Part shown: positions 1 to 64,000 of the stretch, piece by piece | How positions within the stretch are numbered: position 1 is the stretch's first letter | Layout: every line of letters starts with the position of its first letter | From: a virus | Reading direction: 5' to 3' (one strand) | Length of the DNA stretch: 64,000 bases | IMG/VR virus record: IMGVR_UViG_3300021594_000960 | Span: 1 to 64,000 of that record | Made by a program: the position numbers and the translations under genes | Notes under the pieces: model-generated | The model's input: only the letters and a program-made list of their open reading frames with translations | Told to the model about the DNA's origin: nothing | Database searches by the model: none

Positions 1-3
1 ACT

Positions 4-255
4 ATGAAAAAATTTTTCTCACAGTTGTTTAACGACAACAACGCAATCAATGAAAAAAGTGTCGTTGGATTTTTAGCATTTGTTATGATGACTGGGTTCG
101 CAATTGCGGACATCGTTACAGGTTCTTTAGGAAAAGACCTTGTAATTAACGAATTCATCTTTAATGCATTCCTATGGTTGGTTCTTGGTTCTTTTGGAAT
201 CGGGTCAATCGACAAATGGATTAACAAAGGAAAGTCTGACGTTACTGAAGAGTAA
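4..255 (+). CDS. Small two-TM membrane protein, holin-like
   Basis: This 83-residue protein has two hydrophobic stretches (about residues 20-38 and 50-68), a charged N-terminus and a charged C-terminal tail. Size and topology fit a small phage holin, and the segment around SFGIGSIDKW resembles holin-like proteins, but no diagnostic motif is present. The gene may be part of an operon that begins outside the window. A strong terminator follows directly. Holin is an inference; a generic small membrane protein is equally possible. Confidence 0.55.
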   Translation: MKKFFSQLFNDNNAINEKSVVGFLAFVMMTGFAIADIVTGSLGKDLVINEFIFNAFLWLVLGSFGIGSIDKWINKGKSDVTEE

Positions 256-262
256 ACTAACT

Positions 263-290
263 AATCCCCTCCAAAAGAGGGGATTTTTAT
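263..290 (+). terminator. Rho-independent terminator
   Basis: A 9-bp perfect stem (AATCCCCTC/GAGGGGATT) with a 5-base loop is followed by a T-run. It closes the holin-like gene. Confidence 0.85.
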
Positions 291-299
291 TTTATTTTG

Positions 300-309
300 G
301 TATTTATTA
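300..309 (+). promoter_or_regulatory. TATTTATTA phage promoter-like element
   Basis: GTATTTATTA lies 3 bases before the ATG at 313. It is one of more than 20 copies of the directional element found in front of genes here. Confidence 0.55.
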
Positions 310-312
310 CTG

Positions 313-1473
313 ATGAAAAGTTCTATTCGAAAATTTTTACAGGAGCAAGAGGAAAAATACGACACATATGAAATGCTAAGGAATTATCAGGGACCTGATA
401 TAACCTTGCAGGACATTGGTCGTAAACTAAGAGTTTTCGGAAAAATTACAAAGGCGGAATATAATAAGGCGGTATCACAATTTAAAAAGGAATACTACGC
501 AACATCAATTTTGGATTCTATAAGAACCAACCAAAAAATTCATGATTTGATTAAGGATTTAGGTACAAAAACATACAACGACCTAATCAGGAGTAGCAAA
601 AGAATCATGCTAAACAACAACAAAAACATCAAAGTTGGTCAACCTGAAAGGAGTTGGATTCTGCAAAACGTTAGAGACTTAGTGTTCTTCAAAAATAACA
701 TTGAAGACACAGGAAAAAAATTTGATTTTCCAGATAGAGAGTACAAATCTACAATCACGAATGAATGTAATAAGTTGATTAGACAATTAGGTGCTAGAGA
801 TTTTTTTGGATTTATAGAAAAAGACGACTGGTCAATACTCAATAGAATTAATACCAACTATACAAATTGGATAAAGTTAATTGCAAAGAGCGACGTAGAA
901 GGGGAGTTAGAAGGGCGAACAGTTACAGAAAAAGTAAAAAACTACTTCAAAGAAAAACCTATTGAAACTATAGTTGATTTATCTGGTTATGGCCCACAGC
1001 AAAGGGATTTGATAAAACTAAAAGTCCCTGAATTGAGCTTAGCCGACAGAGATGTTCTCTCTTTACTAATAAGTGCGGATGATTCAGAATCCGATTACGA
1101 TTATAGAAGAATGTTGGAAAGAATTAAAAAGACTACAGAAAAAGGTGAATCCGCTGAAAGGGACTTCATTAGTGATTTGTTGTATAACGGTATTCCAAGA
1201 GAAAATATTAGAATTTTTTCTTCATATGGAAACCTTGTTGATATCACATTCCAATGTGATTTGATGGTCAAATTTGAAGACAAATGGGTACCAATCCAAA
1301 TAAAGAGTTCACAAGCCAAATACTCAAAATTATTATCTTATGATATCGGTGGCATCTTAGTCTATCCCGCAGAGAAAAAAAGAGACTGTGGAAATTGGGT
1401 CTACGATACAGGGAAAGGTTTACCAAAATCTTTTGATGAAGATTTTCTTGGTTTGAATTGTGAAACTGAGTAA
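313..1473 (+). CDS. Putative PD-(D/E)XK-type nuclease, possibly packaged
   Basis: The 386-residue protein has an all-helical-looking N-terminal two-thirds and a C-terminal alpha/beta segment (about residues 285-345). That segment carries an acidic residue in a strand (CDLMVKF), followed by VPIQIKSS, the D...(E/Q)xK pattern of restriction-like nucleases. An upstream acidic residue (ESAERDF) could complete the site. The N-terminus (SSIRKFLQE, then QEE) fits a T4-like head-targeting peptide with an LxE cleavage site, which would make it an internal head protein injected with the DNA. Nuclease is inferred from the motif only. The promoter-like element at 300 decides the start. Confidence 0.5.
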   Translation: MKSSIRKFLQEQEEKYDTYEMLRNYQGPDITLQDIGRKLRVFGKITKAEYNKAVSQFKKEYYATSILDSIRTNQKIHDLIKDLGTKTYNDLIRSSKRIMLNNNKNIKVGQPERSWILQNVRDLVFFKNNIEDTGKKFDFPDREYKSTITNECNKLIRQLGARDFFGFIEKDDWSILNRINTNYTNWIKLIAKSDVEGELEGRTVTEKVKNYFKEKPIETIVDLSGYGPQQRDLIKLKVPELSLADRDVLSLLISADDSESDYDYRRMLERIKKTTEKGESAERDFISDLLYNGIPRENIRIFSSYGNLVDITFQCDLMVKFEDKWVPIQIKSSQAKYSKLLSYDIGGILVYPAEKKRDCGNWVYDTGKGLPKSFDEDFLGLNCETE

Positions 1474-1478
1474 TTTTG
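1447..1478 (+). promoter_or_regulatory. Bacteroidota-type promoter, imperfect -33
   Basis: TAATTTTG (1471-1478) matches the TAnnTTTG -7 box and lies exactly 4 bases before the ATG at 1483. A CTTG at N20 upstream stands in for TTTG. The box overlaps the stop codon of the preceding gene. Confidence 0.45.
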
Positions 1479-1482
1479 TACT

Positions 1483-1701
1483 ATGCCTTTCGAGAAAAAA
1501 CCTGAGCCCAAACCCACAAAATACGAATACGTATTTGAAGACGACGAGTGTATCTCGATTTGGAAATATAACTCCAAAATTACGACAAACGGTCCTGTCG
1601 AGGTAGAATATAAATATAAAAGGGGTTACGTTCATCCTGGTTCCAAGAAAAAAACCTTAGGGGAACTTGCAAAAGAGGCTAAGAAGAAAGTTTCTGATTA
1701 A
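1483..1701 (+). CDS. Hypothetical protein, 72 aa
   Basis: This is a small, lysine-rich, soluble protein with a Pro/Lys-rich start (EKKPEPKPTKYEYVFEDDE) and a basic helical end. I recognise no family. It begins 9 bases after the preceding stop, behind a host-type -7 box, and its last 23 bases overlap the convergent gene ending at 1679. Confidence 0.6.
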   Translation: MPFEKKPEPKPTKYEYVFEDDECISIWKYNSKITTNGPVEVEYKYKRGYVHPGSKKKTLGELAKEAKKKVSD

Positions 1702-2296
1702 TCAAATTCCTGAGTTTCAATAGAGTATCTCTATCTAAGTTGTCCAACAAATCCTTAGTGTTTTCCACAACTAATTTATCTAAAATTGGTACTTTGTTTT
1801 CGTTTAGTTCATTTACGTAAGTTATATCAAAATTGTCTGGCTCAAAGTTGTCTGATTCATGCTCTAAATAATGTCCTTCATAGTAGTCAAAATTACCCTC
1901 GTTGTAACTGTATCTTAGCGAATCTTTCACCCAATCCTTATAATAAGATTTCCAAGTGGTTTTATATTTTTCGGTCAAAGTCGCTGAGCCCCAAATTTCG
2001 TAGTAAGCAGTATATTTTTTCTTTTTTGGAATTGAAAGTGCTTCTATTGCTTCTGAGCTTGTTAGTTCATTGTGTATTGAACTAAGTATTATCTTGAGAT
2101 TTTCCAAAATGAATGCGGCAATAAATTCCATGTCGTCTTCATCGAATTTTTCTCCAATCCAAGCCCCGCTAGTATTTAATTTTTTCATATTATCATGTTC
2201 ATAGTCCCAAGGATTTCTATATTCGAATTCATCTTCAATGAGTTGTTTTGATAATACAAGTAAAACTTTTAATGGTTGATTAGATAGCACGCTCAT
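1679..2296 (-). CDS. Hypothetical protein, 205 aa
   Basis: This is an acidic soluble protein rich in aromatic residues (a Tyr/Trp-rich central part near YYEIWGSATLTEKYKTTWKS), with a Leu-rich C-terminal helix. I see no recognisable domain. The start is set by a TATTTATAA element 3 bases upstream on its own strand. It converges on the preceding gene with a short overlap. Confidence 0.65.
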   Translation of the reverse strand: MSVLSNQPLKVLLVLSKQLIEDEFEYRNPWDYEHDNMKKLNTSGAWIGEKFDEDDMEFIAAFILENLKIILSSIHNELTSSEAIEALSIPKKKKYTAYYEIWGSATLTEKYKTTWKSYYKDWVKDSLRYSYNEGNFDYYEGHYLEHESDNFEPDNFDITYVNELNENKVPILDKLVVENTKDLLDNLDRDTLLKLRNLINQKLSS

Positions 2297-2298
2297 GT

Positions 2299-2307
2299 TT
2301 ATAAATA
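2299..2307 (-). promoter_or_regulatory. TATTTATAA phage promoter-like element
   Basis: On the minus strand this reads GTATTTATAA, then ACATG, the start of the gene at 2296. Confidence 0.55.
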
Positions 2308-2308
2308 C

Positions 2309-2339
2309 AAAAAAAGGTGAGAATTAACTCACCTTTTTT
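2309..2339. terminator. Bidirectional terminator
   Basis: An 11-bp stem (AAAAAGGTGAG/CTCACCTTTTT) has A- and T-runs on its flanks. It ends the minus-strand operon whose last gene stops at 2338. Confidence 0.8.
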
Positions 2340-2664
2340 AATCATTCAGTTTTTGCTCGAAGGATTTGAGTACTCCAATTATGTTATCTCTACCAACAGG
2401 GTTAGCTGAGTGAACATTATAAGTCGGAATTGGAATCCCATTTGTCCAACAGTAGTTACACAACCATTTTGCACAATCGTAACCCGTTTTGATATCTTCA
2501 CCCAAATCATGGTCAAATGATATTTCATCAGGAAGACCATTTTCTTCAATGTGTTTAACGAATTCCTCGTAATTTCTTACAATAGTCCAACCCTTAGTCT
2601 TTGGATTTCTTACGTCGTCCAAGTACAACTTCGGCAATTGGATTATTTTTTTGTTCTCTTTCAT
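2338..2664 (-). CDS. Cyclic-phosphate-processing receiver-like domain (cREC) protein
   Basis: A compact single-domain protein with the motifs LYLDDVRNP near the N-terminus, SFDHDLG in the middle and NVHSANPVG near the end. This is the pattern of the receiver-like domain proposed to process cyclic phosphate RNA or nucleotide ends, seen in many phages. The Asp pair, the DHDLG Asp and the HSAN segment are the presumed site. The start at 2664 (MKENKK) is preferred; an upstream ATG at 2697 would lengthen the overlap with the neighbouring gene. Family assignment is fairly sure, substrate unknown. Confidence 0.75.
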   Translation of the reverse strand: MKENKKIIQLPKLYLDDVRNPKTKGWTIVRNYEEFVKHIEENGLPDEISFDHDLGEDIKTGYDCAKWLCNYCWTNGIPIPTYNVHSANPVGRDNIIGVLKSFEQKLND

Positions 2665-2845
2665 AATCTTTTTCTCCAACAACTTGATAGGCTTCAAGTA
2701 GAGCCCACTGTGCTGAATTTATTAATTTTTTTACTTTCTTAATTCTTTTGGTTATCGGATGACCCACCAAATGAGATTCAATCATACATGTTTGTACGTG
2801 TAATCTATCCATTAATTCTAAATAATGTCCATCATTAATCTTCAT
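2594..2845 (-). CDS. Small conserved-looking phage protein
   Basis: The protein is about 83 residues if it starts at MKINDGHYLEL; an upstream ATG at 2863 is also in frame. It is helical, with a Leu/His-rich front (DRLHVQTCMIESHLVGHP) and a basic tail. The 3' part overlaps the cREC gene by about 70 bases in another frame, and its start overlaps the end of the upstream gene by 11 bases. No function recognised. Confidence 0.6.
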   Translation of the reverse strand: MKINDGHYLELMDRLHVQTCMIESHLVGHPITKRIKKVKKLINSAQWALLEAYQVVGEKDYEREQKNNPIAEVVLGRRKKSKD

Positions 2846-3317
2846 TTTCAGTAATTTTTGCAATTATTGAATCGTTATGTTCTATAATCATGGTATGAAT
2901 ACTACCCGTACCAAAATTTAATTCAGAATCTGTAATTTCAGAATCCCAATAAAGGTCAATAGGACTGAATTCTGACTCTTCTTCTTCAGTCAAGGGTTCG
3001 TCCCACTCAACATTAGTTACGTCAACATCGCCGTCCGTAGAGGTCTCTATAGACAAATCAGGGAAGTCAAGGTCTTGCATTTCAGTTAAGTCTTTGGATT
3101 CTAAAAGTTCGATTAGTTCGGAGACGTTAAATTGTTCACAAACTAAGTTAGCTCCTCTCCAAGTAGTTTCGGAATCACAAGAAAACTGTTTATCGAATTT
3201 GGAACCATTGTGGTAACAAATTTCGAGTAGCGACTTTCTATAAAGGTCAATGCTGACTTTTACGTAATCATCAGGATTCAACTTTTTGAGTTCTGAAATT
3301 ACAGATTCATTTTTCAT
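2835..3317 (-). CDS. Hypothetical acidic protein, 160 aa
   Basis: A strongly acidic, Ser/Glu/Asp-rich protein with alternating beta-like segments and no recognisable motif. It overlaps the metallophosphoesterase gene by 4 bases (ATGA type), so the two are probably translationally coupled. Confidence 0.65.
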   Translation of the reverse strand: MKNESVISELKKLNPDDYVKVSIDLYRKSLLEICYHNGSKFDKQFSCDSETTWRGANLVCEQFNVSELIELLESKDLTEMQDLDFPDLSIETSTDGDVDVTNVEWDEPLTEEEESEFSPIDLYWDSEITDSELNFGTGSIHTMIIEHNDSIIAKITENED

Positions 3318-3997
3318 GGGTAATCAATTTGTTTTGTTTCGGTATCAAATAAAATGGTTATAGGTTTGTTTTCATGTGTGTATCTCTCACCTAAGACTGA
3401 TGCGTTGATGAATTCTACCCCATTAAAACTTTTCTGACCGTAAGCACAGTGTATGTGACCACATACGTGTATTTTGGGTTGGATATCCATAATTCTTTGA
3501 AACAAATCCTCACAACCTACTCTTTGACCATTTGGAACCCAATCCAACATTCCATGTGCTGGTCCATGAGTTATCAAAATATCAGTGTTACCAGGAATCA
3601 TTGCCCACTTCTCTGCGAGTTTTTCTCCTCTTGGTAGATTGAATGCCCAATTGAAAAATTCAGGTTGCCAAGGACTACCGTAAAACTTTACACCATCGAT
3701 TTCGATACCATTATCGAAAAGGTAATGAACTCCTTTTTCTTTATATTCAGGGGCAATATCACTCACCAACTCAAAACCCCAATCGTGGTTACCAGCAATG
3801 AAGATTTTGTGAGTGTAGTCAACATTAGAAAACCAATCCAAGAAACTTTTGATTTCCCCTGTTTTACCCATCATACTGATATCACCCGCGTGTACAAGAA
3901 CATCACCACTACCTAAAATGTTATTATAGGCCTTGGAGGTCAAATACTCGTGTTTGTTATGAGTATCACTAATGAATGTTATTTTTATCGTCTTCAT
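3314..3997 (-). CDS. Calcineurin-like metallophosphoesterase
   Basis: The 227-residue protein carries the classic metal-binding series: FISDTHNKH (D-x-H) near residue 10, HAGDISMMG near 38, IAGNHDWG near 69, THGPAHG near 143 and CGHIHCAYG near 179. The spacing and the NH(D/E) and GHxH motifs resemble the MPPED-like group of cyclic-nucleotide/phosphodiester hydrolases. It sits in an operon with the cREC protein, so a shared role in nucleotide or RNA-end phosphate chemistry is possible but inferred. Full length; no missing key residue. Confidence 0.88.
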   Translation of the reverse strand: MKTIKITFISDTHNKHEYLTSKAYNNILGSGDVLVHAGDISMMGKTGEIKSFLDWFSNVDYTHKIFIAGNHDWGFELVSDIAPEYKEKGVHYLFDNGIEIDGVKFYGSPWQPEFFNWAFNLPRGEKLAEKWAMIPGNTDILITHGPAHGMLDWVPNGQRVGCEDLFQRIMDIQPKIHVCGHIHCAYGQKSFNGVEFINASVLGERYTHENKPITILFDTETKQIDYP

Positions 3998-4127
3998 CTT
4001 TATCCCAATTTAGAAAATCATCTCCTTTATAGTCAGGGTGATTTTTGTGCATGTTATCAATTCCTTGAACCCAAAGGTAGGATATAATTGCGACAACTAT
4101 GAACATTACTAAAAAAACTATCCACAT
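3969..4127 (-). CDS. Single-TM small protein
   Basis: A hydrophobic N-terminal helix (from MWIVFLVMF to about residue 22) is followed by an Asp/Lys-rich soluble tail. The start at 4127 leaves a clean junction with the gene stopping at 4142; an ATG at 4154 is less likely. It overlaps the start of the metallophosphoesterase gene by about 29 bases. Confidence 0.55.
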   Translation of the reverse strand: MWIVFLVMFIVVAIISYLWVQGIDNMHKNHPDYKGDDFLNWDKDEDDKNNIH

Positions 4128-4141
4128 ATTTTTTAAATTTT

Positions 4142-4744
4142 TTAATCCCACCAATTTTTTATACCTGAACCATCAAACCAATTTTCCCAATGAGAATGCT
4201 CCCATTTTTCTTCGTCGGATAGTTTATCGTAAATTTTTATGAATTCTTGATGGTCTTGTCCTTTGAGAATTGACCATAATTCATCCCATTCCTTCTTTTC
4301 GAGCTCAGTTGATAAATCGAAAACCTTTCTGTTATGTTCTTTTTCTTCAGGAGTATCTTCTATGTCGTCGAACCAACCACCACTATTTTTCAACTCACCC
4401 AATTCCTTTTCCGCTAATGAAATATAATTTGATTCATCCAAATTTCTTATAATTTCAATAACTCTTTTCATTTTAGCAACTTTCTTCATCCTTGATACTT
4501 CTACCTCGTTACCATGAAATTCAAGTGTGTTAGCACTTTTTTCCAATGAACGTGCAAGAAGACTTAAATTGAAAGTATAGTCCCATGACCTAAATCTCCA
4601 AAGTTCTTTTCTGAAATACCAAAGGTTTTCCAAGAACATAGGTATTTTATAACGAAAAACTTCGTAAGTTTTGTACCACCAAGTTTGGTGTCTTGCCAAC
4701 CTTTTGAGTGATTTCCAAAAACTATCTGCAAATGTTACTTTCAT
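4142..4744 (-). CDS. Hypothetical protein, 200 aa
   Basis: The N-terminal half is rich in Trp, Arg and Phe (for example WWYKTYEVFRYKIP and FRSWDYTFNLSLLARSLE). The C-terminal half is acidic. It is probably a helical soluble or peripheral protein; no enzymatic motif seen. Its ATG overlaps the stop of a 40-residue gene just upstream. Confidence 0.6.
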   Translation of the reverse strand: MKVTFADSFWKSLKRLARHQTWWYKTYEVFRYKIPMFLENLWYFRKELWRFRSWDYTFNLSLLARSLEKSANTLEFHGNEVEVSRMKKVAKMKRVIEIIRNLDESNYISLAEKELGELKNSGGWFDDIEDTPEEKEHNRKVFDLSTELEKKEWDELWSILKGQDHQEFIKIYDKLSDEEKWEHSHWENWFDGSGIKNWWD

Positions 4745-4863
4745 CTTGAATTTTTTATAATTTCCATAATTTCTCTTGTTAGAGAACCTGCTGTCTTCGT
4801 ACCATCATTTGACCATTTTATGATGGCGTTTTCAATTTGTTGATATAATAATAGAGATTCCAT
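4741..4863 (-). CDS. Small hypothetical protein, 40 aa
   Basis: This short reading frame starts MESLLLYQQIENAIIKW and ends IIKNSR. It is a plausible amphipathic helical peptide. Its TGA overlaps the ATG of the next gene (ATGA), the coupling used throughout this phage, which supports real translation. Confidence 0.5.
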   Translation of the reverse strand: MESLLLYQQIENAIIKWSNDGTKTAGSLTREIMEIIKNSR

Positions 4864-4885
4864 AATGCAAATGTAATAAAAAAAT

Positions 4886-4918
4886 AAGACCCGACAAATT
4901 AATTTGACGGGTCTTTTG
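4886..4918. terminator. Bidirectional terminator
   Basis: A near-perfect 15-bp stem (AAGACCCG, one A.A mismatch, CAAATT and complement) separates the 4.7-kb operon from the gene at 5003. A T-run follows on the plus side. Confidence 0.7.
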
Positions 4919-5002
4919 GAAAAGGGATATATGAGAACACTCTGAAGAGTGATGTAGAGATAAATATATCAAAAAAATAAAAAAAATCTTTATTTGATAC
5001 GT

Positions 5003-5227
5003 CTAAGGACAAAAAAAGTTAGCTTCTTTGTTTTTATATATCGACCAAAAAACCCCTTTTAATTGAGATTTTTCTTTACACCTAGGTTCACAACTATGCT
5101 TGAGGTCCCAAAGTAAAAAACATTTGAGAGCCACATCGAGTTGGTCTTTGGTTTTTACCGAGTTAACAATTTTGATAACCCAATTGAGTTCTGTATTTAC
5201 CGTTGTTTCTTTCACTTCGAGTTCCAT
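5003..5227 (-). CDS. Hypothetical protein, about 74 aa
   Basis: This soluble protein has five Cys residues in the C-terminal half (CFLLWDLKHSCEPRCKEK and a final FFCP), possibly binding metal. No family recognised. The start MELEVKE is chosen because it lies 16 bases after a perfect host-type promoter. Confidence 0.6.
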   Translation of the reverse strand: MELEVKETTVNTELNWVIKIVNSVKTKDQLDVALKCFLLWDLKHSCEPRCKEKSQLKGVFWSIYKNKEANFFCP

Positions 5228-5242
5228 AGTTATAATTTTGGT

Positions 5243-5274
5243 CAAAGATACCAAACAAAGGTAAAATAACCAAA
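5243..5274 (-). promoter_or_regulatory. Bacteroidota-type promoter (TTTG-N20-TATCTTTG)
   Basis: On the minus strand TTTG (5274-5271) and TATCTTTG (5250-5243) are separated by 20 bases, the Bacteroides primary-sigma consensus. It points at the gene starting at 5227, which is likely an early gene. Confidence 0.75.
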
Positions 5275-5276
5275 AA

Positions 5277-6119
5277 CTAAGATAATAATTTATAATATTC
5301 TTTAAAATGCTTTAATCTATCAGGAAGACCGATAGTACCTCCGTTAACACATTTTGTTACAGATGTAACTGTTGCATCAGACGCATCCACACATCTTTTC
5401 AAACAGTTTTTACTGAAAAACCAAGCTGCGGATAATAAAGGATATTTTGTTGCTACCAAATCAGGGTTTGAAACCACATCCTCATTAATTGCCTTACCAA
5501 ATGCGGTATAGTTGTCTTTACCTGTTAATTGAATATAACCTCTACCTCTGAATTTAAATCCTTCACCTGTAGATTCAGGACCATTACCCATTCTACCACC
5601 GTAAACTCTACTTGCAATCTTTTGTGGATTTCTTTGATATGATTCAGCTAAACCAGCTTCTTTAAAATATTTTCCGAAGATTCCTTTCAAACCACTAGCA
5701 GAATAATTTAGATTCTCGTTAACCACTTTGAATCCACCACTTTCATGTCCACATTGTGCCAAAAAGTGTGCCAATTTTAAAGGAGTATCAATACCAAACT
5801 TTGAAGCGGTATCAGGAATTTGAGAAATAACATTATCAGGAATGTGACCTTTTAAATTTTCTAATTTGAGGGTTCCACTTGATACTACAGGTTGTGATAC
5901 CTGAGTAACCTTTGCTGGTTCGGTAATTAGAACCGCCTGACCCATGATTTTTTGCCAAGTCTGTTCACCAACTATTCCATCAGGTGTTAACCCATTTTTT
6001 AATTGAAAAGATTTAATTGCTTCCTCGGTTCCTTTACCAAAAATACCATCAGAACCTAAACCTAACTTTGATTGGAGTTTTTTTACGTCTTCTCCTCTAG
6101 ACCCAACTTTTAGTAGCAT
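5277..6119 (-). CDS. Endolysin: peptidoglycan-binding domain plus GH19 lysozyme/chitinase-like domain
   Basis: The 280-residue protein has an N-terminal peptidoglycan-binding module (residues 1-58; GSRGEDVKKLQSKLG, DGIFGKGTEEAIKSFQ, PDGIVGEQTW) and a GH19 catalytic domain (about 85-278). The latter has the catalytic-Glu motif FLAQCGHESGGF, the glycine/aromatic segment FRGRGYIQLTGKDNY and SAAWFFSKN. There is no signal peptide, so it needs a holin or pore to reach the wall. It follows the outer-membrane operon on the same strand and has its own TATTTATA element, as expected of a late lysis gene. Confidence 0.92.
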   Translation of the reverse strand: MLLKVGSRGEDVKKLQSKLGLGSDGIFGKGTEEAIKSFQLKNGLTPDGIVGEQTWQKIMGQAVLITEPAKVTQVSQPVVSSGTLKLENLKGHIPDNVISQIPDTASKFGIDTPLKLAHFLAQCGHESGGFKVVNENLNYSASGLKGIFGKYFKEAGLAESYQRNPQKIASRVYGGRMGNGPESTGEGFKFRGRGYIQLTGKDNYTAFGKAINEDVVSNPDLVATKYPLLSAAWFFSKNCLKRCVDASDATVTSVTKCVNGGTIGLPDRLKHFKEYYKLLS

Positions 6120-6134
6120 AGTAATTTACGTTTA

Positions 6135-6143
6135 ATATAAATA
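6135..6143 (-). promoter_or_regulatory. TATTTATAT phage promoter-like element
   Basis: GTATTTATAT on the minus strand lies 15 bases before the endolysin start. Confidence 0.5.
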
Positions 6144-6147
6144 CTTT

Positions 6148-7587
6148 CTACTGTGAAGAATGGGACAGGTTAACATCACCCAAAACACAATATTTGATGT
6201 TTTGAGTTAGACTTGTTGTAACAAAATTGAGTGTAAATGATGTTACAGGACTAATAGTTCCAAAATTATTTTTATTAATCAAATCGTAATTTGAAGATGT
6301 AAACCAAAGTACTTCTGTAATTGGCATAAACCCTGTTATGTGTGAGGCGATTAAGTAAGCATCCCCAAAATCTAAAGTCCCGTTTTTATTTACATCAGAT
6401 GCTTTCCATTGTTTTGTACCCGTTAGAATCAAACCTGTTGGTGTTACAGGTGGTGTAGAAATGTTTTTTGTTTCGTCAAAAACAAGATTGAAATCTTGAG
6501 ATGTAACACCAATAACGGGGAACGACGGAACTAACTTGTATGTTGAGTTTTGAAAAGGAACACTGAAGGTGAAAAATCCACTTGATGTTACGGTCTTGGT
6601 TTCGATAAAGTTGTCCACACCATTAACAACTCTAAATAAAGAAATTGATGGATATGATGATAATGTTGGAACTGATATTGTTCCTGAAATTGACCCTAAA
6701 GATACTTGGTTAGTTACGTTAGCACTATAAAAATCAGTGAATGTTTGTTGTTCAGGGTTTGTCCATGTACCAAACTCTATTACATAGGGATTAGACCAAT
6801 TTACGTTACCTGGTAAGTCGTTCCAACAACTACCACCACCCCATTTCGTAACGGCAAAATCTTCATCACCTGAATTGTTTGGTTCACCATTACACCAGTT
6901 ATTATATTGGCCTGCAATATTTCCTGCAGTTTGACCGTTTTGGGTTTTAATCAATGTACCATTTTCAGGACCAGCATCTACTCTCCAAAAACCTTCTTGA
7001 GCTCTATCCGTAAGTGCAAACCAAATATTACTTTGTGGTACATTTGATATAATAAATGCTTCCTCGTTGGCTGAAGTTATTGTTACAAGATATCCTGTTT
7101 GTCCTTTGAATGTTTGTGCAACTGAAAGTGCTTTTGCATTATCATATGTTGCTGTTGTAGATATTGGCCTATAGAAGTGGCCATTTATTGGATTATAGTA
7201 ATATCCTACGGGGTTTACTGTTGCAGATACGGATATCTGAACATTACCCAGTGTTCCACCTGTATTAACCTTCAGAGAGGCTAAAGCGTTATTGATATTT
7301 GCCATGGTACCAGTAAATGCTATACGAGTAATGTTATTCCACGTATTATACCCTGTCGCAAAGGAAAGTCCTGAGGTTGTTGTGAGACTAAAAGTAGTAC
7401 CAGCGGGAGGATTAACAAATCCAACCGACGCCAGTAATGTTGTTGATGAGTTGAATCCGTTTAATACAAACCCACTTCCGTCCTGATTTGATGTATTAAA
7501 TTGATATATCCTTGATGGTGGAGAAGTTATACTTTGTCCAAACAAAAATAACGGAAAAAAAAATAATATTAGTATTAGATACCTCAT
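6148..7587 (-). CDS. Secreted C-type lectin-domain protein with dockerin-like repeat
   Basis: The 479-residue protein opens with a Sec signal peptide (MRYLILILFFFPLFLFGQS). A beta-rich region is followed by a C-type lectin domain (about residues 150-275) with YLVTITSANEEAF, WFALTDRAQEGFW, NNWCNGEPNN, DEDFAV and GGSCWNDLP. A carboxypeptidase-regulatory-like beta sandwich follows. The tail has an EF-hand/dockerin-like motif, DVNKNGTLDFGDAYLIA, and YCVLGDVNLSHSS, which echoes ILGDVDRTHSS of the protein ending at 10582. It is probably exported and sugar-binding. Its ATG overlaps the stop of the barrel gene by 4 bases. Confidence 0.8.
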   Translation of the reverse strand: MRYLILILFFFPLFLFGQSITSPPSRIYQFNTSNQDGSGFVLNGFNSSTTLLASVGFVNPPAGTTFSLTTTSGLSFATGYNTWNNITRIAFTGTMANINNALASLKVNTGGTLGNVQISVSATVNPVGYYYNPINGHFYRPISTTATYDNAKALSVAQTFKGQTGYLVTITSANEEAFIISNVPQSNIWFALTDRAQEGFWRVDAGPENGTLIKTQNGQTAGNIAGQYNNWCNGEPNNSGDEDFAVTKWGGGSCWNDLPGNVNWSNPYVIEFGTWTNPEQQTFTDFYSANVTNQVSLGSISGTISVPTLSSYPSISLFRVVNGVDNFIETKTVTSSGFFTFSVPFQNSTYKLVPSFPVIGVTSQDFNLVFDETKNISTPPVTPTGLILTGTKQWKASDVNKNGTLDFGDAYLIASHITGFMPITEVLWFTSSNYDLINKNNFGTISPVTSFTLNFVTTSLTQNIKYCVLGDVNLSHSSQ

Positions 7588-8960
7588 AAATTAATTTTAC
7601 TACCGATTAAGAAAAACGAAAGAATTGGAAAATCAGGATTGGTACTCAAATTCGCCTTATAGTTCACGTTTACCTTAAATCTTCTTGTTAATTGATAATC
7701 AAAACCCGAACCTAAAAATCCGCTAAATGTTCTATCACCTACGGTTACTTTATCAAAAGATGAGTAAACAAGAGGAGTAGAAATTATATAAATTTCGGGA
7801 GATATTGTTAATTTTTTTCCTGACCTGAATGGTTTTGTATAAAAAGCGGTTATTGATGGACTTATGAATAGATTTTTTTCGTCGGTAACTTTTGTAATCA
7901 TGCCGCTTAAGTTCATTCCTGTAATACCCCACTTCCCTGCGTTTAGGATTGCACTGTAACCCACAAATCCCATGTAATTTCCGTAGCTATATAATGCAGT
8001 GGCATTGATATTATGAACCCATTTCAGTTTACCGTTGTTACTGAAGTGAATCTTGGTATAACGTCCATTCAGTGCAAATTGTTTTAGATTGAACCAAATC
8101 ATAGATGTTACACCCCAACTTGCAGTCCCCGTCATTGAAGTTTGAGACATTCCGACGTTGATAATTCCCGTAAATGATTTATCTAGATTCTGTGCACTTG
8201 TTAAATCTGAAGATACAACCACAGGATTATTCCTTGTTGACTTTGAATTACCCCCCTTTTCATTTCTGGCGTCAACGTTCATTTGTGTTGTTGTTGCTAC
8301 TTCAGAAGTTTCAGAGTTTTTATCTTTTGAATCAGATGAATTATTTGTTTGTTGAGAGTTTTGAAACCCTGTTTGATTAGATGAAGATGAGCTACTGACG
8401 CCGCCACCGACAGGATTATTATTGTTTTGAGAACTTTGAGAATTGTTTTGATTGCCTCCACCAGGTCCGTTAGTAGTCCCACCGCTCCCAACACTACCAC
8501 TATTAGAAGTGGAACCGCCATTAGGATTATTACGATTTCCATTTTTTAATTTATTTTTTGAGTTATCTGAAGATTTTGAGTTCTCTATAACCAAATTTCC
8601 TGCAGTTTCTGAAGCAATTGCACCTGCAATACTCGAAACCACATTACCTATTACTTGAGCCGTTATTTGATTTCTGATAACAGTTGTTGATTGAACAGAA
8701 CAAGGAGAAATTTTTCTGTAATCAGAATATAACTGATTAATCCAATTGGCAAATTCACCACTAGCTACATCTGCAGCGGTGAATGTTCTTGATTGACCAT
8801 AAAAATATATTACAGTACCCCCTTGAATAGGTATTGTAAATGTGGTTACAGATTTTGTGCAAGGGTCAACAAAAGATGTGGTCATAGTTTGACCATCAAC
8901 TTTCAAGCTGAGAAATAAGATAAAGAATATACTTAAAAAAGTTCTTAATCTTTTGCACAT
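7584..8960 (-). CDS. Outer-membrane beta-barrel protein with low-complexity linker
   Basis: The 458-residue protein has a signal peptide (FLSIFFILFLSLKVDGQ), a conserved-looking N-terminal domain to about residue 125, and a long Asn/Ser/Gly-rich linker (about 130-245). The C-terminal 210 residues alternate polar and aromatic strands typical of an 8- to 12-strand barrel (for example FALNGRYTKIHF, YSYGNYMGFVGYSAIL, KFNVNYKANL-like repeats), ending SFFLIGSKINL. It sits directly behind the CsgG-like gene with a one-base overlap and is probably its outer-membrane partner. Exact family unknown. Confidence 0.7.
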   Translation of the reverse strand: MCKRLRTFLSIFFILFLSLKVDGQTMTTSFVDPCTKSVTTFTIPIQGGTVIYFYGQSRTFTAADVASGEFANWINQLYSDYRKISPCSVQSTTVIRNQITAQVIGNVVSSIAGAIASETAGNLVIENSKSSDNSKNKLKNGNRNNPNGGSTSNSGSVGSGGTTNGPGGGNQNNSQSSQNNNNPVGGGVSSSSSSNQTGFQNSQQTNNSSDSKDKNSETSEVATTTQMNVDARNEKGGNSKSTRNNPVVVSSDLTSAQNLDKSFTGIINVGMSQTSMTGTASWGVTSMIWFNLKQFALNGRYTKIHFSNNGKLKWVHNINATALYSYGNYMGFVGYSAILNAGKWGITGMNLSGMITKVTDEKNLFISPSITAFYTKPFRSGKKLTISPEIYIISTPLVYSSFDKVTVGDRTFSGFLGSGFDYQLTRRFKVNVNYKANLSTNPDFPILSFFLIGSKINL

Positions 8961-9712
8961 TATCTCGGGAATTTACCCTTTTTAATTAATCTAACGAGTA
9001 TTCTACCACAAGCAATATCAAGTGCTTTCTTTGTAGTTATACCGATAGTTGATTGATTGAATTTAACATCACTTAAATTATCATCATTAAGTAATGTTAA
9101 TTCTCTTACTGTTTTCGCTTCACCTAAACCTGATGCTGCCACAATTTCACCTGTCTCAGCATCTGTGAACCTTACTTGAAGTCCAAGTCTTGTATTAACT
9201 GTGTTTTTAACACCATCTTTGAGATTAACAGTCTCATCCTCTGATACTGAAAAATCATACACCTCAATTGTAACAAAATAGTGAGCAAGTCTAATCTTAC
9301 CTCTACCATCAAGTTTGTCTTGTGATATTCCTGCTTGAGATGCTTGGAATTGTTTAACCATTCTGTTTTTAATCTCGGTTTTGTCCTCAGTAAACGTGAA
9401 TCTATTGAGCTCAGAAAGATATTCTAACACAATGTTAGCAACACCAAGACCAACTTTTTTCTCTTTAAGTTCAGGATATTGTTCGTAAACCTCATCACTT
9501 ATACCAATTGTTAAAATTTGAATTGGGATTTGAGGTCCATCGTAATCCATAAGAGAATCAATGTTTATTTTGGTTTCAAAACTTGCTTTGTAAGATTCTG
9601 TTTTTGTTGTACCAACAGTTTGAGCAGTTACCCTTACCGCAAATAGAAACAACAAAGTGAACCATAAAATTGTAATGATGATTCCTTTTTGTGTTGTAGA
9701 TAATTTGTTCAT
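8960..9712 (-). CDS. CsgG-family outer-membrane secretion protein-like
   Basis: The 250-residue protein has an N-terminal membrane/signal segment (residues 11-31, ending VTAQ). The CsgG-like features are GLGVANIVLEYLSELNRFTF (the L..L...RF pattern), the following basic helix with QASQAGISQD, the strand pair VNTRLGLQVRFTDAETGEIV with ASGLGEA, and a C-terminal helix STIGITTKKALDIACG. CsgG forms a nonameric outer-membrane pore in curli export. No lipobox Cys is visible after the signal, unlike E. coli CsgG. The surrounding barrel and secreted proteins support export through, or assembly on, this pore. Confidence 0.72.
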   Translation of the reverse strand: MNKLSTTQKGIIITILWFTLLFLFAVRVTAQTVGTTKTESYKASFETKINIDSLMDYDGPQIPIQILTIGISDEVYEQYPELKEKKVGLGVANIVLEYLSELNRFTFTEDKTEIKNRMVKQFQASQAGISQDKLDGRGKIRLAHYFVTIEVYDFSVSEDETVNLKDGVKNTVNTRLGLQVRFTDAETGEIVAASGLGEAKTVRELTLLNDDNLSDVKFNQSTIGITTKKALDIACGRILVRLIKKGKFPR

Positions 9713-9713
9713 A

Positions 9714-10250
9714 TTAGTCTTGTTTTATTAAACCACATTTAAGACATTCTTCTTCACCATCACCATCTTTATCACCCCATACATGTTCACATTGACGATG
9801 TTCAAAATACATGTCGATTATACCATCACCATCTTCATCTATCCCATCCATTACACCATCACCATCTTCATCGATTTCTACACCGACTTGGGGGATGACT
9901 TGGGGGGTGACTTGGGGGGTAATTGATTGTTGCTGAGGTGATTGAACACTACCATCTTGGGTATTAGAAAACGATACACCATCTTCTTCGTCCATTTTCT
10001 GAACCAACATTTTGTCTTTGTCGGTGTCGCTGAACCAATAGTCGATAATTTTACCATAAGACCCAATAAACGCTCCTAGTAAAAGGAGTAATAATTCTTT
10101 CCATTCACCACTAATTGCGCTTTGTTCAAAGATGGCCATAAAAATGGCACCCATTATAACAACAAATCCACCCAAAACTAAGAAGGTAATCCACCACCTT
10201 CTTTTCATCATGGAGTTTAATAACTCTTTAAATCCTGTGTTTGGTTGCAT
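9714..10250 (-). CDS. Membrane protein with Ca-binding DGDG repeats and Cys cluster; holin-like front
   Basis: The 178-residue protein has two hydrophobic helices (about 20-40 and 51-66) followed by GSYGKIIDYWF, reminiscent of three-TM phage holins. A Gln/Pro linker comes next, then thrombospondin type 3-like calcium repeats (DEDGDGVMDGIDEDGDG) and a C-terminal Cys/His cluster (CEHVW...CLKC) with another DGDGEEE motif. The DNA of the linker contains three near-identical TGACTTGGGGGG units (about 9894-9930). In a lysis-type operon a calcium-sensing holin is possible, but this is inference. Confidence 0.6.
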   Translation of the reverse strand: MQPNTGFKELLNSMMKRRWWITFLVLGGFVVIMGAIFMAIFEQSAISGEWKELLLLLLGAFIGSYGKIIDYWFSDTDKDKMLVQKMDEEDGVSFSNTQDGSVQSPQQQSITPQVTPQVIPQVGVEIDEDGDGVMDGIDEDGDGIIDMYFEHRQCEHVWGDKDGDGEEECLKCGLIKQD

Positions 10251-10253
10251 AAA

Positions 10254-10577
10254 TTACCATTTTGGTTCCTCTTGGAAAGGTTTCTCTTTCTTCACAGGTT
10301 CTGCTGGTTTTGCTACTGGTTTTTCTACAACACGTTCAATGACTTTTGTTGTACCACCTGCAGGTGCTGCCTGTTGTTGTTGAGAGTTGTTTATGACGAT
10401 TGTCGGTTGAGGTTGTGCTTGTACTGGTTCTGCGGCCTTTTCATCGTGACCACCAAACAATAGTGTACTTAACCATACACCACCTCCAGCTACTACGGTA
10501 CCCAAAGTACCTACGATTGTTTTTTTGAGACCTGACCATGTTCCGTCATTTGTCTCTTGAATTTGTTCTTCAGACAT
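10254..10577 (-). CDS. Single-TM, Pro/Lys-rich periplasmic-tail protein (spanin- or TonB-like)
   Basis: The 107-residue protein has a short cytosolic N-terminus, a glycine-rich TM helix (about 19-42), a Gln/Ala-rich stretch and a tail with repeated KPVAKPAEPVKKEKP. Such tails span the periplasm in TonB and some spanins. The position between holin-like and surface genes suggests an envelope-spanning role. No conserved domain is seen, so the function is open. Confidence 0.55.
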   Translation of the reverse strand: MSEEQIQETNDGTWSGLKKTIVGTLGTVVAGGGVWLSTLLFGGHDEKAAEPVQAQPQPTIVINNSQQQQAAPAGGTTKVIERVVEKPVAKPAEPVKKEKPFQEEPKW

Positions 10578-10581
10578 TTTT

Positions 10582-12489
10582 TTAAATTTTTATAAATTGT
10601 TTAGTTGTTTTATTACGGGAATCAAAAACTACTAATTGGTATAATCCACCAGGGAGACCTCTAACATCGAGTCTTTTGATAATTTTCGAGTCGAAATCTT
10701 GTGGTTGAATTTTACCCAAATTAATAACTTCCTTACCGCCCATATCATAAATAGATGCATATAATACAGTTTGTTTTGGTAAACCAATTTCCATGTTGAT
10801 AATCCCTTCAGTCGGGTTAGGGAACAATTTGATTGTTATTTGTTCATTTGGTGATGGTGTAACAACCATCATGGCTCTGTAGGTCAAGACTGTAACGTCT
10901 GAGGCTAAACTAATATTGAAATGTTCTCCCATGGAATTTGATGCATCCATAAGTTTTCTTACATACACTGATGTGGAAATATCCTCGCTTGGATTAATGG
11001 CTGTGAATTTTAAATTAAACGGGGTCACCGCTCCAATCAGTGCCCCCGTTTTTTGATTGTTCATTCCTCCGAATCGAACAACACCTTTTTGGGGGTCGTG
11101 GTTTACATACTGTAACCACGGCCCACCCAAATTGGATTGTATTCCTTCGAATTTAACTTTATTGATATCATAGGACATCTCAAACTGTAAACCTGTATTT
11201 TGGAGACCATTTGTCTGTAATCTAAATGGAACATTGAGAGGTTGACCTACAACATATTGGTTTGGTATTTCTATGTTCATGTTACCGATAAAATTGTATG
11301 CTAAAACCTCACTACCTTGTCCATCAAATACAGGAGATGAGTGTGTTCTGTCGACATCCCCAAGTATAAAATACTTTAAGTCTAATGTTAGGTTTTCAGT
11401 ACCAACAGAATCCGTTACGATTATACCTCTGTTAGATTTGGATGCCCAAGTTGACCAAGTTGTGTTAGATAAAACTAAACTGTCGTATTCTTCTTTTTTG
11501 AATACGTTGATTAATTTAGTTAAATCGATTGGTTTTAAACCTGAAACTGATGCGTAGATACCATAAGGGTCACCACCATCTAATGTACCTGTAAGGTTAA
11601 TATCACCTATTAGATATGATAATGGGTGTTTTAAGTACTGACGACCATATCCTAAGTTAACATCAGTTGATGTAAACTCATTGAACGATTTTACCGCATC
11701 GGTTATTGTAACAGCTCTGTCTCTCAGAGATGCCAAACTATCTTGAGGGAATTTTAACTCGATTTTGTATCTTGTATTTTCCTCAATGTTAGTTAGTGTA
11801 TAAAGACCTGTTGATGCGTTTGGTACAGTTGATGAAACTAACTGATTTGTATTAAAGTCGTAACAATTAATCGTTGGTAATAAACCACTAGAAGTTACTG
11901 AGTTAGGTAAGAAAACTTTACCTGAAATGGTAAGGTTCCCTAATAACTTCACTGCCATTTTTTTATACGACAGATTAGCAACGTTATCGCCAATTGACGT
12001 ACCATCTTGTTTTATCATCCTTACCCAGTTAACGGTAATGGAATCTGAATCGTAGTTTGGACCTACGTTGTTAATTTTGTACTTGTTGTGAATAACATAA
12101 CCATTGGAACTAACAGCAGCACCGTTAGATAGAATCAAATAGTTTCTACCAATTGTCCAGTCTGTGTTTGATACGTAGTTATAATTCCCATTGGAGTAAG
12201 AATCATATTTGTAGTCGTTCCAAGTTTTGTAATCTACAACAGGTGTGTTGCCGTTCACTGCAACATCTACCGTGGTTGAAAGATGGGTAAATAGGGTTTT
12301 CTTAAATTGCCAGTCGACTTGGAAACCGCGGATGTCTACACCTGGTGCTGGTTTGTAATACCACGCAACATCTAACGTATCCCCCCTTCTGACTGTTGCA
12401 AGTTGTTGAAAGTGACCTATTTCTGGGGTTTGTGCAAAACTACTAATACCACATATTAGTAGAAGCAACCCCAAAAGGGTTTTTTTCAT
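10582..12489 (-). CDS. Secreted multidomain protein with cohesin-like domains and T9SS C-terminal sorting signal
   Basis: The 635-residue protein starts with a clear signal peptide (MKKTLLGLLLLICGISSFAQ). A first cohesin-like domain (VRRGDTLDVAWYY) is followed by a prealbumin-like sandwich and a dockerin-like motif (LIGDINLTGTLDGGD). A second cohesin-like domain (about 430-520; VGQPLNVPFRLQTNG, FEMSYDINKVKFEG) precedes a typical type IX sorting domain of about 80 residues (LFPNPTEGIINMEI, YDMGGKEV, LPGGLYQLVV, ending KQFIKI). T9SS substrates are carried across the host outer membrane. A phage gene with this signal must use the host's T9SS. Second gene of the operon beginning at 12988. Confidence 0.82.
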   Translation of the reverse strand: MKKTLLGLLLLICGISSFAQTPEIGHFQQLATVRRGDTLDVAWYYKPAPGVDIRGFQVDWQFKKTLFTHLSTTVDVAVNGNTPVVDYKTWNDYKYDSYSNGNYNYVSNTDWTIGRNYLILSNGAAVSSNGYVIHNKYKINNVGPNYDSDSITVNWVRMIKQDGTSIGDNVANLSYKKMAVKLLGNLTISGKVFLPNSVTSSGLLPTINCYDFNTNQLVSSTVPNASTGLYTLTNIEENTRYKIELKFPQDSLASLRDRAVTITDAVKSFNEFTSTDVNLGYGRQYLKHPLSYLIGDINLTGTLDGGDPYGIYASVSGLKPIDLTKLINVFKKEEYDSLVLSNTTWSTWASKSNRGIIVTDSVGTENLTLDLKYFILGDVDRTHSSPVFDGQGSEVLAYNFIGNMNIEIPNQYVVGQPLNVPFRLQTNGLQNTGLQFEMSYDINKVKFEGIQSNLGGPWLQYVNHDPQKGVVRFGGMNNQKTGALIGAVTPFNLKFTAINPSEDISTSVYVRKLMDASNSMGEHFNISLASDVTVLTYRAMMVVTPSPNEQITIKLFPNPTEGIINMEIGLPKQTVLYASIYDMGGKEVINLGKIQPQDFDSKIIKRLDVRGLPGGLYQLVVFDSRNKTTKQFIKI

Positions 12490-12490
12490 T

Positions 12491-12988
12491 TTACTTGAAA
12501 AGGTTTTGGATTAATGCCTCTGAGGACTTTTTTATTACATTCGAAACGGATTGTTGATTGATTGTGCCTGCTTCAGAAATAATAATTGTGGACATGGAAA
12601 TCTCGGACGATTTCCCTGTGGATAGATATTCCTTGATTTTTTTACCAGATGGAGAATAAAGTGTTCCTCTCATTCTAAGGATTGTTTCGCTATTGTCTTT
12701 GTGAAAAACAGAAACACCCGTATTGGTTTGCAGGATGTCGAAATATATAAGTTCAACTTTTAGTGAGTAGTCGGAATTGTTAAGTGAATCTGCAAGTGTG
12801 TAATCCATTTCTTGTAGACTCTCTAATATTATGTTTTTTACCCCAAAAGTAAGATTTCGATTCTTAACCATTGGACCAATTTGAATCTTGTTCTCAATTG
12901 GATGAATATAAATCCTTTTTGGGTCTTGTTTTTCACTATATGAAACAAAACATAATAAGGTCAGTATGAATGATAGTAATATCTTCAT
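12491..12988 (-). CDS. Second, short CsgG-like periplasmic/outer-membrane protein
   Basis: The 165-residue protein begins with a signal peptide (MKILLSFILTLLCFVSYS). Its mature part follows the same order as the CsgG-like protein at 8960: a front strand, TFGVKNIILESLQEMDYTL, a beta pair around ILRMRGTLYSPSGKKI, and a C-terminal helix beginning NQQSVSNVIKKSSEAL. It is far shorter than CsgG and may be a partner or a reduced homologue. It is the first gene of the envelope operon, behind a TATTTATA element. Confidence 0.55.
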   Translation of the reverse strand: MKILLSFILTLLCFVSYSEKQDPKRIYIHPIENKIQIGPMVKNRNLTFGVKNIILESLQEMDYTLADSLNNSDYSLKVELIYFDILQTNTGVSVFHKDNSETILRMRGTLYSPSGKKIKEYLSTGKSSEISMSTIIISEAGTINQQSVSNVIKKSSEALIQNLFK

Positions 12989-13007
12989 TTATAAAGTATC
13001 TTGGTAT

Positions 13008-13016
13008 CTATAAATA
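13008..13016 (-). promoter_or_regulatory. TATTTATAG phage promoter-like element
   Basis: GTATTTATAG on the minus strand is 19 bases before the start of the first gene of the envelope/lysis operon (12988). Confidence 0.55.
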
Positions 13017-13037
13017 CAGATTTTTACATTAAATTAG

Positions 13038-13046
13038 TATTTATTA
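13038..13046 (+). promoter_or_regulatory. TATTTATTA phage promoter-like element
   Basis: GTATTTATTA precedes the ATG at 13061 and fixes that start over an upstream in-frame codon. It is divergent with the element at 13008. Confidence 0.5.
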
Positions 13047-13060
13047 ATAAAGAATTTTGG

Positions 13061-13396
13061 ATGTCTATATTAAATGAAATAGGAAGAATACGTGCGGTTA
13101 TGGGTTTCCTAACAGAACAAGAGGAAATCGGAGGTCAAAAAATGAACGTAAACCTTAAAAGTTTTGTTGAAACTTTGCAGTTTCTAAAACTTCACAGTAA
13201 TAAGATTGATAAAATCTTAATGGACATATCTGATTATTCAAACAATCAGATTATAGACTTCGACATGATGAATAGAGGTCTAAGAAAGACTCTTCTGAAA
13301 AAAGGAGATAAGAAAAAAAATGTTGAAGGAACCATCAATTGTACCAAAGAAAGTTTTCAGAAAAGAACTTTACGAATTACAAGTAGAACTACTTAA
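13061..13396 (+). CDS. Hypothetical protein with LxE-type N-terminus
   Basis: The 111-residue helical protein begins MSILNEIGRIRAVMGFLTEQEE, with two [LI]xE sites like T4 head-targeting peptides. The last 25 codons overlap the start of PPK2 in another frame, after a run of eight A bases (13313-13320). Slippage there could fuse the two products or end this one early; the C-terminal tail (KRTLRITSRTT) looks less protein-like than the rest. No function assigned. Confidence 0.55.
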   Translation: MSILNEIGRIRAVMGFLTEQEEIGGQKMNVNLKSFVETLQFLKLHSNKIDKILMDISDYSNNQIIDFDMMNRGLRKTLLKKGDKKKNVEGTINCTKESFQKRTLRITSRTT

Positions 13397-14072
13397 ACTC
13401 CAAGAGTGGTTGAAAAAAACCAACAAAACAGTAATCATCGTTTTTGAGGGTAGAGATTCAGCAGGTAAAGGGTCAACAATCAAAAAATTCATCGAAAATT
13501 TGAATCCGAGGTATTACAATGTAATTGCCTTAGGGGTACCCACACCTGAAGATAGAAAAGATTGGTGGGGTAGATATCGTAAACAAATAAGACCTGGAAT
13601 GATTAACCTTTTTGATAGAAGTTGGTACAATAGAGGTCTTATTGAACCTGTGATGGGTTATGGCTCACCCGAAGAGTACGAAGACTTTATGGAAAACGTT
13701 GAGGATTTTGAAAGTGATTTGGTAAAAGAGGGTGACTATCTTTTTAAGTTGTGGTTTTCCATAGACAAAGACACACAAGCAAGAAGATTCAAAATGAGAC
13801 AACAATCCCCGTTAAAATATTGGAAATATTCACCAAACGATTCCAAAATGCAGGATTTATGGGACAGATTCACTGAGTTCAAAGAAAAATTATTCGATAA
13901 AACATCTACACTTAATCACCCATGGGTTATTATTGATGCTGAGGATAAAAGAGTATCAGGTTTAAATGCGATTAGATACGTACTTCAGAATATTCCTTAT
14001 GAAGGTAAAAATGAAGCCGTTCTTGATAAAGAATACCCTGAGGTATTAACAGTACTCAAACCAAATTTATAA
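13320..14072 (+). CDS. ppk2: Polyphosphate kinase 2 (PPK2) family enzyme
   Basis: The 250-residue, single-domain PPK2 has Walker A GRDSAGKGSTIKK (about residue 42), the lid-like segment PEDRKDWWGRYRKQIRP, Walker B-like NLFDRSWYNRG (about 97) and the family motif LKYWKYSPND with a DLWDRFTEF helix. PPK2 enzymes move phosphate between polyphosphate and nucleoside di- or monophosphates. In an infected cell this could feed NTP/dNTP pools from host polyphosphate. An AAAGGAG sequence precedes the ATG, unusual here. Full length for a one-domain PPK2. Confidence 0.93.
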   Translation: MLKEPSIVPKKVFRKELYELQVELLKLQEWLKKTNKTVIIVFEGRDSAGKGSTIKKFIENLNPRYYNVIALGVPTPEDRKDWWGRYRKQIRPGMINLFDRSWYNRGLIEPVMGYGSPEEYEDFMENVEDFESDLVKEGDYLFKLWFSIDKDTQARRFKMRQQSPLKYWKYSPNDSKMQDLWDRFTEFKEKLFDKTSTLNHPWVIIDAEDKRVSGLNAIRYVLQNIPYEGKNEAVLDKEYPEVLTVLKPNL

Positions 14073-14075
14073 TAT

Positions 14076-14693
14076 ATGAGAAATTTAAAACAAATTATTA
14101 AAGAGGCTTTAGAAAAACAATTAAATCAAACTTTGATTCTTATAGATAAAGTAGAGATTTCAGAGGCTTTAAAATATCATATAGATAACGAGTTATCATT
14201 GACTGATAATGTGTTTAGAGTGTACTCAAAGGGTTATTTTGGCTTGGTTAATGAAGTAAGAAATCTTTGGGAACAAGGTAAAATAAAATTGAATGAAGAG
14301 GATACTTTAATGGTTGAATCTGACTTAGGTAAAAGAGTTAAAATTGGAGAGGAAATTGTTTACTTAGACGCCCCATTTGAATTGGATGATGAAGAAGTTT
14401 TGGAAGAAGCAAAACACAGAGGTAAAAATGTTAAATTAGGTAAACCATTCAGAACACCTGGTGGACCAAAGAAGTTTGCAGTATATGTTAAATCAAAAGG
14501 GGGTGGTGTTAAAAAGGTTACTTTTGGTGACCCGAAATTGAAAGTTAGAAACAGAAATAAAGGGGCTGCAAAATCTTTCAGAGCAAGACACAGATGTGAC
14601 CAAAAGAAAGACAGAACAACTGCAGGATATTGGTCTTGTAATGTCGGAAGATATGCCAAGCAGTTGGGATTATCATCCTCAAACTCTTGGTAA
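14076..14693 (+). CDS. Conserved myophage-type protein with FRARH...GYWSC C-terminal module
   Basis: The 205-residue protein begins with MRNLKQIIKEALEKQ, an LxE-containing N-terminus. The C-terminal 70 residues carry KKFAVYVKSKGG, VTFGDPKLKVRNRN, SFRARHRCDQKKDRTT and GYWSCNVGR, a module I recognise from T4-like marine phages as a small Cys-containing, positively charged domain of unknown function. It starts 3 bases after the PPK2 stop. Probably virion-associated; role unknown. Confidence 0.7.
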   Translation: MRNLKQIIKEALEKQLNQTLILIDKVEISEALKYHIDNELSLTDNVFRVYSKGYFGLVNEVRNLWEQGKIKLNEEDTLMVESDLGKRVKIGEEIVYLDAPFELDDEEVLEEAKHRGKNVKLGKPFRTPGGPKKFAVYVKSKGGGVKKVTFGDPKLKVRNRNKGAAKSFRARHRCDQKKDRTTAGYWSCNVGRYAKQLGLSSSNSW

Positions 14694-15010
14694 TGGAAAT
14701 CAAGAAGGGTATGGAATTCGATAGAATCAAAGAATTTCTCCAAGATTACTTAGATACAGTTGTTTTACCAGCGTCGAATAGTGAACGTAGTGAACCCCTT
14801 TCTATGAATGTAAAAAGTATTCTCAAGGGTAGCTATCAACCACCGATTATTCATGTTTTTATAGAAGTTGAACCGCATTGGACCCCGAGAATGTCTTTAA
14901 GTGGAATTGAAAGAGACATAAGTAATTTCTTTCAAATTTTTTCAATAAATTTTAGGGTAAAAATACATTGGAATAAATCACCCAATCTCAAAGGAGTTAT
15001 GGAACTATGA
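14693..15010 (+). CDS. Hypothetical protein, 105 aa
   Basis: A small alpha/beta protein starting MEIKKGMEFDRIKEFLQDYL, with a strand-rich middle (PPIIHVFIEVEPHWTPRM). Its ATG overlaps the upstream TAA (TAATG), and its end overlaps the next start by 4 bases. No recognisable family. Confidence 0.65.
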   Translation: MEIKKGMEFDRIKEFLQDYLDTVVLPASNSERSEPLSMNVKSILKGSYQPPIIHVFIEVEPHWTPRMSLSGIERDISNFFQIFSINFRVKIHWNKSPNLKGVMEL

Positions 15011-15276
15011 ACTACCCATTTCAACAAGAAATAATAGATAACAAACTTAGAAGAGTTTTTACTCCTGACGTTGAGTCCGAGGAGTTAAAATGGCATCAAG
15101 ACTTGAAGGACAGAAAAGTAACTGTAATTGAAGGAGGTGGTTGGGAATTTCAAATGGAAGATTCATTGCCAAGCAAATTAGAAGATGCGAGACAACTTTA
15201 TATTCCGAAATTTGTTTGGCATAGAGTTATAAAAGGAAAAGGGACATTAGTTGTCGAAATTGAAGAGTTAACATGA
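15007..15276 (+). CDS. Small cupin-like phage protein
   Basis: The 89-residue protein has the strand pattern WEFQMEDSLP...LYIPKFVWHRVIKGKGTLVVEIEE. This resembles small phage proteins with a cupin-type half-barrel (IPK..WHRVIKG.G.L). The single His is not enough to propose a metal site. Overlaps both neighbours by 4 bases. Confidence 0.6.
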   Translation: MNYPFQQEIIDNKLRRVFTPDVESEELKWHQDLKDRKVTVIEGGGWEFQMEDSLPSKLEDARQLYIPKFVWHRVIKGKGTLVVEIEELT

Positions 15277-15845
15277 TTTTAAATTCTGATTTTATACCAC
15301 ATGAAAATTTTCACAAAGGTTTCTGGTTGAAAACAGAAAAGTGCCCGTGGTTTTTCTTTTATGAATCACCGAGAGATTTTAAGTTACCAAACAACAAAAA
15401 TTTCTACAATACTTTAGATGAAGATTTGAAAGATATTGTTATTAGCCTTCATTCAAAAAAAATCCCAACGACCCCATCTTGCTCAGGTCATATCAAAAAT
15501 GACGACCATTATGAAAAGATATTCAAAACGTTAGCCCACACAAAAAATAAAATTAGAAAGGATGGAATCGAGTTAATTAATCCTGAGACAGATAGAAGAT
15601 TCTTTTATAAAAATCAGAATTATAAACTCCCCTACACAAAAGATGACTTTTTAAAAAAGCTTAGAAAATACCAAACAAAAGGTGTTTTGGGTATGGTGGA
15701 CGAAGGAAATATTTACGAAAAACTCAAAGGTAAAGTACCTGTTAAAAAAAACGACGGTGTAACATTAATATTAACTGAAGGAAAAACCCCAAAGGAAATA
15801 ACAAGAAAGTGGAAGGAAATTGAGAAAATTTTGAAAGACGTTTAA
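15273..15845 (+). CDS. Hypothetical protein, 190 aa
   Basis: A basic, soluble protein with a Trp/Phe-rich beginning (KTEKCPWFFFYESPRDF) and a short Cys/His segment (TTPSCSGHIKNDDHYEKIF). No family recognised. Last gene of the short operon starting with PPK2; converges on the gene ending at 15842. Confidence 0.6.
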   Translation: MILNSDFIPHENFHKGFWLKTEKCPWFFFYESPRDFKLPNNKNFYNTLDEDLKDIVISLHSKKIPTTPSCSGHIKNDDHYEKIFKTLAHTKNKIRKDGIELINPETDRRFFYKNQNYKLPYTKDDFLKKLRKYQTKGVLGMVDEGNIYEKLKGKVPVKKNDGVTLILTEGKTPKEITRKWKEIEKILKDV

Positions 15846-16609
15846 ATTAAATCTTTCAAATCAAATTTCTCAACAAATTTAGGGAAGGCTTCTTTATAAG
15901 ATTTCTGTGTCTCGTCAGAAATTTTGTTTGTGAACTGCCAATTCCAATAGAAGTTATCATTCGGTCTAAATCCATAATATGTATGTACTCTTTTCTGAGT
16001 ATCTACGACATCGATACCTTTCCAGTTTTGTCCTACACATATAAATCCACTTTGAATGTCTTTGATAATATTAGACTCACCCAAAGTTGTGTGTCTATTT
16101 TCTAACCATGTAAGTCTTTCAATCAATTTCTGATAAAACATGTTTGCTTGACCCCATCTCACAGATGAGAAAAATATAACAGCATCAGATTCCAAAAGTT
16201 CCTTTGATATTTTCCAAAGTTCGTCGTCTTTGTTGTTTAGACTAGCCCAACATCTGTGTTCCCCTGATGGGTTTTTTGTTTTGTCCTTTAGCATGGCTTT
16301 TTTAAGTCCACAAGAATTACCCTCGGCTCTTGATACATTTCCCTCACATGGATAAATCTTTAGTTCTGGCACATCAATCAAAACAGACTTGTCTCCAAGG
16401 TACTCGTCAATGACCATCGCCAAAATTGTAGACTTTGGGATGTCCATTTTACCCAAATCCCAATTGTATCTGTTCGAACAAGGTAAAAGTAGAACTTTGT
16501 CTAACTTTTCAAGTTCTTCGATAGTTTTCTTCAGTGCTTTCAAATTACCTGAAGAACCATTTTTCTCAGATACATTGTATTTGTCTAATATTTCGTTGAG
16601 TGTCCTCAT
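15842..16609 (-). CDS. NADPH-dependent FMN reductase-like (flavodoxin-fold) protein
   Basis: The 255-residue protein has an N-terminal extension (1-36), then strand VLLLPCSNRY, the flavin-binding-like Cys/Ser segment YPCEGNVSRAEGNSCGLKKA, and DAVIFFSSVRWGQANMFYQKLIERLTW. The last corresponds to the family pattern of a surface loop plus a helix ending in a basic residue. Such enzymes reduce FMN or quinones with NAD(P)H. The metabolic role in a phage is unclear; family call is from motif order. Confidence 0.65.
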   Translation of the reverse strand: MRTLNEILDKYNVSEKNGSSGNLKALKKTIEELEKLDKVLLLPCSNRYNWDLGKMDIPKSTILAMVIDEYLGDKSVLIDVPELKIYPCEGNVSRAEGNSCGLKKAMLKDKTKNPSGEHRCWASLNNKDDELWKISKELLESDAVIFFSSVRWGQANMFYQKLIERLTWLENRHTTLGESNIIKDIQSGFICVGQNWKGIDVVDTQKRVHTYYGFRPNDNFYWNWQFTNKISDETQKSYKEAFPKFVEKFDLKDLI

Positions 16610-16613
16610 ATTA

Positions 16614-16622
16614 TGATAAATA
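16614..16622 (-). promoter_or_regulatory. TATTTATCA phage promoter-like element
   Basis: GTATTTATCA on the minus strand lies 4 bases before the start codon of the flavodoxin-fold gene. Confidence 0.5.
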
Positions 16623-16639
16623 CCTAACTATTGTAATTA

Positions 16640-16664
16640 AAAACCCACCAAATAGGTGGGTTCA
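16640..16664 (-). terminator. Rho-independent terminator
   Basis: The stem AACCCACC/GGTGGGTT, followed by a T-run on the minus strand, closes the gene ending at 16668. Confidence 0.8.
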
Positions 16665-16667
16665 ATA

Positions 16668-17669
16668 TTATCCTCTAATAGGGATTACAGGGATTTCAGG
16701 TTGCTCGAATATAGGTACGGCAGTCATGGTCCTATATCTTTGTGCGGCATCTCTTAAAGTTTGATTGGGTTCTTCCATTGGTTCTAAAACATCGCCACCC
16801 GCTAATTCTGCTAATTGTGGAAGTTCTGCAACTAATATCTCTTTTTTCTCATATGCGTCTATACATTCTTTATGTACCAAATCCTGAATTTCATCTGAAG
16901 AAAGGTTTTTGTTTGTGAATTCAGATGAAAATATTTTTCTTATGTTTTGGAACATATAGTCATCAATTTCCAAATCCAAATAATCTACACGATTATCCGC
17001 TGCATTCCAAAAACTCATTTCTCTATCGGGTAAACTTCTGTAACCAGCAAATTTATATCCTGTTTTTTTGTTGATGAAATAACAAAGAATCCCACCTCTC
17101 CAATATCTTTCGAAATAATTTTTTTCAGCCTGATACGTGGTACACCATCTTGTACCTGCTCCATATTTCACTGAAGCTTGGAATGTTAAAGGTCTAACTG
17201 CCACCCACACATCGTCCTCGTATTCTTTAATAACCTGACCCTCAAGTTCTTTGGTAAGTTCTTTCATCGATGCTAAAGTAATCGCACCTCTAATTTCATC
17301 GATGGTTGAATAAGAAGTAACATCATTATTTTCAATTTGATTCCTATCCATAAAATACATGAACTCTTTGATTGTAGAAAAAATTTCGCTAGGGAAATAT
17401 TCCATAATCATATTGTAAACGTACAACTCGTTATCAGTCAGATTTATAATAGAAATACCTCTGTTTATAAGACTAGATTCATATCTTAGTTTTACATCAC
17501 TGTAAACTTCCCCGACAGAGTTATTTTTCAAATTCAATCTTTTTGCGATTAGTTTACATAAAAGTGGGGTATATTTGTAAGTTTTCGATGTGTCCAAATT
17601 TACAATTATGTCTAATATAGACACATTCAATTCAGGATATTGTTTTTTCATTTCATCAATTCGAGACAT
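16668..17669 (-). CDS. WCTT-motif phage protein, paralogue A
   Basis: The 333-residue protein has a central domain reading YEDDVWVAVRPLTFQASVKYGAGTRWCTT, followed by YFERYWRGGILCYFINKKTGYKFAGYR. The same arrangement (YEDDKFLVVLPKSH...YGSNTKWCTT...LYYIINKA) occurs in the protein at 48135. The invariant Tyr-Gly-x-x-Thr-(R/K)-Trp-Cys-Thr-Thr stretch looks like an active or binding site, but I cannot name an activity. It starts with MSRIDEMKKQYPELN and has no membrane segments. Confidence 0.7.
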   Translation of the reverse strand: MSRIDEMKKQYPELNVSILDIIVNLDTSKTYKYTPLLCKLIAKRLNLKNNSVGEVYSDVKLRYESSLINRGISIINLTDNELYVYNMIMEYFPSEIFSTIKEFMYFMDRNQIENNDVTSYSTIDEIRGAITLASMKELTKELEGQVIKEYEDDVWVAVRPLTFQASVKYGAGTRWCTTYQAEKNYFERYWRGGILCYFINKKTGYKFAGYRSLPDREMSFWNAADNRVDYLDLEIDDYMFQNIRKIFSSEFTNKNLSSDEIQDLVHKECIDAYEKKEILVAELPQLAELAGGDVLEPMEEPNQTLRDAAQRYRTMTAVPIFEQPEIPVIPIRG

Positions 17670-17720
17670 AACTTTTTTTTTTAAAACATAGTTTAAATTG
17701 AATTTTTAGTCAAATAAAAA

Positions 17721-17747
17721 AAGGTGGATTAGTTATCCACCTTTTGC
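17721..17747. terminator. Terminator hairpin behind the tRNA-Ser-like element
   Basis: The stem AAAGGTGGAT/ATCCACCTTT with a short loop and flanking A/T runs lies immediately 3' of the minus-strand tRNA-Ser-like sequence. Confidence 0.75.
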
Positions 17748-17838
17748 GGAGGCTCAGGGATTCGAACCCCAGTTACAGTTTCCCGTAATTCAGTTTTCAA
17801 GACTGACGCATTCAACCGCTCGTTACTTACAATAGTGA
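17748..17838 (-). pseudogene. Degenerate tRNA-Ser(UGA)-like sequence
   Basis: On the minus strand the anticodon arm (TCAGT, loop CTTGAAA, ACTGA; anticodon UGA), the long variable arm (TTAC/GTAA) and the T-arm (TTCGAAT loop) are intact. The 3' acceptor half (AGCCTCC, then G) is also present. The expected 5' acceptor half (GGAGGCT) is missing; the bases there read about GTAAGTA and do not pair. It may be a decayed tRNA or one that needs trans repair. Confidence 0.6.
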
Positions 17839-17847
17839 TATAAACGG

Positions 17848-17899
17848 GGTAGGATTTTACCTCGGTGGATATCTACTCACATCTTTTCCTACTCCCTAC
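17848..17899. ncRNA. Structured RNA candidate near the tRNA-Ser-like sequence
   Basis: GGGGTAGGA at the 5' side pairs with TCCTA(C)TCCC at the 3' side, enclosing about 30 bases that contain ACCTCGGTGG. The same CCTCGG(A/T)G core occurs in the inter-tRNA elements at 43.5 and 46.8 kb. Strand and function unknown. Confidence 0.35.
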
Positions 17900-17914
17900 A
17901 TTTACACCACACCA

Positions 17915-18157
17915 ATGAGTAGATTTAACAGAATGGGATTATCCATAACTAATCATAGAATATCTTTGATGGCGGGTGGTTTCGTTGAATCTTTCAGAGA
18001 TAGTATCTCCGTTAAACCAGACATTTGGGTTAAAATTTACCCACTTAGAATTCTAACAAAAACTGAAAAAGGTTTAGATTTTACTTTTGGTGTAAATTAC
18101 ATGGAAGGATTTAGATACGGAGTTGGTTTATCAATCCCATTCAGAGGTATTTATTAA
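17915..18157 (+). CDS. Hypothetical protein, 80 aa
   Basis: A small beta-rich protein with alternating hydrophobic residues (PDIWVKIYPLRILTKTEKGLD and YGVGLSIPFRGIY). It could be a fragment or small structural protein. The final codons (GGT ATT TAT TAA) contain the promoter-like element of the next gene. No family seen. Confidence 0.5.
   Translation: MSRFNRMGLSITNHRISLMAGGFVESFRDSISVKPDIWVKIYPLRILTKTEKGLDFTFGVNYMEGFRYGVGLSIPFRGIY
18148..18156 (+). promoter_or_regulatory. TATTTATTA phage promoter-like element
   Basis: GTATTTATTA overlaps the stop codon of the preceding gene and lies 3 bases before the ATG at 18160. Confidence 0.5.
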
Positions 18158-18159
18158 TA

Positions 18160-18744
18160 ATGAAGAAACTAATATTAGAGGATAAATTGGATAATGTTGT
18201 AAGAACAATCGTTAGAGATATTATAACGATTGTTAAAAAGGAAAAAGACGGTGAGTACGGTCTTCCTGAAGATTTATACGAAGACCAAATGGAATATGAA
18301 TTTCCCCAATTGGGCAATTCTTTTTCAATTTTTTTAGAGATTTCCTCTGACGAATCAGTTGATGGATTCGATGTAGATGCAGAATACTACAATGATGATG
18401 ATGTAATTTATGTGGAAATTATAACTAACCCAAGTTATGGTCAAGAAATATTACAACCCTTGGTTGGTGAGTTAAATGAAGTAATTAGACACGAATTGGA
18501 ACACATAAAACAACATCAAAAAGGTTATAAGTTTCCGAGTCGAGAACCTAAAAGTCCTGAAAAATATTACACACAACACCATGAATTGGAGGCTCAAAGA
18601 GCTGGTTTCAAAAGGAGGTCAAAAGGTGAAAGGGTTGATTATGAAACATTGGTTAGAAGATGGTTCGACGAAAACATACATAAACACAGAATGAATAAAG
18701 ACCAAGCCGAAAGAGTAATTCAAAAAATACTCAGTGAAAAATGA
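18160..18744 (+). CDS. HExxH zinc metallopeptidase-like protein
   Basis: The 194-residue protein has VIRHELEHIKQH (about residue 108), a zincin HExxH signature, followed about 30 residues later by HHELEAQRAGF, whose Glu could be the third zinc ligand. The N-terminus MKKLILEDKLDNVV contains an LxE site like the head-targeting group. A similar arrangement (HEIRHDQQ plus ELDADQFA) is found in the gene at 55937. Substrate unknown; it may be a packaged peptidase. Confidence 0.72.
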   Translation: MKKLILEDKLDNVVRTIVRDIITIVKKEKDGEYGLPEDLYEDQMEYEFPQLGNSFSIFLEISSDESVDGFDVDAEYYNDDDVIYVEIITNPSYGQEILQPLVGELNEVIRHELEHIKQHQKGYKFPSREPKSPEKYYTQHHELEAQRAGFKRRSKGERVDYETLVRRWFDENIHKHRMNKDQAERVIQKILSEK

Positions 18745-19496
18745 ATGAATTACAAGGGATATTAAAATTTCTACAAAAGTATTTCAAGGACCCAATTGAA
18801 TTTGAGGGAATTATATTTCAATACTTTGATATTGAGATTGAAGAAGGGTTCGCCGATGCTTTCAGATTCAACGTAAACGTTATTCTTCCTAAAGAAAATC
18901 AATCTTACATAGCTCAAGTGTTGGATAGTTTAATTCAAGACCAAATTTACGAAGCCTACAAATTTATCGGAAAAACGTATTCGTATACTATCGTTATGGA
19001 TGTTAACGATAAAGAGCTATTCAACAATACTTTTACATTTATTAATAAAGAATCACTAAGTGAAATTATCAAAAAATGTAACGATGAATTCGGAAGGATT
19101 GGCATAACAGTTTTCGAGGGTGAAAAGACTTTGGATATGAGTTGTAGATTAAGTTGGGATAAAGTTCCTTATGATGGAATTCATGAAAACGTAAATTTTT
19201 ATATGAAAATGGAACTTTCCGACTTCGAATTAGATAAAACACCCGTAATACCAAATCCTGAAAAACTAAATGATGTGGCTGGAACTCTTTGGAGTCTTTT
19301 AGTTGATAGAGATTGGTTTCTTCCTAAAATGGAAGACTATATATATGAAGTAATTTCACCTGAAACAAAAATTGATAAAGTTGAGGACGTATATGCTCAA
19401 GTTTTTATCAGAGTGAATAGACTAAATGGGATTAGAGTTAAACAAGAAGAAAGATACGGCAAGATTCAACCCGATTTTTTTATAACAGCCTCTTAA
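18741..19496 (+). CDS. Hypothetical protein, 251 aa
   Basis: A soluble, acidic alpha/beta protein with several long beta segments (SYTIVMDVNDKELFNNTFTF and DVYAQVFIRVNRLNGIRV). No recognised domain. It overlaps the peptidase gene by 4 bases and converges with the gene ending at 19480. Confidence 0.65.
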   Translation: MNELQGILKFLQKYFKDPIEFEGIIFQYFDIEIEEGFADAFRFNVNVILPKENQSYIAQVLDSLIQDQIYEAYKFIGKTYSYTIVMDVNDKELFNNTFTFINKESLSEIIKKCNDEFGRIGITVFEGEKTLDMSCRLSWDKVPYDGIHENVNFYMKMELSDFELDKTPVIPNPEKLNDVAGTLWSLLVDRDWFLPKMEDYIYEVISPETKIDKVEDVYAQVFIRVNRLNGIRVKQEERYGKIQPDFFITAS

Positions 19497-20103
19497 TTAG
19501 TTTTTTGAACAAAGAAATTAAAATCTCTTTGGATAATAAAACAGCACCTGATGCTATTAGTCTCTCAGCTATCAAGACCGCGGACTCTGTGATATTCGTT
19601 GCCCCATATGCAATATCTTGAATATCTCCAATTATTGGAATCAAAAATGCGTATGAAACAATTTCCAAAACCTGACTTGTTATAACTTTGGTTGAATTTA
19701 AAAATTTTGTGAAAGAGTCTTTGAGTTGGTAGGCTTTCAATAAAGCAACATCAAATGCTTCTTCCAAACCATTTTCTTTGATTGTGTTCATGACTTTAAT
19801 AAACCCTCTCTTACCTTCAAAAAATATTAAAAAGGCGATACCCGACAACACAAGATATCTTTCACTTTCATTCAATTGAAAATCACCTGATTTCAAAAAT
19901 TCGTTCAAAGGCATCACCAATCCTGCAATTGAGGTACCCCAAGTTAAAAACATCTTAAGGTTGATGTCGTACGTTTTCAAAACTCTACCAACCATGTTAT
20001 TGGTAAACGACTTCATTTTTTTCAATGAACTAGAAAGATTATCATCATTTCTTTGTTCATTCAATATTAATTGAAACTGTGATTGACTTATGATAAATTC
20101 CAT
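19480..20103 (-). CDS. Membrane protein with head-targeting-like N-terminus
   Basis: The 207-residue protein begins MEFIISQSQFQLILNEQRND, ending in an LxE-type site, then contains three to four hydrophobic segments (about 58-75, 85-102, 143-165, 180-198). A membrane protein carrying a possible capsid-targeting peptide could be injected with the genome. Function unknown. Confidence 0.6.
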   Translation of the reverse strand: MEFIISQSQFQLILNEQRNDDNLSSSLKKMKSFTNNMVGRVLKTYDINLKMFLTWGTSIAGLVMPLNEFLKSGDFQLNESERYLVLSGIAFLIFFEGKRGFIKVMNTIKENGLEEAFDVALLKAYQLKDSFTKFLNSTKVITSQVLEIVSYAFLIPIIGDIQDIAYGATNITESAVLIAERLIASGAVLLSKEILISLFKKLIKRLL

Positions 20104-20107
20104 ACGA

Positions 20108-20116
20108 TTATAAATA
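20108..20116 (-). promoter_or_regulatory. TATTTATAA phage promoter-like element
   Basis: GTATTTATAA on the minus strand is 4 bases before the ATG at 20103. It is back-to-back with a plus-strand copy. Confidence 0.55.
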
Positions 20117-20125
20117 CTCCAGTTA

Positions 20126-20134
20126 TATTTATTA
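20126..20134 (+). promoter_or_regulatory. TATTTATTA phage promoter-like element
   Basis: TATTTATTA lies 2 bases before the ATG at 20137 and fixes this start over an upstream in-frame codon. Confidence 0.55.
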
Positions 20135-20136
20135 GT

Positions 20137-20760
20137 ATGAAAGGTCCGCTTAATCCTGATTTAAAAGTTGGAGATGTAGTAATGTTACTACACATGGAAA
20201 AAGAAACTGCGGTTCCGCCAGGAACTATTGGTGTTGTTACTAATATAACGAGAGACCCTTTTGAGTCTCCTGACGAAAAGATTATTTCAGTGAAATGGGA
20301 AAATGGAAGTACGTTGAGTATGATTACATCAACAGATGCTTGGAAAAAAATAAAGTCTGAAGAAAATATCCAAGAACAACGTGATAGTGCTTGGGATTAT
20401 ATGACTCAAAATGCGGATGTTTTTGAAAATTTCGATTGGAGATGGTTAGAACAATTTCTATATAAAGTGAGAGACAGTGGTATAATCAACATGTATGCGG
20501 CATATCCGTTACTTTATTCGGGAAGCGAACACATAGACCGTTATTACGGTGAAGGTAGAGAAGATGAAGAGGAATTCCAAGCGGTTTTAGAAGATGCTGA
20601 CGAGTCAAAAAACAAAATTATCCAAGGTGTTATAAAATATATGGAAAAAAATAACAAAGACCTTGATAACATGGACCAAGTCAACAGATACGCACAACAT
20701 TTTGCTCAAAGAATATTGGGTCTATATATTGCTTTATCCTCGTTAGGTGGAAGAAATTAA
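20137..20760 (+). CDS. Hypothetical protein, 207 aa
   Basis: The front third looks like a small SH3-like beta domain (LKVGDVVMLLHMEKETAVP...GTIGVVTNI). The rest is helical and acidic, with EHIDRYYGEGREDEEEF. No enzyme motif is seen. It overlaps the thyA stop by 4 bases on the opposite strand. Confidence 0.6.
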   Translation: MKGPLNPDLKVGDVVMLLHMEKETAVPPGTIGVVTNITRDPFESPDEKIISVKWENGSTLSMITSTDAWKKIKSEENIQEQRDSAWDYMTQNADVFENFDWRWLEQFLYKVRDSGIINMYAAYPLLYSGSEHIDRYYGEGREDEEEFQAVLEDADESKNKIIQGVIKYMEKNNKDLDNMDQVNRYAQHFAQRILGLYIALSSLGGRN

Positions 20761-21854
20761 TTACTCAAAGGTGCCTTGATAGAAGGGTGGGAGGTGTAGT
20801 TCATTAACTGGATATCATCAACACCGATTTTTTCCCAATCAACAATATAACCATCTCTGAACTTAAAATCGAAATTTAATTTTACGTTCGGAAGTTCGAA
20901 AGATTTTCTTTCGATTTGTTCCCTTGCTTGGTCAATATGATTAAGATACAAATGAGTGTCCCCCAAATTACCAATTAACTCGTCGGGAACCATATTGGTT
21001 AATTTGCCGAGCAAAGTAAGTAGTAATCCATAGGATGCAATATTGAAAGGCAAACCTAAAAACGTATCAACAGACCTCTGATTCCACATTAAAGATATTG
21101 CTCTTGTAGGTGTCTTGCAGTAGTACTCATTATCAAAATCAGGAATTATTGTTTCATCGTATTCCATCCCCGTTTCGTAATTTTTGGAAAACCACAAACT
21201 ATATCTTTCCCTGTATGTAAGTTCTCTTGTATATATTTGAAACCCGTAATGGCATGGAGGTAATACCATTTCATCTAATTCACCAACATTCCAAGCATTA
21301 ACCATAAGCCTTCTTGAATCAGGTTCTGTTCTTAACATGTGAACTAATCTTTGAATTTGGTCGAACCACAATGAGCCCATTTCACCTTTAGAAGTGGTCA
21401 TCCAACCTTGCCATTGTCTCCATTGTTTACCGTATATAGGACCTAATTCACCATATTCTTTGGCAAATTTCTTATCAGTTTTGATTTTATCTATGAACTC
21501 ATCTACAGATTTGAGGTTGAAATGAGGATGACCCGACATCGCTGAATTTAGTTCAAACTCACGTTTAGTAATGTTCAAATAATTTTTATAAGCATCACCA
21601 TTCCAAATGTTACAACCATTATCAACCAAATACTTGATGTTAGTATCACCACGTAAAAACCAAAGTAATTCAGTTACCATAGTTTTCCATGCCATTTTTT
21701 TTGTTGTGAGTAAGGGAAACCCCTCTCTCATGTTATGACGAATTTGATAACCAAAGATTGATTTGGTTCCCGTACCTGTTCTATCTTTTTTTTCTACCCC
21801 ATCACGAAGGATGTGGAGTAGTAGGTCTTGATATTTTTTGTCTATAGTATTCAT
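20757..21854 (-). CDS. thyA: Thymidylate synthase (ThyA) with insertions
   Basis: The protein makes dTMP from dUMP and methylene-tetrahydrofolate. Visible are DRTGTGTKSIFG, FPLLTTKK, ELLWFLRGDTN, GPIYGKQWR, PDSRRLMVNAWN, catalytic Cys201 in VLPPCHYGFQIY, and LGLPFNIASY, whose Asn marks a dUMP rather than dCMP substrate. At 365 residues it is about 100 longer than E. coli ThyA. One insert (about 93-136) precedes GPIYG; another of about 40 residues (211-252) separates the Cys strand from LMWNQRSVD. The insertions keep all catalytic residues. Overlaps the Smr gene by 4 bases. Confidence 0.95.
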   Translation of the reverse strand: MNTIDKKYQDLLLHILRDGVEKKDRTGTGTKSIFGYQIRHNMREGFPLLTTKKMAWKTMVTELLWFLRGDTNIKYLVDNGCNIWNGDAYKNYLNITKREFELNSAMSGHPHFNLKSVDEFIDKIKTDKKFAKEYGELGPIYGKQWRQWQGWMTTSKGEMGSLWFDQIQRLVHMLRTEPDSRRLMVNAWNVGELDEMVLPPCHYGFQIYTRELTYRERYSLWFSKNYETGMEYDETIIPDFDNEYYCKTPTRAISLMWNQRSVDTFLGLPFNIASYGLLLTLLGKLTNMVPDELIGNLGDTHLYLNHIDQAREQIERKSFELPNVKLNFDFKFRDGYIVDWEKIGVDDIQLMNYTSHPSIKAPLSN

Positions 21855-22063
21855 GATAAAACTATTATTTCACCAGGGTTGTGAGCTGGTATGTCGTAGG
21901 TAAATTTATGTTTATTAAGAATGTTTACAGTTAAATTTCTCATTCTAAGTGAGTCTCCTGTGATAATTCTAACAGGTAATTCAGTAGAGTGTAAGAGAAC
22001 AAAATTTTCTACCTTGTCTCTTACATCTCTATGAAATATACCGTGTAAATCTAATTCTTTCAT
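21851..22063 (-). CDS. Smr-domain protein
   Basis: A minimal Smr (small MutS-related) domain of 70 residues, starting MKELDLHGIFHRDV. It includes the DLHG signature, the strand/turn LPVRIITGDSLRMRN and the C-terminal YDIPAHNPGEIIVL. Smr domains bind or cut nucleic acids, some acting on RNA or stalled ribosomes. The start at 22063 overlaps the stop of the upstream 54-residue gene (ATGA). Confidence 0.78.
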   Translation of the reverse strand: MKELDLHGIFHRDVRDKVENFVLLHSTELPVRIITGDSLRMRNLTVNILNKHKFTYDIPAHNPGEIIVLS

Positions 22064-22224
22064 TTTACCCATTCTTGAAAAGCTAGTTCGTAAGCGGAAA
22101 CTCGGTCTAAGTTTGGAGACTCCTCTAAAATTTGTTTAGCTGTATCTATGACTTCTTTTCTCAAATCATACTTACTGGCTTCATGTAAAATTTCATCAAT
22201 TATCTCTTCGCTAGTGATACTCAT
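22060..22224 (-). CDS. Small hypothetical protein, 54 aa
   Basis: A complete short frame beginning MSITSEEIIDEILHEASKYD and ending LAFQEWVK. It is helical and acidic. It is ATGA-coupled to the Smr gene and lies 2 bases after the neighbour ending at 22227, so it belongs to the same operon. Confidence 0.55.
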   Translation of the reverse strand: MSITSEEIIDEILHEASKYDLRKEVIDTAKQILEESPNLDRVSAYELAFQEWVK

Positions 22225-22226
22225 TT

Positions 22227-22424
22227 TTAATTTTTCTGATTTTGAAATTCTTCAATTAGATAATTTATGTTATCGGACAGATGGTCGTTTTTTTTCAACC
22301 ATTCCAAAACGTCATCTACACCCAACTTGTAGGATTGATACATGCAACTCTTGATAGCACTTTCACTTAAGAAAGAACTATGAGGTATTGTGTTTTCAAA
22401 TATTTCAGTGAGTCTGATGTCCAT
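22227..22424 (-). CDS. Hypothetical protein, 65 aa
   Basis: A small helical, acidic protein (MDIRLTEIFENTIPHSSFLS) in a tight operon with thyA. No function recognised. Confidence 0.55.
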   Translation of the reverse strand: MDIRLTEIFENTIPHSSFLSESAIKSCMYQSYKLGVDDVLEWLKKNDHLSDNINYLIEEFQNQKN

Positions 22425-22425
22425 A

Positions 22426-22641
22426 TTATTTTGTTATTACCATGTTTGTGTTTGAAATTGGTAGACGAAGGACAGGATATTTTTTTTCAAATTCATCACT
22501 TTGGATTACCTCATAAAATCCTTCACAAACCTTCACGGTCGGAATGCTAGACATTTCCATTAAAATTTTTTGATTTTCAGAGGTGTAGTTCTCGTAAACT
22601 TTGATTGATTTTGTAGTTGTGTTGAAAATAAGTGTTTGCAT
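22426..22641 (-). CDS. Hypothetical protein, 71 aa
   Basis: A small alpha/beta protein starting MQTLIFNTTTKSIKVYEN. It heads the thyA operon. A TATATTTG box on the minus strand (22669-22662) 20 bases upstream may serve as its -7 element, but no matching TTTG is at the usual distance. Confidence 0.55.
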   Translation of the reverse strand: MQTLIFNTTTKSIKVYENYTSENQKILMEMSSIPTVKVCEGFYEVIQSDEFEKKYPVLRLPISNTNMVITK

Positions 22642-22690
22642 GATTTAATTTGTTTAGAATACAAATATACAAAAAAATGGCATAAAAAAA

Positions 22691-22793
22691 ACAGGTCAGT
22701 TTTATTGGGCGATAAGTAAATTACCAAGATACTTTATCAATAGAATTAAACTGAACCTGTCTACAGAATATTAAACATTGTCCAAGACAATGT
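22691..22793. ncRNA. Structured intergenic RNA candidate
   Basis: A long imperfect stem (ACAGGTCAGTTTTATT with AATTAAACTGAACCTGT, 22691-22760) contains an inner stem GATAAGTA/TACTTTATC. A perfect 8-bp hairpin follows (ACATTGTC/GACAATGT, 22775-22793). No T-run follows either, so these are not simple terminators. No reading frame fits the region. Confidence 0.4.
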
Positions 22794-22819
22794 AAAATAG
22801 AAAAATGGAAATTATTTGG

Positions 22820-22828
22820 TATTTATAA
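22820..22828 (+). promoter_or_regulatory. TATTTATAA phage promoter-like element
   Basis: GTATTTATAA is 14 bases before the ATG at 22843, which it supports over a TTG start within the element. Confidence 0.55.
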
Positions 22829-22842
22829 GAAACAATTCTTTT

Positions 22843-24012
22843 ATGAACGCATACTTTGCTGCAAGTAGAATGAGTCAAGATGAGAAGAATGATATCTTGG
22901 CAAAACACAGAACACTATACGATGGATACAGAACGATGCAATCCTCGGTATCTAACGAACAACCATTATATGTACAAGACTTTGCAAAAGACAAAGTTGG
23001 TGCAGTAGTAAACAACAAAGGTGTTGTAAAACCTTATACCAACATGGGAATAAACGAACAAGTTCAGAAAGAGGTTTGTGACGAATGCGGAGCGATGCAA
23101 ATGAGTGAAGGTGAATGTATGGAGTGTGGGTGGAAAGGTGAGGTTGGTGCAATGGAAGAGGCAAAAGAACTTATGTGTTCTGAATGTGGTGGAGCAATGA
23201 ACGAAGGTGAGTGTTCCGAGTGTGGTTACAAAATGGAAGAATTGGATGAAACAGGACATTTAGATGATATCTATAATGTTGAAGATTTGGGTGACGCAGA
23301 ATTTGATTATGTTCAAGGAGGAGGTAACAAATACGGTACATTTGAAAAAATGCATCACATGAAAGGAATAAAAAGAGAACAAGTAGAAGATGATTATGTC
23401 GACAATTTTGAAGACCCAGACAACGAAGATGACGAAGTTGTGGGAACAGATGACTTGGAAATTGATTCAAGTGAAATGTATGAACAAGGGTATACTGGCG
23501 GTGGAAACGCTCCTGATATGGACATCAGTAATGTTGAACCAGCCTACGATTTTGTTAGTAATGGACCCATGGATGTCTACCCTGAAGGAGAAATGGAAGA
23601 ACAAGATTGTTTAGATTGTGACGATGAAACTGCGTACGAGACAATGGAGTCAGCTTGGTCTGATGAGTTAGAAGAGACCGATATTTCAGGAGTACAAGGA
23701 ATTTATGGTGATATGGAACCAGCATTTGATTTTGATTCAAAAGGACCAGGAAGTGCTGGACCTTACCAAACATCAAGTTGGGGAGGTTCATCTAACGATG
23801 ATACCGCTGAAGACGATGTTTATTGGCAAAAAGATTTGGCACCAAATGAATTAGACTTGGATTTAGAAAAATTCAACCCTGAGGATTCTACGTGGGAAGA
23901 AATTAAAGCCCATACAGGTAATTGGGACGAAATTGATGAAGATTTGAAAGAGTCTTTCGAAAAACAAAAAAATAAGATAACAGAAATGATGATTAGAATG
24001 AAAGTTCTTTAA
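22843..24012 (+). CDS. Acidic protein with paired Cys4 zinc-ribbon motifs, possible head-internal protein
   Basis: The 389-residue protein begins with a segment (SQDEKNDILAKHRTLYDG) that matches ERINILKKHRSLLNE of the protein at 29171, suggesting a common targeting peptide. Two consecutive double-CxxC ribbons follow (CDECGAMQMSEGECMECG and CSECGGAMNEGECSECG). The remainder is highly acidic with repeated (A/Y)(F/Y)DF(V/D)S(N/K)GP segments. It resembles an internal or core head protein. Followed by a strong terminator. Confidence 0.62.
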   Translation: MNAYFAASRMSQDEKNDILAKHRTLYDGYRTMQSSVSNEQPLYVQDFAKDKVGAVVNNKGVVKPYTNMGINEQVQKEVCDECGAMQMSEGECMECGWKGEVGAMEEAKELMCSECGGAMNEGECSECGYKMEELDETGHLDDIYNVEDLGDAEFDYVQGGGNKYGTFEKMHHMKGIKREQVEDDYVDNFEDPDNEDDEVVGTDDLEIDSSEMYEQGYTGGGNAPDMDISNVEPAYDFVSNGPMDVYPEGEMEEQDCLDCDDETAYETMESAWSDELEETDISGVQGIYGDMEPAFDFDSKGPGSAGPYQTSSWGGSSNDDTAEDDVYWQKDLAPNELDLDLEKFNPEDSTWEEIKAHTGNWDEIDEDLKESFEKQKNKITEMMIRMKVL

Positions 24013-24015
24013 TAA

Positions 24016-24046
24016 CAAAAACCCCTCATAAAGAGGGGTTTTTTAT
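24016..24046. terminator. Bidirectional terminator
   Basis: The stem AACCCCTC/GAGGGGTT with A-run and T-run flanks lies between convergent genes ending at 24012 and 24026. Confidence 0.85.
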
Positions 24047-24979
24047 TTCATGATACTTTAATTTTTTCACTTGTTCATCAATAAATATTTCTATATCATC
24101 CTCGTCTTTGCAGTCGAAAATCGAGATAATCCTTTTAATTTCGTTTATTTTATAAACATTGTTAAAAGATTGTGTATCAGAACCATACAAATTATATTCA
24201 GGTACAAATATTTTTAAAAAATTTTCAGATTTATTCAAATCAATTTTTGTTTCTTCAGGAAACTTATTTGTAGATTTTATTTCAAAACGGTAATCCGACG
24301 CACAATCTTTCATTGGAGTATCAATGAAAAAAACAAATTTTCTTTTTTCTCTTTTATAATGGTATTCAACTAAATTTTTTGATACAGGACACTCATAGAA
24401 TTTTGATTGAATATCATTTGTTTTTTTATAGTTTAAAATTTTAAAACCGTTTCGTATATGGGTGTCTTGGTTTCTTTTACTCTTTTTGATTTGCATAACA
24501 CCAGAAAAAAAATTTTTTTTATTTTTCAGGATATGACTAAAATTTACTAAGACAGGCCCAACTTCAGGATATTTTCTTTTTCTTTCCGAATCGTATTCGT
24601 AGACATCATTCAATAAGACGGTAACTTCTTTGGAATTTAATTGTTCCTCAGTTAGTGATTCAATGTCTGGAATTTCATTATCGTAAGATATAAAAACATA
24701 GTCTTCAAAGGTTTTATAAAGTTTTTCTAACGTGGATTGTATTGAAATTGAAATAAATTTATTGTTTTCGAGCGAATCGATATAGTTTTTGTGTAGTGTA
24801 AAGGTTTTGATTTTGTGGTCAATCACACCATAAAATTCTTTCAATTTTTCTAAACTTTCTTGGTCACCGAAAATTAAAAAATAATCAACGATTTCATATA
24901 ACTTTTTGAACCTTATCTCAAAAACGTCAACATCATCTCCAATCAAGACCACGTCAAAAATCAATTTTTTTCCAATCAT
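24026..24979 (-). CDS. GT17-like glycosyltransferase
   Basis: The protein is about 317 residues from the preferred start MIGKKLIFDVVLIG. The opening IFDVVLIGDDVDVFEIRFKKLYEIVDYFLIFG follows the pattern of glycosyltransferase family 17 (a DxF strand, then an acidic (D/E)xxxxExR(L/F)xxL helix, then a VD strand). Later features are FISYDNEIPD, a possible DxD-like acidic site. Could decorate host envelope glycans or phage DNA. Family call is by motif order. Confidence 0.6.
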   Translation of the reverse strand: MIGKKLIFDVVLIGDDVDVFEIRFKKLYEIVDYFLIFGDQESLEKLKEFYGVIDHKIKTFTLHKNYIDSLENNKFISISIQSTLEKLYKTFEDYVFISYDNEIPDIESLTEEQLNSKEVTVLLNDVYEYDSERKRKYPEVGPVLVNFSHILKNKKNFFSGVMQIKKSKRNQDTHIRNGFKILNYKKTNDIQSKFYECPVSKNLVEYHYKREKRKFVFFIDTPMKDCASDYRFEIKSTNKFPEETKIDLNKSENFLKIFVPEYNLYGSDTQSFNNVYKINEIKRIISIFDCKDEDDIEIFIDEQVKKLKYHEIKNPSL

Positions 24980-25032
24980 ACTATTGAAAATATATGAAAA
25001 GCGGGTTAAACTTAAAGTAATAAAATTACAAC

Positions 25033-25632
25033 ATGGCATCTAACAACAAATTTGTTTCGAATCAAAGAAATAACGTCAATCATTTCAATTACTATTATTT
25101 CACTAATGTTTTTACAGACCAAGAAATTGAAAATATTATTGAAGTTGGGGAATCTCAACCAAAAATTAAAGCTACTACTGTAGGTGAAGATATCGGTCAA
25201 AGTGTGTCTGAATACAGAGTAAGTGATATTGCTTGGTTGTCTAATAACCAAAAAACAAGTTGGCTTTACGATAGAATTGCTGATTTGGCAATAAAGGCAA
25301 ATAATGAAATGTGGAATTTTGATATTTGGGATTTCCAAGATGATTTACAATATACATCATATTACGGTAACGGAGGTCATTATGATTGGCACGCTGATTT
25401 AGGTGTAGGTATCTCAAATAGAAAACTATCCATAGTCTTACAACTTTCAAATGCAGATGAGTACGAGGGAGGTGAACTACAAATGAATACAGGTGGAAGC
25501 ATCATCAATGTCCCCAAAGAAAAAGGCTTAATTTGTTTTTTCCCTTCGTTTCTTTTACACAGAGTTACGCCACTATCATCAGGATTAAGAAGGTCATTAG
25601 TTACTTGGTTGTGTGGTGCTAATTTGAGATGA
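25033..25632 (+). CDS. 2-oxoglutarate/Fe(II) oxygenase, prolyl-hydroxylase-like
   Basis: The 199-residue protein has the double-stranded beta-helix iron site HYDWHADLG (His-x-Asp) at about residue 116, GGELQMNTGG, then LLHRVTPLSSGLRRSLVTW with the distal His and the 2OG-binding Arg. Such phage enzymes may hydroxylate host or virion proteins. It is directly followed by a 4-base-overlapping gene. Confidence 0.88.
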   Translation: MASNNKFVSNQRNNVNHFNYYYFTNVFTDQEIENIIEVGESQPKIKATTVGEDIGQSVSEYRVSDIAWLSNNQKTSWLYDRIADLAIKANNEMWNFDIWDFQDDLQYTSYYGNGGHYDWHADLGVGISNRKLSIVLQLSNADEYEGGELQMNTGGSIINVPKEKGLICFFPSFLLHRVTPLSSGLRRSLVTWLCGANLR

Positions 25633-26048
25633 TACGACACGAATACATATCAGTTCAAGATTATAGGAGAGTTGGTCTAGCCAATGAATATTGGTTGTGG
25701 CATTTTACTGCATCTAAACCATTACCAGCACAACAAATTCAGTCACTTATGGGACCAACGGATGAAATAGGATTTCATCCTTTTAGATACATTGTAGACC
25801 AAATGTCTATTCCTGTTTTTGAAAGTGAATCTTCTAAATCTTACGACTTCTTGTTATCATTAGACCCACATATTACAGCGAATAAGCTCTATCAAAGAGA
25901 CCATTTTTTTACTTTGGTATTGGGATTCAATTACATGAGATTAGTCACCTCAACATTTCATCCAAATAAATGTTATTGTGCAGAAGGAATTATAAGCGTA
26001 GTTGCAGACCTTAATCCGAATTTACTTAAAGATTTCAAATTTGATTAA
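25629..26048 (+). CDS. Hypothetical protein, 139 aa
   Basis: A soluble alpha/beta protein (MIRHEYISVQDYRRVGLANE, later FFTLVLGFNYMRLVTSTFHP). No known domain. It is coupled to the oxygenase gene and converges with the next gene. Confidence 0.6.
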   Translation: MIRHEYISVQDYRRVGLANEYWLWHFTASKPLPAQQIQSLMGPTDEIGFHPFRYIVDQMSIPVFESESSKSYDFLLSLDPHITANKLYQRDHFFTLVLGFNYMRLVTSTFHPNKCYCAEGIISVVADLNPNLLKDFKFD

Positions 26049-26641
26049 CGTTCAGTATTGAAGAAAAATACCTGAAATAATCTTCCATCGTACATATCCC
26101 TTCCGAAATAATCCAAGGATACGTGATAGTTGTCTGCTCTATACATGATAAGACGATTAAAAACATTTCCAACTCTATCGACTAATTCCCATTTTGTATA
26201 ATCTCTACAATCAATACCAGGAGGTGCAGACTCTTTGTAGCCTGGTTCATTTTCTCTTTTATAATCGTAGTGCATCCACCCTGTTGCTTTATGTCGAAAA
26301 ATACCCGTTCCCGAACTAAGAGGAGCGTCGGGTGTTAGGTAACAAACCGCGGCCCAATCAGTTGTGGAGTCAGCGTGAATCCATGACCTGTCTTCTGCTA
26401 CCGTATATTGAAAAGAACCAGTATAATTGTTTTCAGGGTCGTCACTACCCCAATAGGTAATTTCTCCAGCAAATGGATAAAGAATATCTCTTAATTTCTT
26501 TTTAAGTCCGTCATTTAAAAATGACCTTGTTCTTTGACCTGGATAATTTCCTCTAACTTTAAATTCTTGTTTGAGTGCGAATTCTCTAACATCCATTGGG
26601 TTTGCGTAGAAATCGTCAATTGTAAGTGAATTAAATCTCAT
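26045..26641 (-). CDS. Fe(II)/2OG oxygenase-like phage protein
   Basis: The 198-residue protein has SFQYTVAEDRSWIHADSTTDWAAVCYLTPDAPLSSGTGIFRH, with an H-x-D iron pair and a following strand. A distal ADNYHVSLDYFG His and GRLFQVFFF Arg follow. This set recurs in phage oxygenase-like proteins that start RFNSLTIDDFY...PMDVREFALKQ. Substrate unknown. Confidence 0.7.
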   Translation of the reverse strand: MRFNSLTIDDFYANPMDVREFALKQEFKVRGNYPGQRTRSFLNDGLKKKLRDILYPFAGEITYWGSDDPENNYTGSFQYTVAEDRSWIHADSTTDWAAVCYLTPDAPLSSGTGIFRHKATGWMHYDYKRENEPGYKESAPPGIDCRDYTKWELVDRVGNVFNRLIMYRADNYHVSLDYFGRDMYDGRLFQVFFFNTER

Positions 26642-26666
26642 AAAATTTGTCTTTAGTAAAAAGTAA

Positions 26667-26675
26667 CCATAAATA
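26667..26675 (-). promoter_or_regulatory. TATTTATGG phage promoter-like element
   Basis: GTATTTATGG on the minus strand precedes the oxygenase-like gene (start 26641) by 25 bases. Confidence 0.45.
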
Positions 26676-26681
26676 CACAGA

Positions 26682-26721
26682 AAAAAAATGGTAAAAGAAA
26701 AATTTTGAAATGACTTTTACC
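26682..26721 (-). terminator. Minus-strand terminator hairpin
   Basis: GGTAAAAG/CTTTTACC (8 bp) is followed on the minus strand by ATTTTTTTT. It would stop transcripts from the lipoprotein gene that run antisense through 26755-27087. Confidence 0.6.
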
Positions 26722-26754
26722 TTACTTTATAATATTTGTTATATAAAATTGCTT

Positions 26755-27087
26755 ATGGAAATTAAAGAAATTGTGTCCTACTTCATGAACAGTGATAGCA
26801 ACATCATGGAGGTTTCTTTTAGGACAATTGAGGACAACGATGAGGTTATTAGAGTAGACCAAATAGATTATTCAATAGTTGAAGAATACGGGTTTGATTT
26901 AGTCACAGAATCTTTCGATTTTTTTGACGAGGATGAAGATGATTCATTCGTTGACGAAGACAAAGTTGAATTGGATGAGGATGAATTGATAACATTCTTA
27001 AATGAATATTATACAATTCACCCTAACTCTTTACCAAGTGCAGTTTCTAACAAGTCACTATCAACTTGGAACGTAATTCTTGCGTAA
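26755..27087 (+). CDS. Hypothetical acidic protein, 110 aa
   Basis: Starts MEIKEIVSYFMNSDSN. The C-terminal half has a dense acidic stretch (FDFFDEDEDDSFVDEDK). No family seen. The last 70 bases overlap the convergent lipoprotein gene. Confidence 0.5.
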   Translation: MEIKEIVSYFMNSDSNIMEVSFRTIEDNDEVIRVDQIDYSIVEEYGFDLVTESFDFFDEDEDDSFVDEDKVELDEDELITFLNEYYTIHPNSLPSAVSNKSLSTWNVILA

Positions 27088-27494
27088 GAATTTCTATCTT
27101 TTGGTTTGTAGTCAAATTGAATTTTTCCTGTAGTATATGCATCAAAACTATATGGAACCCTCCAAAACATAATTTCGTTTGGTGACTCACCATACTCCCA
27201 TCTATCCCTTTGACCATTTTGTTGTCTATTGAACCAAATCATTCTTATGGTTGAGTAATCAAAATGCAGATAGAAATTATCTACTTTGATTGAATCAAAT
27301 GGGTCAGGAAGGTATGGAGTCATAAAAGTAGAACCTGAAAGGAAGGTTGTATCTTTTGTGGTTGCCTGTGATGTTTGAATCAGAGTAACTTTGGAAACAA
27401 CATACTTTCCACTCAAAGTCAGGTCACTGACTTCAGTAACATATTTTTCACATGATATGAGAAATGGGAGTAAGAAAATAATATATTTTTTCAT
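27018..27494 (-). CDS. Predicted lipoprotein, 158 aa
   Basis: The start at 27494 gives MKKYIIFLLPFLISCEKYVTEV, a lipoprotein signal with lipobox LISC. The mature part is beta-rich (VSKVTLIQTSQATTKDTTF, FYLHFDYSTIRMIWFNRQQ), like small Bacteroidota lipoproteins of a lipocalin-like fold. An upstream in-frame start at 27521 would spoil the signal. A lipoprotein in a phage could act in superinfection exclusion; inferred. Confidence 0.7.
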   Translation of the reverse strand: MKKYIIFLLPFLISCEKYVTEVSDLTLSGKYVVSKVTLIQTSQATTKDTTFLSGSTFMTPYLPDPFDSIKVDNFYLHFDYSTIRMIWFNRQQNGQRDRWEYGESPNEIMFWRVPYSFDAYTTGKIQFDYKPKDRNSYARITFQVDSDLLETALGKELG

Positions 27495-27530
27495 AATCCC
27501 AAAGGTATGAAATTTTACCAAACCAAAAAA

Positions 27531-27540
27531 TATTTATTTA
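27531..27540 (+). promoter_or_regulatory. TATTTATTT phage promoter-like element
   Basis: ATATTTATTTA ends one base before the ATG at 27542. Confidence 0.5.
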
Positions 27541-27541
27541 T

Positions 27542-27790
27542 ATGATTTTAGACGTAGATATTTTAATAACACTATTCGAAAAGTACTCGGATAAGAAAAC
27601 ATCAAGTGAAATTGGAGAACAAGAAGCGGCAGCTGCACCTTCAGGAGGTTCTACAGGGGGTGGTAAAGTACCACCAAAATGGGCCGATATTCACGGTGGA
27701 CCTAAAAGAGGGAAAGCCAACATGTTAAGTAAAGGTGGCGAAAAATGGGAAACAGGTATGAATAGAGGCGTCGCAAATCAAATTTGGTAA
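27542..27790 (+). CDS. Small Gly-rich protein, 82 aa
   Basis: MILDVDILITLFEKYSDKK is followed by an Ala/Gly-rich linker (AAAAPSGGSTGGGKVPPKW) and a basic C-terminus (RGKANMLSKGGEKWETG). It sits upstream of possible head-internal genes and may be a minor virion component. No family recognised. Confidence 0.5.
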   Translation: MILDVDILITLFEKYSDKKTSSEIGEQEAAAAPSGGSTGGGKVPPKWADIHGGPKRGKANMLSKGGEKWETGMNRGVANQIW

Positions 27791-27798
27791 AATCAATA

Positions 27799-27807
27799 TA
27801 TTTATAA
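27799..27807 (+). promoter_or_regulatory. TATTTATAA phage promoter-like element
   Basis: ATATTTATAA precedes the start at 27824 by 16 bases and probably serves the three-gene operon 27824-30872. Confidence 0.5.
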
Positions 27808-27823
27808 CAAAAAACAGATTTAT

Positions 27824-29161
27824 ATGGTACATCCTAAATACAGCCCAGAAGAGGCTCTACAGAGAATGAAACTAATGATGGAGTATGATTCTTCAAAAAC
27901 TCTTAGTGAAAATGAAAAACTATTAAAAGAAGATTCCACAGGATGGGAAAGAGGTCTTGCTGGTGCAGGAACTGTTGGTGCAACCGCTGGTGGAGCATTT
28001 GGTGGATTTAAGGCAGGTGCTGCTATCGGTTCGGCAGGAGGTCCTTTGGGTGCCGTAATTGGTGGTGGTCTCGGGGCTATCTTGGGAATTTTAGGTATGA
28101 ATGCGTGGTTAAGTGGGGATGCTACAGAGGAGAAAAAAATTCAAGAATTTTTGAAAGCGTGTGATAGCACTGACGCAAGAGCAAAAAAATATATTACAAA
28201 ATCTAGTATGAATCCAACTGACCAAGCTGCATTAGCTAAGGTTTTTGCTAAGGCGGTGAACTATCAAACTCTTTGGATTTTTGGTGGTACAGACGATTCT
28301 GAAGAAACAGGATGGAGAGCAATGACCAGTAAATTAGAAAAAGACGGTTCATTTGGTGATGTTTGTGCAATAAGACAAATGTATGGTGGAGACAAATTTG
28401 AAGATAGAGTAATATCAGAATTAGATGATGAAGAACAAGCGGATTTTGCTGGTTCATTGGGTGTTGTTTTAGCAAGAACTCTTAAAGGTGACTTGAAAGT
28501 TCAAGATGCTGAGGCTTTAGGTTCAAACTGGTGGTTAGACAACTTCGAATGTATGAGAATTACAAACTCATTTGTTGATGGTTGGGAACCTCTTTTAGAC
28601 CCTAAGTATCAAACGAACTATGTTCAGGTTCAGTTTAAAACAAGAGGCGTAGTTAAGGTTTACAATATGGACAACAAAGGAAGAATTTATGTACCAACAG
28701 GTTCAGGTTTAGGAAGAGCAACAGGAAAAGCAGTTGTCTGCCAAGGTGATAAAGTAACTATAGCAAATACTGTATCTGAGTCAGTTCAAAAAAAAAAGTT
28801 GAGAGAACAAGCTGATTTAGGAAACATAAGTTTGGATGGTAGTGAAGTTGATTTAGACCCGCAACCTACACCAAACCCTACTAGTACGGGTGGTGGAGGA
28901 ACACCAAGACCATCTTACATGGATTGTGTTGGTGTTTACAGAAAAGGATGTAAGTCTGACGTTATCAAAAAGGTACAAGGATGTTTAGGAGGATTAAGTC
29001 AAGACGGAAAATTCGGAAGTAAAACCGAGCAAAAATTAAAAGAAAAATTCCCTGATTTAAACGGGATTTTCAGAGATAGTGAAGTTGATAAAATATGTGG
29101 TTCTAACACTCAGAATGTGCAAAACGACCCATTCTTAGATTTTGACCCAAACACACATTAA
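27824..29161 (+). CDS. Gly-zipper membrane-active protein with peptidoglycan-binding C-terminus
   Basis: The 445-residue protein has an N-terminal LxE-rich segment (SPEEALQRMKLMMEYDSSKT, then LSENEKLLKE). A glycine-zipper hydrophobic region (about 45-90; GAGTVGATAGGAFGGFKAGA) and a helical domain follow. After a Pro/Thr linker (DPQPTPNPTSTGGGG) comes a peptidoglycan-binding module (VGVYRKGCKSDVIKKVQGCL, DGKFGSKTEQKLKEKF) with extra Cys pairs. This order suggests a virion or injected protein that crosses membrane and wall. Confidence 0.68.
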   Translation: MVHPKYSPEEALQRMKLMMEYDSSKTLSENEKLLKEDSTGWERGLAGAGTVGATAGGAFGGFKAGAAIGSAGGPLGAVIGGGLGAILGILGMNAWLSGDATEEKKIQEFLKACDSTDARAKKYITKSSMNPTDQAALAKVFAKAVNYQTLWIFGGTDDSEETGWRAMTSKLEKDGSFGDVCAIRQMYGGDKFEDRVISELDDEEQADFAGSLGVVLARTLKGDLKVQDAEALGSNWWLDNFECMRITNSFVDGWEPLLDPKYQTNYVQVQFKTRGVVKVYNMDNKGRIYVPTGSGLGRATGKAVVCQGDKVTIANTVSESVQKKKLREQADLGNISLDGSEVDLDPQPTPNPTSTGGGGTPRPSYMDCVGVYRKGCKSDVIKKVQGCLGGLSQDGKFGSKTEQKLKEKFPDLNGIFRDSEVDKICGSNTQNVQNDPFLDFDPNTH

Positions 29162-29170
29162 AATATTTTT

Positions 29171-30187
29171 ATGAAAAATTTTCTAGTAACCGAACAAGAA
29201 AGAATTAACATACTTAAAAAACATCGTTCTCTCCTTAACGAAGGACCTCAAGACGATTACAAGAAATTACAAGCTGGTTATAATGCGGGTTGTTTTGGAA
29301 ATCCTCCACCAGCATTGAATAACACTACTAAGTTTCTACCAACACCTCAAGGTTCTTACATTTTTAGAAAACCTAGTGTTAGACAACCAGGAAAATTCGT
29401 TCATTACACGACGAATAATGAATATTACTTTTTTGACCCAAAAAACGGTCAATACTCCAACTTGTTCAAAAATCAACCATGTCCAGCGATGGAAAATTAT
29501 GGTGTCCCAACTACTCAAGAGAAAAATAACCAATATGAAATCCAATATTGGAGAGGACAAAATTACAAGACATTACAAGAATTACAAGCAGCTAAGGAAA
29601 ATGTAACAGGAATTGATAATAACCCTTCGTGGGATAGAAAGCAGTTCGGTGATGTAGTTTTGTATAGAAGAAAAGATAACAAAGCTGGTGGTTTGAGTAC
29701 AACAGATGACCCAAATGATGCATTGAGAAAGGCTGCTTTAGCGTCAATTAAGGCTGCGGGATATGAGATTGAACCTACAATTGAACAAAAAAGAACTTTA
29801 AGACCATACAAATTGTATGAATTGGGAATCCAAGGAGTAGAGCCAGGAATGTTCCCACCAGACCAAGTAGTTTATTACGATAAGGCAGCAAATAGAAACC
29901 GAGTTGACCTCGCAATTCAACAACAACAAACCGACGTTACTAAAGATGTTTGTAAACAAAGAATTGAAGCTTTCTATCAAGAGTATATGAACAACAGAGG
30001 AGAAGATTATATAACTGATATAGGTGGTTTGAGAATCAGAAAAAATGAAGTTAGATTCTGTGTGAATAGATGGGAAGGAAAGTGGGGATTATTTGGTGGA
30101 AAAATTAAAGATATGGTTGAAACTCTTAAAGGTAATACTGCAGAGTCACCATCAAGCTCAGGTGTAGACTCAATTTTCAGACTCTAA
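29171..30187 (+). CDS. Possible head-internal protein, 338 aa
   Basis: The N-terminus VTEQERINILKKHRSLLNE ends in LNE before GPQDD, a good match to T4-type (I/L)xE processing, and is shared with the protein at 22843. The rest is basic, Asn/Gln/Tyr-rich and without a recognisable domain (for example TTNNEYYFFDPKNGQYSN). Middle gene of a three-gene operon. Confidence 0.58.
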   Translation: MKNFLVTEQERINILKKHRSLLNEGPQDDYKKLQAGYNAGCFGNPPPALNNTTKFLPTPQGSYIFRKPSVRQPGKFVHYTTNNEYYFFDPKNGQYSNLFKNQPCPAMENYGVPTTQEKNNQYEIQYWRGQNYKTLQELQAAKENVTGIDNNPSWDRKQFGDVVLYRRKDNKAGGLSTTDDPNDALRKAALASIKAAGYEIEPTIEQKRTLRPYKLYELGIQGVEPGMFPPDQVVYYDKAANRNRVDLAIQQQQTDVTKDVCKQRIEAFYQEYMNNRGEDYITDIGGLRIRKNEVRFCVNRWEGKWGLFGGKIKDMVETLKGNTAESPSSSGVDSIFRL

Positions 30188-30191
30188 AATT

Positions 30192-30872
30192 ATGATTAAG
30201 AAAGAAATAAGAAAAAAACTTTTAGAGGAAAAAAAGAGAAAAGAATCACAACTTATTGAGAATAGAATAGTTGAAAATAGACTTTCTCTTGTTTTGGGCT
30301 CTAAAAACAATTTTATGTCTTTAGATGAAGAAAAAAGACTTAGGGTTATTTTCGAGTTTCTTAGTGAAGTTAGAAGTTTGAATGAACAAGGATTAGTTAA
30401 TGAACAATTCGGAGAGATTTTAGGAAAATTATTTGGGCAAGCTCCAAGTGGAATTACTCAAGCATTTGTTGAACCGTTGGTTGGTTCAATATTGGGATGG
30501 TTCGGATTAGGTGGTTACTTCAAAGATTTTGTAACATCTTTCATAGTTTCAGACCCAGCAAGATTAGCGAAGGCAACTAAAGATTGTAGAGAATTAACTA
30601 AATTAATTGCAGAATCATTAGCTGAGGCATTAGCAATAATGTTACAGACATCTCAAGGTCTTGATGGTAAGGGACATTCAATATTAAGAAACGTATTGGG
30701 CGGTGCAATCAAAGAAACTTCGTTCGTTTCTAATCTAGAGGAAAAATTATCCGATGGTGTTTGTAGTTTGTTTGATAAGTACTCGGGCAATGCCGAGAAT
30801 GTCTTAGATAAGATTAAAGGTAAAGGAAGTGATATTTTAGATAAAGGTAAAGAGCTGGTAGGAGCAACATAA
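30192..30872 (+). CDS. Possible head-internal protein with amphipathic/hydrophobic middle, 226 aa
   Basis: A very basic N-terminus (MIKKEIRKKLLEEKKRKE) with several LxE/IxE-type sites is followed by a hydrophobic central part (GITQAFVEPLVGSILGWFGL) and a helical C-terminus. It may insert into membranes after injection. Ends the operon just before a bidirectional terminator. Confidence 0.55.
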   Translation: MIKKEIRKKLLEEKKRKESQLIENRIVENRLSLVLGSKNNFMSLDEEKRLRVIFEFLSEVRSLNEQGLVNEQFGEILGKLFGQAPSGITQAFVEPLVGSILGWFGLGGYFKDFVTSFIVSDPARLAKATKDCRELTKLIAESLAEALAIMLQTSQGLDGKGHSILRNVLGGAIKETSFVSNLEEKLSDGVCSLFDKYSGNAENVLDKIKGKGSDILDKGKELVGAT

Positions 30873-30915
30873 ACCTACATAAATCTAAAGAGCAAAAGGG
30901 GGTGTTCTAAGGTCT

Positions 30916-30947
30916 AAAAAAAAGAAGGGTTTAACCCTTCTTTTTTG
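30916..30947. terminator. Bidirectional terminator
   Basis: The stem AAGAAGGGT/ACCCTTCTT with A7 and T6 flanks lies between the convergent operons and overlaps the end of clpP. Confidence 0.85.
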
Positions 30948-31608
30948 TTTTAACAATGGTATCAATAATACCATATTCCAAAGCTTGTTCTGAATCTAAC
31001 CACAAATCCCTAGTAGCATCCTGTTTAACTTGTTCAGGGTCTTTCCCACAGTATTCTCCTAAAAGATTGAATAAAATATCATTCAACTTATGCCACTCTT
31101 TCATACTGATTTCAGCGTCTTGAATGTTGCCACCAAATCCACCTGATGATTGATGTAACATTGTCCTCGAAAATCTCAATGAGCTTCTTTTACCTTTGGT
31201 ACCTGCTCCTAATAGAATTGAACCCATAGAAGCAGCCATTCCTGTGTTTACTGTTATGATATCACATGATACATAATTCATAACATCTACCATTGAAAGT
31301 CCTGACTTTACAGAACCCCCTGGTGAATCAATATGCATCGTAATGTCTGTTTTTTCTGTGTTGTCCAAAAACATAAGTTGTGCTTGAACGATAGTGGACA
31401 TTCTATCGTCGACTCCACCTGCAACCCATATAATCCTGTCCCTCATTAAACGAGAAAAGATATCAATTTGCGTTGCTCTCATTTCTCTTTCTTCTAAAAT
31501 GTAAGGGGTCATCGATGATTGGATTTGCTGACCAAAATAATGAAGGTCTAATGAACCTTTTCCTAAATGTTTTGTGTAGTAAGATGAAAATTCTTTTCCG
31601 ATATCCAT
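30931..31608 (-). CDS. clpP: ClpP-type serine protease
   Basis: The 225-residue protein has the Clp protease core: IDSPGGSVKSGLSMVDVM, catalytic Ser127 in GMAASMGSILL, His152 in MLHQSSGGFGG and Asp200 in DATRDLWLDSEQALEYG. ClpP forms tetradecameric barrels and needs an AAA+ partner; a ClpC-type ATPase with a docking tripeptide is encoded at 56571. It is slightly longer at the N-terminus (about 30 extra residues) than bacterial mature ClpP. Could also be a head-maturation protease, since phage ClpP-fold proteases do that job, but the catalytic context is typical ClpP. Confidence 0.9.
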   Translation of the reverse strand: MDIGKEFSSYYTKHLGKGSLDLHYFGQQIQSSMTPYILEEREMRATQIDIFSRLMRDRIIWVAGGVDDRMSTIVQAQLMFLDNTEKTDITMHIDSPGGSVKSGLSMVDVMNYVSCDIITVNTGMAASMGSILLGAGTKGKRSSLRFSRTMLHQSSGGFGGNIQDAEISMKEWHKLNDILFNLLGEYCGKDPEQVKQDATRDLWLDSEQALEYGIIDTIVKTKKKG

Positions 31609-31645
31609 AGTTTATATTGTTTGTAACAAAACTATGAAAAAAAAG

Positions 31646-32287
31646 TTACAAACCCAAAATATCGTTGGCGATTTCTTCTGATGAGAGATTTTTCCAAAGT
31701 CTCGGGTGTTGGTAAGACCATATTGTTTTCCAATATCCGAACCAAATCATCCCCTCTTTCCTTGGGTCAATTGTTTTCCAATCAGAACTATTTTTAGGGA
31801 ATCTACCTATCCTATAAGTTTTGTACGGTGATATATCTCTTGTTTGATATCTTGTGTCTGACTCAGAATCGACATCTTCAAATTTTGAGAATATTTGAAT
31901 TTTACAGTAATTTTTCCTTTTGTATTCTTTGATTTTTTTCAACCATAACTCGGCATCATCACGGTTTTCCGTTTCAATTATGAACCTCACAACTTGGTCA
32001 TAATCATTATACCTATGATTAAAAATCAATTTCAATCCATAAATTGGGTCAAACTTATAAATCCTCAACTCGAAATCCATGTAAAATTCTATGGGTATTC
32101 TGAATTCTTTATAAGGCCAATCACAATTACTTGTTACATGAAAGCTTTCTAACATGACTGGTTGATGGTCGTTATTTCGATACTCAACACATTCAACGAA
32201 ATAAGTTAAATCAGGTCCACCAACTCTAACTGTAATTCCATTGTTGAAATCAATTAAAATTTTCTCACTTCCTACTTGAAAAAACAT
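31646..32287 (-). CDS. Hypothetical protein, 213 aa, coupled to carbamoyltransferases
   Basis: A beta-rich front (EKILIDFNNGITVRVGGPD) and a Trp-rich tail (EGMIWFGYWKTIWSYQHP). I know no family. Its start overlaps the end of the second carbamoyltransferase by 23 bases, so it is probably part of the same pathway. Confidence 0.6.
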   Translation of the reverse strand: MFFQVGSEKILIDFNNGITVRVGGPDLTYFVECVEYRNNDHQPVMLESFHVTSNCDWPYKEFRIPIEFYMDFELRIYKFDPIYGLKLIFNHRYNDYDQVVRFIIETENRDDAELWLKKIKEYKRKNYCKIQIFSKFEDVDSESDTRYQTRDISPYKTYRIGRFPKNSSDWKTIDPRKEGMIWFGYWKTIWSYQHPRLWKNLSSEEIANDILGL

Positions 32288-33860
32288 ATTCTCCGATTAT
32301 AAGTTTATCTAATGTTCCGTCCATAAGTTTTGGAAATGCGTGGTCAGGATTATCAATTATTGGTTCATTGTGGGTATTGAATGACGTATTCAACAAAACA
32401 GGTATACCTGAAATTTTATGGTACTCATTCAGTATTTCCCAAAATAAAGAGTTATTTTCTTTCTTTACAAGCTGTGGCCTTGCAGTCTTATCCGATTTTT
32501 GAATTACTGCTGGAATTTTTTCAATCCATTCGTCTTTAGTTTGAAAACACAAAGTCATAAATTCAGACGTATATTTAGATTTTTTTTCTACGAAAATATC
32601 GTCAAAAAACTCCTCCATAACAATCGGTGCGAAAGGCATTGAATCATGTCTTTTGAGACGAGAATTAAGTTTTCTGTGTGTTTCATAATCAGTGGGTCTA
32701 ACCAAAATACTTCTTGCACCTAAAGCCCTTGGACCATATTCGAAACCATGTTGGAACCAACCGATAATTTCACCATTGTGTAATAATTTTGCAATTTCAG
32801 ATGGGTTGTATTTTTCGTATTGAACATGGTATTTTTCTGAAGATTCAATAATTTGTTTGTTTGAATATTTTTTACCAAAAAAAACATTTTTTAATTTAAA
32901 TGGTTTAGTGATTTCACCTAATTGGTGTGCTTTTATTATACACGCACCCAAGCTCAAACCCTCATCACCCATAGCGGGAAATATATAAATTTCCTCAACC
33001 CATGGAAGATTATTAATTTTTTGATTCAATTTAACATTTGCAAACAAACCACCTGAAAGACATAGTTTGGTATAATCAGGAAACCTATTGTGTAAGTCAT
33101 TGAAGAAATTTAACATTAAATCCTCAGTGATTTTTTGTAAATTATATGAAAACCTTTCGATTGATTTATTGTCTTGAAACCAACCTAATCTGTGCATTGT
33201 TTCAACTATAAATCTTGTTTTGTTACCAGTATCTATCGGAAAAAATCGTAAGTCTTTGTAATCAATTAAAGACTTTAGTATTCTATATATATTTTCGTCA
33301 TACTCCCCATCAGGAGCCATTCCCATTAGTTTACCTTCATCCTTACACATTTTCCAAACACTCTCACCTTCGTGGTCATATCCTTTGATTGTACTAACTG
33401 AAAACGCCCAAAGATGTGATAAACTACCTGTGCTGCACATATCATAGGAATATGCTAGAGTCATTTTTCCATCTTCACATAAGTAAACTTTCATTACTGA
33501 TTTGTCTCCACCACCGTCGTATGATATACTAAGAGCTTTACCTTCCATACCACTAGTAAAATAAGCACCATAACAATGTGCGTCGTGATGACTTACTCTA
33601 TCATAATTAAAATCCGTAAGTCTGTTAGCAAAAGCTTCGGTGACTGGCTCAACGAAAACCCTGTAATCGGCTTCTTTGATTTTTATACCTGAAATTTTTT
33701 CTACCTCCGCTGAACTTAATTGTGCCACACAATCGAAATTATCACCAGCTTTTTTTCTTGTAAGTCTTTCTTCTTCTATACAACAAATTATTTCGCCATC
33801 TTTAATAAAAGAAGCCGAAGGACTGTGTGAACCACCATAAAAACCAAATATTGTACTCAT
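32265..33860 (-). CDS. NodU/CmcH-type carbamoyltransferase, copy 2
   Basis: The 531-residue protein has the full two-part family layout. The N-terminal ASKHA-like domain shows FGFYGGSHSPSASFIKDG, CIEEERLTRKK, SHHDAHCYGAYFTSG and SISYDGGGDKSV. The C-terminal nucleotide-carbamoyl domain shows IIGWFQHGFEYGPRALGARSIL and PVLLNTSFNTHNEPI. The family moves a carbamoyl group from carbamoyl phosphate, via carbamoyl-AMP, onto hydroxyl groups of sugars, antibiotics or modified nucleobases. All key motifs present. Only 5 bases after the first copy. Confidence 0.9.
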   Translation of the reverse strand: MSTIFGFYGGSHSPSASFIKDGEIICCIEEERLTRKKAGDNFDCVAQLSSAEVEKISGIKIKEADYRVFVEPVTEAFANRLTDFNYDRVSHHDAHCYGAYFTSGMEGKALSISYDGGGDKSVMKVYLCEDGKMTLAYSYDMCSTGSLSHLWAFSVSTIKGYDHEGESVWKMCKDEGKLMGMAPDGEYDENIYRILKSLIDYKDLRFFPIDTGNKTRFIVETMHRLGWFQDNKSIERFSYNLQKITEDLMLNFFNDLHNRFPDYTKLCLSGGLFANVKLNQKINNLPWVEEIYIFPAMGDEGLSLGACIIKAHQLGEITKPFKLKNVFFGKKYSNKQIIESSEKYHVQYEKYNPSEIAKLLHNGEIIGWFQHGFEYGPRALGARSILVRPTDYETHRKLNSRLKRHDSMPFAPIVMEEFFDDIFVEKKSKYTSEFMTLCFQTKDEWIEKIPAVIQKSDKTARPQLVKKENNSLFWEILNEYHKISGIPVLLNTSFNTHNEPIIDNPDHAFPKLMDGTLDKLIIGEYVFSSRK

Positions 33861-33865
33861 CTAAA

Positions 33866-35536
33866 TTACCTCTTGATAAGAATATTTCCTATAACAAGAA
33901 AGTCCAATTTGCATCTGAACATAGAGTTAATCGCGTCTGTAGGAGACTCAACTATTGGCTCGTGGGGACCATTAAAACTTGTGTTCAAAAGAACAGGGAC
34001 TCCAGTCTTGTCGTAGAAATTTTTAATTAATTTATAAAATCTAGGGTTTGACTCTTCAGTCACTGACTGATGTCTAGCAGAATTGTCGATGTGTGTTACC
34101 GCAGGTATTTTACTTCTCCACTCCTCTTTAACTGTAGTTGTTACTAACATGTAAGGTGAATAAACATCTGATTCGAAAATCTCTGACTGATGTTCGAATA
34201 ATACAGCTGGTGCGAATGGCCTATACCACTCTCTTTTTTTGATATCGGAGTTGATATAACCCGTCATCCATGAGTTAATTGGTGATGCTAATATTGAACG
34301 GTTACCTAACGCTCTTGGACCTATCTCAGAGCCATTTTGGAACCATCCAATAACACGATTCTGTGATAATTGATGAGTGACTTCCGAAACCAATTCATCA
34401 AAATTTTCGTATCTAATGAACTCCAAATCAGGAAATTCATTTATAGACTTTGTTACTTCAGAATCTGAATATACTTTACCTAAGTAAGGAGACAATTTTT
34501 TTGTTTCTTTGATTGGACTTATTTGTTGATATCCGTACCAAGCACAACCTAAGGGGATTCCTGAGTCATCCGATGGAGGTAAAAAATAACAATCTTCATA
34601 GAGACCCGAGTTCAAAATCTGCTCATTAGAGTTACAATTAAGAAAAGAACCACCAGCAACACAAATGTTTTTTGACTCCGATAATTTCTTTCCAAGTTCT
34701 GCTAACATCACAGAAACTCTTTCTTGTTCTCTTTGATAAATTCCTGCAACACATGCTCTTGAAAAAAAGTCCGAGTCGTGTGTTACTCTTGGATATATCA
34801 AATTATTTGGGATAAATATATCTCCATCCTCCGTCCAAACATTGTAAAATGGCGCTTCTGCAACTATGTCCTTGTCGGCATAAGAAGCAAGTCCCATAAG
34901 TTTTCCTGCTGGCCAAGTATGACTTTGGGGTTCATAAATTAATTGAAGAGAACCCGTCGAATAAACGGTACCGACCGATACACATTCATTAGTATCAATT
35001 GGTACAGGGTATTTAATCCATTTTTTATAGACTTCCTTATATTCGGATTTTGTGAAATGATATATTGAAATACCTTCAGTCCACGCTTCATTATCTTTCA
35101 AACCCTCTCTTGTTTTTTCAGGATACCATTCAGATAGCCTATTTCTATCGTCTAATATACTTCCTGACGCATCTGCAACAACAACCACAGAGTCATCAAA
35201 GCCCGAGCTAAAAAATGTAGAATAAGCGTGCGCTAGATGATGAGGTAAGAATTCATGTTTTTGTGTTATATCGTATTTCAATTCTTTCTTGAATTTGAAA
35301 ACAACATCATCAATTTCTTCAGTTGTACTATACACCCAAAGGTCAATATCTTTGAATGTGAGAGAAGTGTTATCCAAACAATATCTGATTGACTCAACAG
35401 GAATTTCTCCTCCAACGTGTGCGCCGTCATGCTTTACCCTTGAAAGTCTTTCTTGGGTAATTCCGATAAGTATTTTTCCGTTTTCAATAATAACAGCTCC
35501 CTTGTCGTGACCGACAGAAAAACCTAAAACTCTCAT
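33866..35536 (-). CDS. NodU/CmcH-type carbamoyltransferase, copy 1
   Basis: The 556-residue paralogue of the next gene has LGFSVGHDKGAVIIENG, GITQERLSRVKHDG, PHHLAHAYSTFFSSGF, VVADASGSILDD and RVIGWFQNGSEIGPRALGNRSI, ending with VPVLLNTSFNGPHEPIVESP. Sequence identity between copies is limited outside motifs, so the duplication is old and the acceptors may differ. Possible acceptors are a DNA base hydroxyl or a surface glycan. Head of a four-gene block ending at 31646. Confidence 0.9.
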   Translation of the reverse strand: MRVLGFSVGHDKGAVIIENGKILIGITQERLSRVKHDGAHVGGEIPVESIRYCLDNTSLTFKDIDLWVYSTTEEIDDVVFKFKKELKYDITQKHEFLPHHLAHAYSTFFSSGFDDSVVVVADASGSILDDRNRLSEWYPEKTREGLKDNEAWTEGISIYHFTKSEYKEVYKKWIKYPVPIDTNECVSVGTVYSTGSLQLIYEPQSHTWPAGKLMGLASYADKDIVAEAPFYNVWTEDGDIFIPNNLIYPRVTHDSDFFSRACVAGIYQREQERVSVMLAELGKKLSESKNICVAGGSFLNCNSNEQILNSGLYEDCYFLPPSDDSGIPLGCAWYGYQQISPIKETKKLSPYLGKVYSDSEVTKSINEFPDLEFIRYENFDELVSEVTHQLSQNRVIGWFQNGSEIGPRALGNRSILASPINSWMTGYINSDIKKREWYRPFAPAVLFEHQSEIFESDVYSPYMLVTTTVKEEWRSKIPAVTHIDNSARHQSVTEESNPRFYKLIKNFYDKTGVPVLLNTSFNGPHEPIVESPTDAINSMFRCKLDFLVIGNILIKR

Positions 35537-35541
35537 GTAAA

Positions 35542-35811
35542 TTAGTTTTCTTCAGATGGTTGCTCAGTATTGGACATTCTTACAGCAGTACCCTCAACTA
35601 AGTCATCTTCGCATTTATATATGTGTACTTGGTCTTGATGTCTGAAAACAATTACCTTTTCAACATCAGAACCAACTTCAATACCTTTTTGGAGGTCTAC
35701 TACGATACCCTGACTATCTTCTAAGATGAGACTAAGAGCTCTCGCAAATATTAAGGATGCGTTTAATAAATCCTGTGGATTTTCGGTTGGGTTTGATTGA
35801 TTTTCTTCCAT
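35542..35811 (-). CDS. Hypothetical protein, 89 aa
   Basis: An acidic protein with a helical first half (ASLIFARALSLILEDSQGI) and a strand-rich second half (VIVFRHQDQVHIYKCEDD). No family recognised. Located directly upstream of the carbamoyltransferases. Confidence 0.58.
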   Translation of the reverse strand: MEENQSNPTENPQDLLNASLIFARALSLILEDSQGIVVDLQKGIEVGSDVEKVIVFRHQDQVHIYKCEDDLVEGTAVRMSNTEQPSEEN

Positions 35812-35815
35812 ATTT

Positions 35816-36130
35816 TTATTCTGTTTCTTCTGAAATTATGTCTCCATATTGAGACGCGGCTTTTGGATTTCTTTCCATAAAAATCTGATATGCAATTTGA
35901 TATCTTCCAAGCTCGACTTGGCAAGGAAAGTTTTCTGCGTGAAGTGAATCTACTAAGTTTTGTAATGAATCTATTGTTTGAGATTTTGCAATATCTCCAC
36001 CACCCAAAACTTCAATAGGTGGTTTTTCACTCAAACTTTTATACTGTTGCATACGAATAAGTGCCCATAACAATACTAAAACTGTTATTGTGAAAGCAAT
36101 TCTTATTTTTTTCTCTGAGTCCATTTTCAT
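35816..36130 (-). CDS. Single-TM protein with coiled-coil-like tail
   Basis: A TM helix (IAFTITVLVLLWALI, about 11-26) is followed by a linker and a helical segment (SQTIDSLQNLVDSLHAENF) containing one Cys. Size and topology fit an inner-membrane spanin-like subunit, but no partner is recognisable nearby. Confidence 0.55.
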   Translation of the reverse strand: MKMDSEKKIRIAFTITVLVLLWALIRMQQYKSLSEKPPIEVLGGGDIAKSQTIDSLQNLVDSLHAENFPCQVELGRYQIAYQIFMERNPKAASQYGDIISEETE

Positions 36131-36147
36131 AATTATAGATTGTTTTA

Positions 36148-36636
36148 TTAATAAATGAATGATTTTTGGAAGTCATCCCAAACTTTACTCACAATAACAT
36201 TTTCACCCACCAATGTCGGTGCAAAAGGTTTGTGTCTCATGGACATTCTTGCCTCCTCAGGGGTTCTATCGGCTTTTTTCAGATTACATTTGAAACAAGA
36301 AGTTACAAGGTTGTGCCAATCATTTTTACCACCACGAGACTTTGGGATTACGTGGTCTAAAGTTAGGTGTTTTGATGACCCACAATAAACACACTGATGG
36401 TTATCTCTTTTATAGATTCTATTTCTGTTTGCACGAAGGTTTCTTGTGAAATGTTTGATATATTTCAGTAGTCTGATGATGACTGGACGAACATAGGTTT
36501 TAAATCCAGCAACTATTGGGGAGTCATCTGACTTAACAATTTCAGCCTTTCCTTTATCAACCAAAACAAATCCTCGTCGAATAGTCGTCACATTCAACGG
36601 GGTGTAATCAAAATTCAATACTAATACATCTCCCAT
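36148..36636 (-). CDS. HNH endonuclease
   Basis: The 162-residue protein has a beta-rich N-terminus (VLVLNFDYTPLNVTTIRRG) and a C-terminal HNH fold: CVYCGSSKHLTLDHVIPKSRGGKNDWHNLVTSC, then CNLKKADRTPEEA. The paired CxxC motifs and DHVIP...N...H site are complete. This N-terminal plus HNH layout is common in phage and bacterial HNH proteins. A perfect host-type promoter precedes it, so it is likely an early gene. Confidence 0.88.
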   Translation of the reverse strand: MGDVLVLNFDYTPLNVTTIRRGFVLVDKGKAEIVKSDDSPIVAGFKTYVRPVIIRLLKYIKHFTRNLRANRNRIYKRDNHQCVYCGSSKHLTLDHVIPKSRGGKNDWHNLVTSCFKCNLKKADRTPEEARMSMRHKPFAPTLVGENVIVSKVWDDFQKSFIY

Positions 36637-36649
36637 AGGAATTTTTTTG

Positions 36650-36680
36650 CAAAGATAATTTATTTTATTTAAAAAACAAA
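36650..36680 (-). promoter_or_regulatory. Bacteroidota-type promoter (TTTG-N19-TATCTTTG)
   Basis: On the minus strand TTTG (36680-36677) and TATCTTTG (36657-36650) are 19 bases apart, 13 bases before the HNH gene start. Confidence 0.75.
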
Positions 36681-36704
36681 AGGGGTCTAATGACCCCTTC
36701 GAAT
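36679..36704. terminator. Terminator-like hairpin
   Basis: AAAGGGGTC/GACCCCTT with a short loop, just upstream of the HNH promoter. The T-run is weak, so efficiency is uncertain. Confidence 0.55.
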
Positions 36705-36835
36705 ATACAATGCTTTAGCAATAGTTTATGGTTCGGGGTATCCTACGTTTCATCACCCAAAGGTTCTCATATGAACTTGAAGTTCCCAAAAGACACGTTA
36801 TTGTATTGTCTAAAATCATCATGAAATAAATATCA
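36705..36835. ncRNA. Structured intergenic RNA candidate
   Basis: The roughly 130 bases have no reading frame. ATACAAT near 36708 can pair with ATTGTAT near 36803, and inside lies a GTTC/GAAC hairpin and GGTTCGGGGTATCC. Looks like a small folded RNA; strand and function unknown. Confidence 0.35.
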
Positions 36836-36841
36836 TAAATT

Positions 36842-36873
36842 TTTTTCTTAAATCAAACTTTTTTGTAACTTTG
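36842..36873 (+). promoter_or_regulatory. Bacteroidota-type promoter, partial
   Basis: TAACTTTG (36866-36873) with TTTT at N20 upstream, 16 bases before the ATG at 36890. Confidence 0.5.
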
Positions 36874-36889
36874 TTGAAACAAAAAAATT

Positions 36890-37162
36890 ATGCCAAACAT
36901 AGATTTAGATATAGAAGTATATGAGTTTGTCCGAGCTTGCTCTAAAAGAGACATCAAAGAATTGATTAAAGAGTTGGTAGATGAGGGACATCTTCCCAAA
37001 GACTTGTATTTTAAAAATGGTGAATTAAAAAAAGAAATGAATAGAAAACTCTCAAGTGAAATTGACTTTGAGGAAAAATTAGATAAACTTAAAACGAAAT
37101 ACTTTTCTTTGAATAAAGATGAAGAAGATTCTTTGGAAAAGATATTTAAGAAACATTTATAA
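36890..37162 (+). CDS. Hypothetical protein, 90 aa
   Basis: A charged helical protein (PNIDLDIEVYEFVRACSKRD, then DIKELIKELVDEGHLP). It resembles small phage regulators in length and charge, without a clear DNA-binding motif. A host-type -7 box precedes it. Confidence 0.6.
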   Translation: MPNIDLDIEVYEFVRACSKRDIKELIKELVDEGHLPKDLYFKNGELKKEMNRKLSSEIDFEEKLDKLKTKYFSLNKDEEDSLEKIFKKHL

Positions 37163-37171
37163 ACTGGTATA

Positions 37172-37180
37172 TATTTATAG
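37172..37180 (+). promoter_or_regulatory. TATTTATAG phage promoter-like element
   Basis: ATATTTATAG lies 4 bases before the ATG of the 31-residue peptide gene at 37185. Confidence 0.5.
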
Positions 37181-37184
37181 AAAT

Positions 37185-37280
37185 ATGAAAACTTTGAATC
37201 TAAATACGAGAACAAATGCGACAACACCGAATGGTGATGCAGGTGGATTATGCTTAGGTTCAGAGGCAAGTGGTTGGTAA
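37185..37280 (+). CDS. 31-residue peptide gene with own promoter element and terminator
   Basis: A short frame begins MKTLNLNTRTNATTPNGD and ends with a Gly/Ser-rich, Cys-containing tail (GGLCLGSEASGW). It has a TATTTATAG element directly upstream and a terminator directly downstream, so it is transcribed alone. It could be a small regulatory or secreted peptide, or the transcript could act as an RNA. Confidence 0.5.
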   Translation: MKTLNLNTRTNATTPNGDAGGLCLGSEASGW

Positions 37281-37300
37281 TTAAAAACAAAGCCAATAAA

Positions 37301-37336
37301 AAACCCTGAACCTTGAAAGTTCGGGGTTTTTTTTTT
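37301..37336 (+). terminator. Rho-independent terminator
   Basis: AAACCCTGAAC/GTTCGGGGTTT with a T-run of ten, closing the 31-residue peptide gene and insulating the tRNAs. Confidence 0.85.
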
Positions 37337-37342
37337 GAATAT

Positions 37343-37415
37343 AGAGTAGTTGACCAATAGGTAGGTCCCTTGCTTTGGGAGCAAGTGTGTGCAGGTTCGA
37401 CCCCTGTCTACTCTA
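37343..37415 (+). tRNA. tRNA-Pro (UGG)
   Basis: Acceptor AGAGTAG/CTACTCT, anticodon loop TTTGGGA in a CTTGC/GCAAG stem, T-loop TTCGACC. No encoded CCA. Confidence 0.9.
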
Positions 37416-37429
37416 CTTAATTTTAAAAA

Positions 37430-37514
37430 TGCTTCGTTGCCGTAGTGGCCGAACGGTCCAGACTGTTAATCTGGTGTGTAAAAACCATCGTAGGTTCGAA
37501 TCCTACCGAAGCAG
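37430..37514 (+). tRNA. tRNA-Asn (GUU) with long variable arm
   Basis: Acceptor TGCTTCG/CGAAGCA, anticodon stem CCAGA/TCTGG with loop CTGTTAA, T-arm GTAGG-TTCGAAT-CCTAC, discriminator G. About 15 bases between anticodon and T stems (TGTGTAAAAACCATC) make a class II-like variable region, abnormal for Asn. The body resembles tRNA-Tyr with A35 changed to U. Confidence 0.82.
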
Positions 37515-37561
37515 CTTTTTTTGAACTCAACAATACTTATAATTAACAACATTTGTTAATC

Positions 37562-38101
37562 ATGAGTAAGTATTGCGAAAAAATTTTAGAATTGAGGAAA
37601 AATGGAATGACGTACAAAGAAATTTCCAATGAATTGAATTGTGCGTTATCCACAGTCTCTTATCATTGTAAACTTCATAAATTGGGGGGCTCAGATGGTA
37701 GGTTGACCGAAGAAGAAAAAATGAGACTACAGAAACTTTATGACCAATTTGGTTCAATAAAAAAAGTATCTGAAATCACCAAAAATTCTTCGGAAACAAT
37801 TCTCAAGTATGTGAAAACAAAAAGGAAGAATAAAAAATTAACCGGTTCTGAATCTGTAATTTTATGGAGAAAAAGAACAAAATTGAAATTGATAGAGTAC
37901 AAGGGAGGAAAATGTGAGATTTGTGGTTATGATAGATGTGTGAGAGCTTTACAGTTTCATCATAAAAATCCTGAAACAAAAGATTTTTCTATTTCAGGAA
38001 AAAGTCATAGTTTTGTTAAACTGAAATCGGAAGTTGATAAATGTATATTAGTTTGCTCAAATTGCCATTCAGAAATACATGACGGAATGATTGAAATTTA
38101 G
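37562..38101 (+). CDS. HNH homing endonuclease with helix-turn-helix front
   Basis: The 179-residue protein (start MSKYCEKILELRKNG) has an N-terminal HTH (MTYKEISNELNCALSTVSYHC), a second helix-rich DNA-binding part (KKVSEITKNSSETILKYVK), and a C-terminal HNH motif (CEICGYDRCVRALQFHHKNP, CSNCHSEIH). It sits between tRNA genes, a frequent insertion site for free-standing homing endonucleases. Its stop codon touches the first base of tRNA-Asp. Confidence 0.85.
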   Translation: MSKYCEKILELRKNGMTYKEISNELNCALSTVSYHCKLHKLGGSDGRLTEEEKMRLQKLYDQFGSIKKVSEITKNSSETILKYVKTKRKNKKLTGSESVILWRKRTKLKLIEYKGGKCEICGYDRCVRALQFHHKNPETKDFSISGKSHSFVKLKSEVDKCILVCSNCHSEIHDGMIEI

Positions 38102-38171
38102 GTCTTATAGTTAATCGGTATAATATCGGCTTGTCGCGCCGAGGTGCGGGGTTCGATTCCCCGTGGGACCG
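38101..38171 (+). tRNA. tRNA-Asp (GUC)
   Basis: Acceptor GGTCTTA/TGGGACC, anticodon stem TCGGC/GCCGA with loop TTGTCGC, T-arm GCGGG-TTCGATT-CCCCG. The first base is the last base of the preceding stop codon. Confidence 0.9.
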
Positions 38172-38224
38172 CTGATAGGGTTTGTAGGTTGTAAAACACA
38201 TTATTGTGTACCCGTATTCAAATT

Positions 38225-38297
38225 GCCTCCTTAGCTCAGCAGGTAGAGCAACTGATTTGTAATCAGTAGGTCGTTGGTTCGATTCCGACAGGAGGCT
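38225..38297 (+). tRNA. tRNA-Thr (UGU)
   Basis: Acceptor GCCTCCT/AGGAGGC, anticodon stem ACTGA/TCAGT with loop TTTGTAA, T-loop TTCGATT. The 53-base spacer before it holds an ACAC/GTGT hairpin. Confidence 0.92.
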
Positions 38298-38312
38298 CTA
38301 AAATTTTAATTT

Positions 38313-38546
38313 ATGCAAGTTTTTTGGACTTATTATTTGATTTGTTTTGCCTATTGTCTTTTCATGTCTGTTAGAAGATGGAATAGAGATGCAATGGCTG
38401 GTGGTCTTGGTATCTCACCTGGTTTGGATACTTTGGGACTTTTAATTATGTGTTGGATTTTAGCTCCTGTGGATATATTTCTCACATGGGTAAGAGTGTA
38501 TAAAGAAGCTGAAGAAGCAAGACGAAATAATACAAAAGTATTCTAA
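38313..38546 (+). CDS. Small two-TM protein, 77 aa
   Basis: Two hydrophobic segments (WTYYLICFAYCLFMSV near the N-terminus and TLGLLIMCWILAPVDIF in the middle) and a charged tail (VYKEAEEARRNNTKVF). No family. Last base overlaps the next start. Confidence 0.6.
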   Translation: MQVFWTYYLICFAYCLFMSVRRWNRDAMAGGLGISPGLDTLGLLIMCWILAPVDIFLTWVRVYKEAEEARRNNTKVF

Positions 38547-39148
38547 TGACGTACTCGGACGAATTGAAAGTTTGTTGGTATACACCACAAAGAACCGCCA
38601 CAAGGACAACACATGTTCTACTCAATGCCATGGGTTTTGTGGGTTTAGGAGCGCACTTTTTTAATTTTCCAGAATCAAAAAAAGATTATTTTTTAATTTC
38701 TAATATTAGAAATCCGTACACGAGAGTTGTTTCTTTGTTTTCTTTGTATTCGATTCATAAAAATGATTTCAATTTGAATTTTGAAAAATGGTGTGAATAT
38801 GCCCTAACAGATAAAAAGTTTGACGGTGATTATCAACTTAGGTATGAGAAAAAAATATTAAGTTTGAATAAAAAATTCGATAAGTTTATAAGAGTAGAAA
38901 AATTGGACGAAGATTTAAAATCTTTAGGTTTTATCAATTTTGAGGAACCAAAAATTCAAGATATTTGGAAAAATAACATCATGAATAATAGGTACACATA
39001 TGAATTCAAAAATATTGAAAATACCACAAGGACACATTGGTCTGATTTCTACACAGAAAAACTAGCTGACTTCGTTTACGAAAACTTAAAGGAACAATTT
39101 GATTTATTTGGTTACGAAAGAAACTCTTGGAAAAATGGCACATCCTAA
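38546..39148 (+). CDS. Sulfotransferase-like protein, copy 1
   Basis: The 200-residue protein has an N-terminal loop YTPQRTATRTTH in the place of the PAPS 5'-phosphosulfate loop, then FLISNIRNPYTRVVSLFSLY, the 3'-phosphate-binding strand-helix (R-x-P-x-x-R-x-x-S). The C-terminal helix ends LKEQFDLFGYE. The gene at 47238 shares this order (MKSGTVTASW, TIRNPYDRFLSRFLF, KNQFELFGYE). Probably transfers sulfate to a glycan; no PAPS-making gene is seen here. Confidence 0.68.
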   Translation: MTYSDELKVCWYTPQRTATRTTHVLLNAMGFVGLGAHFFNFPESKKDYFLISNIRNPYTRVVSLFSLYSIHKNDFNLNFEKWCEYALTDKKFDGDYQLRYEKKILSLNKKFDKFIRVEKLDEDLKSLGFINFEEPKIQDIWKNNIMNNRYTYEFKNIENTTRTHWSDFYTEKLADFVYENLKEQFDLFGYERNSWKNGTS

Positions 39149-39488
39149 TTTACATGCAAAAAGTTCGGCAAAGAAGTTTGGAGGTAAACCCGAAGATTAT
39201 ATTCATCTACATGAATGGTTAGATGAAACCAAAGGTTGGTTTGGTGATTCTTTACATCGTATGTTTAGACACCATTCAGAAGGTATTTTCGAAATGGAAA
39301 AAAGGTTTGGAAAAGAGTTCAAAAACAGCGATGGTAAAACGGTTTATACTAGGTATGTTGGAGAACAACATGTGAAGGAGGATTGTAATAATTATATCCC
39401 ATCAGCCAAAGAATGGGTAAATAATATAACAAGTAACACACGACCAAGTTGGATGATTAAAACAATAAAATTAGAGTTTGAAGACTGA
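39135..39488 (+). CDS. Hypothetical protein, 117 aa
   Basis: The start MAHPNLHAKSSAKKFGG is preferred. The protein is His-rich (HLHEWLDETKGW, LHRMFRHHSEGIFEME). It belongs by appearance to a conserved but uncharacterised group found in phages and bacteria; function unknown. It overlaps the sulfotransferase-like gene by 14 bases. Confidence 0.6.
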   Translation: MAHPNLHAKSSAKKFGGKPEDYIHLHEWLDETKGWFGDSLHRMFRHHSEGIFEMEKRFGKEFKNSDGKTVYTRYVGEQHVKEDCNNYIPSAKEWVNNITSNTRPSWMIKTIKLEFED

Positions 39489-39497
39489 TATTTATAA
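39489..39497 (+). promoter_or_regulatory. TATTTATAA phage promoter-like element
   Basis: ATATTTATAA ends 4 bases before the ATG at 39502 and straddles the end of the previous gene. Confidence 0.5.
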
Positions 39498-39501
39498 CAT
39501 T

Positions 39502-40212
39502 ATGAGCAAAATACTAACATCAGAAGAAAAAAAATACTTACAGAGAATTTGTAGATACTTGGGTTCATTAGGAATGAACCATGGTAGTATTGATTTCGAA
39601 ATGGAATATGGTGAATTTGATACTAATGACTATAATTGGAACCGTATTACTCATTTCTCTAACAATTATACTGCGGAAATTCCTGACGGATTAAAAGAAA
39701 TCTGTAAAAAACTGCTCAAGTATGTTGAAGAAAACGATTTAATTAATAATCCAGATGTCGAAAATTTAAACTGGGAACGAATTGAAATCGATGTTGATTG
39801 TGACGAGTCAACAATCTCTGTTGTTCATGATTATAATTACTTCGAAGCTAGTGATACTGAGTCAGTCACAAGAAGTTTGGAAGAAGATGGTGACGATGAA
39901 AGCTTAATGGAAGTGTTTGATGTTTTGGAAAATGATGATGAAATTGATGAAAGAGTTCTAAGAATTGATTATAACGGTAGTGGTGATAGCGGATACTTAG
40001 AAGACGCCTTTGATAATATAGGGGTCGATGTGCCAGCACAAGTTCAAGATTACTGTTATGGTATTTTAGAAAGTAATTTTGGTGGTTGGGAAATTAACGA
40101 AGGCTCACAAGGATATTTTGAAATTGATTTAGATAGAAAAGAAATTACTCTCTATCACACATCCAATCTTGATGAAACAGGAAGAGATACTGTTTTTGAA
40201 GAAGACTTCTAA
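39502..40212 (+). CDS. Hypothetical acidic protein, 236 aa
   Basis: Starts MSKILTSEEKKYLQRICRYLG. The middle is acidic (LEEDGDDESLMEVFDVLEND) and the end strand-rich (QGYFEIDLDRKEITLYH). No recognisable domain. The host-type promoter of the next tRNA lies directly after its stop. Confidence 0.6.
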   Translation: MSKILTSEEKKYLQRICRYLGSLGMNHGSIDFEMEYGEFDTNDYNWNRITHFSNNYTAEIPDGLKEICKKLLKYVEENDLINNPDVENLNWERIEIDVDCDESTISVVHDYNYFEASDTESVTRSLEEDGDDESLMEVFDVLENDDEIDERVLRIDYNGSGDSGYLEDAFDNIGVDVPAQVQDYCYGILESNFGGWEINEGSQGYFEIDLDRKEITLYHTSNLDETGRDTVFEEDF

Positions 40213-40216
40213 ATTA

Positions 40217-40248
40217 TTTGTTTTTTTAATCCAAATCCCTTATTTTTG
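40217..40248 (+). promoter_or_regulatory. Bacteroidota-type promoter for tRNA-Leu genes
   Basis: TTTG (40217-40220), 20 bases, TATTTTTG (40241-40248); the mature tRNA 5' end is 7 bases further. The start of this promoter (AAATTATTTGTTTTT) is repeated at 41140. Confidence 0.75.
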
Positions 40249-40254
40249 TATTAT

Positions 40255-40341
40255 ACCTTGGTGGCGAAATCGGTATACGCGCAAGACTTAAAATCTTGTG
40301 GACAGAAAATGTCCGTGTGGGTTCAAGTCCCACCTGAGGTA
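40255..40341 (+). tRNA. tRNA-Leu (UAA)
   Basis: Acceptor ACCTTGG/CTGAGGT, anticodon stem CAAGA/TCTTG with loop CTTAAAA, variable arm GGACAGAAAATGTCC, T-arm GTGGG-TTCAAGT-CCCAC. Its 3' acceptor overlaps the next tRNA by about 10 bases. Confidence 0.9.
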
Positions 40342-40417
40342 GGCGTAACGGTAGCCGCGTTGGTCTTAGGAACCAATGACTTCGGTCGTGAGAGTTCGAG
40401 TCTCTCTTGGGGTACCA
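40332..40417 (+). tRNA. tRNA-Leu (UAG), overlapping the preceding tRNA
   Basis: Anticodon stem TTGGT/ACCAA with loop CTTAGGA, long variable arm around CTTCGG, T-arm GAGAG-TTCGAGT-CTCTC, encoded CCA. The best 5' acceptor (ACCTGAG, one G.G mismatch with TTGGGGT) lies inside the 3' end of tRNA-Leu(UAA). Confidence 0.8.
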
Positions 40418-40426
40418 ATAGAACAT

Positions 40427-41140
40427 ATGTATATTCAAAGTCCATTAGTCCCAACGGGTGTTAATAACATTTATCATTTAGCACCAATCCCTGTATTCAT
40501 GAAAGTCTTTAATGACCATGAATTACATGATGAAGTTTTTCAATTAGGTTTAGATGTCCTGAGTCCCGCTCAGAAAAAAATGGGTCAAGAACTACCTGAG
40601 GTCTATGATGCTCAGAGACAAGAAAAATATGAAGTAAATTATAACCGTCAGGATATGTGGGTTGAACCAACTGAGTACAACCCCATCGGTAGTCGATTTT
40701 GGACCCCGCCAAACGATTTTCTCGATAGACCTGATACTTGTGTACAAATTATAAAAGACAGGTGTAAAAACGGTTATATGGAGTTATTAGACTCCTTAAA
40801 TTTTGTACACAAAAGAAACCCAAAAATAACTGAGTCTTGGATTCAATATTACAACCCCACAGAAGGTAGAGGTCATAACCAACATAATCATTGTCGTTGG
40901 TCTCCTGATGAAGAAACTGTATTGAATTTTGTGGGTGGTTATTATCTTTCAGACGGTAACCCAATAAAAGACCATCCTTACAGTGGTGTTTTTACGTTTC
41001 ACATCAGAGGTATGTCTTATTTCATTCGACCGAAAAAAGGTATGCTCATGATTTGGCCTTACGATATTGTACATTCTGTGAAACCATTTTATGGTGAAAC
41101 ACAGAGATGTGTTATCAATTTCAATATTCAGGACATATAA
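40427..41140 (+). CDS. 2OG/Fe(II) oxygenase-like phage protein
   Basis: The 237-residue protein (start MYIQSPLVPTG) has RGHNQHNHCRWSPDEE, FVGGYYLSDGNPIKDHPYSGVFTF and MIWPYDIVHSVKPFYGETQRCVINF. These give His residues on two strands and a distal His...Arg, the arrangement of phage putative 2OG oxygenases of about 230 residues. Third member of the oxygenase class in this window. Substrate unknown. Confidence 0.75.
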   Translation: MYIQSPLVPTGVNNIYHLAPIPVFMKVFNDHELHDEVFQLGLDVLSPAQKKMGQELPEVYDAQRQEKYEVNYNRQDMWVEPTEYNPIGSRFWTPPNDFLDRPDTCVQIIKDRCKNGYMELLDSLNFVHKRNPKITESWIQYYNPTEGRGHNQHNHCRWSPDEETVLNFVGGYYLSDGNPIKDHPYSGVFTFHIRGMSYFIRPKKGMLMIWPYDIVHSVKPFYGETQRCVINFNIQDI

Positions 41141-41144
41141 ATTA

Positions 41145-41174
41145 TTTGTTTTTAAAAAACTTTTACTATATTTG
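41145..41174 (+). promoter_or_regulatory. Bacteroidota-type promoter (TTTG-N18-TATATTTG)
   Basis: TTTG (41145-41148), 18 bases, TATATTTG (41167-41174). It drives the small transcript ending at the terminator at 41343. Confidence 0.6.
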
Positions 41175-41179
41175 TAGTA

Positions 41180-41343
41180 ATTATAATAACAATGAGAACA
41201 CAGGTGCAACATATTGTCTACAGTCATCAACAAGAGATTTGTTGGATTAAGACACGCCCTGTAGTCTCGTGAGAAGCCTATAATTCCTGAAGAGTTATAT
41301 ATAAGACCTCGAACTACAGAAATGAAGTTCGGGGTTTTTTCTT
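41180..41343 (+). ncRNA. Small independent transcript (RNA or 26-residue peptide)
   Basis: About 165 bases lie between a host-type promoter and a strong terminator. They contain a 26-codon frame (41192-41272, MRTQVQHIVYSHQQ...) whose product resembles nothing known. The strong insulation suggests a regulatory RNA or a tiny peptide mRNA. Confidence 0.45.
41306..41343 (+). terminator. Rho-independent terminator
   Basis: A 10-bp stem ACCTCGAACT/AGTTCGGGGT (one G.T) followed by TTTTTT. Confidence 0.85.
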
Positions 41344-41373
41344 TTTGGGACTTTTGGTTCTTTGAAGTATTGC

Positions 41374-41476
41374 TGAACATGTTTTGAGTCAATATGGTTT
41401 ATTGATTTCTAAGGGAGGGTATGAAAGAGAAGTGAATTGGGATAGGTTAGAAGAATTAAAAAAAGAAATTAAATAA
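41374..41476 (+). pseudogene. C-terminal gene remnant upstream of tRNA-Cys
   Basis: An open stretch without a start codon reads SIAEHVLSQYGLLISKGGYE and then REVNWDRLEELKKEIK before a stop. It looks like the end of a real protein whose front is gone, left beside the tRNA insertion site. Confidence 0.4.
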
Positions 41477-41490
41477 AGTAAGATTATTAG

Positions 41491-41562
41491 GGTCAGTTGG
41501 TCGAGTGGTTTAGGCGGTAGTCTGCAAAACTATTTACACAGGTTCGATTCCTGTACTGACCT
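41491..41562 (+). tRNA. tRNA-Cys (GCA)
   Basis: Acceptor GGTCAGT/ACTGACC, anticodon stem GTAGT/ACTAT with loop CTGCAAA, T-loop TTCGATT, discriminator T as usual for Cys. Confidence 0.9.
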
Positions 41563-41568
41563 CCACAA

Positions 41569-41641
41569 TGGAATGTAGCTCAGCTGGTAGAGCACTATTC
41601 TGATACGATAGTTGTCGGCGGTTCGAGCCCGCCCATTCCAA
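41569..41641 (+). tRNA. tRNA-Ile (GAU)
   Basis: Acceptor TGGAATG/CATTCCA, anticodon stem CTATT/GATAG with loop CTGATAC, T-arm GGCGG-TTCGAGC-CCGCC. Confidence 0.9.
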
Positions 41642-41655
41642 CAAAATAAAATGTT

Positions 41656-42180
41656 ATGAGACGTAAAATCATTTTTATCGATGTAGATGGACCACTGGCA
41701 TGGGGAACATGGGGTGACGGTAGAGTTACGCTCAACGAAGCTTCTAAGACCTTCACAATCCCTTATCCATGGGTTCAGGAGGACTGCCAAGCATTACAAA
41801 AAATTTGTAACGAAACAAATGCGTCTTTGGTTGTAAGTTCAGATTGGAGAAAACACTTTAGTATAATTCAACTCAAAAGAATTTTTCAATACTATGGTGT
41901 AACCGCACCGATTGTAGACATTACAACTCATCAGTACCTTTGGAACAAAATGAGTAGACCATCTATAGAATGGGAGAGAGCCGCAGAAATCACAAAGTGG
42001 GTTAAGGACAACAAAATCACCAATTGGATTTCAATTGATGATATGAAACTTGATGAACAATACAAGTGGTTGAAACCAAGAATTCCAATGTGGAGACACG
42101 TACAGGTAGATGGTGATTGGGGTCACGGCGGAAGACTAAGAGACAAAATTGATGAATGTATAAAAAAATTAGAACGATGA
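41656..42180 (+). CDS. HAD-superfamily phosphatase-like protein
   Basis: The 174-residue protein has HAD motif I KIIFIDVDGPLAWG (D-x-D), motif II-like LVVSSDWRKHF and a C-terminal acidic motif ISIDDMKL. The SSDWR motif is typical of small HAD domains linked to nucleic acid end repair (HAD-SAK type). It may remove phosphate from RNA or nucleotides. First gene of a compact operon reaching 43448. Confidence 0.78.
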   Translation: MRRKIIFIDVDGPLAWGTWGDGRVTLNEASKTFTIPYPWVQEDCQALQKICNETNASLVVSSDWRKHFSIIQLKRIFQYYGVTAPIVDITTHQYLWNKMSRPSIEWERAAEITKWVKDNKITNWISIDDMKLDEQYKWLKPRIPMWRHVQVDGDWGHGGRLRDKIDECIKKLER

Positions 42181-42464
42181 AAAAAAGATTATCATTAGAA
42201 CAGAAGAGAGAAAAAATGGTCGTTGATATGATTAATAAAATGTTCGAAATCGCAGGACATTCAGTAACATACGATGATGTTAAAGACCGTAAAGATGATT
42301 GGTATACTCAATGGACTATGACTGTCGAACAAAACGATGAGTGGAAAGATTGGGGTCAGAAATACCTCATCAAAGAACTCAAAATGAATAAGAAGTATGC
42401 TGAAACTCAAATGGGGATGATTTCCTTAATGTGGGGATTAAAGTTTAGTAATTTCAATTTATAA
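42177..42464 (+). CDS. Hypothetical protein, 95 aa
   Basis: Starts MKKRLSLEQKREKMVVDMIN, ATGA-coupled to the HAD gene. Helical, with a Trp-rich middle (KDDWYTQWTMTVEQNDEWKD). No family recognised. Confidence 0.6.
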   Translation: MKKRLSLEQKREKMVVDMINKMFEIAGHSVTYDDVKDRKDDWYTQWTMTVEQNDEWKDWGQKYLIKELKMNKKYAETQMGMISLMWGLKFSNFNL

Positions 42465-42476
42465 AGCGTAAATTTG
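42444..42476 (+). promoter_or_regulatory. Bacteroidota-type promoter, near-consensus, leaderless
   Basis: TTTA at N21 upstream of TAAATTTG (42469-42476), exactly 4 bases before the ATG at 42481. Confidence 0.45.
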
Positions 42477-42480
42477 TGAT

Positions 42481-43035
42481 ATGAAAATCAATAGAGCGGA
42501 TTTGTTATGGTTCCTGAGTAACATCCGAAGAAAACAAGAAGGAAAAGAACTTACTGACGAAATGCTAGTTGACCATATGGCACATTATATGGAGGCAAAT
42601 CCGAGATGTGTTGATATGCAAGGTGTTAGTACACCAGGTAGGTTCAGTTATTCTACTGTTGGATATGGTGTATTCAGTTTGATGGGTGAGAAGTATAGAA
42701 TGGGTAGGATTGAAATATTCGACAGAGAAAGTGATAGCGGATATCAAGTGTCTGAGGGAATCTATACAATGCCTTATGAAGCGGCAAGTCAATTTGAAGA
42801 TTTTATCGAATCTTTGGAAACTGACCTACCAATAAACATCGAAATAGGTTCTCATGGATGGTGTGAAGAGGAATGCGCAAAATCTTTGGGTTTTGAAAAC
42901 ACTGAAGCTATGAGAGACCCTGAAAACGTAAAAAAGTATCAAAGAATGAAAAACGATGAATATGCACGTGAACAAGGGTATGAAGATTGGGACGACCTAT
43001 TAGCTAAAAGTAAGTGGACAAAAAAACAAGGATAA
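42481..43035 (+). CDS. Hypothetical protein, 184 aa
   Basis: A soluble alpha/beta protein (MKINRADLLWFLSNIRRKQEG; VGYGVFSLMGEKYRMGRIEI). No recognised domain. Its stop overlaps the next start (TAATG). Confidence 0.6.
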   Translation: MKINRADLLWFLSNIRRKQEGKELTDEMLVDHMAHYMEANPRCVDMQGVSTPGRFSYSTVGYGVFSLMGEKYRMGRIEIFDRESDSGYQVSEGIYTMPYEAASQFEDFIESLETDLPINIEIGSHGWCEEECAKSLGFENTEAMRDPENVKKYQRMKNDEYAREQGYEDWDDLLAKSKWTKKQG

Positions 43036-43448
43036 TGAAAGTTGTAATCGTAAGTGGATATTTCAATCCTGTCCATAAAGGACATATTGAATACTTTATC
43101 AAATCAAAAGAACATGGAGACAAACTCTATGTGATTGTGAATAACGATTTTCAACGTGAGTTGAAAGGAAGTAAAAAGTTCCAAGATGAGGACGAGAGAT
43201 TGGTAATTATCGATAGTTTAAAGATGGTAGATAAAACTATACTATCTATCGATAAAGACAGAACGGTTCGTGAGACGTTAAGAATGATTGCCTCTGAGGT
43301 TGAAGAAAACGTAGAGTTGTTTTTTGCAAACGGAGGAGACCAAAATAACGACACAATACCTGAAAAACCAATCTGTGATGAATTGGGTATCAAACTGGTT
43401 GACGGTTTGGGAGACAAGATTCAGTCCTCATCTTGGTTATTAAAATAA
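43035..43448 (+). CDS. Cytidylyltransferase-like nucleotidyltransferase
   Basis: The 137-residue protein has SGYFNPVHKGHIEYF, the HxGH nucleotide-binding motif of the tagE/cytidylyltransferase fold, DKLYVIVNNDFQR, and a final SSSWLL matching the family's (I/S)S(S/T)xxR-type end only in part. It may couple a sugar or alcohol phosphate to CTP or ATP. It could act with the sulfotransferase- or GT-like genes in glycan making. Confidence 0.8.
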   Translation: MKVVIVSGYFNPVHKGHIEYFIKSKEHGDKLYVIVNNDFQRELKGSKKFQDEDERLVIIDSLKMVDKTILSIDKDRTVRETLRMIASEVEENVELFFANGGDQNNDTIPEKPICDELGIKLVDGLGDKIQSSSWLLK

Positions 43449-43455
43449 TAAAAAG

Positions 43456-43527
43456 CGTGCGTAGCTCAATTGGTAGAGTACTAGTCTCCAAAACTAGGAG
43501 TTTCAGGTTCGAGTCCTGACGTGCGTG
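43456..43527 (+). tRNA. tRNA-Trp (CCA)
   Basis: Anticodon stem CTAGT/ACTAG with loop CTCCAAA, T-arm TCAGG-TTCGAGT-CCTGA. The acceptor GCGTGCG/CGTGCGT needs four G.U pairs, which is unusually weak. Confidence 0.88.
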
Positions 43528-43530
43528 CAA

Positions 43531-43618
43531 AATGTAAACTTCAGTACCCACACAGTGGTGAGACGGGCTAAGTTAGATACGATTCCTCGGAGCTGGGAGT
43601 AGAATGCTGAAGAACATT
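43531..43618 (+). ncRNA. Inter-tRNA structured RNA, element A
   Basis: Two closing stems, AATGT/ACATT and CTTCAG/CTGAAG, enclose about 60 bases with a CCCAC/GTGG-type hairpin and the core CCTCGGAGCTGGGAG, nearly identical to that of element B. Placed directly after tRNA-Trp, so probably processed from the tRNA transcript. Confidence 0.45.
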
Positions 43619-43626
43619 TATAGGTT

Positions 43627-43715
43627 GATTGGGGAATGGTGAAACTAATGACTCGAGAGTGTATTTCGGTCAGTTTCATCGGAGTTGGGAGAAATACACC
43701 TGAGTAATGCCAATC
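43627..43715 (+). ncRNA. Inter-tRNA pseudoknot RNA, element B
   Basis: The outer stem GATTGG/CCAATC holds two interleaved 9-bp helices: 43638-43646 with 43672-43680 (GGTGAAACT/AGTTTCATC, one G.U) and 43659-43667 with 43691-43699 (GTGTATTTC/GAAATACAC). The order 1-2-1'-2' is an H-type pseudoknot. The core TCGGAGTTGGGAG is shared with element A. Confidence 0.6.
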
Positions 43716-43760
43716 GTAAAAGGAGTTGTCCACGCAACCATCTTCTCCTTTCCTTAATTT

Positions 43761-43842
43761 GGGAGTATCGCCTAGTGGCAATGGCAGAAGACTGTAAATC
43801 TTCCCTCTTTCGAGTTCGTTGGTTCGAGTCCAGCTACTCCCA
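43761..43842 (+). tRNA. tRNA-Tyr (GUA)
   Basis: Acceptor GGGAGTA/TACTCCC, anticodon stem GAAGA/TCTTC with loop CTGTAAA, long variable arm, T-arm GTTGG-TTCGAGT-CCAGC. Confidence 0.92.
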
Positions 43843-43845
43843 CAA

Positions 43846-43906
43846 AATGATTGAAGTCCTGAGTGGTATCGGGAGGAAGTAACACAACCAAGTGTAACAA
43901 TCATTT
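43846..43906 (+). ncRNA. Inter-tRNA structured RNA, element E
   Basis: A 9-bp outer stem AAATGATTG/CAATCATTT encloses an ACAC/GTGT hairpin and a TCCTGAG...GGGAGGA segment. Lies between tRNA-Tyr and tRNA-Met. Confidence 0.45.
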
Positions 43907-43908
43907 AT

Positions 43909-43982
43909 GGACCCCTAGCTCAGTAGGTTAGAGCAAATGACTCATAATCATTAGGTCCACGGTTCGAGCCCGTGGGGGTCCA
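43909..43982 (+). tRNA. tRNA-Met (CAU)
   Basis: Acceptor GGACCCC/GGGGTCC, anticodon stem AATGA/TCATT with loop CTCATAA, T-arm CACGG-TTCGAGC-CCGTG. Could be elongator Met or Ile with modified C34. Confidence 0.9.
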
Positions 43983-43983
43983 C

Positions 43984-44063
43984 AAGACAGACACACGCTT
44001 CCCATGGTGTTAAAGTACAAGGATAATGAAGAGAATAATACGTCTCCTTAGGTCTGTCTGAAA
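43984..44063 (+). ncRNA. Inter-tRNA structured RNA, element D
   Basis: Outer stem AGACAGAC/GTCTGTCT encloses two arms, ACAC...GTGT and AAGGA/TCCTT, giving a branched, tRNA-like outline without a T-loop. Lies between tRNA-Met and tRNA-Gln. Confidence 0.45.
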
Positions 44064-44064
44064 T

Positions 44065-44135
44065 TGTCGTATGGTGTAACGGTAACACAACAGATTTTGG
44101 TTCTGTTTTTCAAGGTTCGAATCCTTGTGCGACAA
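44065..44135 (+). tRNA. tRNA-Gln (UUG)
   Basis: Acceptor TGTCGTA/TGCGACA, anticodon stem ACAGA/TCTGT with loop TTTTGGT, T-arm CAAGG-TTCGAAT-CCTTG. Confidence 0.92.
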
Positions 44136-44140
44136 CATAT

Positions 44141-44214
44141 GGTGGACGTAGCTTAGTTGGTAGAGCACTAGCTTGTGGCGCTAGTTGTCGTGGGTTCGAA
44201 TCCCACCGTTCACA
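44141..44214 (+). tRNA. tRNA-His (GUG)
   Basis: A G at -1, acceptor GTGGACG/CGTTCAC, anticodon stem CTAGC/GCTAG with loop TTGTGGC, T-arm GTGGG-TTCGAAT-CCCAC. The discriminator is A rather than the usual bacterial C. Confidence 0.9.
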
Positions 44215-44219
44215 CACGA

Positions 44220-44304
44220 GGAGAGTTGCCTGAGTGGTTAAAGGAGCGGTTTACTAAACCGTGGTCGGGTAACTGACCCGCTGGTTCGAATCCAGCACTC
44301 TCCG
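44220..44304 (+). tRNA. tRNA-Ser with anticodon ACU
   Basis: Acceptor GGAGAGT/ACTCTCC, long variable arm TCGGGTAACTGACCCG, T-arm GCTGG-TTCGAAT-CCAGC, discriminator G. The anticodon loop TTACTAA gives ACU where GCU is normal, so A34 (or inosine) would read AGU/AGC. Confidence 0.82.
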
Positions 44305-44309
44305 CACTT

Positions 44310-44396
44310 TTTTTAACCTACTAGTTGACGATTTAGAAAACTTGGCGGCTGTTGTTGTAGACACTACTGCTGTTAAGGTAGAAGAAGTTAAATAAT
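44310..44396 (+). pseudogene. C-terminal gene remnant downstream of tRNA-Ser
   Basis: An open stretch without ATG reads NLLVDDLENLAAVVVDTTAV and ends KVEEVK before TAA. It resembles a protein tail left after tRNA insertion or deletion. Confidence 0.35.
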
Positions 44397-44416
44397 ATTA
44401 CTTTTTCTTACAAAAC

Positions 44417-44447
44417 TAAAAACCCATCTTTCGATGGGTTTTTTTAT
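44417..44447. terminator. Bidirectional terminator
   Basis: AACCCATC/GATGGGTT with A- and T-runs; it ends the tRNA operon and the convergent gene at 44444. Confidence 0.85.
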
Positions 44448-45763
44448 TTTAATAATCTTTTAATTTTCTCGATATTCTCATTAAGTTTTTCATCTTCTTC
44501 ATTTCTTTCTTTTTTGAAAAACTTTGCAACTTTTTTAAAAGGAGCTTTAATTGCGTCTATAACGAATGGGTCGGTTTGTTTTTTCTCACCTGTTTCTGCC
44601 CATCTTTTTTGAGTCATTTCCCCTGTTTTTTTATCGTATCTATTTTTGAATATTTCAAAAGGTGCTAAAATTAATGATGCCATAGCAGGGTCAGTATAAG
44701 ACCTTGTGTTAGTTTGGGTTACATTTTCTACTTCATCATCTCCTCTGTATGTTGGTTTTTTTCTTTTTGTTTTTTTCTCAGAATAACTTCTCTCAAATTC
44801 TTTAGTATTCAAATTTTCTCTATGATATGAGCGATTCAACAACAAAACTTCAGCAATATCATTTTTATCCATAGAACCTATCACTTGTCCTTCAGACACC
44901 GATTCACCGTCTCTAACTCTTGGCTTTGTAACTCCACAATATTGTAAAAAATACCCCATCTCAACAGATTCGATTGTAATTTGATTTTTACAACCTGATA
45001 TTTTTTTCATGTTATTAATCACCCCATCAACAGGACTTTTTATTACTGAATTTGATGAACCAGGTATTGATATTGTTCCATATCTTCCTGATACATTACT
45101 TCCGAAAGATTCATTCAATCCGATTAATTTACCAAGACCCAAAGCAGCTTTGAACAATTCAGGGTCCGAGTTATAACTACTACTACCCCCACCGTAAGGC
45201 TTAGAACCTTTTTTTTCTTTATCAGAAGTATTTGTCTCGGTTGAAGAATCAGTTTGTGTTGTAGAATCTGAACTTGAGTTCTGAATAGGGTCTACACTAT
45301 AGTTTCCACCTGAGTATTTTTCTACAGTCCATTTTATCAATTCCGTGATAGTGTTTTTGTCTCCACTTATATCTACACCAGCACCTACAGGAGGCTCTCC
45401 TTCAAAGGTTTTGTAGTGAAAACTGTGTTTTGTGTGAACATCATCAACTTTACCATTTGGGTCTCTTTTAGCATAAGGGTTTTCTGTTGTTCTCAAACCC
45501 ATTTCGTGGGCTTTATCAATAACGTCCATAGCAACATCTCGATTTGTGAAACCGATGTGTAAGTGGTTATCATGGTTATTCCAAGTTATACCATCTACTT
45601 TTCTACCACCATCAAAACCAAAACCTACGGTTCCGCCTTTTTTTGTTGCGGGGTTATAAACTAATTCGTCGATACCTGAGATGTCGGCTTCAGAAAATAC
45701 CATTTTCTTATTCTCAAGAATGATATCGTAAATTCTGTTTATGTTTTTTAGTTCTCTACTCAT
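44444..45763 (-). CDS. M15-like peptidase fused to degenerate M23-like domain
   Basis: The 439-residue protein begins MSRELKNINRIYDIILENKK, with an LxE-type end. Its first domain has NNHDNHLHIGF and HTKHSFHYKTF...GAGVDIS, the S-x-H...D...H-x-H style of D-Ala-D-Ala carboxypeptidase-like M15 zinc peptidases. After an Asn/Ser/Thr linker (about 165-195), a second domain reads IKSPVDGVINNMKK, GYFLQYCGV and DGESVSEGQVIGSM, the scaffold of M23 peptidases without their zinc His. May act on cell wall during entry. Confidence 0.6.
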   Translation of the reverse strand: MSRELKNINRIYDIILENKKMVFSEADISGIDELVYNPATKKGGTVGFGFDGGRKVDGITWNNHDNHLHIGFTNRDVAMDVIDKAHEMGLRTTENPYAKRDPNGKVDDVHTKHSFHYKTFEGEPPVGAGVDISGDKNTITELIKWTVEKYSGGNYSVDPIQNSSSDSTTQTDSSTETNTSDKEKKGSKPYGGGSSSYNSDPELFKAALGLGKLIGLNESFGSNVSGRYGTISIPGSSNSVIKSPVDGVINNMKKISGCKNQITIESVEMGYFLQYCGVTKPRVRDGESVSEGQVIGSMDKNDIAEVLLLNRSYHRENLNTKEFERSYSEKKTKRKKPTYRGDDEVENVTQTNTRSYTDPAMASLILAPFEIFKNRYDKKTGEMTQKRWAETGEKKQTDPFVIDAIKAPFKKVAKFFKKERNEEDEKLNENIEKIKRLLK

Positions 45764-45767
45764 TAGT

Positions 45768-45776
45768 TATAAATAT
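45768..45776 (-). promoter_or_regulatory. TATTTATAA phage promoter-like element
   Basis: ATATTTATAA on the minus strand, 4 bases before the ATG at 45763. Confidence 0.5.
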
Positions 45777-45785
45777 TGATGGTGG

Positions 45786-45813
45786 AATAAAAAAAACCGA
45801 GAATATCTCGGTT
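45786..45813 (-). terminator. Rho-independent terminator
   Basis: AACCGAGA/TCTCGGTT followed on the minus strand by an eight-base T-run; ends the gene at 45812. Confidence 0.8.
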
Positions 45814-46141
45814 ATCTGTTTGAACTATAATTCAATACTTTTTTACCCGTAGTTTCAACTTCTTTTTTTTCAACTATAGGTTTTGGTTCGATAGGAAGTA
45901 CTACTTTTTTCTTTTTTTCAACTTCTTTTACTAATCCGAATTTAACCCATTTATACCAAACTCTTTCATGAATATAATATTGAATTGGTTTATACAACAA
46001 TTCAACTACACCAAATGCTGCACCAACTTTCACACTTCCTGATGCCCACCACATAGCGAGAAAACCTATACCTGTACTTACTACTCTGTAACTTATTGTT
46101 TTTGCTAAGTGTCTTTTGTACGAAACTTTAATTTGACTCAT
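45812..46141 (-). CDS. DUF2061-like membrane protein
   Basis: The 109-residue protein shows LAKTISYRVVSTGIGFLAMWWASGS and FGVVELLYKPIQYYIHERVW, the conserved core of DUF2061 (two TM helices, a K-x-x-x-YY-x-HER-x-W end), then a Lys/Glu/Pro-rich tail unique to this copy. Role unknown; bacterial members are inner-membrane proteins. Confidence 0.8.
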   Translation of the reverse strand: MSQIKVSYKRHLAKTISYRVVSTGIGFLAMWWASGSVKVGAAFGVVELLYKPIQYYIHERVWYKWVKFGLVKEVEKKKKVVLPIEPKPIVEKKEVETTGKKVLNYSSNR

Positions 46142-46523
46142 ATTTGTCTATCTTAGGAGGACCATCGAGGGTTTTAAATCCCATGTTCCTTTCTAAATTT
46201 ATTCCAACAGCCCTATCAAGTTCAGGTTGCTCGGGGTCTTTATCATTAAGAATAACTCTCGTTCCCCTACCACAATCCATAACAAGTTGATGATATTGGA
46301 CTCCAATTTTTTTCAACTCATCAATGGTGTAGTCTCTGTAAGATTCTGGACGTGCTGTAGTTATAATTATCACAGCACCAGATTTGTGCTGTTCGTTGAT
46401 GTAATCAACAACTTCTTTGATTGGAGTCAGAATTGCTGTTGCCAACTCATTAAATTTCCTGTATACAACCAATGTTCCATCAATATCGACGAAAAAGGTA
46501 GGGTTTTTTGTTACTTTGCTCAT
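46128..46523 (-). CDS. HAD-superfamily phosphatase-like protein
   Basis: The 131-residue protein has motif I FFVDIDGTLVVYR, motif II VIIITTARPESYRD and a late acidic motif VILNDKDPEQPEL, the order of small phage and capsule-cluster HAD phosphatases. Overlaps the DUF2061 gene by 14 bases; the tRNA-Gly gene lies just upstream. Confidence 0.82.
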   Translation of the reverse strand: MSKVTKNPTFFVDIDGTLVVYRKFNELATAILTPIKEVVDYINEQHKSGAVIIITTARPESYRDYTIDELKKIGVQYHQLVMDCGRGTRVILNDKDPEQPELDRAVGINLERNMGFKTLDGPPKIDKYESN

Positions 46524-46527
46524 ATTG

Positions 46528-46600
46528 AGCGGAAGACCAGGTTCGAACTGGCTACCCCCGACTTGGAAGGACGGTGCTCTACCAAATGAGCTACTTCCGC
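46528..46600 (-). tRNA. tRNA-Gly (UCC)
   Basis: Minus strand: acceptor GCGGAAG/CTTCCGC, anticodon loop CTTCCAA in a CCGTC/GTCGG stem (one T.T mismatch), T-arm GCCAG-TTCGAAC-CTGGT. The only complete minus-strand tRNA in the window. Confidence 0.88.
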
Positions 46601-46605
46601 TTAGG

Positions 46606-46794
46606 TTATTCGGGTTCTTTTTCCATCAGAATCCACAACATAAGATAGGTGAAAATAACTGGAAGTGGACTCCATATTGCAGCGAAACATAAAATTTTGA
46701 CCAATAGTGGTTCAATTTCAAAATAATTGGCAAGACCTGTACATACGCCAGCCAATGTTCCATTTTTACTTCTGTATAATTTTTTCTTTTCCAT
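46606..46794 (-). CDS. PspC-domain small membrane protein
   Basis: The 62-residue protein has the PspC signature: KKLYRSKNGTLAGVCTGLANYF, EPLLVKILCFAA and a TM helix ending LMLWILMEKEPE. Host PspC proteins sense or relieve inner-membrane stress. A phage copy could counter membrane damage signalling before lysis; that is inference. Confidence 0.88.
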   Translation of the reverse strand: MEKKKLYRSKNGTLAGVCTGLANYFEIEPLLVKILCFAAIWSPLPVIFTYLMLWILMEKEPE

Positions 46795-46805
46795 AGTTCA
46801 AAAAA

Positions 46806-46893
46806 AAGTGGTCAGGGACTGATGGGATGCTATACCTCGGAGTCGACTTCTTTTCACCGCTGCAGTCAGTTACATCAGTATGACCACCACTCG
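46806..46893. ncRNA. Structured RNA candidate, element C
   Basis: AGTGGTCA pairs with TGACCACC(A)CT and, just inside, ACTGATG with CATCAGT. The apex holds ACCTCGGAGTCGACTTC, sharing CCTCGGAG with the inter-tRNA elements A and B. Strand unknown. Confidence 0.45.
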
Positions 46894-46986
46894 TTAAAAT
46901 GTAACATTATCGCCAGGTTCCCATTCTTCTTCTTCCTTGGGAATATTTGGGTCAAGTTCTACCTCAACATTCAAAAAAAACGACAT
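46894..46986 (-). CDS. Small acidic protein, 30 aa
   Basis: A short frame begins MSFFLNVEVELDPNIPKEEE and ends WEPGDNVTF. The hydrophilic WEPGD(N/D)VTF end resembles small phage proteins. Too short for certainty. Confidence 0.4.
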   Translation of the reverse strand: MSFFLNVEVELDPNIPKEEEEWEPGDNVTF

Positions 46987-47027
46987 GAATTTTAACGTTT
47001 TATTATTTTTTCAAATATAATACAATT

Positions 47028-47219
47028 TTAAGTATTCTCAAAATTGATTTTGTTCATTTCTTCGATTGATAATCTTTCCATCTTCCATTCTAACCACACA
47101 TTCATATCTTTGAGTTGTTCCAAAGTGTTTTCATGAATTAAAATAAAACCTTCGGGTGCCACACCATCAAACTTTGAAATTGTACCACGTTCTTGAAGGA
47201 TTTTTTTGATATCAACCAT
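47028..47219 (-). CDS. Hypothetical protein, 63 aa
   Basis: A small helical protein (MVDIKKILQERGTISKFDGV). Preceded by a perfect host-type promoter with the -7 box only 4 bases from the ATG, so its mRNA is probably leaderless and early. Confidence 0.6.
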   Translation of the reverse strand: MVDIKKILQERGTISKFDGVAPEGFILIHENTLEQLKDMNVWLEWKMERLSIEEMNKINFENT

Positions 47220-47223
47220 AAAA

Positions 47224-47255
47224 CAAATGTAAAAAAATTACTTTTCATAACCAAA
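47224..47255 (-). promoter_or_regulatory. Bacteroidota-type leaderless promoter (TTTG-N20-TACATTTG)
   Basis: On the minus strand TTTG (47255-47252), 20 bases, TACATTTG (47231-47224), then 4 bases to ATG. Confidence 0.75.
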
Positions 47256-47864
47256 AAGTTCGAATTGATTTTTCATAAAATTATAAATTAATTCTTTATT
47301 CCTTTCAGTCAAGAATTTTTCTTTTTCTACTTTGAATCTATTTTCGTTTATTTTTTTTTGTAGAATTTCTTGTAATACTCCTGATTTATTCAAATTCGAG
47401 TCTTTCACAAATGGAATTTTCATATAATCATCATAAAGGTTCTCTAAATGAATTATATAAGTTGGATTGATGTCTTCAGGTATTATGTACATTGGGTTCA
47501 ATTTTTCAATTGATATAGTTACGTGATTATAAAAATCTTCAGGTGTGGGGGGTTCTTGTTTTGTCCAAGTAAATAAAAATCTCGATAAGAACCTATCATA
47601 AGGGTTTCTTATGGTCATTATTATTTTGGGTTCATTTGTATTGGGTGGTAAATAAAAACTATGAACTGTTGATATAGCAGGATTGGCAAACTCAGTGTTC
47701 GTTTCTAAATTTCTTGTGTATGTTTGAAAATCAAAATAAGTGAATATCCAAGAAGCTGTTACGGTTCCAGACTTCATTGGTAGTATCAAATAAAAATCAA
47801 AAGTTTTTGAATATATATAATTTTCCCACCTCATATTTATATCTATATAATTTTCCCCCCTCAT
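47238..47864 (-). CDS. Sulfotransferase-like protein, copy 2
   Basis: The protein is 208 residues from the first ATG, 198 from the second at 47834. It shares the order of copy 1 at 38546: loop LPMKSGTVTASW, MTIRNPYDRFLSRFLFTW and a final FMKNQFELFGYE. The N-terminus is duplicated (MRGENYID..., MRWENYIY...) by a 30-base tandem repeat, giving two in-frame starts. Acceptor and sulfate donor source unknown. Confidence 0.65.
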   Translation of the reverse strand: MRGENYIDINMRWENYIYSKTFDFYLILPMKSGTVTASWIFTYFDFQTYTRNLETNTEFANPAISTVHSFYLPPNTNEPKIIMTIRNPYDRFLSRFLFTWTKQEPPTPEDFYNHVTISIEKLNPMYIIPEDINPTYIIHLENLYDDYMKIPFVKDSNLNKSGVLQEILQKKINENRFKVEKEKFLTERNKELIYNFMKNQFELFGYEK

Positions 47865-47884
47865 ATTTATATCTATATAATTTT
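47821..47884. repeat. 30-base tandem duplication at a start codon
   Basis: Two 30-base units (47821-47850, 47851-47880), one mismatch, then a partial third copy. Each contains an ATG and upstream TATAAAT(A) of the sulfotransferase-like gene. Confidence 0.9.
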
Positions 47885-47923
47885 AGTCGAAAGACATAAA
47901 TTTTAAACCCAAATATATGGACG

Positions 47924-48148
47924 ATGCAAATAAACAGGGAAACGTGGCAGAAAACTCTAAAAGAAAATCTGTCTCAAATATTTTTAATGTTGGCTCTGTT
48001 CTTCAATCCGTTTGGATTCGATGCCGTTCAATATTCCCTAATACTTTGGACAGGAAGTTTATGGAAAGCGAACTTCGTTTTGTATTGTATTGCGGGGCTT
48101 TTCTTTGGTTTATATATATACTTTCGAAGATTATCTAAAGTGCCTTGA
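47924..48148 (+). CDS. Two-TM small protein, 74 aa
   Basis: The frame MQINRETWQKTLKENLSQIF has two hydrophobic helices (about 18-35 and 50-68) and a basic end (YFRRLSKVP), like a small membrane protein. An overlapping frame starting at 47917 lacks this pattern and is taken as a shadow. The gene overlaps the next, convergent gene by 14 bases. Confidence 0.5.
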   Translation: MQINRETWQKTLKENLSQIFLMLALFFNPFGFDAVQYSLILWTGSLWKANFVLYCIAGLFFGLYIYFRRLSKVP

Positions 48149-49613
48149 GCTTCCCCTCTTTGAAGGCATTGAAGTTTGGACCTTTTATTAAAAGGAAATC
48201 TTTTCCAACTTTTCTATAACCTAAAATTCCTGCGTTTTTTGCAGCCGCGAAGAATGACGAGTGTTGACCTCTCAAATCACGAGGTTTCATTACAAATCCG
48301 TCTTTAGTTCTTTTGTACATTGTCTTACCATCTTTAGTAATTTTGTTTAAAAATCCTATATCTGTAAGGAAATCAAGTTTTGTTCCTATTTTACCTGATT
48401 CTAAGAACTTCACAAGTTTTTCAATCCAACCTTTTTTCCTACCAAAAGTGTAACCATACGATGGTCTAAAAAAACTTGATGTACCAACAATCTTTTCTCT
48501 GAGTTTGGTACTTTTTTTAACTTCATCTAAACACCTACTCGAAATGTAAGACCTAACTCCCTCTGCAGTGCTTCCTATTGTGTCCATTATTTTAAACTTT
48601 ACATCAATTCCAAAATTTTCCAAACCCAAATCGATAAAATAGTCTTCCTCGATGTGATTGTCTAAACCCATGAAACCAATACTCGCTTCAAAATATTCTT
48701 TATTAGTTGACTTGAAAGTTACAAAAACCTGATATTCGTCAATCAGAACGTTATCCAATACTACAGCCAAACTTGCTTCAGTGTGGCCTGGTCCCAAATC
48801 GTTTATACCTTGAAAACCCTCAATAACTACACTTAATTCTGATTCAGTTCCAAATAGTTTTTTATCACTTCTTTTTGTTACACCGAATGAATTGAAAATT
48901 TCATTTAAACGTTTTTCTTCAGCTGAGACTTTAAAAGTTTTATAATTTTCTTCTATGGCATCTATAATCTCAGGAAATGCGTATTTGAATATTGCGATTT
49001 CTCTTTCTCCCATCGGAGAATCTTTGGAATCCCAAAATTTGGGATAACCTGAATTATCAAAATGAATTGCAACTTTCGAATAATCTTTGTCTGTTGAATT
49101 AGCTTTATTGATTATGTAATACAAAGCCTGACTTCCTGACGTGTAACGCTGAAAATGGTCAGGTGATTGAGCTGTGGTACACCATTTAGTGTTGGAACCG
49201 TACTTACAAGACGCACCGTGAGATTTCGGTAAAACAACCAAAAATTTATCGTCCTCGTAAACTTTTTCTACCTGATTTTCTGATTCCTTTTTTTTCTTTT
49301 TTTCTCTGATGTATAGAATAACTTTCTCAAGTTCATTTAAAGACACGTATTGATTTATATCTTTTTTCGGAAGTTGAGATTGGTATTTGTCGAAATCCTT
49401 TATTAAATCAACTAGTTTTTCTAATTCGAAAGTGTCTAGTTCTCCATCACCGTCTGTATTTTTTAATACAAAGTCAGTGTATTTGTGGTTGAAATCTTGT
49501 AAATCGGAAATGTTAAGAATAAACTCTAAATCCTCTTCATTGAATTTAGTTGAATATTTTTTTCTTAAATCTTCTTTACGACCTTCCTTTAATAAAATTG
49601 AGAAAAACTTCAT
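48135..49613 (-). CDS. WCTT-motif phage protein, paralogue B
   Basis: The 492-residue protein begins MKFFSILLKEGRKEDLRKKY, with an LxE-type site. It contains an EF-hand-like acidic loop (NTDGDGELDTFELEKLVDL, about 50-70), then VYEDDKFLVVLPKSHGASCKYGSNTKWCTT and ALYYIINKANSTDKDYSKV, as in the gene at 16668. The C-terminal 250 residues are an extra alpha/beta region ending in a basic helix-turn-helix-like part (KNAGILGYRKVGKDF). Function unknown. Confidence 0.68.
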   Translation of the reverse strand: MKFFSILLKEGRKEDLRKKYSTKFNEEDLEFILNISDLQDFNHKYTDFVLKNTDGDGELDTFELEKLVDLIKDFDKYQSQLPKKDINQYVSLNELEKVILYIREKKKKKESENQVEKVYEDDKFLVVLPKSHGASCKYGSNTKWCTTAQSPDHFQRYTSGSQALYYIINKANSTDKDYSKVAIHFDNSGYPKFWDSKDSPMGEREIAIFKYAFPEIIDAIEENYKTFKVSAEEKRLNEIFNSFGVTKRSDKKLFGTESELSVVIEGFQGINDLGPGHTEASLAVVLDNVLIDEYQVFVTFKSTNKEYFEASIGFMGLDNHIEEDYFIDLGLENFGIDVKFKIMDTIGSTAEGVRSYISSRCLDEVKKSTKLREKIVGTSSFFRPSYGYTFGRKKGWIEKLVKFLESGKIGTKLDFLTDIGFLNKITKDGKTMYKRTKDGFVMKPRDLRGQHSSFFAAAKNAGILGYRKVGKDFLLIKGPNFNAFKEGKLKAL

Positions 49614-49616
49614 ATG

Positions 49617-49625
49617 GTATAAATA
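49617..49625 (-). promoter_or_regulatory. TATTTATAC phage promoter-like element
   Basis: GTATTTATAC on the minus strand, 3 bases before the ATG at 49613. Confidence 0.5.
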
Positions 49626-49629
49626 CCAA

Positions 49630-49980
49630 TTATTTCCAAAACAACTGAATAAGTAAGATGGTCAAACTTAGGACCAAACAAACAATTGTTTTGAGAGACA
49701 AAGGCTCTTTCAACATAATCCAAGCCATAATTGAAAAAATCAAAACACCGATAGAAAACCCAATAATACGATTTGGCCAGGTTTGACCATCATATAGGTG
49801 TACCATTTCTCTACTTGCAAGAATTACAAAATAACCAATTGGTACTCCAATTAAAGACATTAAAAAAGGATGGTCTTTAATCCATTTATTCCACAAATGA
49901 CCTTGTAGTTGATAGAAAGTGAAAATCTGTGAAAGTATGTATACTGAAAATATAAAAAATATGGAACCTAATTTACTCAT
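49630..49980 (-). CDS. Four-TM membrane protein, 116 aa
   Basis: The start MSKLGSIFFIFSVYILSQIF is chosen over 50022. Four hydrophobic helices follow the layout of small DMT/SMR-like transporters (final EPLSLKTIVCLVLSLTILLIQ-type helix after an MLKEP loop), but the SMR membrane Glu is not evident. Function unknown. Confidence 0.55.
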   Translation of the reverse strand: MSKLGSIFFIFSVYILSQIFTFYQLQGHLWNKWIKDHPFLMSLIGVPIGYFVILASREMVHLYDGQTWPNRIIGFSIGVLIFSIMAWIMLKEPLSLKTIVCLVLSLTILLIQLFWK

Positions 49981-50008
49981 GTCTAAATTATAATAAAAAT
50001 TAAGTAAA

Positions 50009-50038
50009 TAAAAAACCCCCATCCGAAGATGAGGGTTA
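50009..50038. terminator. Terminator between convergently placed units
   Basis: AACCCTCATC/GATGGGGGTT (with mismatch) and T-run on the minus strand; it closes the TonB-dependent receptor gene. Confidence 0.75.
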
Positions 50039-50058
50039 ATTAATTTTATTGATAGAAA

Positions 50059-53000
50059 TTATCTACCGAAAATATATCTCAATCCGAGTTGAGCTTGCCA
50101 AACATCAAATACAGATGTGTTCCACTGATAAGTGTCTCTGATAAGACCTACAGTAGTTGTACCATTTGCATTTAACACTGGTTGCGTTGATAATCTGTAA
50201 ACAGGTTCACCTGCTGTGTTAGTTGATGAGTAACTGAGAATTGCTGGGTTTGTAGCTCTTTGAGATACACCCCAATCAGAGTTAACCATATTACCAAAGT
50301 TTAAGATATCCAATCTAAGTTGGAATGTGTTTCTTTGACCTTTGATATCTACAAAGAAATCTTGTTGTATGGAGATATCAAATCTGTGTAACATAGGGAT
50401 TACTGAAGCGTTCCTTTCAGCGTATTGACCTCTTCTTGTTGAAAGATATTTGTCTTGGTCAATGTAAGCATCGAATGCCGCTTGTTGTTGTGCTTCAGTG
50501 AAAGTTACACCACCTGAAGTGAATGAAGCAAATCTGATGTCTGTAGCTTTGTTAGGAACAAAGATAAGTTCATTGTTGTTTACTCTATCACCGTTAAGGT
50601 CACCTGCTACGAAGTAGCTGAAAGGATTACCTTGTTGACCTACATAACCTAAAGTGATTGTTGTTGCACCAGCACCTTTCTTAGCACCATTTTCTAACTT
50701 ATATCCTACAAGTCCTACGACTCTGTTTGGAATCCAGTTATCCGCGAAAGCTAATGGTAAATCATTATTACCGTTAATAGCTCTTGCTGACTGCCAAGAA
50801 CCTGAAGCAATTGAACCCGCACTCATATAATCTTTTGATAAAGATGTAGTCCAAGCTAAAGAACCCCAAAGTCCTTTTTGAGCTGGATATTTTAACTCAA
50901 AAGTTGCAGATGTATTATAAGCACCTTCTCTGTTAGTTAATACCGCACCCATTGATACGTTATCATTAACTCTAACTCCTGCGTCATTTCTTGCGAATAC
51001 CGCTCTTTTATCAGGACCGTTAAATGCACCTACAGGAGCATCTAAGTTTGAATTATAGTAATGAACTGCGTTAAGGAATCTGTTGTACATAAGTTCCACA
51101 GTACCTATAAAACCTAAAGGTAACTTTTTGTCTGCTGCTAAGTTTGTTTTCCATACTTGTGGAAATTTGTAATTAGGGTCTGTGAATGCTAAGTCAAATG
51201 TAGAAGGTAATGTTGGAGTCTGAGGGATGAAGTATTGATTAGGATTAGCAGTGAAACCGTAGTTTGCAGCTGCAGCACCCGATACATCAATAAATCCTGT
51301 TAGAACACCATTGTTACCTACTTGGTTAGAAACGAATACATATGGAGGTCTTCCTGTGAATACACCTGAACCACCTCTAACCTGTAAATCGTTTTTACCT
51401 TTGTGATTGTAATTGAAACCAATTCTTGGTTCGAACAATACTTGAGTCTTAGGAAGAACTCCTGTATTGAATTTTTCACCACCAGCAAAAGTCATTGCTG
51501 TTACTGCTTTGTTCTCTAAAGCTGTGTTTTCAAAACCGATAACAGCAACTCTAAGACCTCCTGTGATTTTCAAATTCTCATTGTGTTGATATTCATCTTG
51601 AGCATATAAGTCAAGACGTGAAGTTTTCAAAACTTGCATTGGTTCAATTCCACCAGGTAAAGCTGAGTAACGAAGTTGGAATCTTGCAGGTGCAAGAGTT
51701 GAAGGTCTTCCACCGTTAGCAATCGATTGATTTGCTGCTGTGTAGAAGTCATTAAGAGAATTGAAGATATAAACACCATTAGATGCAGGATAAAATAAGT
51801 TGTTAGAACGGTACTTTTCGAAGTTAACACCTGCTACTATTGTATGTTTGTCCAAAAATTTGGTCAAGTTATTAGTAACGTGGAATGTGTTGTAATCTAA
51901 CTTATTACCAGGTGTGAATGGGTCAAAACCTACTGAAGCGTATGTTGCAGTACCATTCATAATATCAATAGTTGGAAACATCTGTGAAAGATATCCTCTA
52001 TTTTCAATCTGAACATCATAACCAACAATCAAGTTGTTGTGTAATGTGTTTGAGAACTTGCTGTTGAGTTCTAATACAGAGGAACGAGTGTTATCTTGAA
52101 TAATATAACCACTGTTCTTGAAACTCATTGCATTGAACTGAGTAGTTCTGTTACCAGCACCTGCTGATTGTGAGTTTGAGATATTAATCTCAGCTGATGA
52201 GTTGTGGTGTACATAACGACCAGTCAATTTATGCTTGTCGTTTATGTTCCAATCCAATCTAACCAAGAATTTCTCAGAAGTGTTTGCGTTATTATAGTTT
52301 TCCCATGGACCTGTTTCATAGTTGAAATTTGTTCTCATGAAATCAGATAGAGTCTTCATATCTGAATAAAGTACTCTTGAGATTTGAGAACCTGCTAAAG
52401 GTGAACCTTGAGAAATCCAAGTAGTTCCTGGTTCGGTTTTCTCCAAACTTTCGTAGTTACCAAAAATGAATAATTTGTTTTTGATAATCGGAGCACCTAA
52501 TCTGAAACCTCTGATTGACTCTTCAAATTTTGAAGCAGTCACTGTTGTTCCTTTAGCGTTGTTACCTACGTAACGTTGATTGTCTCTGTTGAACTGATAA
52601 TAAGAACCTTCAACTTTGTTTGAACCACTTCTTGTAACTGCGTTGATACCAGCACCAACGAAACCACTTTGACGGATGTCGAAAGGAGCTACGTTGATTT
52701 GAAGTTGGTCAATCGCATCCAAGGAAATAGCACTTGAACCTGTTCTACCACCCGCTTGAGCTGAAGAACCAAGTCCAAAACCATTATTAAACTGAGAACC
52801 GTCGATAGTGAAATTGTTTAATCTACTATCCGCTCCACCGAACGAACGACCATCACCCATTGGATTGTACTTGGTGATTCCGTCGATTGTTCTCGCACCT
52901 GTAATGGGAACAGAAGTTAATTCTCTTCTACCAAACTGCTGAGACGCACCTGTTCTGTCGATACTAAAAGTGTTGTTTCTATTGAAACTAACAACAACTT

Positions 53001-53346
53001 CCTGTAGGGACTTGATATCTTCAATCAAAATAACCTCTAAAGTAGTTGTAATACCCAAAGAGGTGTTGATATCAGATAGTTCCTTCATTTTGTAACCCAC
53101 GAAAGATACATGGACTACGTAAGGACCACCAGGACGAACAGCGGGAATGGTAAAATTACCAACTTTGTTTGTGGATGCACGATATTCAGAACCCGTAGGT
53201 TGATGAACAACGTGAACCGATGCTCCCACTAAAGCATCTCCTTTTTCATTTTTCACAACACCAGACAGGGCAGATGTAGTTATTTGCCCGAAAGATGTTA
53301 GAGTCACTAACAAGGATAAAAGCGACGCGAAAATTGCTTTTTTCAT
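50059..53346 (-). CDS. Oar-like TonB-dependent outer-membrane receptor
   Basis: The 1095-residue, apparently intact receptor has a signal peptide (KKAIFASLLSLLVTLTSFGQ) and an N-terminal carboxypeptidase-regulatory-like domain (about 25-120; SGVVKNEKGDALVGASVHV, FTIPAVRPGGPYVVHVSFVGY). A plug domain follows (about 120-240; GGADSRLNNFTIDGSQFN, INVAPFDIRQSGFVGAGINAV), then a long barrel with GNYESLEK, LDLYAQDEYQHNENLKITGG and a C-terminal LRYIFGR ending in an aromatic-containing strand. Bacteroidota use such proteins for TonB-driven uptake. Phage receptors of this size are very rare; recent host acquisition is likely. Confidence 0.9.
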   Translation of the reverse strand: MKKAIFASLLSLLVTLTSFGQITTSALSGVVKNEKGDALVGASVHVVHQPTGSEYRASTNKVGNFTIPAVRPGGPYVVHVSFVGYKMKELSDINTSLGITTTLEVILIEDIKSLQEVVVSFNRNNTFSIDRTGASQQFGRRELTSVPITGARTIDGITKYNPMGDGRSFGGADSRLNNFTIDGSQFNNGFGLGSSAQAGGRTGSSAISLDAIDQLQINVAPFDIRQSGFVGAGINAVTRSGSNKVEGSYYQFNRDNQRYVGNNAKGTTVTASKFEESIRGFRLGAPIIKNKLFIFGNYESLEKTEPGTTWISQGSPLAGSQISRVLYSDMKTLSDFMRTNFNYETGPWENYNNANTSEKFLVRLDWNINDKHKLTGRYVHHNSSAEINISNSQSAGAGNRTTQFNAMSFKNSGYIIQDNTRSSVLELNSKFSNTLHNNLIVGYDVQIENRGYLSQMFPTIDIMNGTATYASVGFDPFTPGNKLDYNTFHVTNNLTKFLDKHTIVAGVNFEKYRSNNLFYPASNGVYIFNSLNDFYTAANQSIANGGRPSTLAPARFQLRYSALPGGIEPMQVLKTSRLDLYAQDEYQHNENLKITGGLRVAVIGFENTALENKAVTAMTFAGGEKFNTGVLPKTQVLFEPRIGFNYNHKGKNDLQVRGGSGVFTGRPPYVFVSNQVGNNGVLTGFIDVSGAAAANYGFTANPNQYFIPQTPTLPSTFDLAFTDPNYKFPQVWKTNLAADKKLPLGFIGTVELMYNRFLNAVHYYNSNLDAPVGAFNGPDKRAVFARNDAGVRVNDNVSMGAVLTNREGAYNTSATFELKYPAQKGLWGSLAWTTSLSKDYMSAGSIASGSWQSARAINGNNDLPLAFADNWIPNRVVGLVGYKLENGAKKGAGATTITLGYVGQQGNPFSYFVAGDLNGDRVNNNELIFVPNKATDIRFASFTSGGVTFTEAQQQAAFDAYIDQDKYLSTRRGQYAERNASVIPMLHRFDISIQQDFFVDIKGQRNTFQLRLDILNFGNMVNSDWGVSQRATNPAILSYSSTNTAGEPVYRLSTQPVLNANGTTTVGLIRDTYQWNTSVFDVWQAQLGLRYIFGR

Positions 53347-53365
53347 GTTTTTTTTGTTTATTGGT

Positions 53366-53374
53366 TTATAAATA
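53366..53374 (-). promoter_or_regulatory. TATTTATAA phage promoter-like element
   Basis: On the minus strand it sits directly behind the terminator T-run and 19 bases before the receptor start codon. Confidence 0.5.
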
Positions 53375-53455
53375 AAAAAATCCCGTGGGTATAAGCCGAC
53401 GGGACTTTGCTATTCGCGAAGTTAAGTTCGTGTACAGGTAATAAAAATTTTTCAT
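53366..53455 (-). CDS. 29-residue leader-peptide candidate upstream of the receptor gene
   Basis: A frame starting MKNFYYLYTNLTSRIAKSRR is preceded by GGAGAGG, a rare good ribosome site. Its last codons run through the terminator hairpin and the TATTTATAA element in front of the receptor gene. The layout is that of a transcription attenuator, but the codons give no obvious amino-acid signal. Confidence 0.4.
   Translation of the reverse strand: MKNFYYLYTNLTSRIAKSRRLIPTGFFYL
53375..53407 (-). terminator. Terminator upstream of the receptor gene
   Basis: AGTCCCGT/ACGGGATT around a GGTATAAGCC loop, then seven T on the minus strand, right before the TATTTATAA element. Confidence 0.75.
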
Positions 53456-53538
53456 AAAATTCCTCTCCAAAAAATAAGTATTCATAGACTCACACAAAAC
53501 TTTAAAAGTATATTAAGAAATCTTTGAGAAGTCAAACA

Positions 53539-53566
53539 AAAAACCCCAAGTTAGACTTGGGGTTAA
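53539..53566 (-). terminator. tmRNA terminator
   Basis: AACCCCAAGT/ACTTGGGGTT then TTTTTG on the minus strand, 3 bases behind the tmRNA CCA end. Confidence 0.85.
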
Positions 53567-53568
53567 TC

Positions 53569-53961
53569 TGGTGGAGAAGACGGGATTCGAACCCGTGTCT
53601 TGTTCGCGATAACTATAAATGACTACACGTTTATTACAACATTGTTTCTCAATGTTCCGAAATATTAGGTTTGATATTTGTGAGAACCCCACCTACAAAC
53701 AACTTGGTCTCAGAATTATTTTAAACGAGCTCTGACCTGTGACCCGTAAATTGGACTTCTGTTCCTAGGTTAATGTCCTAACCGACCCGAGTAGTTGTGT
53801 CTTAATTAAGCAACAACTGTAGCTTCTTCAGCGATTAAACCGATAGCAGCCATTTTAGCAAAAGTATTGCCGTTTGTGTTTCAAATCAGTTTTTAAGGAG
53901 TTAATTCAGCTCCTACGTGCCACTTATACCTACACACGCCAATCAATGCCATGTCTTCCCC
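53569..53961 (-). ncRNA. ssrA: Transfer-messenger RNA (tmRNA)
   Basis: The 393-base minus-strand RNA has a tRNA-like half: acceptor GGGGAAG/CTTCTCC (one G.U), discriminator A, encoded CCA, and T-arm ACGGG-TTCGAAT-CCCGT. The internal tag frame (53874-53806) reads NGNTFAKMAAIGLIAEEA then TVVA before TAA; it is about 22 residues and ends hydrophobic but not in the usual LAA. Pseudoknot-like GC stems flank the frame. tmRNA with SmpB rescues stalled ribosomes and tags the product for Clp proteolysis. A host-type promoter lies 20 bases upstream. Confidence 0.9.
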
Positions 53962-53981
53962 AATAATTTCAATGAACAAAG

Positions 53982-54012
53982 CAAATATAGGTATAAATAT
54001 TCTATTTCCAAA
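53982..54012 (-). promoter_or_regulatory. Bacteroidota-type promoter for tmRNA (TTTG-N19-TATATTTG)
   Basis: On the minus strand TTTG (54012-54009), 19 bases, TATATTTG (53989-53982), 20 bases before the mature tmRNA 5' end. Confidence 0.75.
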
Positions 54013-54021
54013 CCTAACTTC

Positions 54022-54030
54022 TATTTATTT
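54022..54030 (+). promoter_or_regulatory. TATTTATTT phage promoter-like element
   Basis: CTATTTATTTAAT ends directly before the ATG at 54034, which it supports over an upstream codon inside the tmRNA region. Confidence 0.5.
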
Positions 54031-54033
54031 AAT

Positions 54034-55077
54034 ATGGAATTAGGTGACTCGTTTTATGGTTTAAGAAATTTCGTTAAGGGTAGAATATCCAAATATGAAT
54101 TGGAGGGTATTGACCCTGCAATTGATAGAATCATCTTGAATTCTACAAACCCTGCACAATCCACTGTAATACTTGACTTCGAATCATTTGAAAAATTAGG
54201 TAAATTGATAGGATTGAGTGACGATGATATTTGGTTTTATCAAATGGTTACATCACCATACCAACGATATGAGGCGTATGATTTCTACACGGCTGACGAT
54301 GATTGGAAACAAGGTTATGGTGCTTGGTATGATATTAGTGATGAAAATATGGAGTTGATGGAAAAAATTGCGAAATATTACTTCAATACCGTAATTGATT
54401 GGAATGATAATGATAGTATGGGAGAGTTTGGTGCAAAATTGGACAAATTTTTCCCAAAAAGTGTTACTAGTATTGTTCAAGATTGGACACATGAAAAAAA
54501 CCGAGAAATGAATTATGTCGCACGTGAACATGTAGAAAAAGAACTCGACAATTTTTTGAAAAATTTTGGATTGGATTTATATGGCGGAGACAAAATAAAA
54601 AGCACTGTGGCTGATTTAATTTCATTGTATCTACAATTCGGAGTACCCCACCTTTCTTTAACAAAACTTTTTAAGGAAGTTTTTAAGGGCTCGGATAGAA
54701 CGATAGGTGGTTGGGACGAAGATAGGTACGAATATCAAGATGATGAACATTTTGATAAAACCTCTTATAATAGAACGGTGGAAAAAGAATTAGAAGATAT
54801 ACTTGAGGAACTTGAAGAAAAGGAGGATGGGAACTCACTTCAAGACTTTGTAAAAATGGTTGATAAAGTATCAAACAAATATAAAATAAATGTTTGGTAT
54901 GATTTACCCAAAGATGATAAGGTTATTTTTAAGATTAGAGGGTTTGATAGAAAAGATGGAAAAATTGATGTAAGTTTGAAAAGAAGGGGAACTAATGATT
55001 TCAAAGATTTTGCTGTTACAGAAGAAACTTTTTACAGATTACTATACCAACCAGAATTATTTCGTTTGGAATTTTGA
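54034..55077 (+). CDS. Hypothetical protein, 347 aa
   Basis: Starts MELGDSFYGLRNFVKGRISK. A soluble, acidic, aromatic-rich protein with a long charged helical region near the C-terminus (ELEDILEELEEKEDGNSLQD) and a strand-rich end (KINVWYDLPKDDKVIFKIRG). No domain recognised. Confidence 0.62.
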   Translation: MELGDSFYGLRNFVKGRISKYELEGIDPAIDRIILNSTNPAQSTVILDFESFEKLGKLIGLSDDDIWFYQMVTSPYQRYEAYDFYTADDDWKQGYGAWYDISDENMELMEKIAKYYFNTVIDWNDNDSMGEFGAKLDKFFPKSVTSIVQDWTHEKNREMNYVAREHVEKELDNFLKNFGLDLYGGDKIKSTVADLISLYLQFGVPHLSLTKLFKEVFKGSDRTIGGWDEDRYEYQDDEHFDKTSYNRTVEKELEDILEELEEKEDGNSLQDFVKMVDKVSNKYKINVWYDLPKDDKVIFKIRGFDRKDGKIDVSLKRRGTNDFKDFAVTEETFYRLLYQPELFRLEF

Positions 55078-55096
55078 GGAATAATTCGTACTTTTG
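55065..55096 (+). promoter_or_regulatory. Bacteroidota-type leaderless promoter (TTTG-N20-TACTTTTG)
   Basis: TTTG (55065-55068), 20 bases, TACTTTTG (55089-55096), then 4 bases to the ATG at 55101; it lies within the end of the preceding gene. Confidence 0.75.
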
Positions 55097-55100
55097 TTTA

Positions 55101-55940
55101 ATGACTAAAAATATAGAATTACTAAAACAAGTTTTGAGTATCCCAACTAAGACTTACAAAGAGGATATGATGATTTCATATCTTTCTAAATGGTTGGCTG
55201 CTAATAATATTGAATTTTATTTAGACGATAAAAGAAATATCTACGCAACAAAAAAACCCCAAGGAGAATTACCAAAAGATTTTTATTTTCCTTGTGTAAT
55301 CTCACACACAGACACCGTTCATAGTTTGGATGTTATCAATGTTATTGAAGAACAACTCCCGAATGCACAAGACGAATTGAAATTATCTCTCAAAGGTTAT
55401 AATGACTTAGGAAGACCTACAGGTATTGGTGGTGACGACAAATGTGGAGTTTTTGCTTGTATGACCTTACTTCGTGAATTGCCTTATCTCAAAGCGGCGT
55501 TCTTTGTTTCTGAGGAAACAGGATGCCACGGTTCTCGTAGTGCAGACCCAAAGTTTTTTGAGAACGTGGGTTATGGGATTCAGTTCGATGCCCCTGAAAA
55601 TTGGATGATTACTGAGAAATGTTTTGGTCAAGTTTTATTTGACCGTGATTCTGAATTTTTTAAATCTTGTGATGAAGTTTTAACTGAAGGTATGGTGAAA
55701 GAAAACATGCAATATATGGTACATCCATATACTGATGTTTATGCTTTGAGAGGTAAGTTCGATTTTTCTTGTATCAATTTTTCAATTGGATACTACAACT
55801 ATCACACAGCTAATGAATATGTTGTTGTCGATGACGTTTTCAACGGAATTGAAATGGGGAGAAAAATGATTGAAAAATTAGGGTATAATCTACACTATAA
55901 AAAGTCACAAGATTATGTTCAAAGGTCTTATATTTTTTAA
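55101..55940 (+). CDS. Peptidase T-like (M20/M28-type) zinc aminopeptidase
   Basis: The 279-residue protein has the co-catalytic zinc series: SHTDTVH (about 73; His and Asp), GIGGDDKCGVFAC (about 114; bridging Asp), VSEETGCHGS (about 139; Glu-Glu) and a distal YYNYHTANEYV His near 234. It follows the peptidase T/M20 order but lacks the usual dimerisation insert, being about 130 residues shorter. It would trim small peptides, a natural follow-up to Clp proteolysis. Start fixed by the host-type promoter. Confidence 0.82.
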   Translation: MTKNIELLKQVLSIPTKTYKEDMMISYLSKWLAANNIEFYLDDKRNIYATKKPQGELPKDFYFPCVISHTDTVHSLDVINVIEEQLPNAQDELKLSLKGYNDLGRPTGIGGDDKCGVFACMTLLRELPYLKAAFFVSEETGCHGSRSADPKFFENVGYGIQFDAPENWMITEKCFGQVLFDRDSEFFKSCDEVLTEGMVKENMQYMVHPYTDVYALRGKFDFSCINFSIGYYNYHTANEYVVVDDVFNGIEMGRKMIEKLGYNLHYKKSQDYVQRSYIF

Positions 55941-56545
55941 ATAAAGTCTTCTAACTGACTTATATATTTTTTAACCATCGGGTGGTCTTGTATATCATTA
56001 TATCTGACCCCCGATTTTTTCATTTCTTTCACTTGATTCATAATTTGTGAAAGTTGAAATATAACACCCTGAGACATCATTGGGTAATTTTCTATATAAC
56101 TTGAAAGTCTGAATTGTTGTTTTGCAAATTCTATGGGGATATCTAATTTGATGATTAGTTTTGCCACCATGTTTTTAGCGAATTGGTCTGCATCCAATTC
56201 CATTTCCCAATAGTGTTCATATAATTTTTCCAAATTATCCAAATCGAAATCCGTGAATGGATTTGGCATTTTAATGTCTCTGACTTGTTGGTCGTGCCTG
56301 ATTTCGTGGAAAATTGTATATAAAAAATCACCAATAGTTCTCATGTTCATTGGTGAACAAATTATAACTTGGTCTCTTGTCCTTACACCTGAGAAACCCG
56401 TTGAACATGAATTTAGAAACTTTACATTAACCTTATGTTTTTTGATGTAATTTTTTATAAAGGTTTCAATTACATCAACCTTAGATTTATATTGGTTCGG
56501 AAAATTTTCTTTGAAGTGATTTAAAAGTCTTGAGAGATTACTCAT
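55937..56545 (-). CDS. HExxH metallopeptidase-like protein
   Basis: The 202-residue protein has FLYTIFHEIRHDQQ (about residue 80), the zincin helix, and about 40 residues later WEMELDADQFAKNM, whose Glu/Asp could be the third ligand, in the style of ImmA/IrrE-like or SprT-like peptidases. Overlaps the peptidase T-like gene by 4 bases from the opposite strand. Confidence 0.72.
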   Translation of the reverse strand: MSNLSRLLNHFKENFPNQYKSKVDVIETFIKNYIKKHKVNVKFLNSCSTGFSGVRTRDQVIICSPMNMRTIGDFLYTIFHEIRHDQQVRDIKMPNPFTDFDLDNLEKLYEHYWEMELDADQFAKNMVAKLIIKLDIPIEFAKQQFRLSSYIENYPMMSQGVIFQLSQIMNQVKEMKKSGVRYNDIQDHPMVKKYISQLEDFI

Positions 56546-56547
56546 TC

Positions 56548-56556
56548 TTATAAATA
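56548..56556 (-). promoter_or_regulatory. TATTTATAA phage promoter-like element
   Basis: ATATTTATAA on the minus strand, 2 bases before the ATG at 56545. Confidence 0.5.
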
Positions 56557-56557
56557 T

Positions 56558-56588
56558 AAAAAAAAGGGACTTATCGTCCCTTTTTTTC
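56558..56588 (-). terminator. Rho-independent terminator
   Basis: AAGGGAC/GTCCCTT with flanking A- and T-runs; overlaps the stop of the Clp ATPase gene. Confidence 0.8.
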
Positions 56589-58583
56589 TACAACTACATT
56601 TTCACCATCAACTTTTAACTTGTAGTTTTTATTTTCTAACATTTTTCCTGTTAGTACTTCCTCTGAGAGTAAATCCTCGATTTTATCTTGGATTGCTCTT
56701 TTTAGAGGACGAGCACCATATAGTTCATCAAACCCGACTTTGGAAAGATACTCAACCAATGTCTCGTCATAAGACACTTTATAGTTCATGTCCTCGAGTC
56801 TACCAATCAACTTCTTAAGTTCGATTTCAGTAATCTTCTTGATATCCTCTTTACTCAAACTGTTAAAGACAATAGTGTCGTCAATACGGTTTATGAATTC
56901 AGGAGAGAAGAAATTTTTCATTTCTTTCATCAATACCTGTTTTTTTGCTTCTTCGTTTCCGTAAGCACTTGTACCAAAACCAATACCTGTTCCGAAATCT
57001 TGAAGTTTTTTAACACCCAGGTTTGAAGTAAGAATAATCAATGTGTTTTTGAAATTAATCTTACGTCCCAAACTGTCTGTAACGTGACCGTCATCCAAAA
57101 TCTGAAGTAAAACAGTGAATACATCTTTGTGAGCTTTTTCAACCTCATCGAAAAGGATTACAGAATATGGTTTGTTCTTTACCTTTTCAGTAAGAAGACC
57201 ACCTTCTTCATATCCAACATAACCAGGAGGAGCCCCCACCAATTTTGAAACAGTGTGTTTCTCTTGGTATTCGGACATATCCACACGAATGAGCGAGTCT
57301 TCTGAACCAAACATCTCTTTCGCTAATTGTTTAGCTAAGTGAGTTTTACCAACACCTGTTGAACCCAAGAATACGAATGAACCGATTGGACGATTTGGGT
57401 CTTTGATACCGAGACGGTTTCTTTTAATTGCTTTAGCAATTTTCTTAACAGCTTCGTCTTGTCCAATAACCTTACCCATAAGTTCTTTGTCCAAGTTCAA
57501 AAGAGCCTTTGTATCGTCAACACTCATTTTGTTAACTGGAATTTTGGTCATATTTGAAACAACATCATAAACATCCTCCAAAGAAATTTGTTTTTTGTTG
57601 TTAATCATTTCTTCCTCGAACTTCTTTTTTTCAGCATCCAATTTGTCCAAAAGTTTTTTCTCTTTGTCTCTGAGTTGTGCCGCTTGTTCGTAGTTCTGTT
57701 TTTTTACAACTTCAATTTTTTGATTACGGATTTCAGCCGCTTTCTTTTTCAACTCTTCGATTGAAGGGGGAACTTTAAGTTCAGTTTGCATTCTTGCACC
57801 AACCTCATCCATAATATCAAATGCTTTATCAGGGAACTCACGGTCAGTAATGTAACGGTCAGCGAGTTTCACACAAGTTTCAATTACTTCATCAGAATAA
57901 GATACTTTGTGATAAGTTTCATATTTGTCTCTGATGTTTTTAAGGATTTGAATTGTCTCAACAACAGAGGATGGGTCAACCATTACTTTTTGGAATCTAC
58001 GTTCCAAGGCTCCGTCTTTCTCAATATTCTTACGGAACTCATCTAAAGTTGTTGCTCCGATAATTTGAATTTCACCACGAGATAGAGCTGGTTTGAAAAT
58101 GTTAGAACCGTCCATAGAGCCAGCAGAGTTACCTGAACCAACTAAAGTATGAACCTCATCAATGAATACAATGATGTTGGGATTAGCTTGAAGTTCTTCG
58201 ATGATAACTTTCATTCTTTCCTCAAATTGTCCACGGTATTTCGTACCCGCCACAACTGAAGTCAAATCTAAATTGACCAATCTTTTGTCTATCAAATTTC
58301 TCGGACATTCCCCACTTACAATCTTCATTGCAAGACCTTCAACAATTGCAGTTTTACCACAACCAGGCTCACCAATGATGATTGGATTGTTTTTCTTTCT
58401 ACGAGATAAGATTTGAGCAATCCTCAGAATCTCACGGTCTCTTCCAATTACAGGGTCGAGTTTACCTTGTTCTGCTAACTTATTTAAGTCTCTACTGAAG
58501 TTATCCAAAACAGGAGTACTACTGTCTGAGTTCTGTTTTTGTTTTTTACTCATTTTTTCGTCGTCGTCCATTAAATCATTCAT
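56571..58583 (-). CDS. ClpC-type AAA+ unfoldase lacking the N-domain
   Basis: The 670-residue protein has two AAA+ modules: D1 with GEPGCGKT (about 71) and VFIDEVHTL, D2 with GSTGVGKT (about 400) and ILFDEVEKAH. A UVR-like coiled region (YEQAAQLRDKEKKLLDKL, about 303-320) between them is a ClpC trait. No Clp N-repeat domain precedes D1, so host adaptor binding is probably lost. D2 carries the tripeptide in GTGIGFGTS, matching the (I/L/V)GF ClpP-docking loop. With ClpP at 30931 it could form a phage Clp protease. Confidence 0.92.
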   Translation of the reverse strand: MNDLMDDDEKMSKKQKQNSDSSTPVLDNFSRDLNKLAEQGKLDPVIGRDREILRIAQILSRRKKNNPIIIGEPGCGKTAIVEGLAMKIVSGECPRNLIDKRLVNLDLTSVVAGTKYRGQFEERMKVIIEELQANPNIIVFIDEVHTLVGSGNSAGSMDGSNIFKPALSRGEIQIIGATTLDEFRKNIEKDGALERRFQKVMVDPSSVVETIQILKNIRDKYETYHKVSYSDEVIETCVKLADRYITDREFPDKAFDIMDEVGARMQTELKVPPSIEELKKKAAEIRNQKIEVVKKQNYEQAAQLRDKEKKLLDKLDAEKKKFEEEMINNKKQISLEDVYDVVSNMTKIPVNKMSVDDTKALLNLDKELMGKVIGQDEAVKKIAKAIKRNRLGIKDPNRPIGSFVFLGSTGVGKTHLAKQLAKEMFGSEDSLIRVDMSEYQEKHTVSKLVGAPPGYVGYEEGGLLTEKVKNKPYSVILFDEVEKAHKDVFTVLLQILDDGHVTDSLGRKINFKNTLIILTSNLGVKKLQDFGTGIGFGTSAYGNEEAKKQVLMKEMKNFFSPEFINRIDDTIVFNSLSKEDIKKITEIELKKLIGRLEDMNYKVSYDETLVEYLSKVGFDELYGARPLKRAIQDKIEDLLSEEVLTGKMLENKNYKLKVDGENVVVEKKGR

Positions 58584-58661
58584 AGTAATTAATTTTTGTA
58601 AAGATGTATCAAATTTTGGACTTAACCAAACTTTGAGACAAAATGTCTTATAGTTTATTTA

Positions 58662-58706
58662 TCAACTGACTTTTTGTCGTGATTAGTCTCACGGCACAAA
58701 AGTTGA
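58662..58706. promoter_or_regulatory. Stable hairpin in the divergent clp/hsp20 intergenic region
   Basis: TCAAC/GTTGA, TTTTGT/ACAAAA and CGTGA/TCACG stack with small bulges around a TTAGTC loop. On the minus strand it would sit at the very 5' end of the unfoldase mRNA. Confidence 0.5.
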
Positions 58707-58712
58707 CTATCA

Positions 58713-58742
58713 CAAAGATAAATAATAAACTTCAAAAACAAA
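58713..58742 (-). promoter_or_regulatory. Bacteroidota-type promoter (TTTG-N18-TATCTTTG) for the unfoldase gene
   Basis: TATCTTTG (58720-58713) and TTTG at N18 on the minus strand; leader of about 125 bases before the start at 58583. Confidence 0.5.
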
Positions 58743-58752
58743 AATTAAAAAC

Positions 58753-59148
58753 ATGATGTACGCTTCAGAATTTAATGACCTATTCGACACATTCTTTAAC
58801 AACAGAGGTCGTAACAATTTTAATTACAGCACAACAGTCTTGAAAAATGGTTCAGACGAAACTTATGAAATTAATCACACAAAAGATGGTGCATACCTAT
58901 TCTTTGAGGCACCAGGTTTCAACAAAACCAATTTGAAGGCTGAAATGGAAGACGGAGTCCTCTACATTAATGGTAAAAGAACCTACAAATTAAATGGTGA
59001 AGAAAAAACAAAAACAATTAACAAGGAATTCAAAATCGGTGATGGTTATAATGCATCTTCAATCGAAGCAACTATCGAAGATGGTATGTTAACTGTGTTT
59101 GTACCAAACTACAAAAAACAAGATAAGAAAAGAATTAGTATTCTTTAA
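58753..59148 (+). CDS. Small heat-shock protein (Hsp20/alpha-crystallin)
   Basis: The 131-residue protein has a short N-terminal arm (FNDLFDTFFNNRGRNNFN) and the alpha-crystallin domain (about 35-120) with LFFEAPGFNKTNLKAEMEDGVLYING, a charged loop, FKIGDGYNASSIEATIEDGMLTVFVP and a C-terminal RISIL tail (IxI motif). It holds unfolding proteins for refolding or degradation. It is divergent from the Clp unfoldase. T4-like cyanophages also carry Hsp20. Confidence 0.93.
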   Translation: MMYASEFNDLFDTFFNNRGRNNFNYSTTVLKNGSDETYEINHTKDGAYLFFEAPGFNKTNLKAEMEDGVLYINGKRTYKLNGEEKTKTINKEFKIGDGYNASSIEATIEDGMLTVFVPNYKKQDKKRISIL

Positions 59149-59167
59149 GATTCAATAATGGACATCC

Positions 59168-59199
59168 GTAAAACCCTCATCATTTTGGTGGGGGTTTTG
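59168..59199 (+). terminator. Rho-independent terminator
   Basis: AAAACCCTCA/TGGGGGTTTT with one mismatch; directly followed by the next promoter-like element. Confidence 0.75.
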
Positions 59200-59208
59200 T
59201 ATTTATAA
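59200..59208 (+). promoter_or_regulatory. TATTTATAA phage promoter-like element
   Basis: GTATTTATAA ends 2 bases before the ATG at 59211. Confidence 0.55.
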
Positions 59209-59210
59209 AT

Positions 59211-59552
59211 ATGAAACCATATTTTGAATTAATTCAAGACAGTTTAGCCCTTAGAAATTTATTGGACGTTTATTTGGAGATGAGAAAACACTTTCAAGAG
59301 TTGGGTTTTAGTGAATCTGATTTGGATGACCCTCCAACATATACAATGAAGATGATGCGTTTACACGATAGATTTACTGATAGATTAAATTCTTTACATC
59401 GTATGATTAGTGATTATGGATTTAATATTGAACGTGATGAATTGGTAAATTATGTACATCCATTACTTTTAAAAATTAACGAAATAACACCTTTAAAAAA
59501 TGGCGATAACAAGGGAAACAATACAGGGGACGAAGATAATCAACGAGATTAA
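59211..59552 (+). CDS. Hypothetical protein, 113 aa
   Basis: A helical protein (MKPYFELIQDSLALRNLLDV) with an Asn/Asp/Gly-rich tail that is translated from DNA also used by the next gene (53-base overlap). No family recognised. Confidence 0.58.
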   Translation: MKPYFELIQDSLALRNLLDVYLEMRKHFQELGFSESDLDDPPTYTMKMMRLHDRFTDRLNSLHRMISDYGFNIERDELVNYVHPLLLKINEITPLKNGDNKGNNTGDEDNQRD

Positions 59553-59742
59553 ATCTTCCAATATTAAATCTGCAGAATACGATACAGAGTCAAAGAAACT
59601 CATTGTTGAATTTAACAACGGATTCAAATATGAGTATGACGAAGTACCCCATCAGACATACACCAAATTTAGGATGGCAGAATCTCAAGGTAAGTTTTTC
59701 ACAACAGATATTTCCAAAAAGTTCAAATACAAAAAACTATAA
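59500..59742 (+). CDS. KTSC-domain protein
   Basis: The 80-residue protein matches the KTSC pattern: SSNIKSAEYDTESKKLIVEF, FKYEYDEVPHQTYTKFRMAES and GKFFTTDISKKFKYKKL. KTSC domains occur with lysyl-tRNA synthetase and in phages; function unknown. Confidence 0.82.
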   Translation: MAITRETIQGTKIINEIKSSNIKSAEYDTESKKLIVEFNNGFKYEYDEVPHQTYTKFRMAESQGKFFTTDISKKFKYKKL

Positions 59743-59751
59743 CACTCTGAC

Positions 59752-59760
59752 TATTTATTT
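59752..59760 (+). promoter_or_regulatory. TATTTATTT phage promoter-like element
   Basis: CTATTTATTT ends 3 bases before the ATG at 59764. Confidence 0.5.
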
Positions 59761-59763
59761 AGG

Positions 59764-60513
59764 ATGAGTATTACAAAAAAAATTCTTGATAGTTTTTCAA
59801 TTAGGGATACCTTGAACCCAAAAGTTTGGGAAAATCCTGAAGACCCAAAAAAAGCAATTTTGAAAGACAAAGTTCAAAAGGCTTTACTACGCATTGCCGA
59901 AGAATTTATCGATGATTTGGGTGATGATATTTTTGTTGAAGACATATACCTTATGGGTTCTTTAGCCAATTACAATTGGTCAGAATATTCAGATTTTGAT
60001 TTACACGTTATTGTAGATATGGAAAGATACGGTAAAGAAAAAGAATTATATGTTGAACTTTTTGATTTGAAGAAGAAGTTATTTAATTCCAAGCACGATA
60101 TTAAGATTTATGGATACGATGTAGAGTTGTACGCACAAGGTTCAACTGATGAACATCATAGTGATGGTGTATATTCTATAATGGACAATGAGTGGATTCA
60201 TAGACCAACAAAAACACATCTAAAATTGAATATGGATGTTTTGAAGAAAAAAATTGATTCTTGGACAAGCAAGATAGATGATACCATTGAAGATGCTAAA
60301 TCTAGCGGTAATGTTGAAAGTTTAAAAAAACTTAAAGACAAACTAAAAGACTATAGACAGTCGGGATTGAATAAAGAAGGAGAATTCTCGTACGAAAATC
60401 TTGTTTTCAAATATTTGAGAAGGTCAGGTTATATTGGAAAACTTTTTGATGAAAAAACAAAAATCAAAGACAAAGAGTTATCTATTGAAAGAAAATTAGA
60501 GGAATCAATCTAA
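59764..60513 (+). CDS. Minimal nucleotidyltransferase (pol beta superfamily)
   Basis: The 249-residue protein has YLMGSLANYNWSEYSDFDLHVIVD (about 68-91), the GS...DxD motif, and a later acidic strand YDVELYAQ giving the third carboxylate. The C-terminal half is helical and basic (KKLKDKLKDYRQSGLNKE). Similar proteins occur in T4-like marine phages near head genes; the nucleotide acceptor is unknown. Confidence 0.78.
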   Translation: MSITKKILDSFSIRDTLNPKVWENPEDPKKAILKDKVQKALLRIAEEFIDDLGDDIFVEDIYLMGSLANYNWSEYSDFDLHVIVDMERYGKEKELYVELFDLKKKLFNSKHDIKIYGYDVELYAQGSTDEHHSDGVYSIMDNEWIHRPTKTHLKLNMDVLKKKIDSWTSKIDDTIEDAKSSGNVESLKKLKDKLKDYRQSGLNKEGEFSYENLVFKYLRRSGYIGKLFDEKTKIKDKELSIERKLEESI

Positions 60514-60568
60514 GTTTAGTATTTATTGTATTGTGATAGGCAAAATTTAATTATTTGCTGTAATCGTA

Positions 60569-60577
60569 TATTTATAA
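60569..60577 (+). promoter_or_regulatory. TATTTATAA phage promoter-like element
   Basis: ATATTTATAA, 11 bases before the ATG at 60589. Confidence 0.5.
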
Positions 60578-60588
60578 AGAAAAAATAA

Positions 60589-61605
60589 ATGGCTTTAGTA
60601 ACATATCTCGTAGGTTCGTGTTCTGGTGGTCCTGCAATACTTGTTGATTTCGATAGTAGCAATTTACCAGCAGTAAACGGAAATTATTATCTAACTTTCA
60701 CAGGGGCAACAAGTGAAGGTTGTTATGATATAATTGATAACGCTGAACCTGCAACAGGTGTTGATATGGTTGCAACATTATCATCAGATTATGGAGATTG
60801 TGCCACTTGCCTAGCGGTCGTTACTCCTACTCCTACATCAACAGCTACACCAACTAAAACTCCAACACAAACAGCAACACCTACAGATACTCCATCAGTT
60901 ACTACAACACCTACAGATACACCAAGTGTTACTCCAACACCATCAGTTACTACATCAGCAACTCCTACAGGTACACCTAGTGTTACTCCAAGTGTTACAC
61001 CAACGGATACCCCTGGTAATACACCAAGTGTAACCGCTACCTCCACAGTGACTCCAACATTAACAGCATCAAACACACCAACACCATCAGTTACCGCAAC
61101 TCAAACAGGAACACCAGCAGTTACACCAACTGCTACGGCAACAGCTGCGGTTACTTCAACCCCAACGCCAACAACTACAAAAACTCCAACACCGACACCA
61201 ACACCTCCAGGGTTTTGGTTAATCACAGATTGTATCGGTACTTCGTGGAGTGTAGAAATTACGGGAGTGTCTCCAACAATTGGAGATATGTACATCTTCA
61301 CATTTGATAATAATAATTTAGACTATAACTGTTACTTCGTCACTGATACCAGCTATGGTCCAATAGTTGCAACAGCAACATTCCTAAGTGGTCCTTACGT
61401 AGACTGTGCCGAGTGTGGAGTTGTTTACACAGGTACATCAGTAAACCAATTCTACGAGTATACCGCAGAAATGGAAGGTTCCTTCAGTGGAGGTACATTA
61501 CCTCCAGGGACTCAAGTACCACATCCTGGATTTGCAACAGAGAACGGGATAGCAGTCCAACTAAACGCAGTACTCTTAGGAGGAGTAAACGGATTAAATA
61601 GTTAA
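60589..61605 (+). CDS. Thr/Pro-repeat protein with duplicated Cys-rich end domains
   Basis: The 338-residue protein has two related globular domains (about residues 4-80 and 207-285), each ending in a CxxC pair (CATC and CAEC) and containing a YxLTF/YIFTF strand. They flank about 125 residues of TPT, TATPT and SVTPT repeats. The linker should be rigid, extended and protease-resistant. A virion fibre, neck or surface-display role is likely, with repeat number open to change by slippage. Confidence 0.65.
60829..61206 (+). repeat. Degenerate ACNCC(T/A)AC-type repeat array coding for Thr/Pro linker
   Basis: About 375 bases of imperfect short repeats (ACTCCTAC, ACACCAAG and GTTACTCC units) code for the Thr/Pro-rich linker. 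Units vary at the third codon position, so it is not a recent homogeneous expansion. Confidence 0.7.
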
Positions 61606-61625
61606 AAAAAACAATAGTTTATAAT

Positions 61626-62897
61626 ATGGCAGACTTAAAACCAATTGGAAGTGAAAAGCTCACAGGCCAAGACAAGATAAAAAGAATTATGGAAATTGCT
61701 CGTTTTAAAGAGAATATTCCTAATACATTGAATGAAACTAGTAGAAGCGAATACGGTATCAATCTTGCTGATGGGAAGTCCTATGAAATTGTAAAAGAAA
61801 GACAAGGATACATCATAAAGAAAGTTGTAACTGAAGGAGTTACAGAATATATTGAACCAATGAAAAATAGAAAATACTATTCTTCATATTCACAAGCTTT
61901 CAAAAGATTGAATTTATTTGCTGCCGAGTTAAATAGATTAAACGAAAACGAAGAAGGTGTTTCACTTTTTGGAGAACAAAAGAAATTTGTTCTTAAAACT
62001 CCAAAACCAGCAGCGGAACCCGCTCCTGAAGCAATGGCGCCACCAATGGCTCCACCACCAGTTCCTTCACCTGAACTTCCTCCTTCACCTGATGCTATAC
62101 CTCCTTCACCTGAAGGTGGTGACCCAGGTATGGGTGCAGAAATGCCGATGGATATGGGAATGGATATGCCTGATGAAGGTATGGGTGCTCCTGAAGGTGA
62201 GGAAATTTCAATGGATGCTGAAGTAGATACAGAAATGGGTGGTGATGTAGAAGAAAAAGTAACATTCAAAACAATTCAAAAACTTACAGGAAAACTAACT
62301 CAGAAAATTAGAACTCTCGATAATGAAGAAGGCATGACTTCTGAAAATATTAAGTATGTTATCAACATGGTATTATCATCACTTGATTTGGGTTCTCTTT
62401 CTGAAGAAGATAAAGAGGACATCATGTCGAAATTTGACGAGGTTGAATCAGAAGACGAAATGGGTGGAATGGAAGATATGGGACCTGAAGAGGACATTAC
62501 ATCAGATACAGAAGTAGAAGATATTCAAGCTGATATGGACGTACCTGTTGAAGGTGAAATGCAAGAGAGAATGGGTAACGGTGCAATTTTTGATAGTATT
62601 TTTGGAGAATCAAAAGTAGATAAAGTAATTTCAAAGTATTTTGAAGTAAGTAAAAAAGAAATCCTTGAAAACAGAGAGAAATTTGTACAGAAGAAAAGAC
62701 AAAGCACTATTTCGGTTAAAAGACAAATGGTGGAGGTTCAAAGATTGGTTGAGAGTGTTGAACAAAAATTGGCGGCTCAAAAGTTTTTGGAAGAAAACAC
62801 TAAAGCAACTATTGTTGGGAAAACTAATAAGAAAAATTTAGTTTTTGAAAACAAAGGTAAACAAGTTAAAATTTCACCTGAAGGATTGTTAGTATGA
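61626..62897 (+). CDS. Acidic scaffold/core-like protein
   Basis: The 423-residue protein begins with a helical segment ending NTLNETSRSE (an LxE site), then a globular part to about 115. A Pro/Ala/Met-rich linker (about 118-200; APPMAPPPVPSPELPPSPD) and an acidic region (EEDKEDIMSKFDEVESEDEM) lead to a charged coiled-coil C-terminus. Composition and neighbours fit a prohead core or scaffold protein processed by a T4-type protease; no direct homologue recognised. Confidence 0.58.
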   Translation: MADLKPIGSEKLTGQDKIKRIMEIARFKENIPNTLNETSRSEYGINLADGKSYEIVKERQGYIIKKVVTEGVTEYIEPMKNRKYYSSYSQAFKRLNLFAAELNRLNENEEGVSLFGEQKKFVLKTPKPAAEPAPEAMAPPMAPPPVPSPELPPSPDAIPPSPEGGDPGMGAEMPMDMGMDMPDEGMGAPEGEEISMDAEVDTEMGGDVEEKVTFKTIQKLTGKLTQKIRTLDNEEGMTSENIKYVINMVLSSLDLGSLSEEDKEDIMSKFDEVESEDEMGGMEDMGPEEDITSDTEVEDIQADMDVPVEGEMQERMGNGAIFDSIFGESKVDKVISKYFEVSKKEILENREKFVQKKRQSTISVKRQMVEVQRLVESVEQKLAAQKFLEENTKATIVGKTNKKNLVFENKGKQVKISPEGLLV

Positions 62898-63148
62898 GTA
62901 AATTGATATACGTAAATGGATTAGGACCTAACTATAAGGGAGATAATCTTTACGAATTCATTTTCTCGGATACTACGGACGTATGGGGAGATTCTTGGGA
63001 GAGTAAACCATCAAACGGTTATCCAACTCCACCCGAGTTAAAATATATCAAAAAGGTGGGAGTTCTGAGAAATACCGATATAAAGTTGGAATTGATTCAG
63101 AACTCCGATTTTTTTTCTATGATAGACGCAATGGATGACAAGAAATAA
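62894..63148 (+). CDS. Conserved small phage protein, possible frameshifted end
   Basis: The 84-residue protein begins MSKLIYVNGLGPNYKGDNLY, with DTTDVWGDSWESKPSNGYPTPP and LIQNSDFFSMIDAMDD, a pattern I associate with T4-like phage structural regions. The frame stops at 63146, but a -1 shift at AAGAAATAA would add about 22 residues (IKDKLYERDLILEFEKKEVY...), ending at 63213. Overlaps the preceding gene by 4 bases. Confidence 0.65.
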   Translation: MSKLIYVNGLGPNYKGDNLYEFIFSDTTDVWGDSWESKPSNGYPTPPELKYIKKVGVLRNTDIKLELIQNSDFFSMIDAMDDKK

Positions 63149-63202
63149 AAGATAAACTCTATGAAAGAGATTTAATCTTAGAATTTGAAAAGAAAGAGGT
63201 TT

Positions 63203-64000
63203 ATGAAAAATAACGTTAAAGCTTACGAATTGATTGAGAAAGGCTTATCAGCCAAAACTGTTTCAAAATTGAATGAATCACAAATTGAAACACTTTATAA
63301 AAAATTGGTGATTTCTGAGCAAGTAACAGAAGTACCAACAAAGAAAACATTTAAAGTAGGTCCTAAGGGAGGTAAAGTTGGTAATGTTATGGTTTCCACT
63401 GACCCAAACACGAAAGAAGTTATAGTAACTACTGAAACTGAAATGACTGAGGATGAAACAGATGATGTTACAGACAAGAACGCTTTGGGTGCAGACGCAC
63501 TCCAAAATCTTACAGGTCAGGAAGCACCACATGATGCTAATGATATGGCACCTGATGGTATGGATGATGATTCAGATAACAACAGAAAAATGATGGGAAT
63601 GTCTGAAGAAAAAAACAAACCGAACCCATGGGCTATTTGCCATTCTCAAGTTGGACCGAAAAAATCAAGAAAATGGGAAAGATGTGTAAAAGAAGTAAAA
63701 AAACAGTTGGGAGAAGGAAAAAATCCAGTATCTTTGTTTCTTGAAAACGAAATTATGAAAATTGTGGAAAAAAACTTACCTCCAAGAATAACTAAAGGTG
63801 ATTTAGTTAAGTATCTTTCAGAAGCTGGTCCAGCCACAGCACCAACCAAACCTGCACCTGGTACAAAGCCAGGAACGAAACCTGGTAAACCTGACCCAAG
63901 ACCAAGACCTAAACACCCTGGTAAGAATCCAAATCCTGGTGAAAACCCTGCACCAAAAGCAAAAAAGGTTTCTCCTGAAGTTGCAAAAGATGAAGTAATG
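63203..64000 (+). CDS. Virion-type protein, truncated by window end
   Basis: At least 266 residues, still open at the window edge. The N-terminus (KNNVKAYELIEKGLSAKTVS) contains LVISEQ, an IxE-type site. The middle carries NKPNPWAICHSQVGPKKSRK followed by WERCVKEVKKQ, a two-Cys motif I recognise from marine T4-like phages, and the end is a Pro/Lys/Gly-rich tail. Function unknown; probably head-associated. Confidence 0.65.
   Translation, partial: MKNNVKAYELIEKGLSAKTVSKLNESQIETLYKKLVISEQVTEVPTKKTFKVGPKGGKVGNVMVSTDPNTKEVIVTTETEMTEDETDDVTDKNALGADALQNLTGQEAPHDANDMAPDGMDDDSDNNRKMMGMSEEKNKPNPWAICHSQVGPKKSRKWERCVKEVKKQLGEGKNPVSLFLENEIMKIVEKNLPPRITKGDLVKYLSEAGPATAPTKPAPGTKPGTKPGKPDPRPRPKHPGKNPNPGENPAPKAKKVSPEVAKDEVM

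Follow-up and report, generated by a model that had tools for sequence, protein, structure and literature searches.

Why RNAs other than tRNAs persist in phage tRNA clusters has been a question since the stable RNAs of T4, and it is revived by a spacer between the genes for tRNA-Trp (43455-43528) and tRNA-Tyr (43761-43843) in the window analysed here, which covers 64 kb of a 73,155-base virus record and contains 15 tRNA genes and a tmRNA. A preliminary description, made from this sequence alone, had placed a compact pseudoknot at 43627-43715, composed of two interleaved 9-bp helices and an outer 6-bp stem. All three helices are present (43638-43646:43672-43680, 43659-43667:43691-43699 and 43627-43632:43710-43715), and the setting amid phage tRNAs is as described. 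The RNA lies on the same strand as both tRNAs, and an intrinsic terminator (44418-44443) closes their array. The span originally given captures the pseudoknot core but is too short, and an extension of the first helix (S1b), an AGG/CCU closing stem and a third arm had been left out. The whole RNA unit comprises 133 nt, of which that pseudoknot forms about two thirds. Its parts are as follows.

43622-43754 (+): whole RNA unit, three-way junction with pseudoknot insert (159 bits with the R1 covariance model)
43622-43624 (+): P1 5' strand AGG, partner CCU 43752-43754; invariant in the 32-member alignment A1
43627-43632 (+): P2 5' strand GAUUGG, partner CCAAUC 43710-43715; six pairs, the outer stem of the preliminary description
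43633-43637 (+): conserved GGAAU, 5' side of the P2 internal loop; G12, G13, A14 and A15 invariant in A1
43638-43646 (+): S1 5' strand, first pseudoknot helix, partner 43672-43680; nine pairs, one of them G-U
43650-43652 (+): S1b 5' strand GAC, partner GUC 43669-43671; 3-bp extension of S1
43659-43667 (+): S2 5' strand, crossing helix, partner 43691-43699; nine Watson-Crick pairs
43681-43690 (+): L3 GGAGUUGGGA, conserved linker joining the 3' strands of S1 and S2; GGAGUU invariant in A1
43703-43711 (+): conserved AGUAANGCC strand, 3' side of the internal loop; AGWAAN before GCC or GCU in every unit
43719-43751 (+): P3 hairpin AAAGGAG/CUCCUUU (43719-43725:43745-43751), third arm; double changes at four of its seven pairs, in A1 and in the larger set of 187 units alike
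43726-43744 (+): P3 loop UUGUCCACGCAACCAUCUU, conserved GUCCAC..CCAUC; invariant in A1 save for a few positions

Promoter-like motifs of the form TTTG-N-TAnnTTTG are overrepresented in the window (14 versus 4.6 expected), from which, given the promoter types known, we infer a Bacteroidota host. For one protein of this phage the closest named relatives are uncultured phages of 634-642 kb, with about 58% identity.

Covariation and distribution of the RNA family

The helices had been called far beyond chance. For a single sequence this is a fair statement, but it depends on the last pair of the nine: of 1000 dinucleotide-preserving shuffles of these 89 bases, 2 contained crossing helices that both reach nine pairs, whereas 61 contained the eight-pair version. 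Nested folding without pseudoknots did not flag the region (z -0.75), and because this minimum-energy folding is unremarkable the single-sequence case alone would be modest. Evidence from relatives is considerably stronger. These were fetched, together with their tRNA clusters, by means of a neighbouring nucleotidyltransferase, and in them the ends of the element are conserved and the middle differs. A scan of IMG/VR with a pattern based on the ends returned at least 119 stretches, and 72 of 73 distinct members lie within 500 nt of a tRNA. A typical member begins 8-10 nt past one tRNA and stops 44-47 nt ahead of the next. The same hairpin, the third arm P3, fills those 44-47 nt in all members, which identifies 43622-43754 as the true unit; a third arm follows the pseudoknot in nearly every homologue.

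The structure was tested on the 32 aligned members of A1 and 37 pairs, pseudoknot included, with shuffled alignments and slid helices as controls. In the full structure 99.5% of cells are paired and compensatory changes are found at 21 of the 37 pairs. Double-change cells number 171, against 43.6 in shuffles (none of 500 reaches 171) and at most 14 with the helices slid. Compensatory changes affect six of the nine pairs in S1 (99.3% paired), all three in S1b, six of nine in S2 (100% paired), two of six in P2 and four of seven in P3. Across a larger set of 187 units P2 is paired in every one, with double changes at four of its six pairs, and P3 is paired in almost every unit, one of its positions showing as many as 127 double changes. 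P1 is paired in 183-186 of the 187 and does not covary, although in the L092 group it reads AAG/CUU, a compensatory change noted by eye. We relied on these formal pair counts; an automatic pseudoknot finder passed 71 of 90 members, its greedy helix extension apparently overlapping the second helix. The pseudoknot is therefore real by the measure whose failure, an absence of covariation in homologues, had been named as refuting it. G-U cells outnumber A-C cells by 53 to 1, so that the functional strand is the plus strand, and we regard a structured plus-strand RNA family as established to near certainty. That the helices arose by chance within an ordinary spacer could draw on the unremarkable nested folding energy, but the conservation of about 190 distinct units and their covariation already refute this reading, and we give it practically no credence.

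In the loci searched, 160 matches to a covariance model were obtained, some being second, tandem copies whose middles differ. In tandem copies CCC replaces ACC in the P3 loop, and a scan for this variant returned at least 120 stretches. The distinct units collected number at least 191, from IMG/VR phage contigs and mostly from tRNA clusters, and make up an RNA class with a structure proven by covariation and no listed relative. Unit limits are identical in the 32 aligned members and in about 190 distinct units. Contigs of the window type form one lineage, in which shared proteins link 136 of 143 loci; among loci with only the alternative type, 53 of 88 have a protein in common with that lineage. 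Units of the B type often sit close to tRNAs, 54 of 95 beginning no more than 20 nt from the upstream tRNA and 77 of 95 finishing no more than 20 nt before the downstream one.

No member was found among 50,697 records of isolate phages, in plasmids, or in about 85,000 bacterial and archaeal genomes searched with a single exact pattern; 54 genome matches were rejected as homologues because they are without the P3 motif and resemble chance matches. This class has been overlooked because the unit is absent from the phages of the isolate collection. We found no published description of the pseudoknot RNA in the open-access literature, in which preprints are largely missing, so an unlisted description is not excluded. 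With this reservation, the RNA class and its fixed-scaffold, exchangeable-pseudoknot design are new, its location beside tRNAs is a known theme, and its mechanism is unproven.

A fixed scaffold and an exchangeable insert

The interpretation offered in the preliminary description is supported, but it missed both the breadth of the family and the design of the RNA. The scaffold is nearly constant and consists of a three-way junction (P1, P2 and P3), the loop GUCCACnnRMCCAUC, the AGWAAnGCC strand and a conserved internal loop. In contrast, the insert carried at the P2 tip is anywhere between 16 and 103 nt long over the 191 distinct units, and tandem copies hold different, unrelated inserts. Other heads (GAA, AAU) are found at the 5' side of the P2 internal loop in the alternative subfamily. 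There a CGGUU immediately 5' of AGAAANGCC can base-pair with AACYG in the insert-hairpin loop (judged by eye, without a formal count), an arrangement with the same topology as the window pseudoknot and a different sequence. Three minimal units (L289, L343 and L371) carry only a short AAC/GUU hairpin. Direct evidence of insert exchange comes from L226: over 36 nt its insert shows a 97% match to a spacer RNA that stands alone in L153 and L194. At the level of sequence, these comparisons demonstrate an RNA module of large Bacteroidota-type phages in which a fixed scaffold bears an exchangeable insert at the P2 tip; in the classes examined the insert is pseudoknotted, minimal forms excepted. We have not met this combination among the RNA families considered, and it suggests an arms race.

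A further contact may exist between the insert and the scaffold. L3 sequences with GAGUU go with A at one P3-loop position and those with GAGG go with C, and apparent exceptions to this rule are misassigned motifs. A short helix that pairs the GUU in GGAGUU (L3) with the AAC in CAACCAUC (P3 loop) could account for the correlation. This prediction is only suggestive, because the correlation may reflect one ancestral change.

Known RNA classes and possible functions

The preliminary description recognised no known class with this topology, and the databases agree: Rfam 15 has no match to the window unit at gathering level or at E up to 10, and a search at E up to 5 of ten loci with other members was equally negative. 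Its comparison with the stable RNAs of T4 stands with respect to location and size, rnaC (species 1) and rnaD (species 2) being non-tRNA RNAs of 119-139 nt and unknown function at the edge of a phage tRNA cluster. However, rnaC (L281 2909-3047) ends in a tRNA-like T arm and acceptor strand, suggesting a tRNA origin, and the pseudoknot RNA has no such ending. Homology was rejected, as the R1 model, run with filters off, matches neither rnaC nor rnaD (L281 2909-3172) and reaches no more than 8 bits elsewhere in the T4 region. GOLLD and ROOL are likewise structured phage RNAs of unknown function near tRNA islands, but GOLLD is often longer than 800 nt and both form cages (PMC12286853), whereas the pseudoknot unit measures about 75-170 nt. 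With no Rfam model match and a unit of 133 nt in the window, membership was rejected. An identity as tRNA or tmRNA was likewise discarded, for want of an ARAGORN or Rfam tRNA/tmRNA match, and so was a likeness between the P3 loop and a portion of RNase P RNA, there being no match to an RNase P model.

Two pseudoknotted classes required closer comparison. Theta ribozymes, which are HDV-like and tRNA-associated, lie right behind phage tRNAs (PMC10879173). The nested double pseudoknot of that fold (P1, P2, P3 and P1.1) is missing from our unit, in which the covarying helices form one H-type pseudoknot and S1b encloses the 5' strand of S2, leaving no separate P3 hairpin of the HDV kind. These ribozymes also require a catalytic cytosine in the junction before the 3' strand of P2 (PMC10879173); the corresponding linker here, GGAGUU followed by variable letters, has no conserved C in 32 sequences. 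Cleavage within 5 nt of the tRNA 3' end is not met by the anatomy either, with the unit about 8-10 nt and S1 about 25 nt past the tRNA. Type III antitoxins of the ToxI and pseudo-ToxI kind are also RNA pseudoknots (PMC3475682), but ToxI consists of a 36-nt tandem-repeat pseudoknot beside its toxin gene, in contrast to one or two copies within a 133-nt scaffold. No toxin was detected in a PADLOC scan of ten neighbouring proteins, and a type III antitoxin locus was rejected. Inserts have no Rfam-level likeness to any antitoxin RNA, and the toxin or defence target is not known.

Inserts that range in length from 16 to 103 nt speak against a coding role. The combination of a constant scaffold and a pseudoknot that changes and can be exchanged is in keeping with an RNA that acts in trans on a changing target. 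The unit is an accessory gene, since L002 lacks it and keeps the same flanking tRNA-Trp and tRNA-Tyr 5 nt apart; L014 holds a truncated remnant. We infer that the unit would be transcribed together with the tRNAs and, from its position, that tRNA-processing enzymes could release it, with RNase P cutting at the next tRNA and trimming after the previous one. Such release cannot be general, since 33 of 96 units of the alternative type have no recognised tRNA within 300 nt. The freed unit would then be kept as a stable RNA acting in trans, although no transcript has been observed. In the least certain steps, the scaffold would confer stability or recruit one constant partner and the fast-changing pseudoknot would bind and titrate a changing host factor, for example an anti-phage ribonuclease or an RNA-binding defence protein. 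A stable trans-acting RNA of some kind is the reading we moderately favour; the stable transcript, its partner and a phenotype are unobserved. That it acts through its pseudoknot as a decoy or inhibitor of a host factor is possible, but falls somewhat short of an even chance in our judgement. This proposal rests on analogy with phage pseudo-ToxI, a pseudoknot RNA known from experiment to neutralise the host ribonuclease toxin ToxN (PMC3475682), a precedent that may serve as a lead and not as a test. Strong conservation of the scaffold loops points to a single unchanging partner, for which a pure decoy would have no use. A more elaborate and rather doubtful version is a modular platform, in which a constant protein- or RNA-binding scaffold would display pseudoknot cassettes, swapped by recombination with array spacer RNAs and each aimed at a different host factor. 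If this were true, phage tRNA arrays would be RNA-effector islands and more than tRNA stores.

Action in trans could instead be directed at translation or tRNA use, through ribosomes, synthetases or tRNA-modifying enzymes. The location among tRNAs, the tRNA-like RNAs in the same arrays and the published pull-downs that tie GOLLD to ribosomes, as far as these are quoted in PMC12286853, speak for such a role. However, complementarity to Bacteroidota 16S/23S rRNA is no greater than in shuffles (with partial rRNA coverage), and the unit is not tRNA-like, so we consider this role unlikely. Still less probable to us is a spacer for processing, or a new self-cleaving ribozyme, that separates adjacent tRNAs. 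The unit does lie just past one tRNA and ahead of the next, its pseudoknot and conserved unpaired core resemble a small ribozyme, and theta ribozymes in gut phages set a precedent (PMC10879173). Yet the unit is not HDV-like, a bare 2-6 nt separates other tRNAs of the same clusters, and close relatives without the unit, L002 among them, indicate that it is not needed for tRNA separation.

We give equally little weight to a cis element for polymerase read-through of long untranslated arrays. Processive antitermination elements are known in the put and EAR RNAs, and the unit lies on the transcribed strand within a long untranslated array. Units are also found 3' of protein genes, and the one in L318 begins 16 nt past a Bacteroidota-type promoter. 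Against this, such a promoter is just upstream in only 1 of 190 units, the unit is usually many tRNAs downstream of the array start, some related arrays do without it, and it occurs in tandem with different inserts.

Other structured RNAs and genes

Several further spacers carry structured RNAs. At 43539-43612 a second stem-closed spacer RNA (CTTCAG..CTGAAG) shares the motif CGGAGCTGGGAG. Homologues are found in L004, L005, L013 and L014, and the one in L002 sits behind tRNA-Arg instead (836-905), indicating that modules of this type move. The spacer RNA at 43985-44059 has an 8-bp closing stem and a possible H-type pseudoknot (44007-44012:44036-44041 crossing 44019-44023:44045-44049), and is kept in many relatives with little variation. 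Another, at 43845-43906 and also in L116 (5220-5285), is closed by a 9-bp stem and contains two hairpins with potentially kissing loops (TGGT/ACCA). Among inter-tRNA spacers of L001-L226, 51 of 107 cluster representatives have a closing stem score of at least 7, against 8% of shuffles, and dozens of recurrent unnamed structured RNAs occur, some of them tRNA-like. This enrichment suggests that many further such RNAs exist. There are also tRNA-Leu genes with a structured variable-arm insert of roughly 80 nt (L004 5086-5247, L005 6359-6514 and others), which ARAGORN misses.

Elsewhere in the window, the phage tmRNA occupies 53569-53961 on the minus strand and encodes the tag AEEATVVA; a promoter motif of the Bacteroidota type immediately precedes the gene (53982-54012). 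Two tRNA-Leu genes at 40254-40417 have a predicted overlap of 11 bases (40332-40342), and two neighbouring Nol-like carbamoyltransferase genes lie at 32265-35536.
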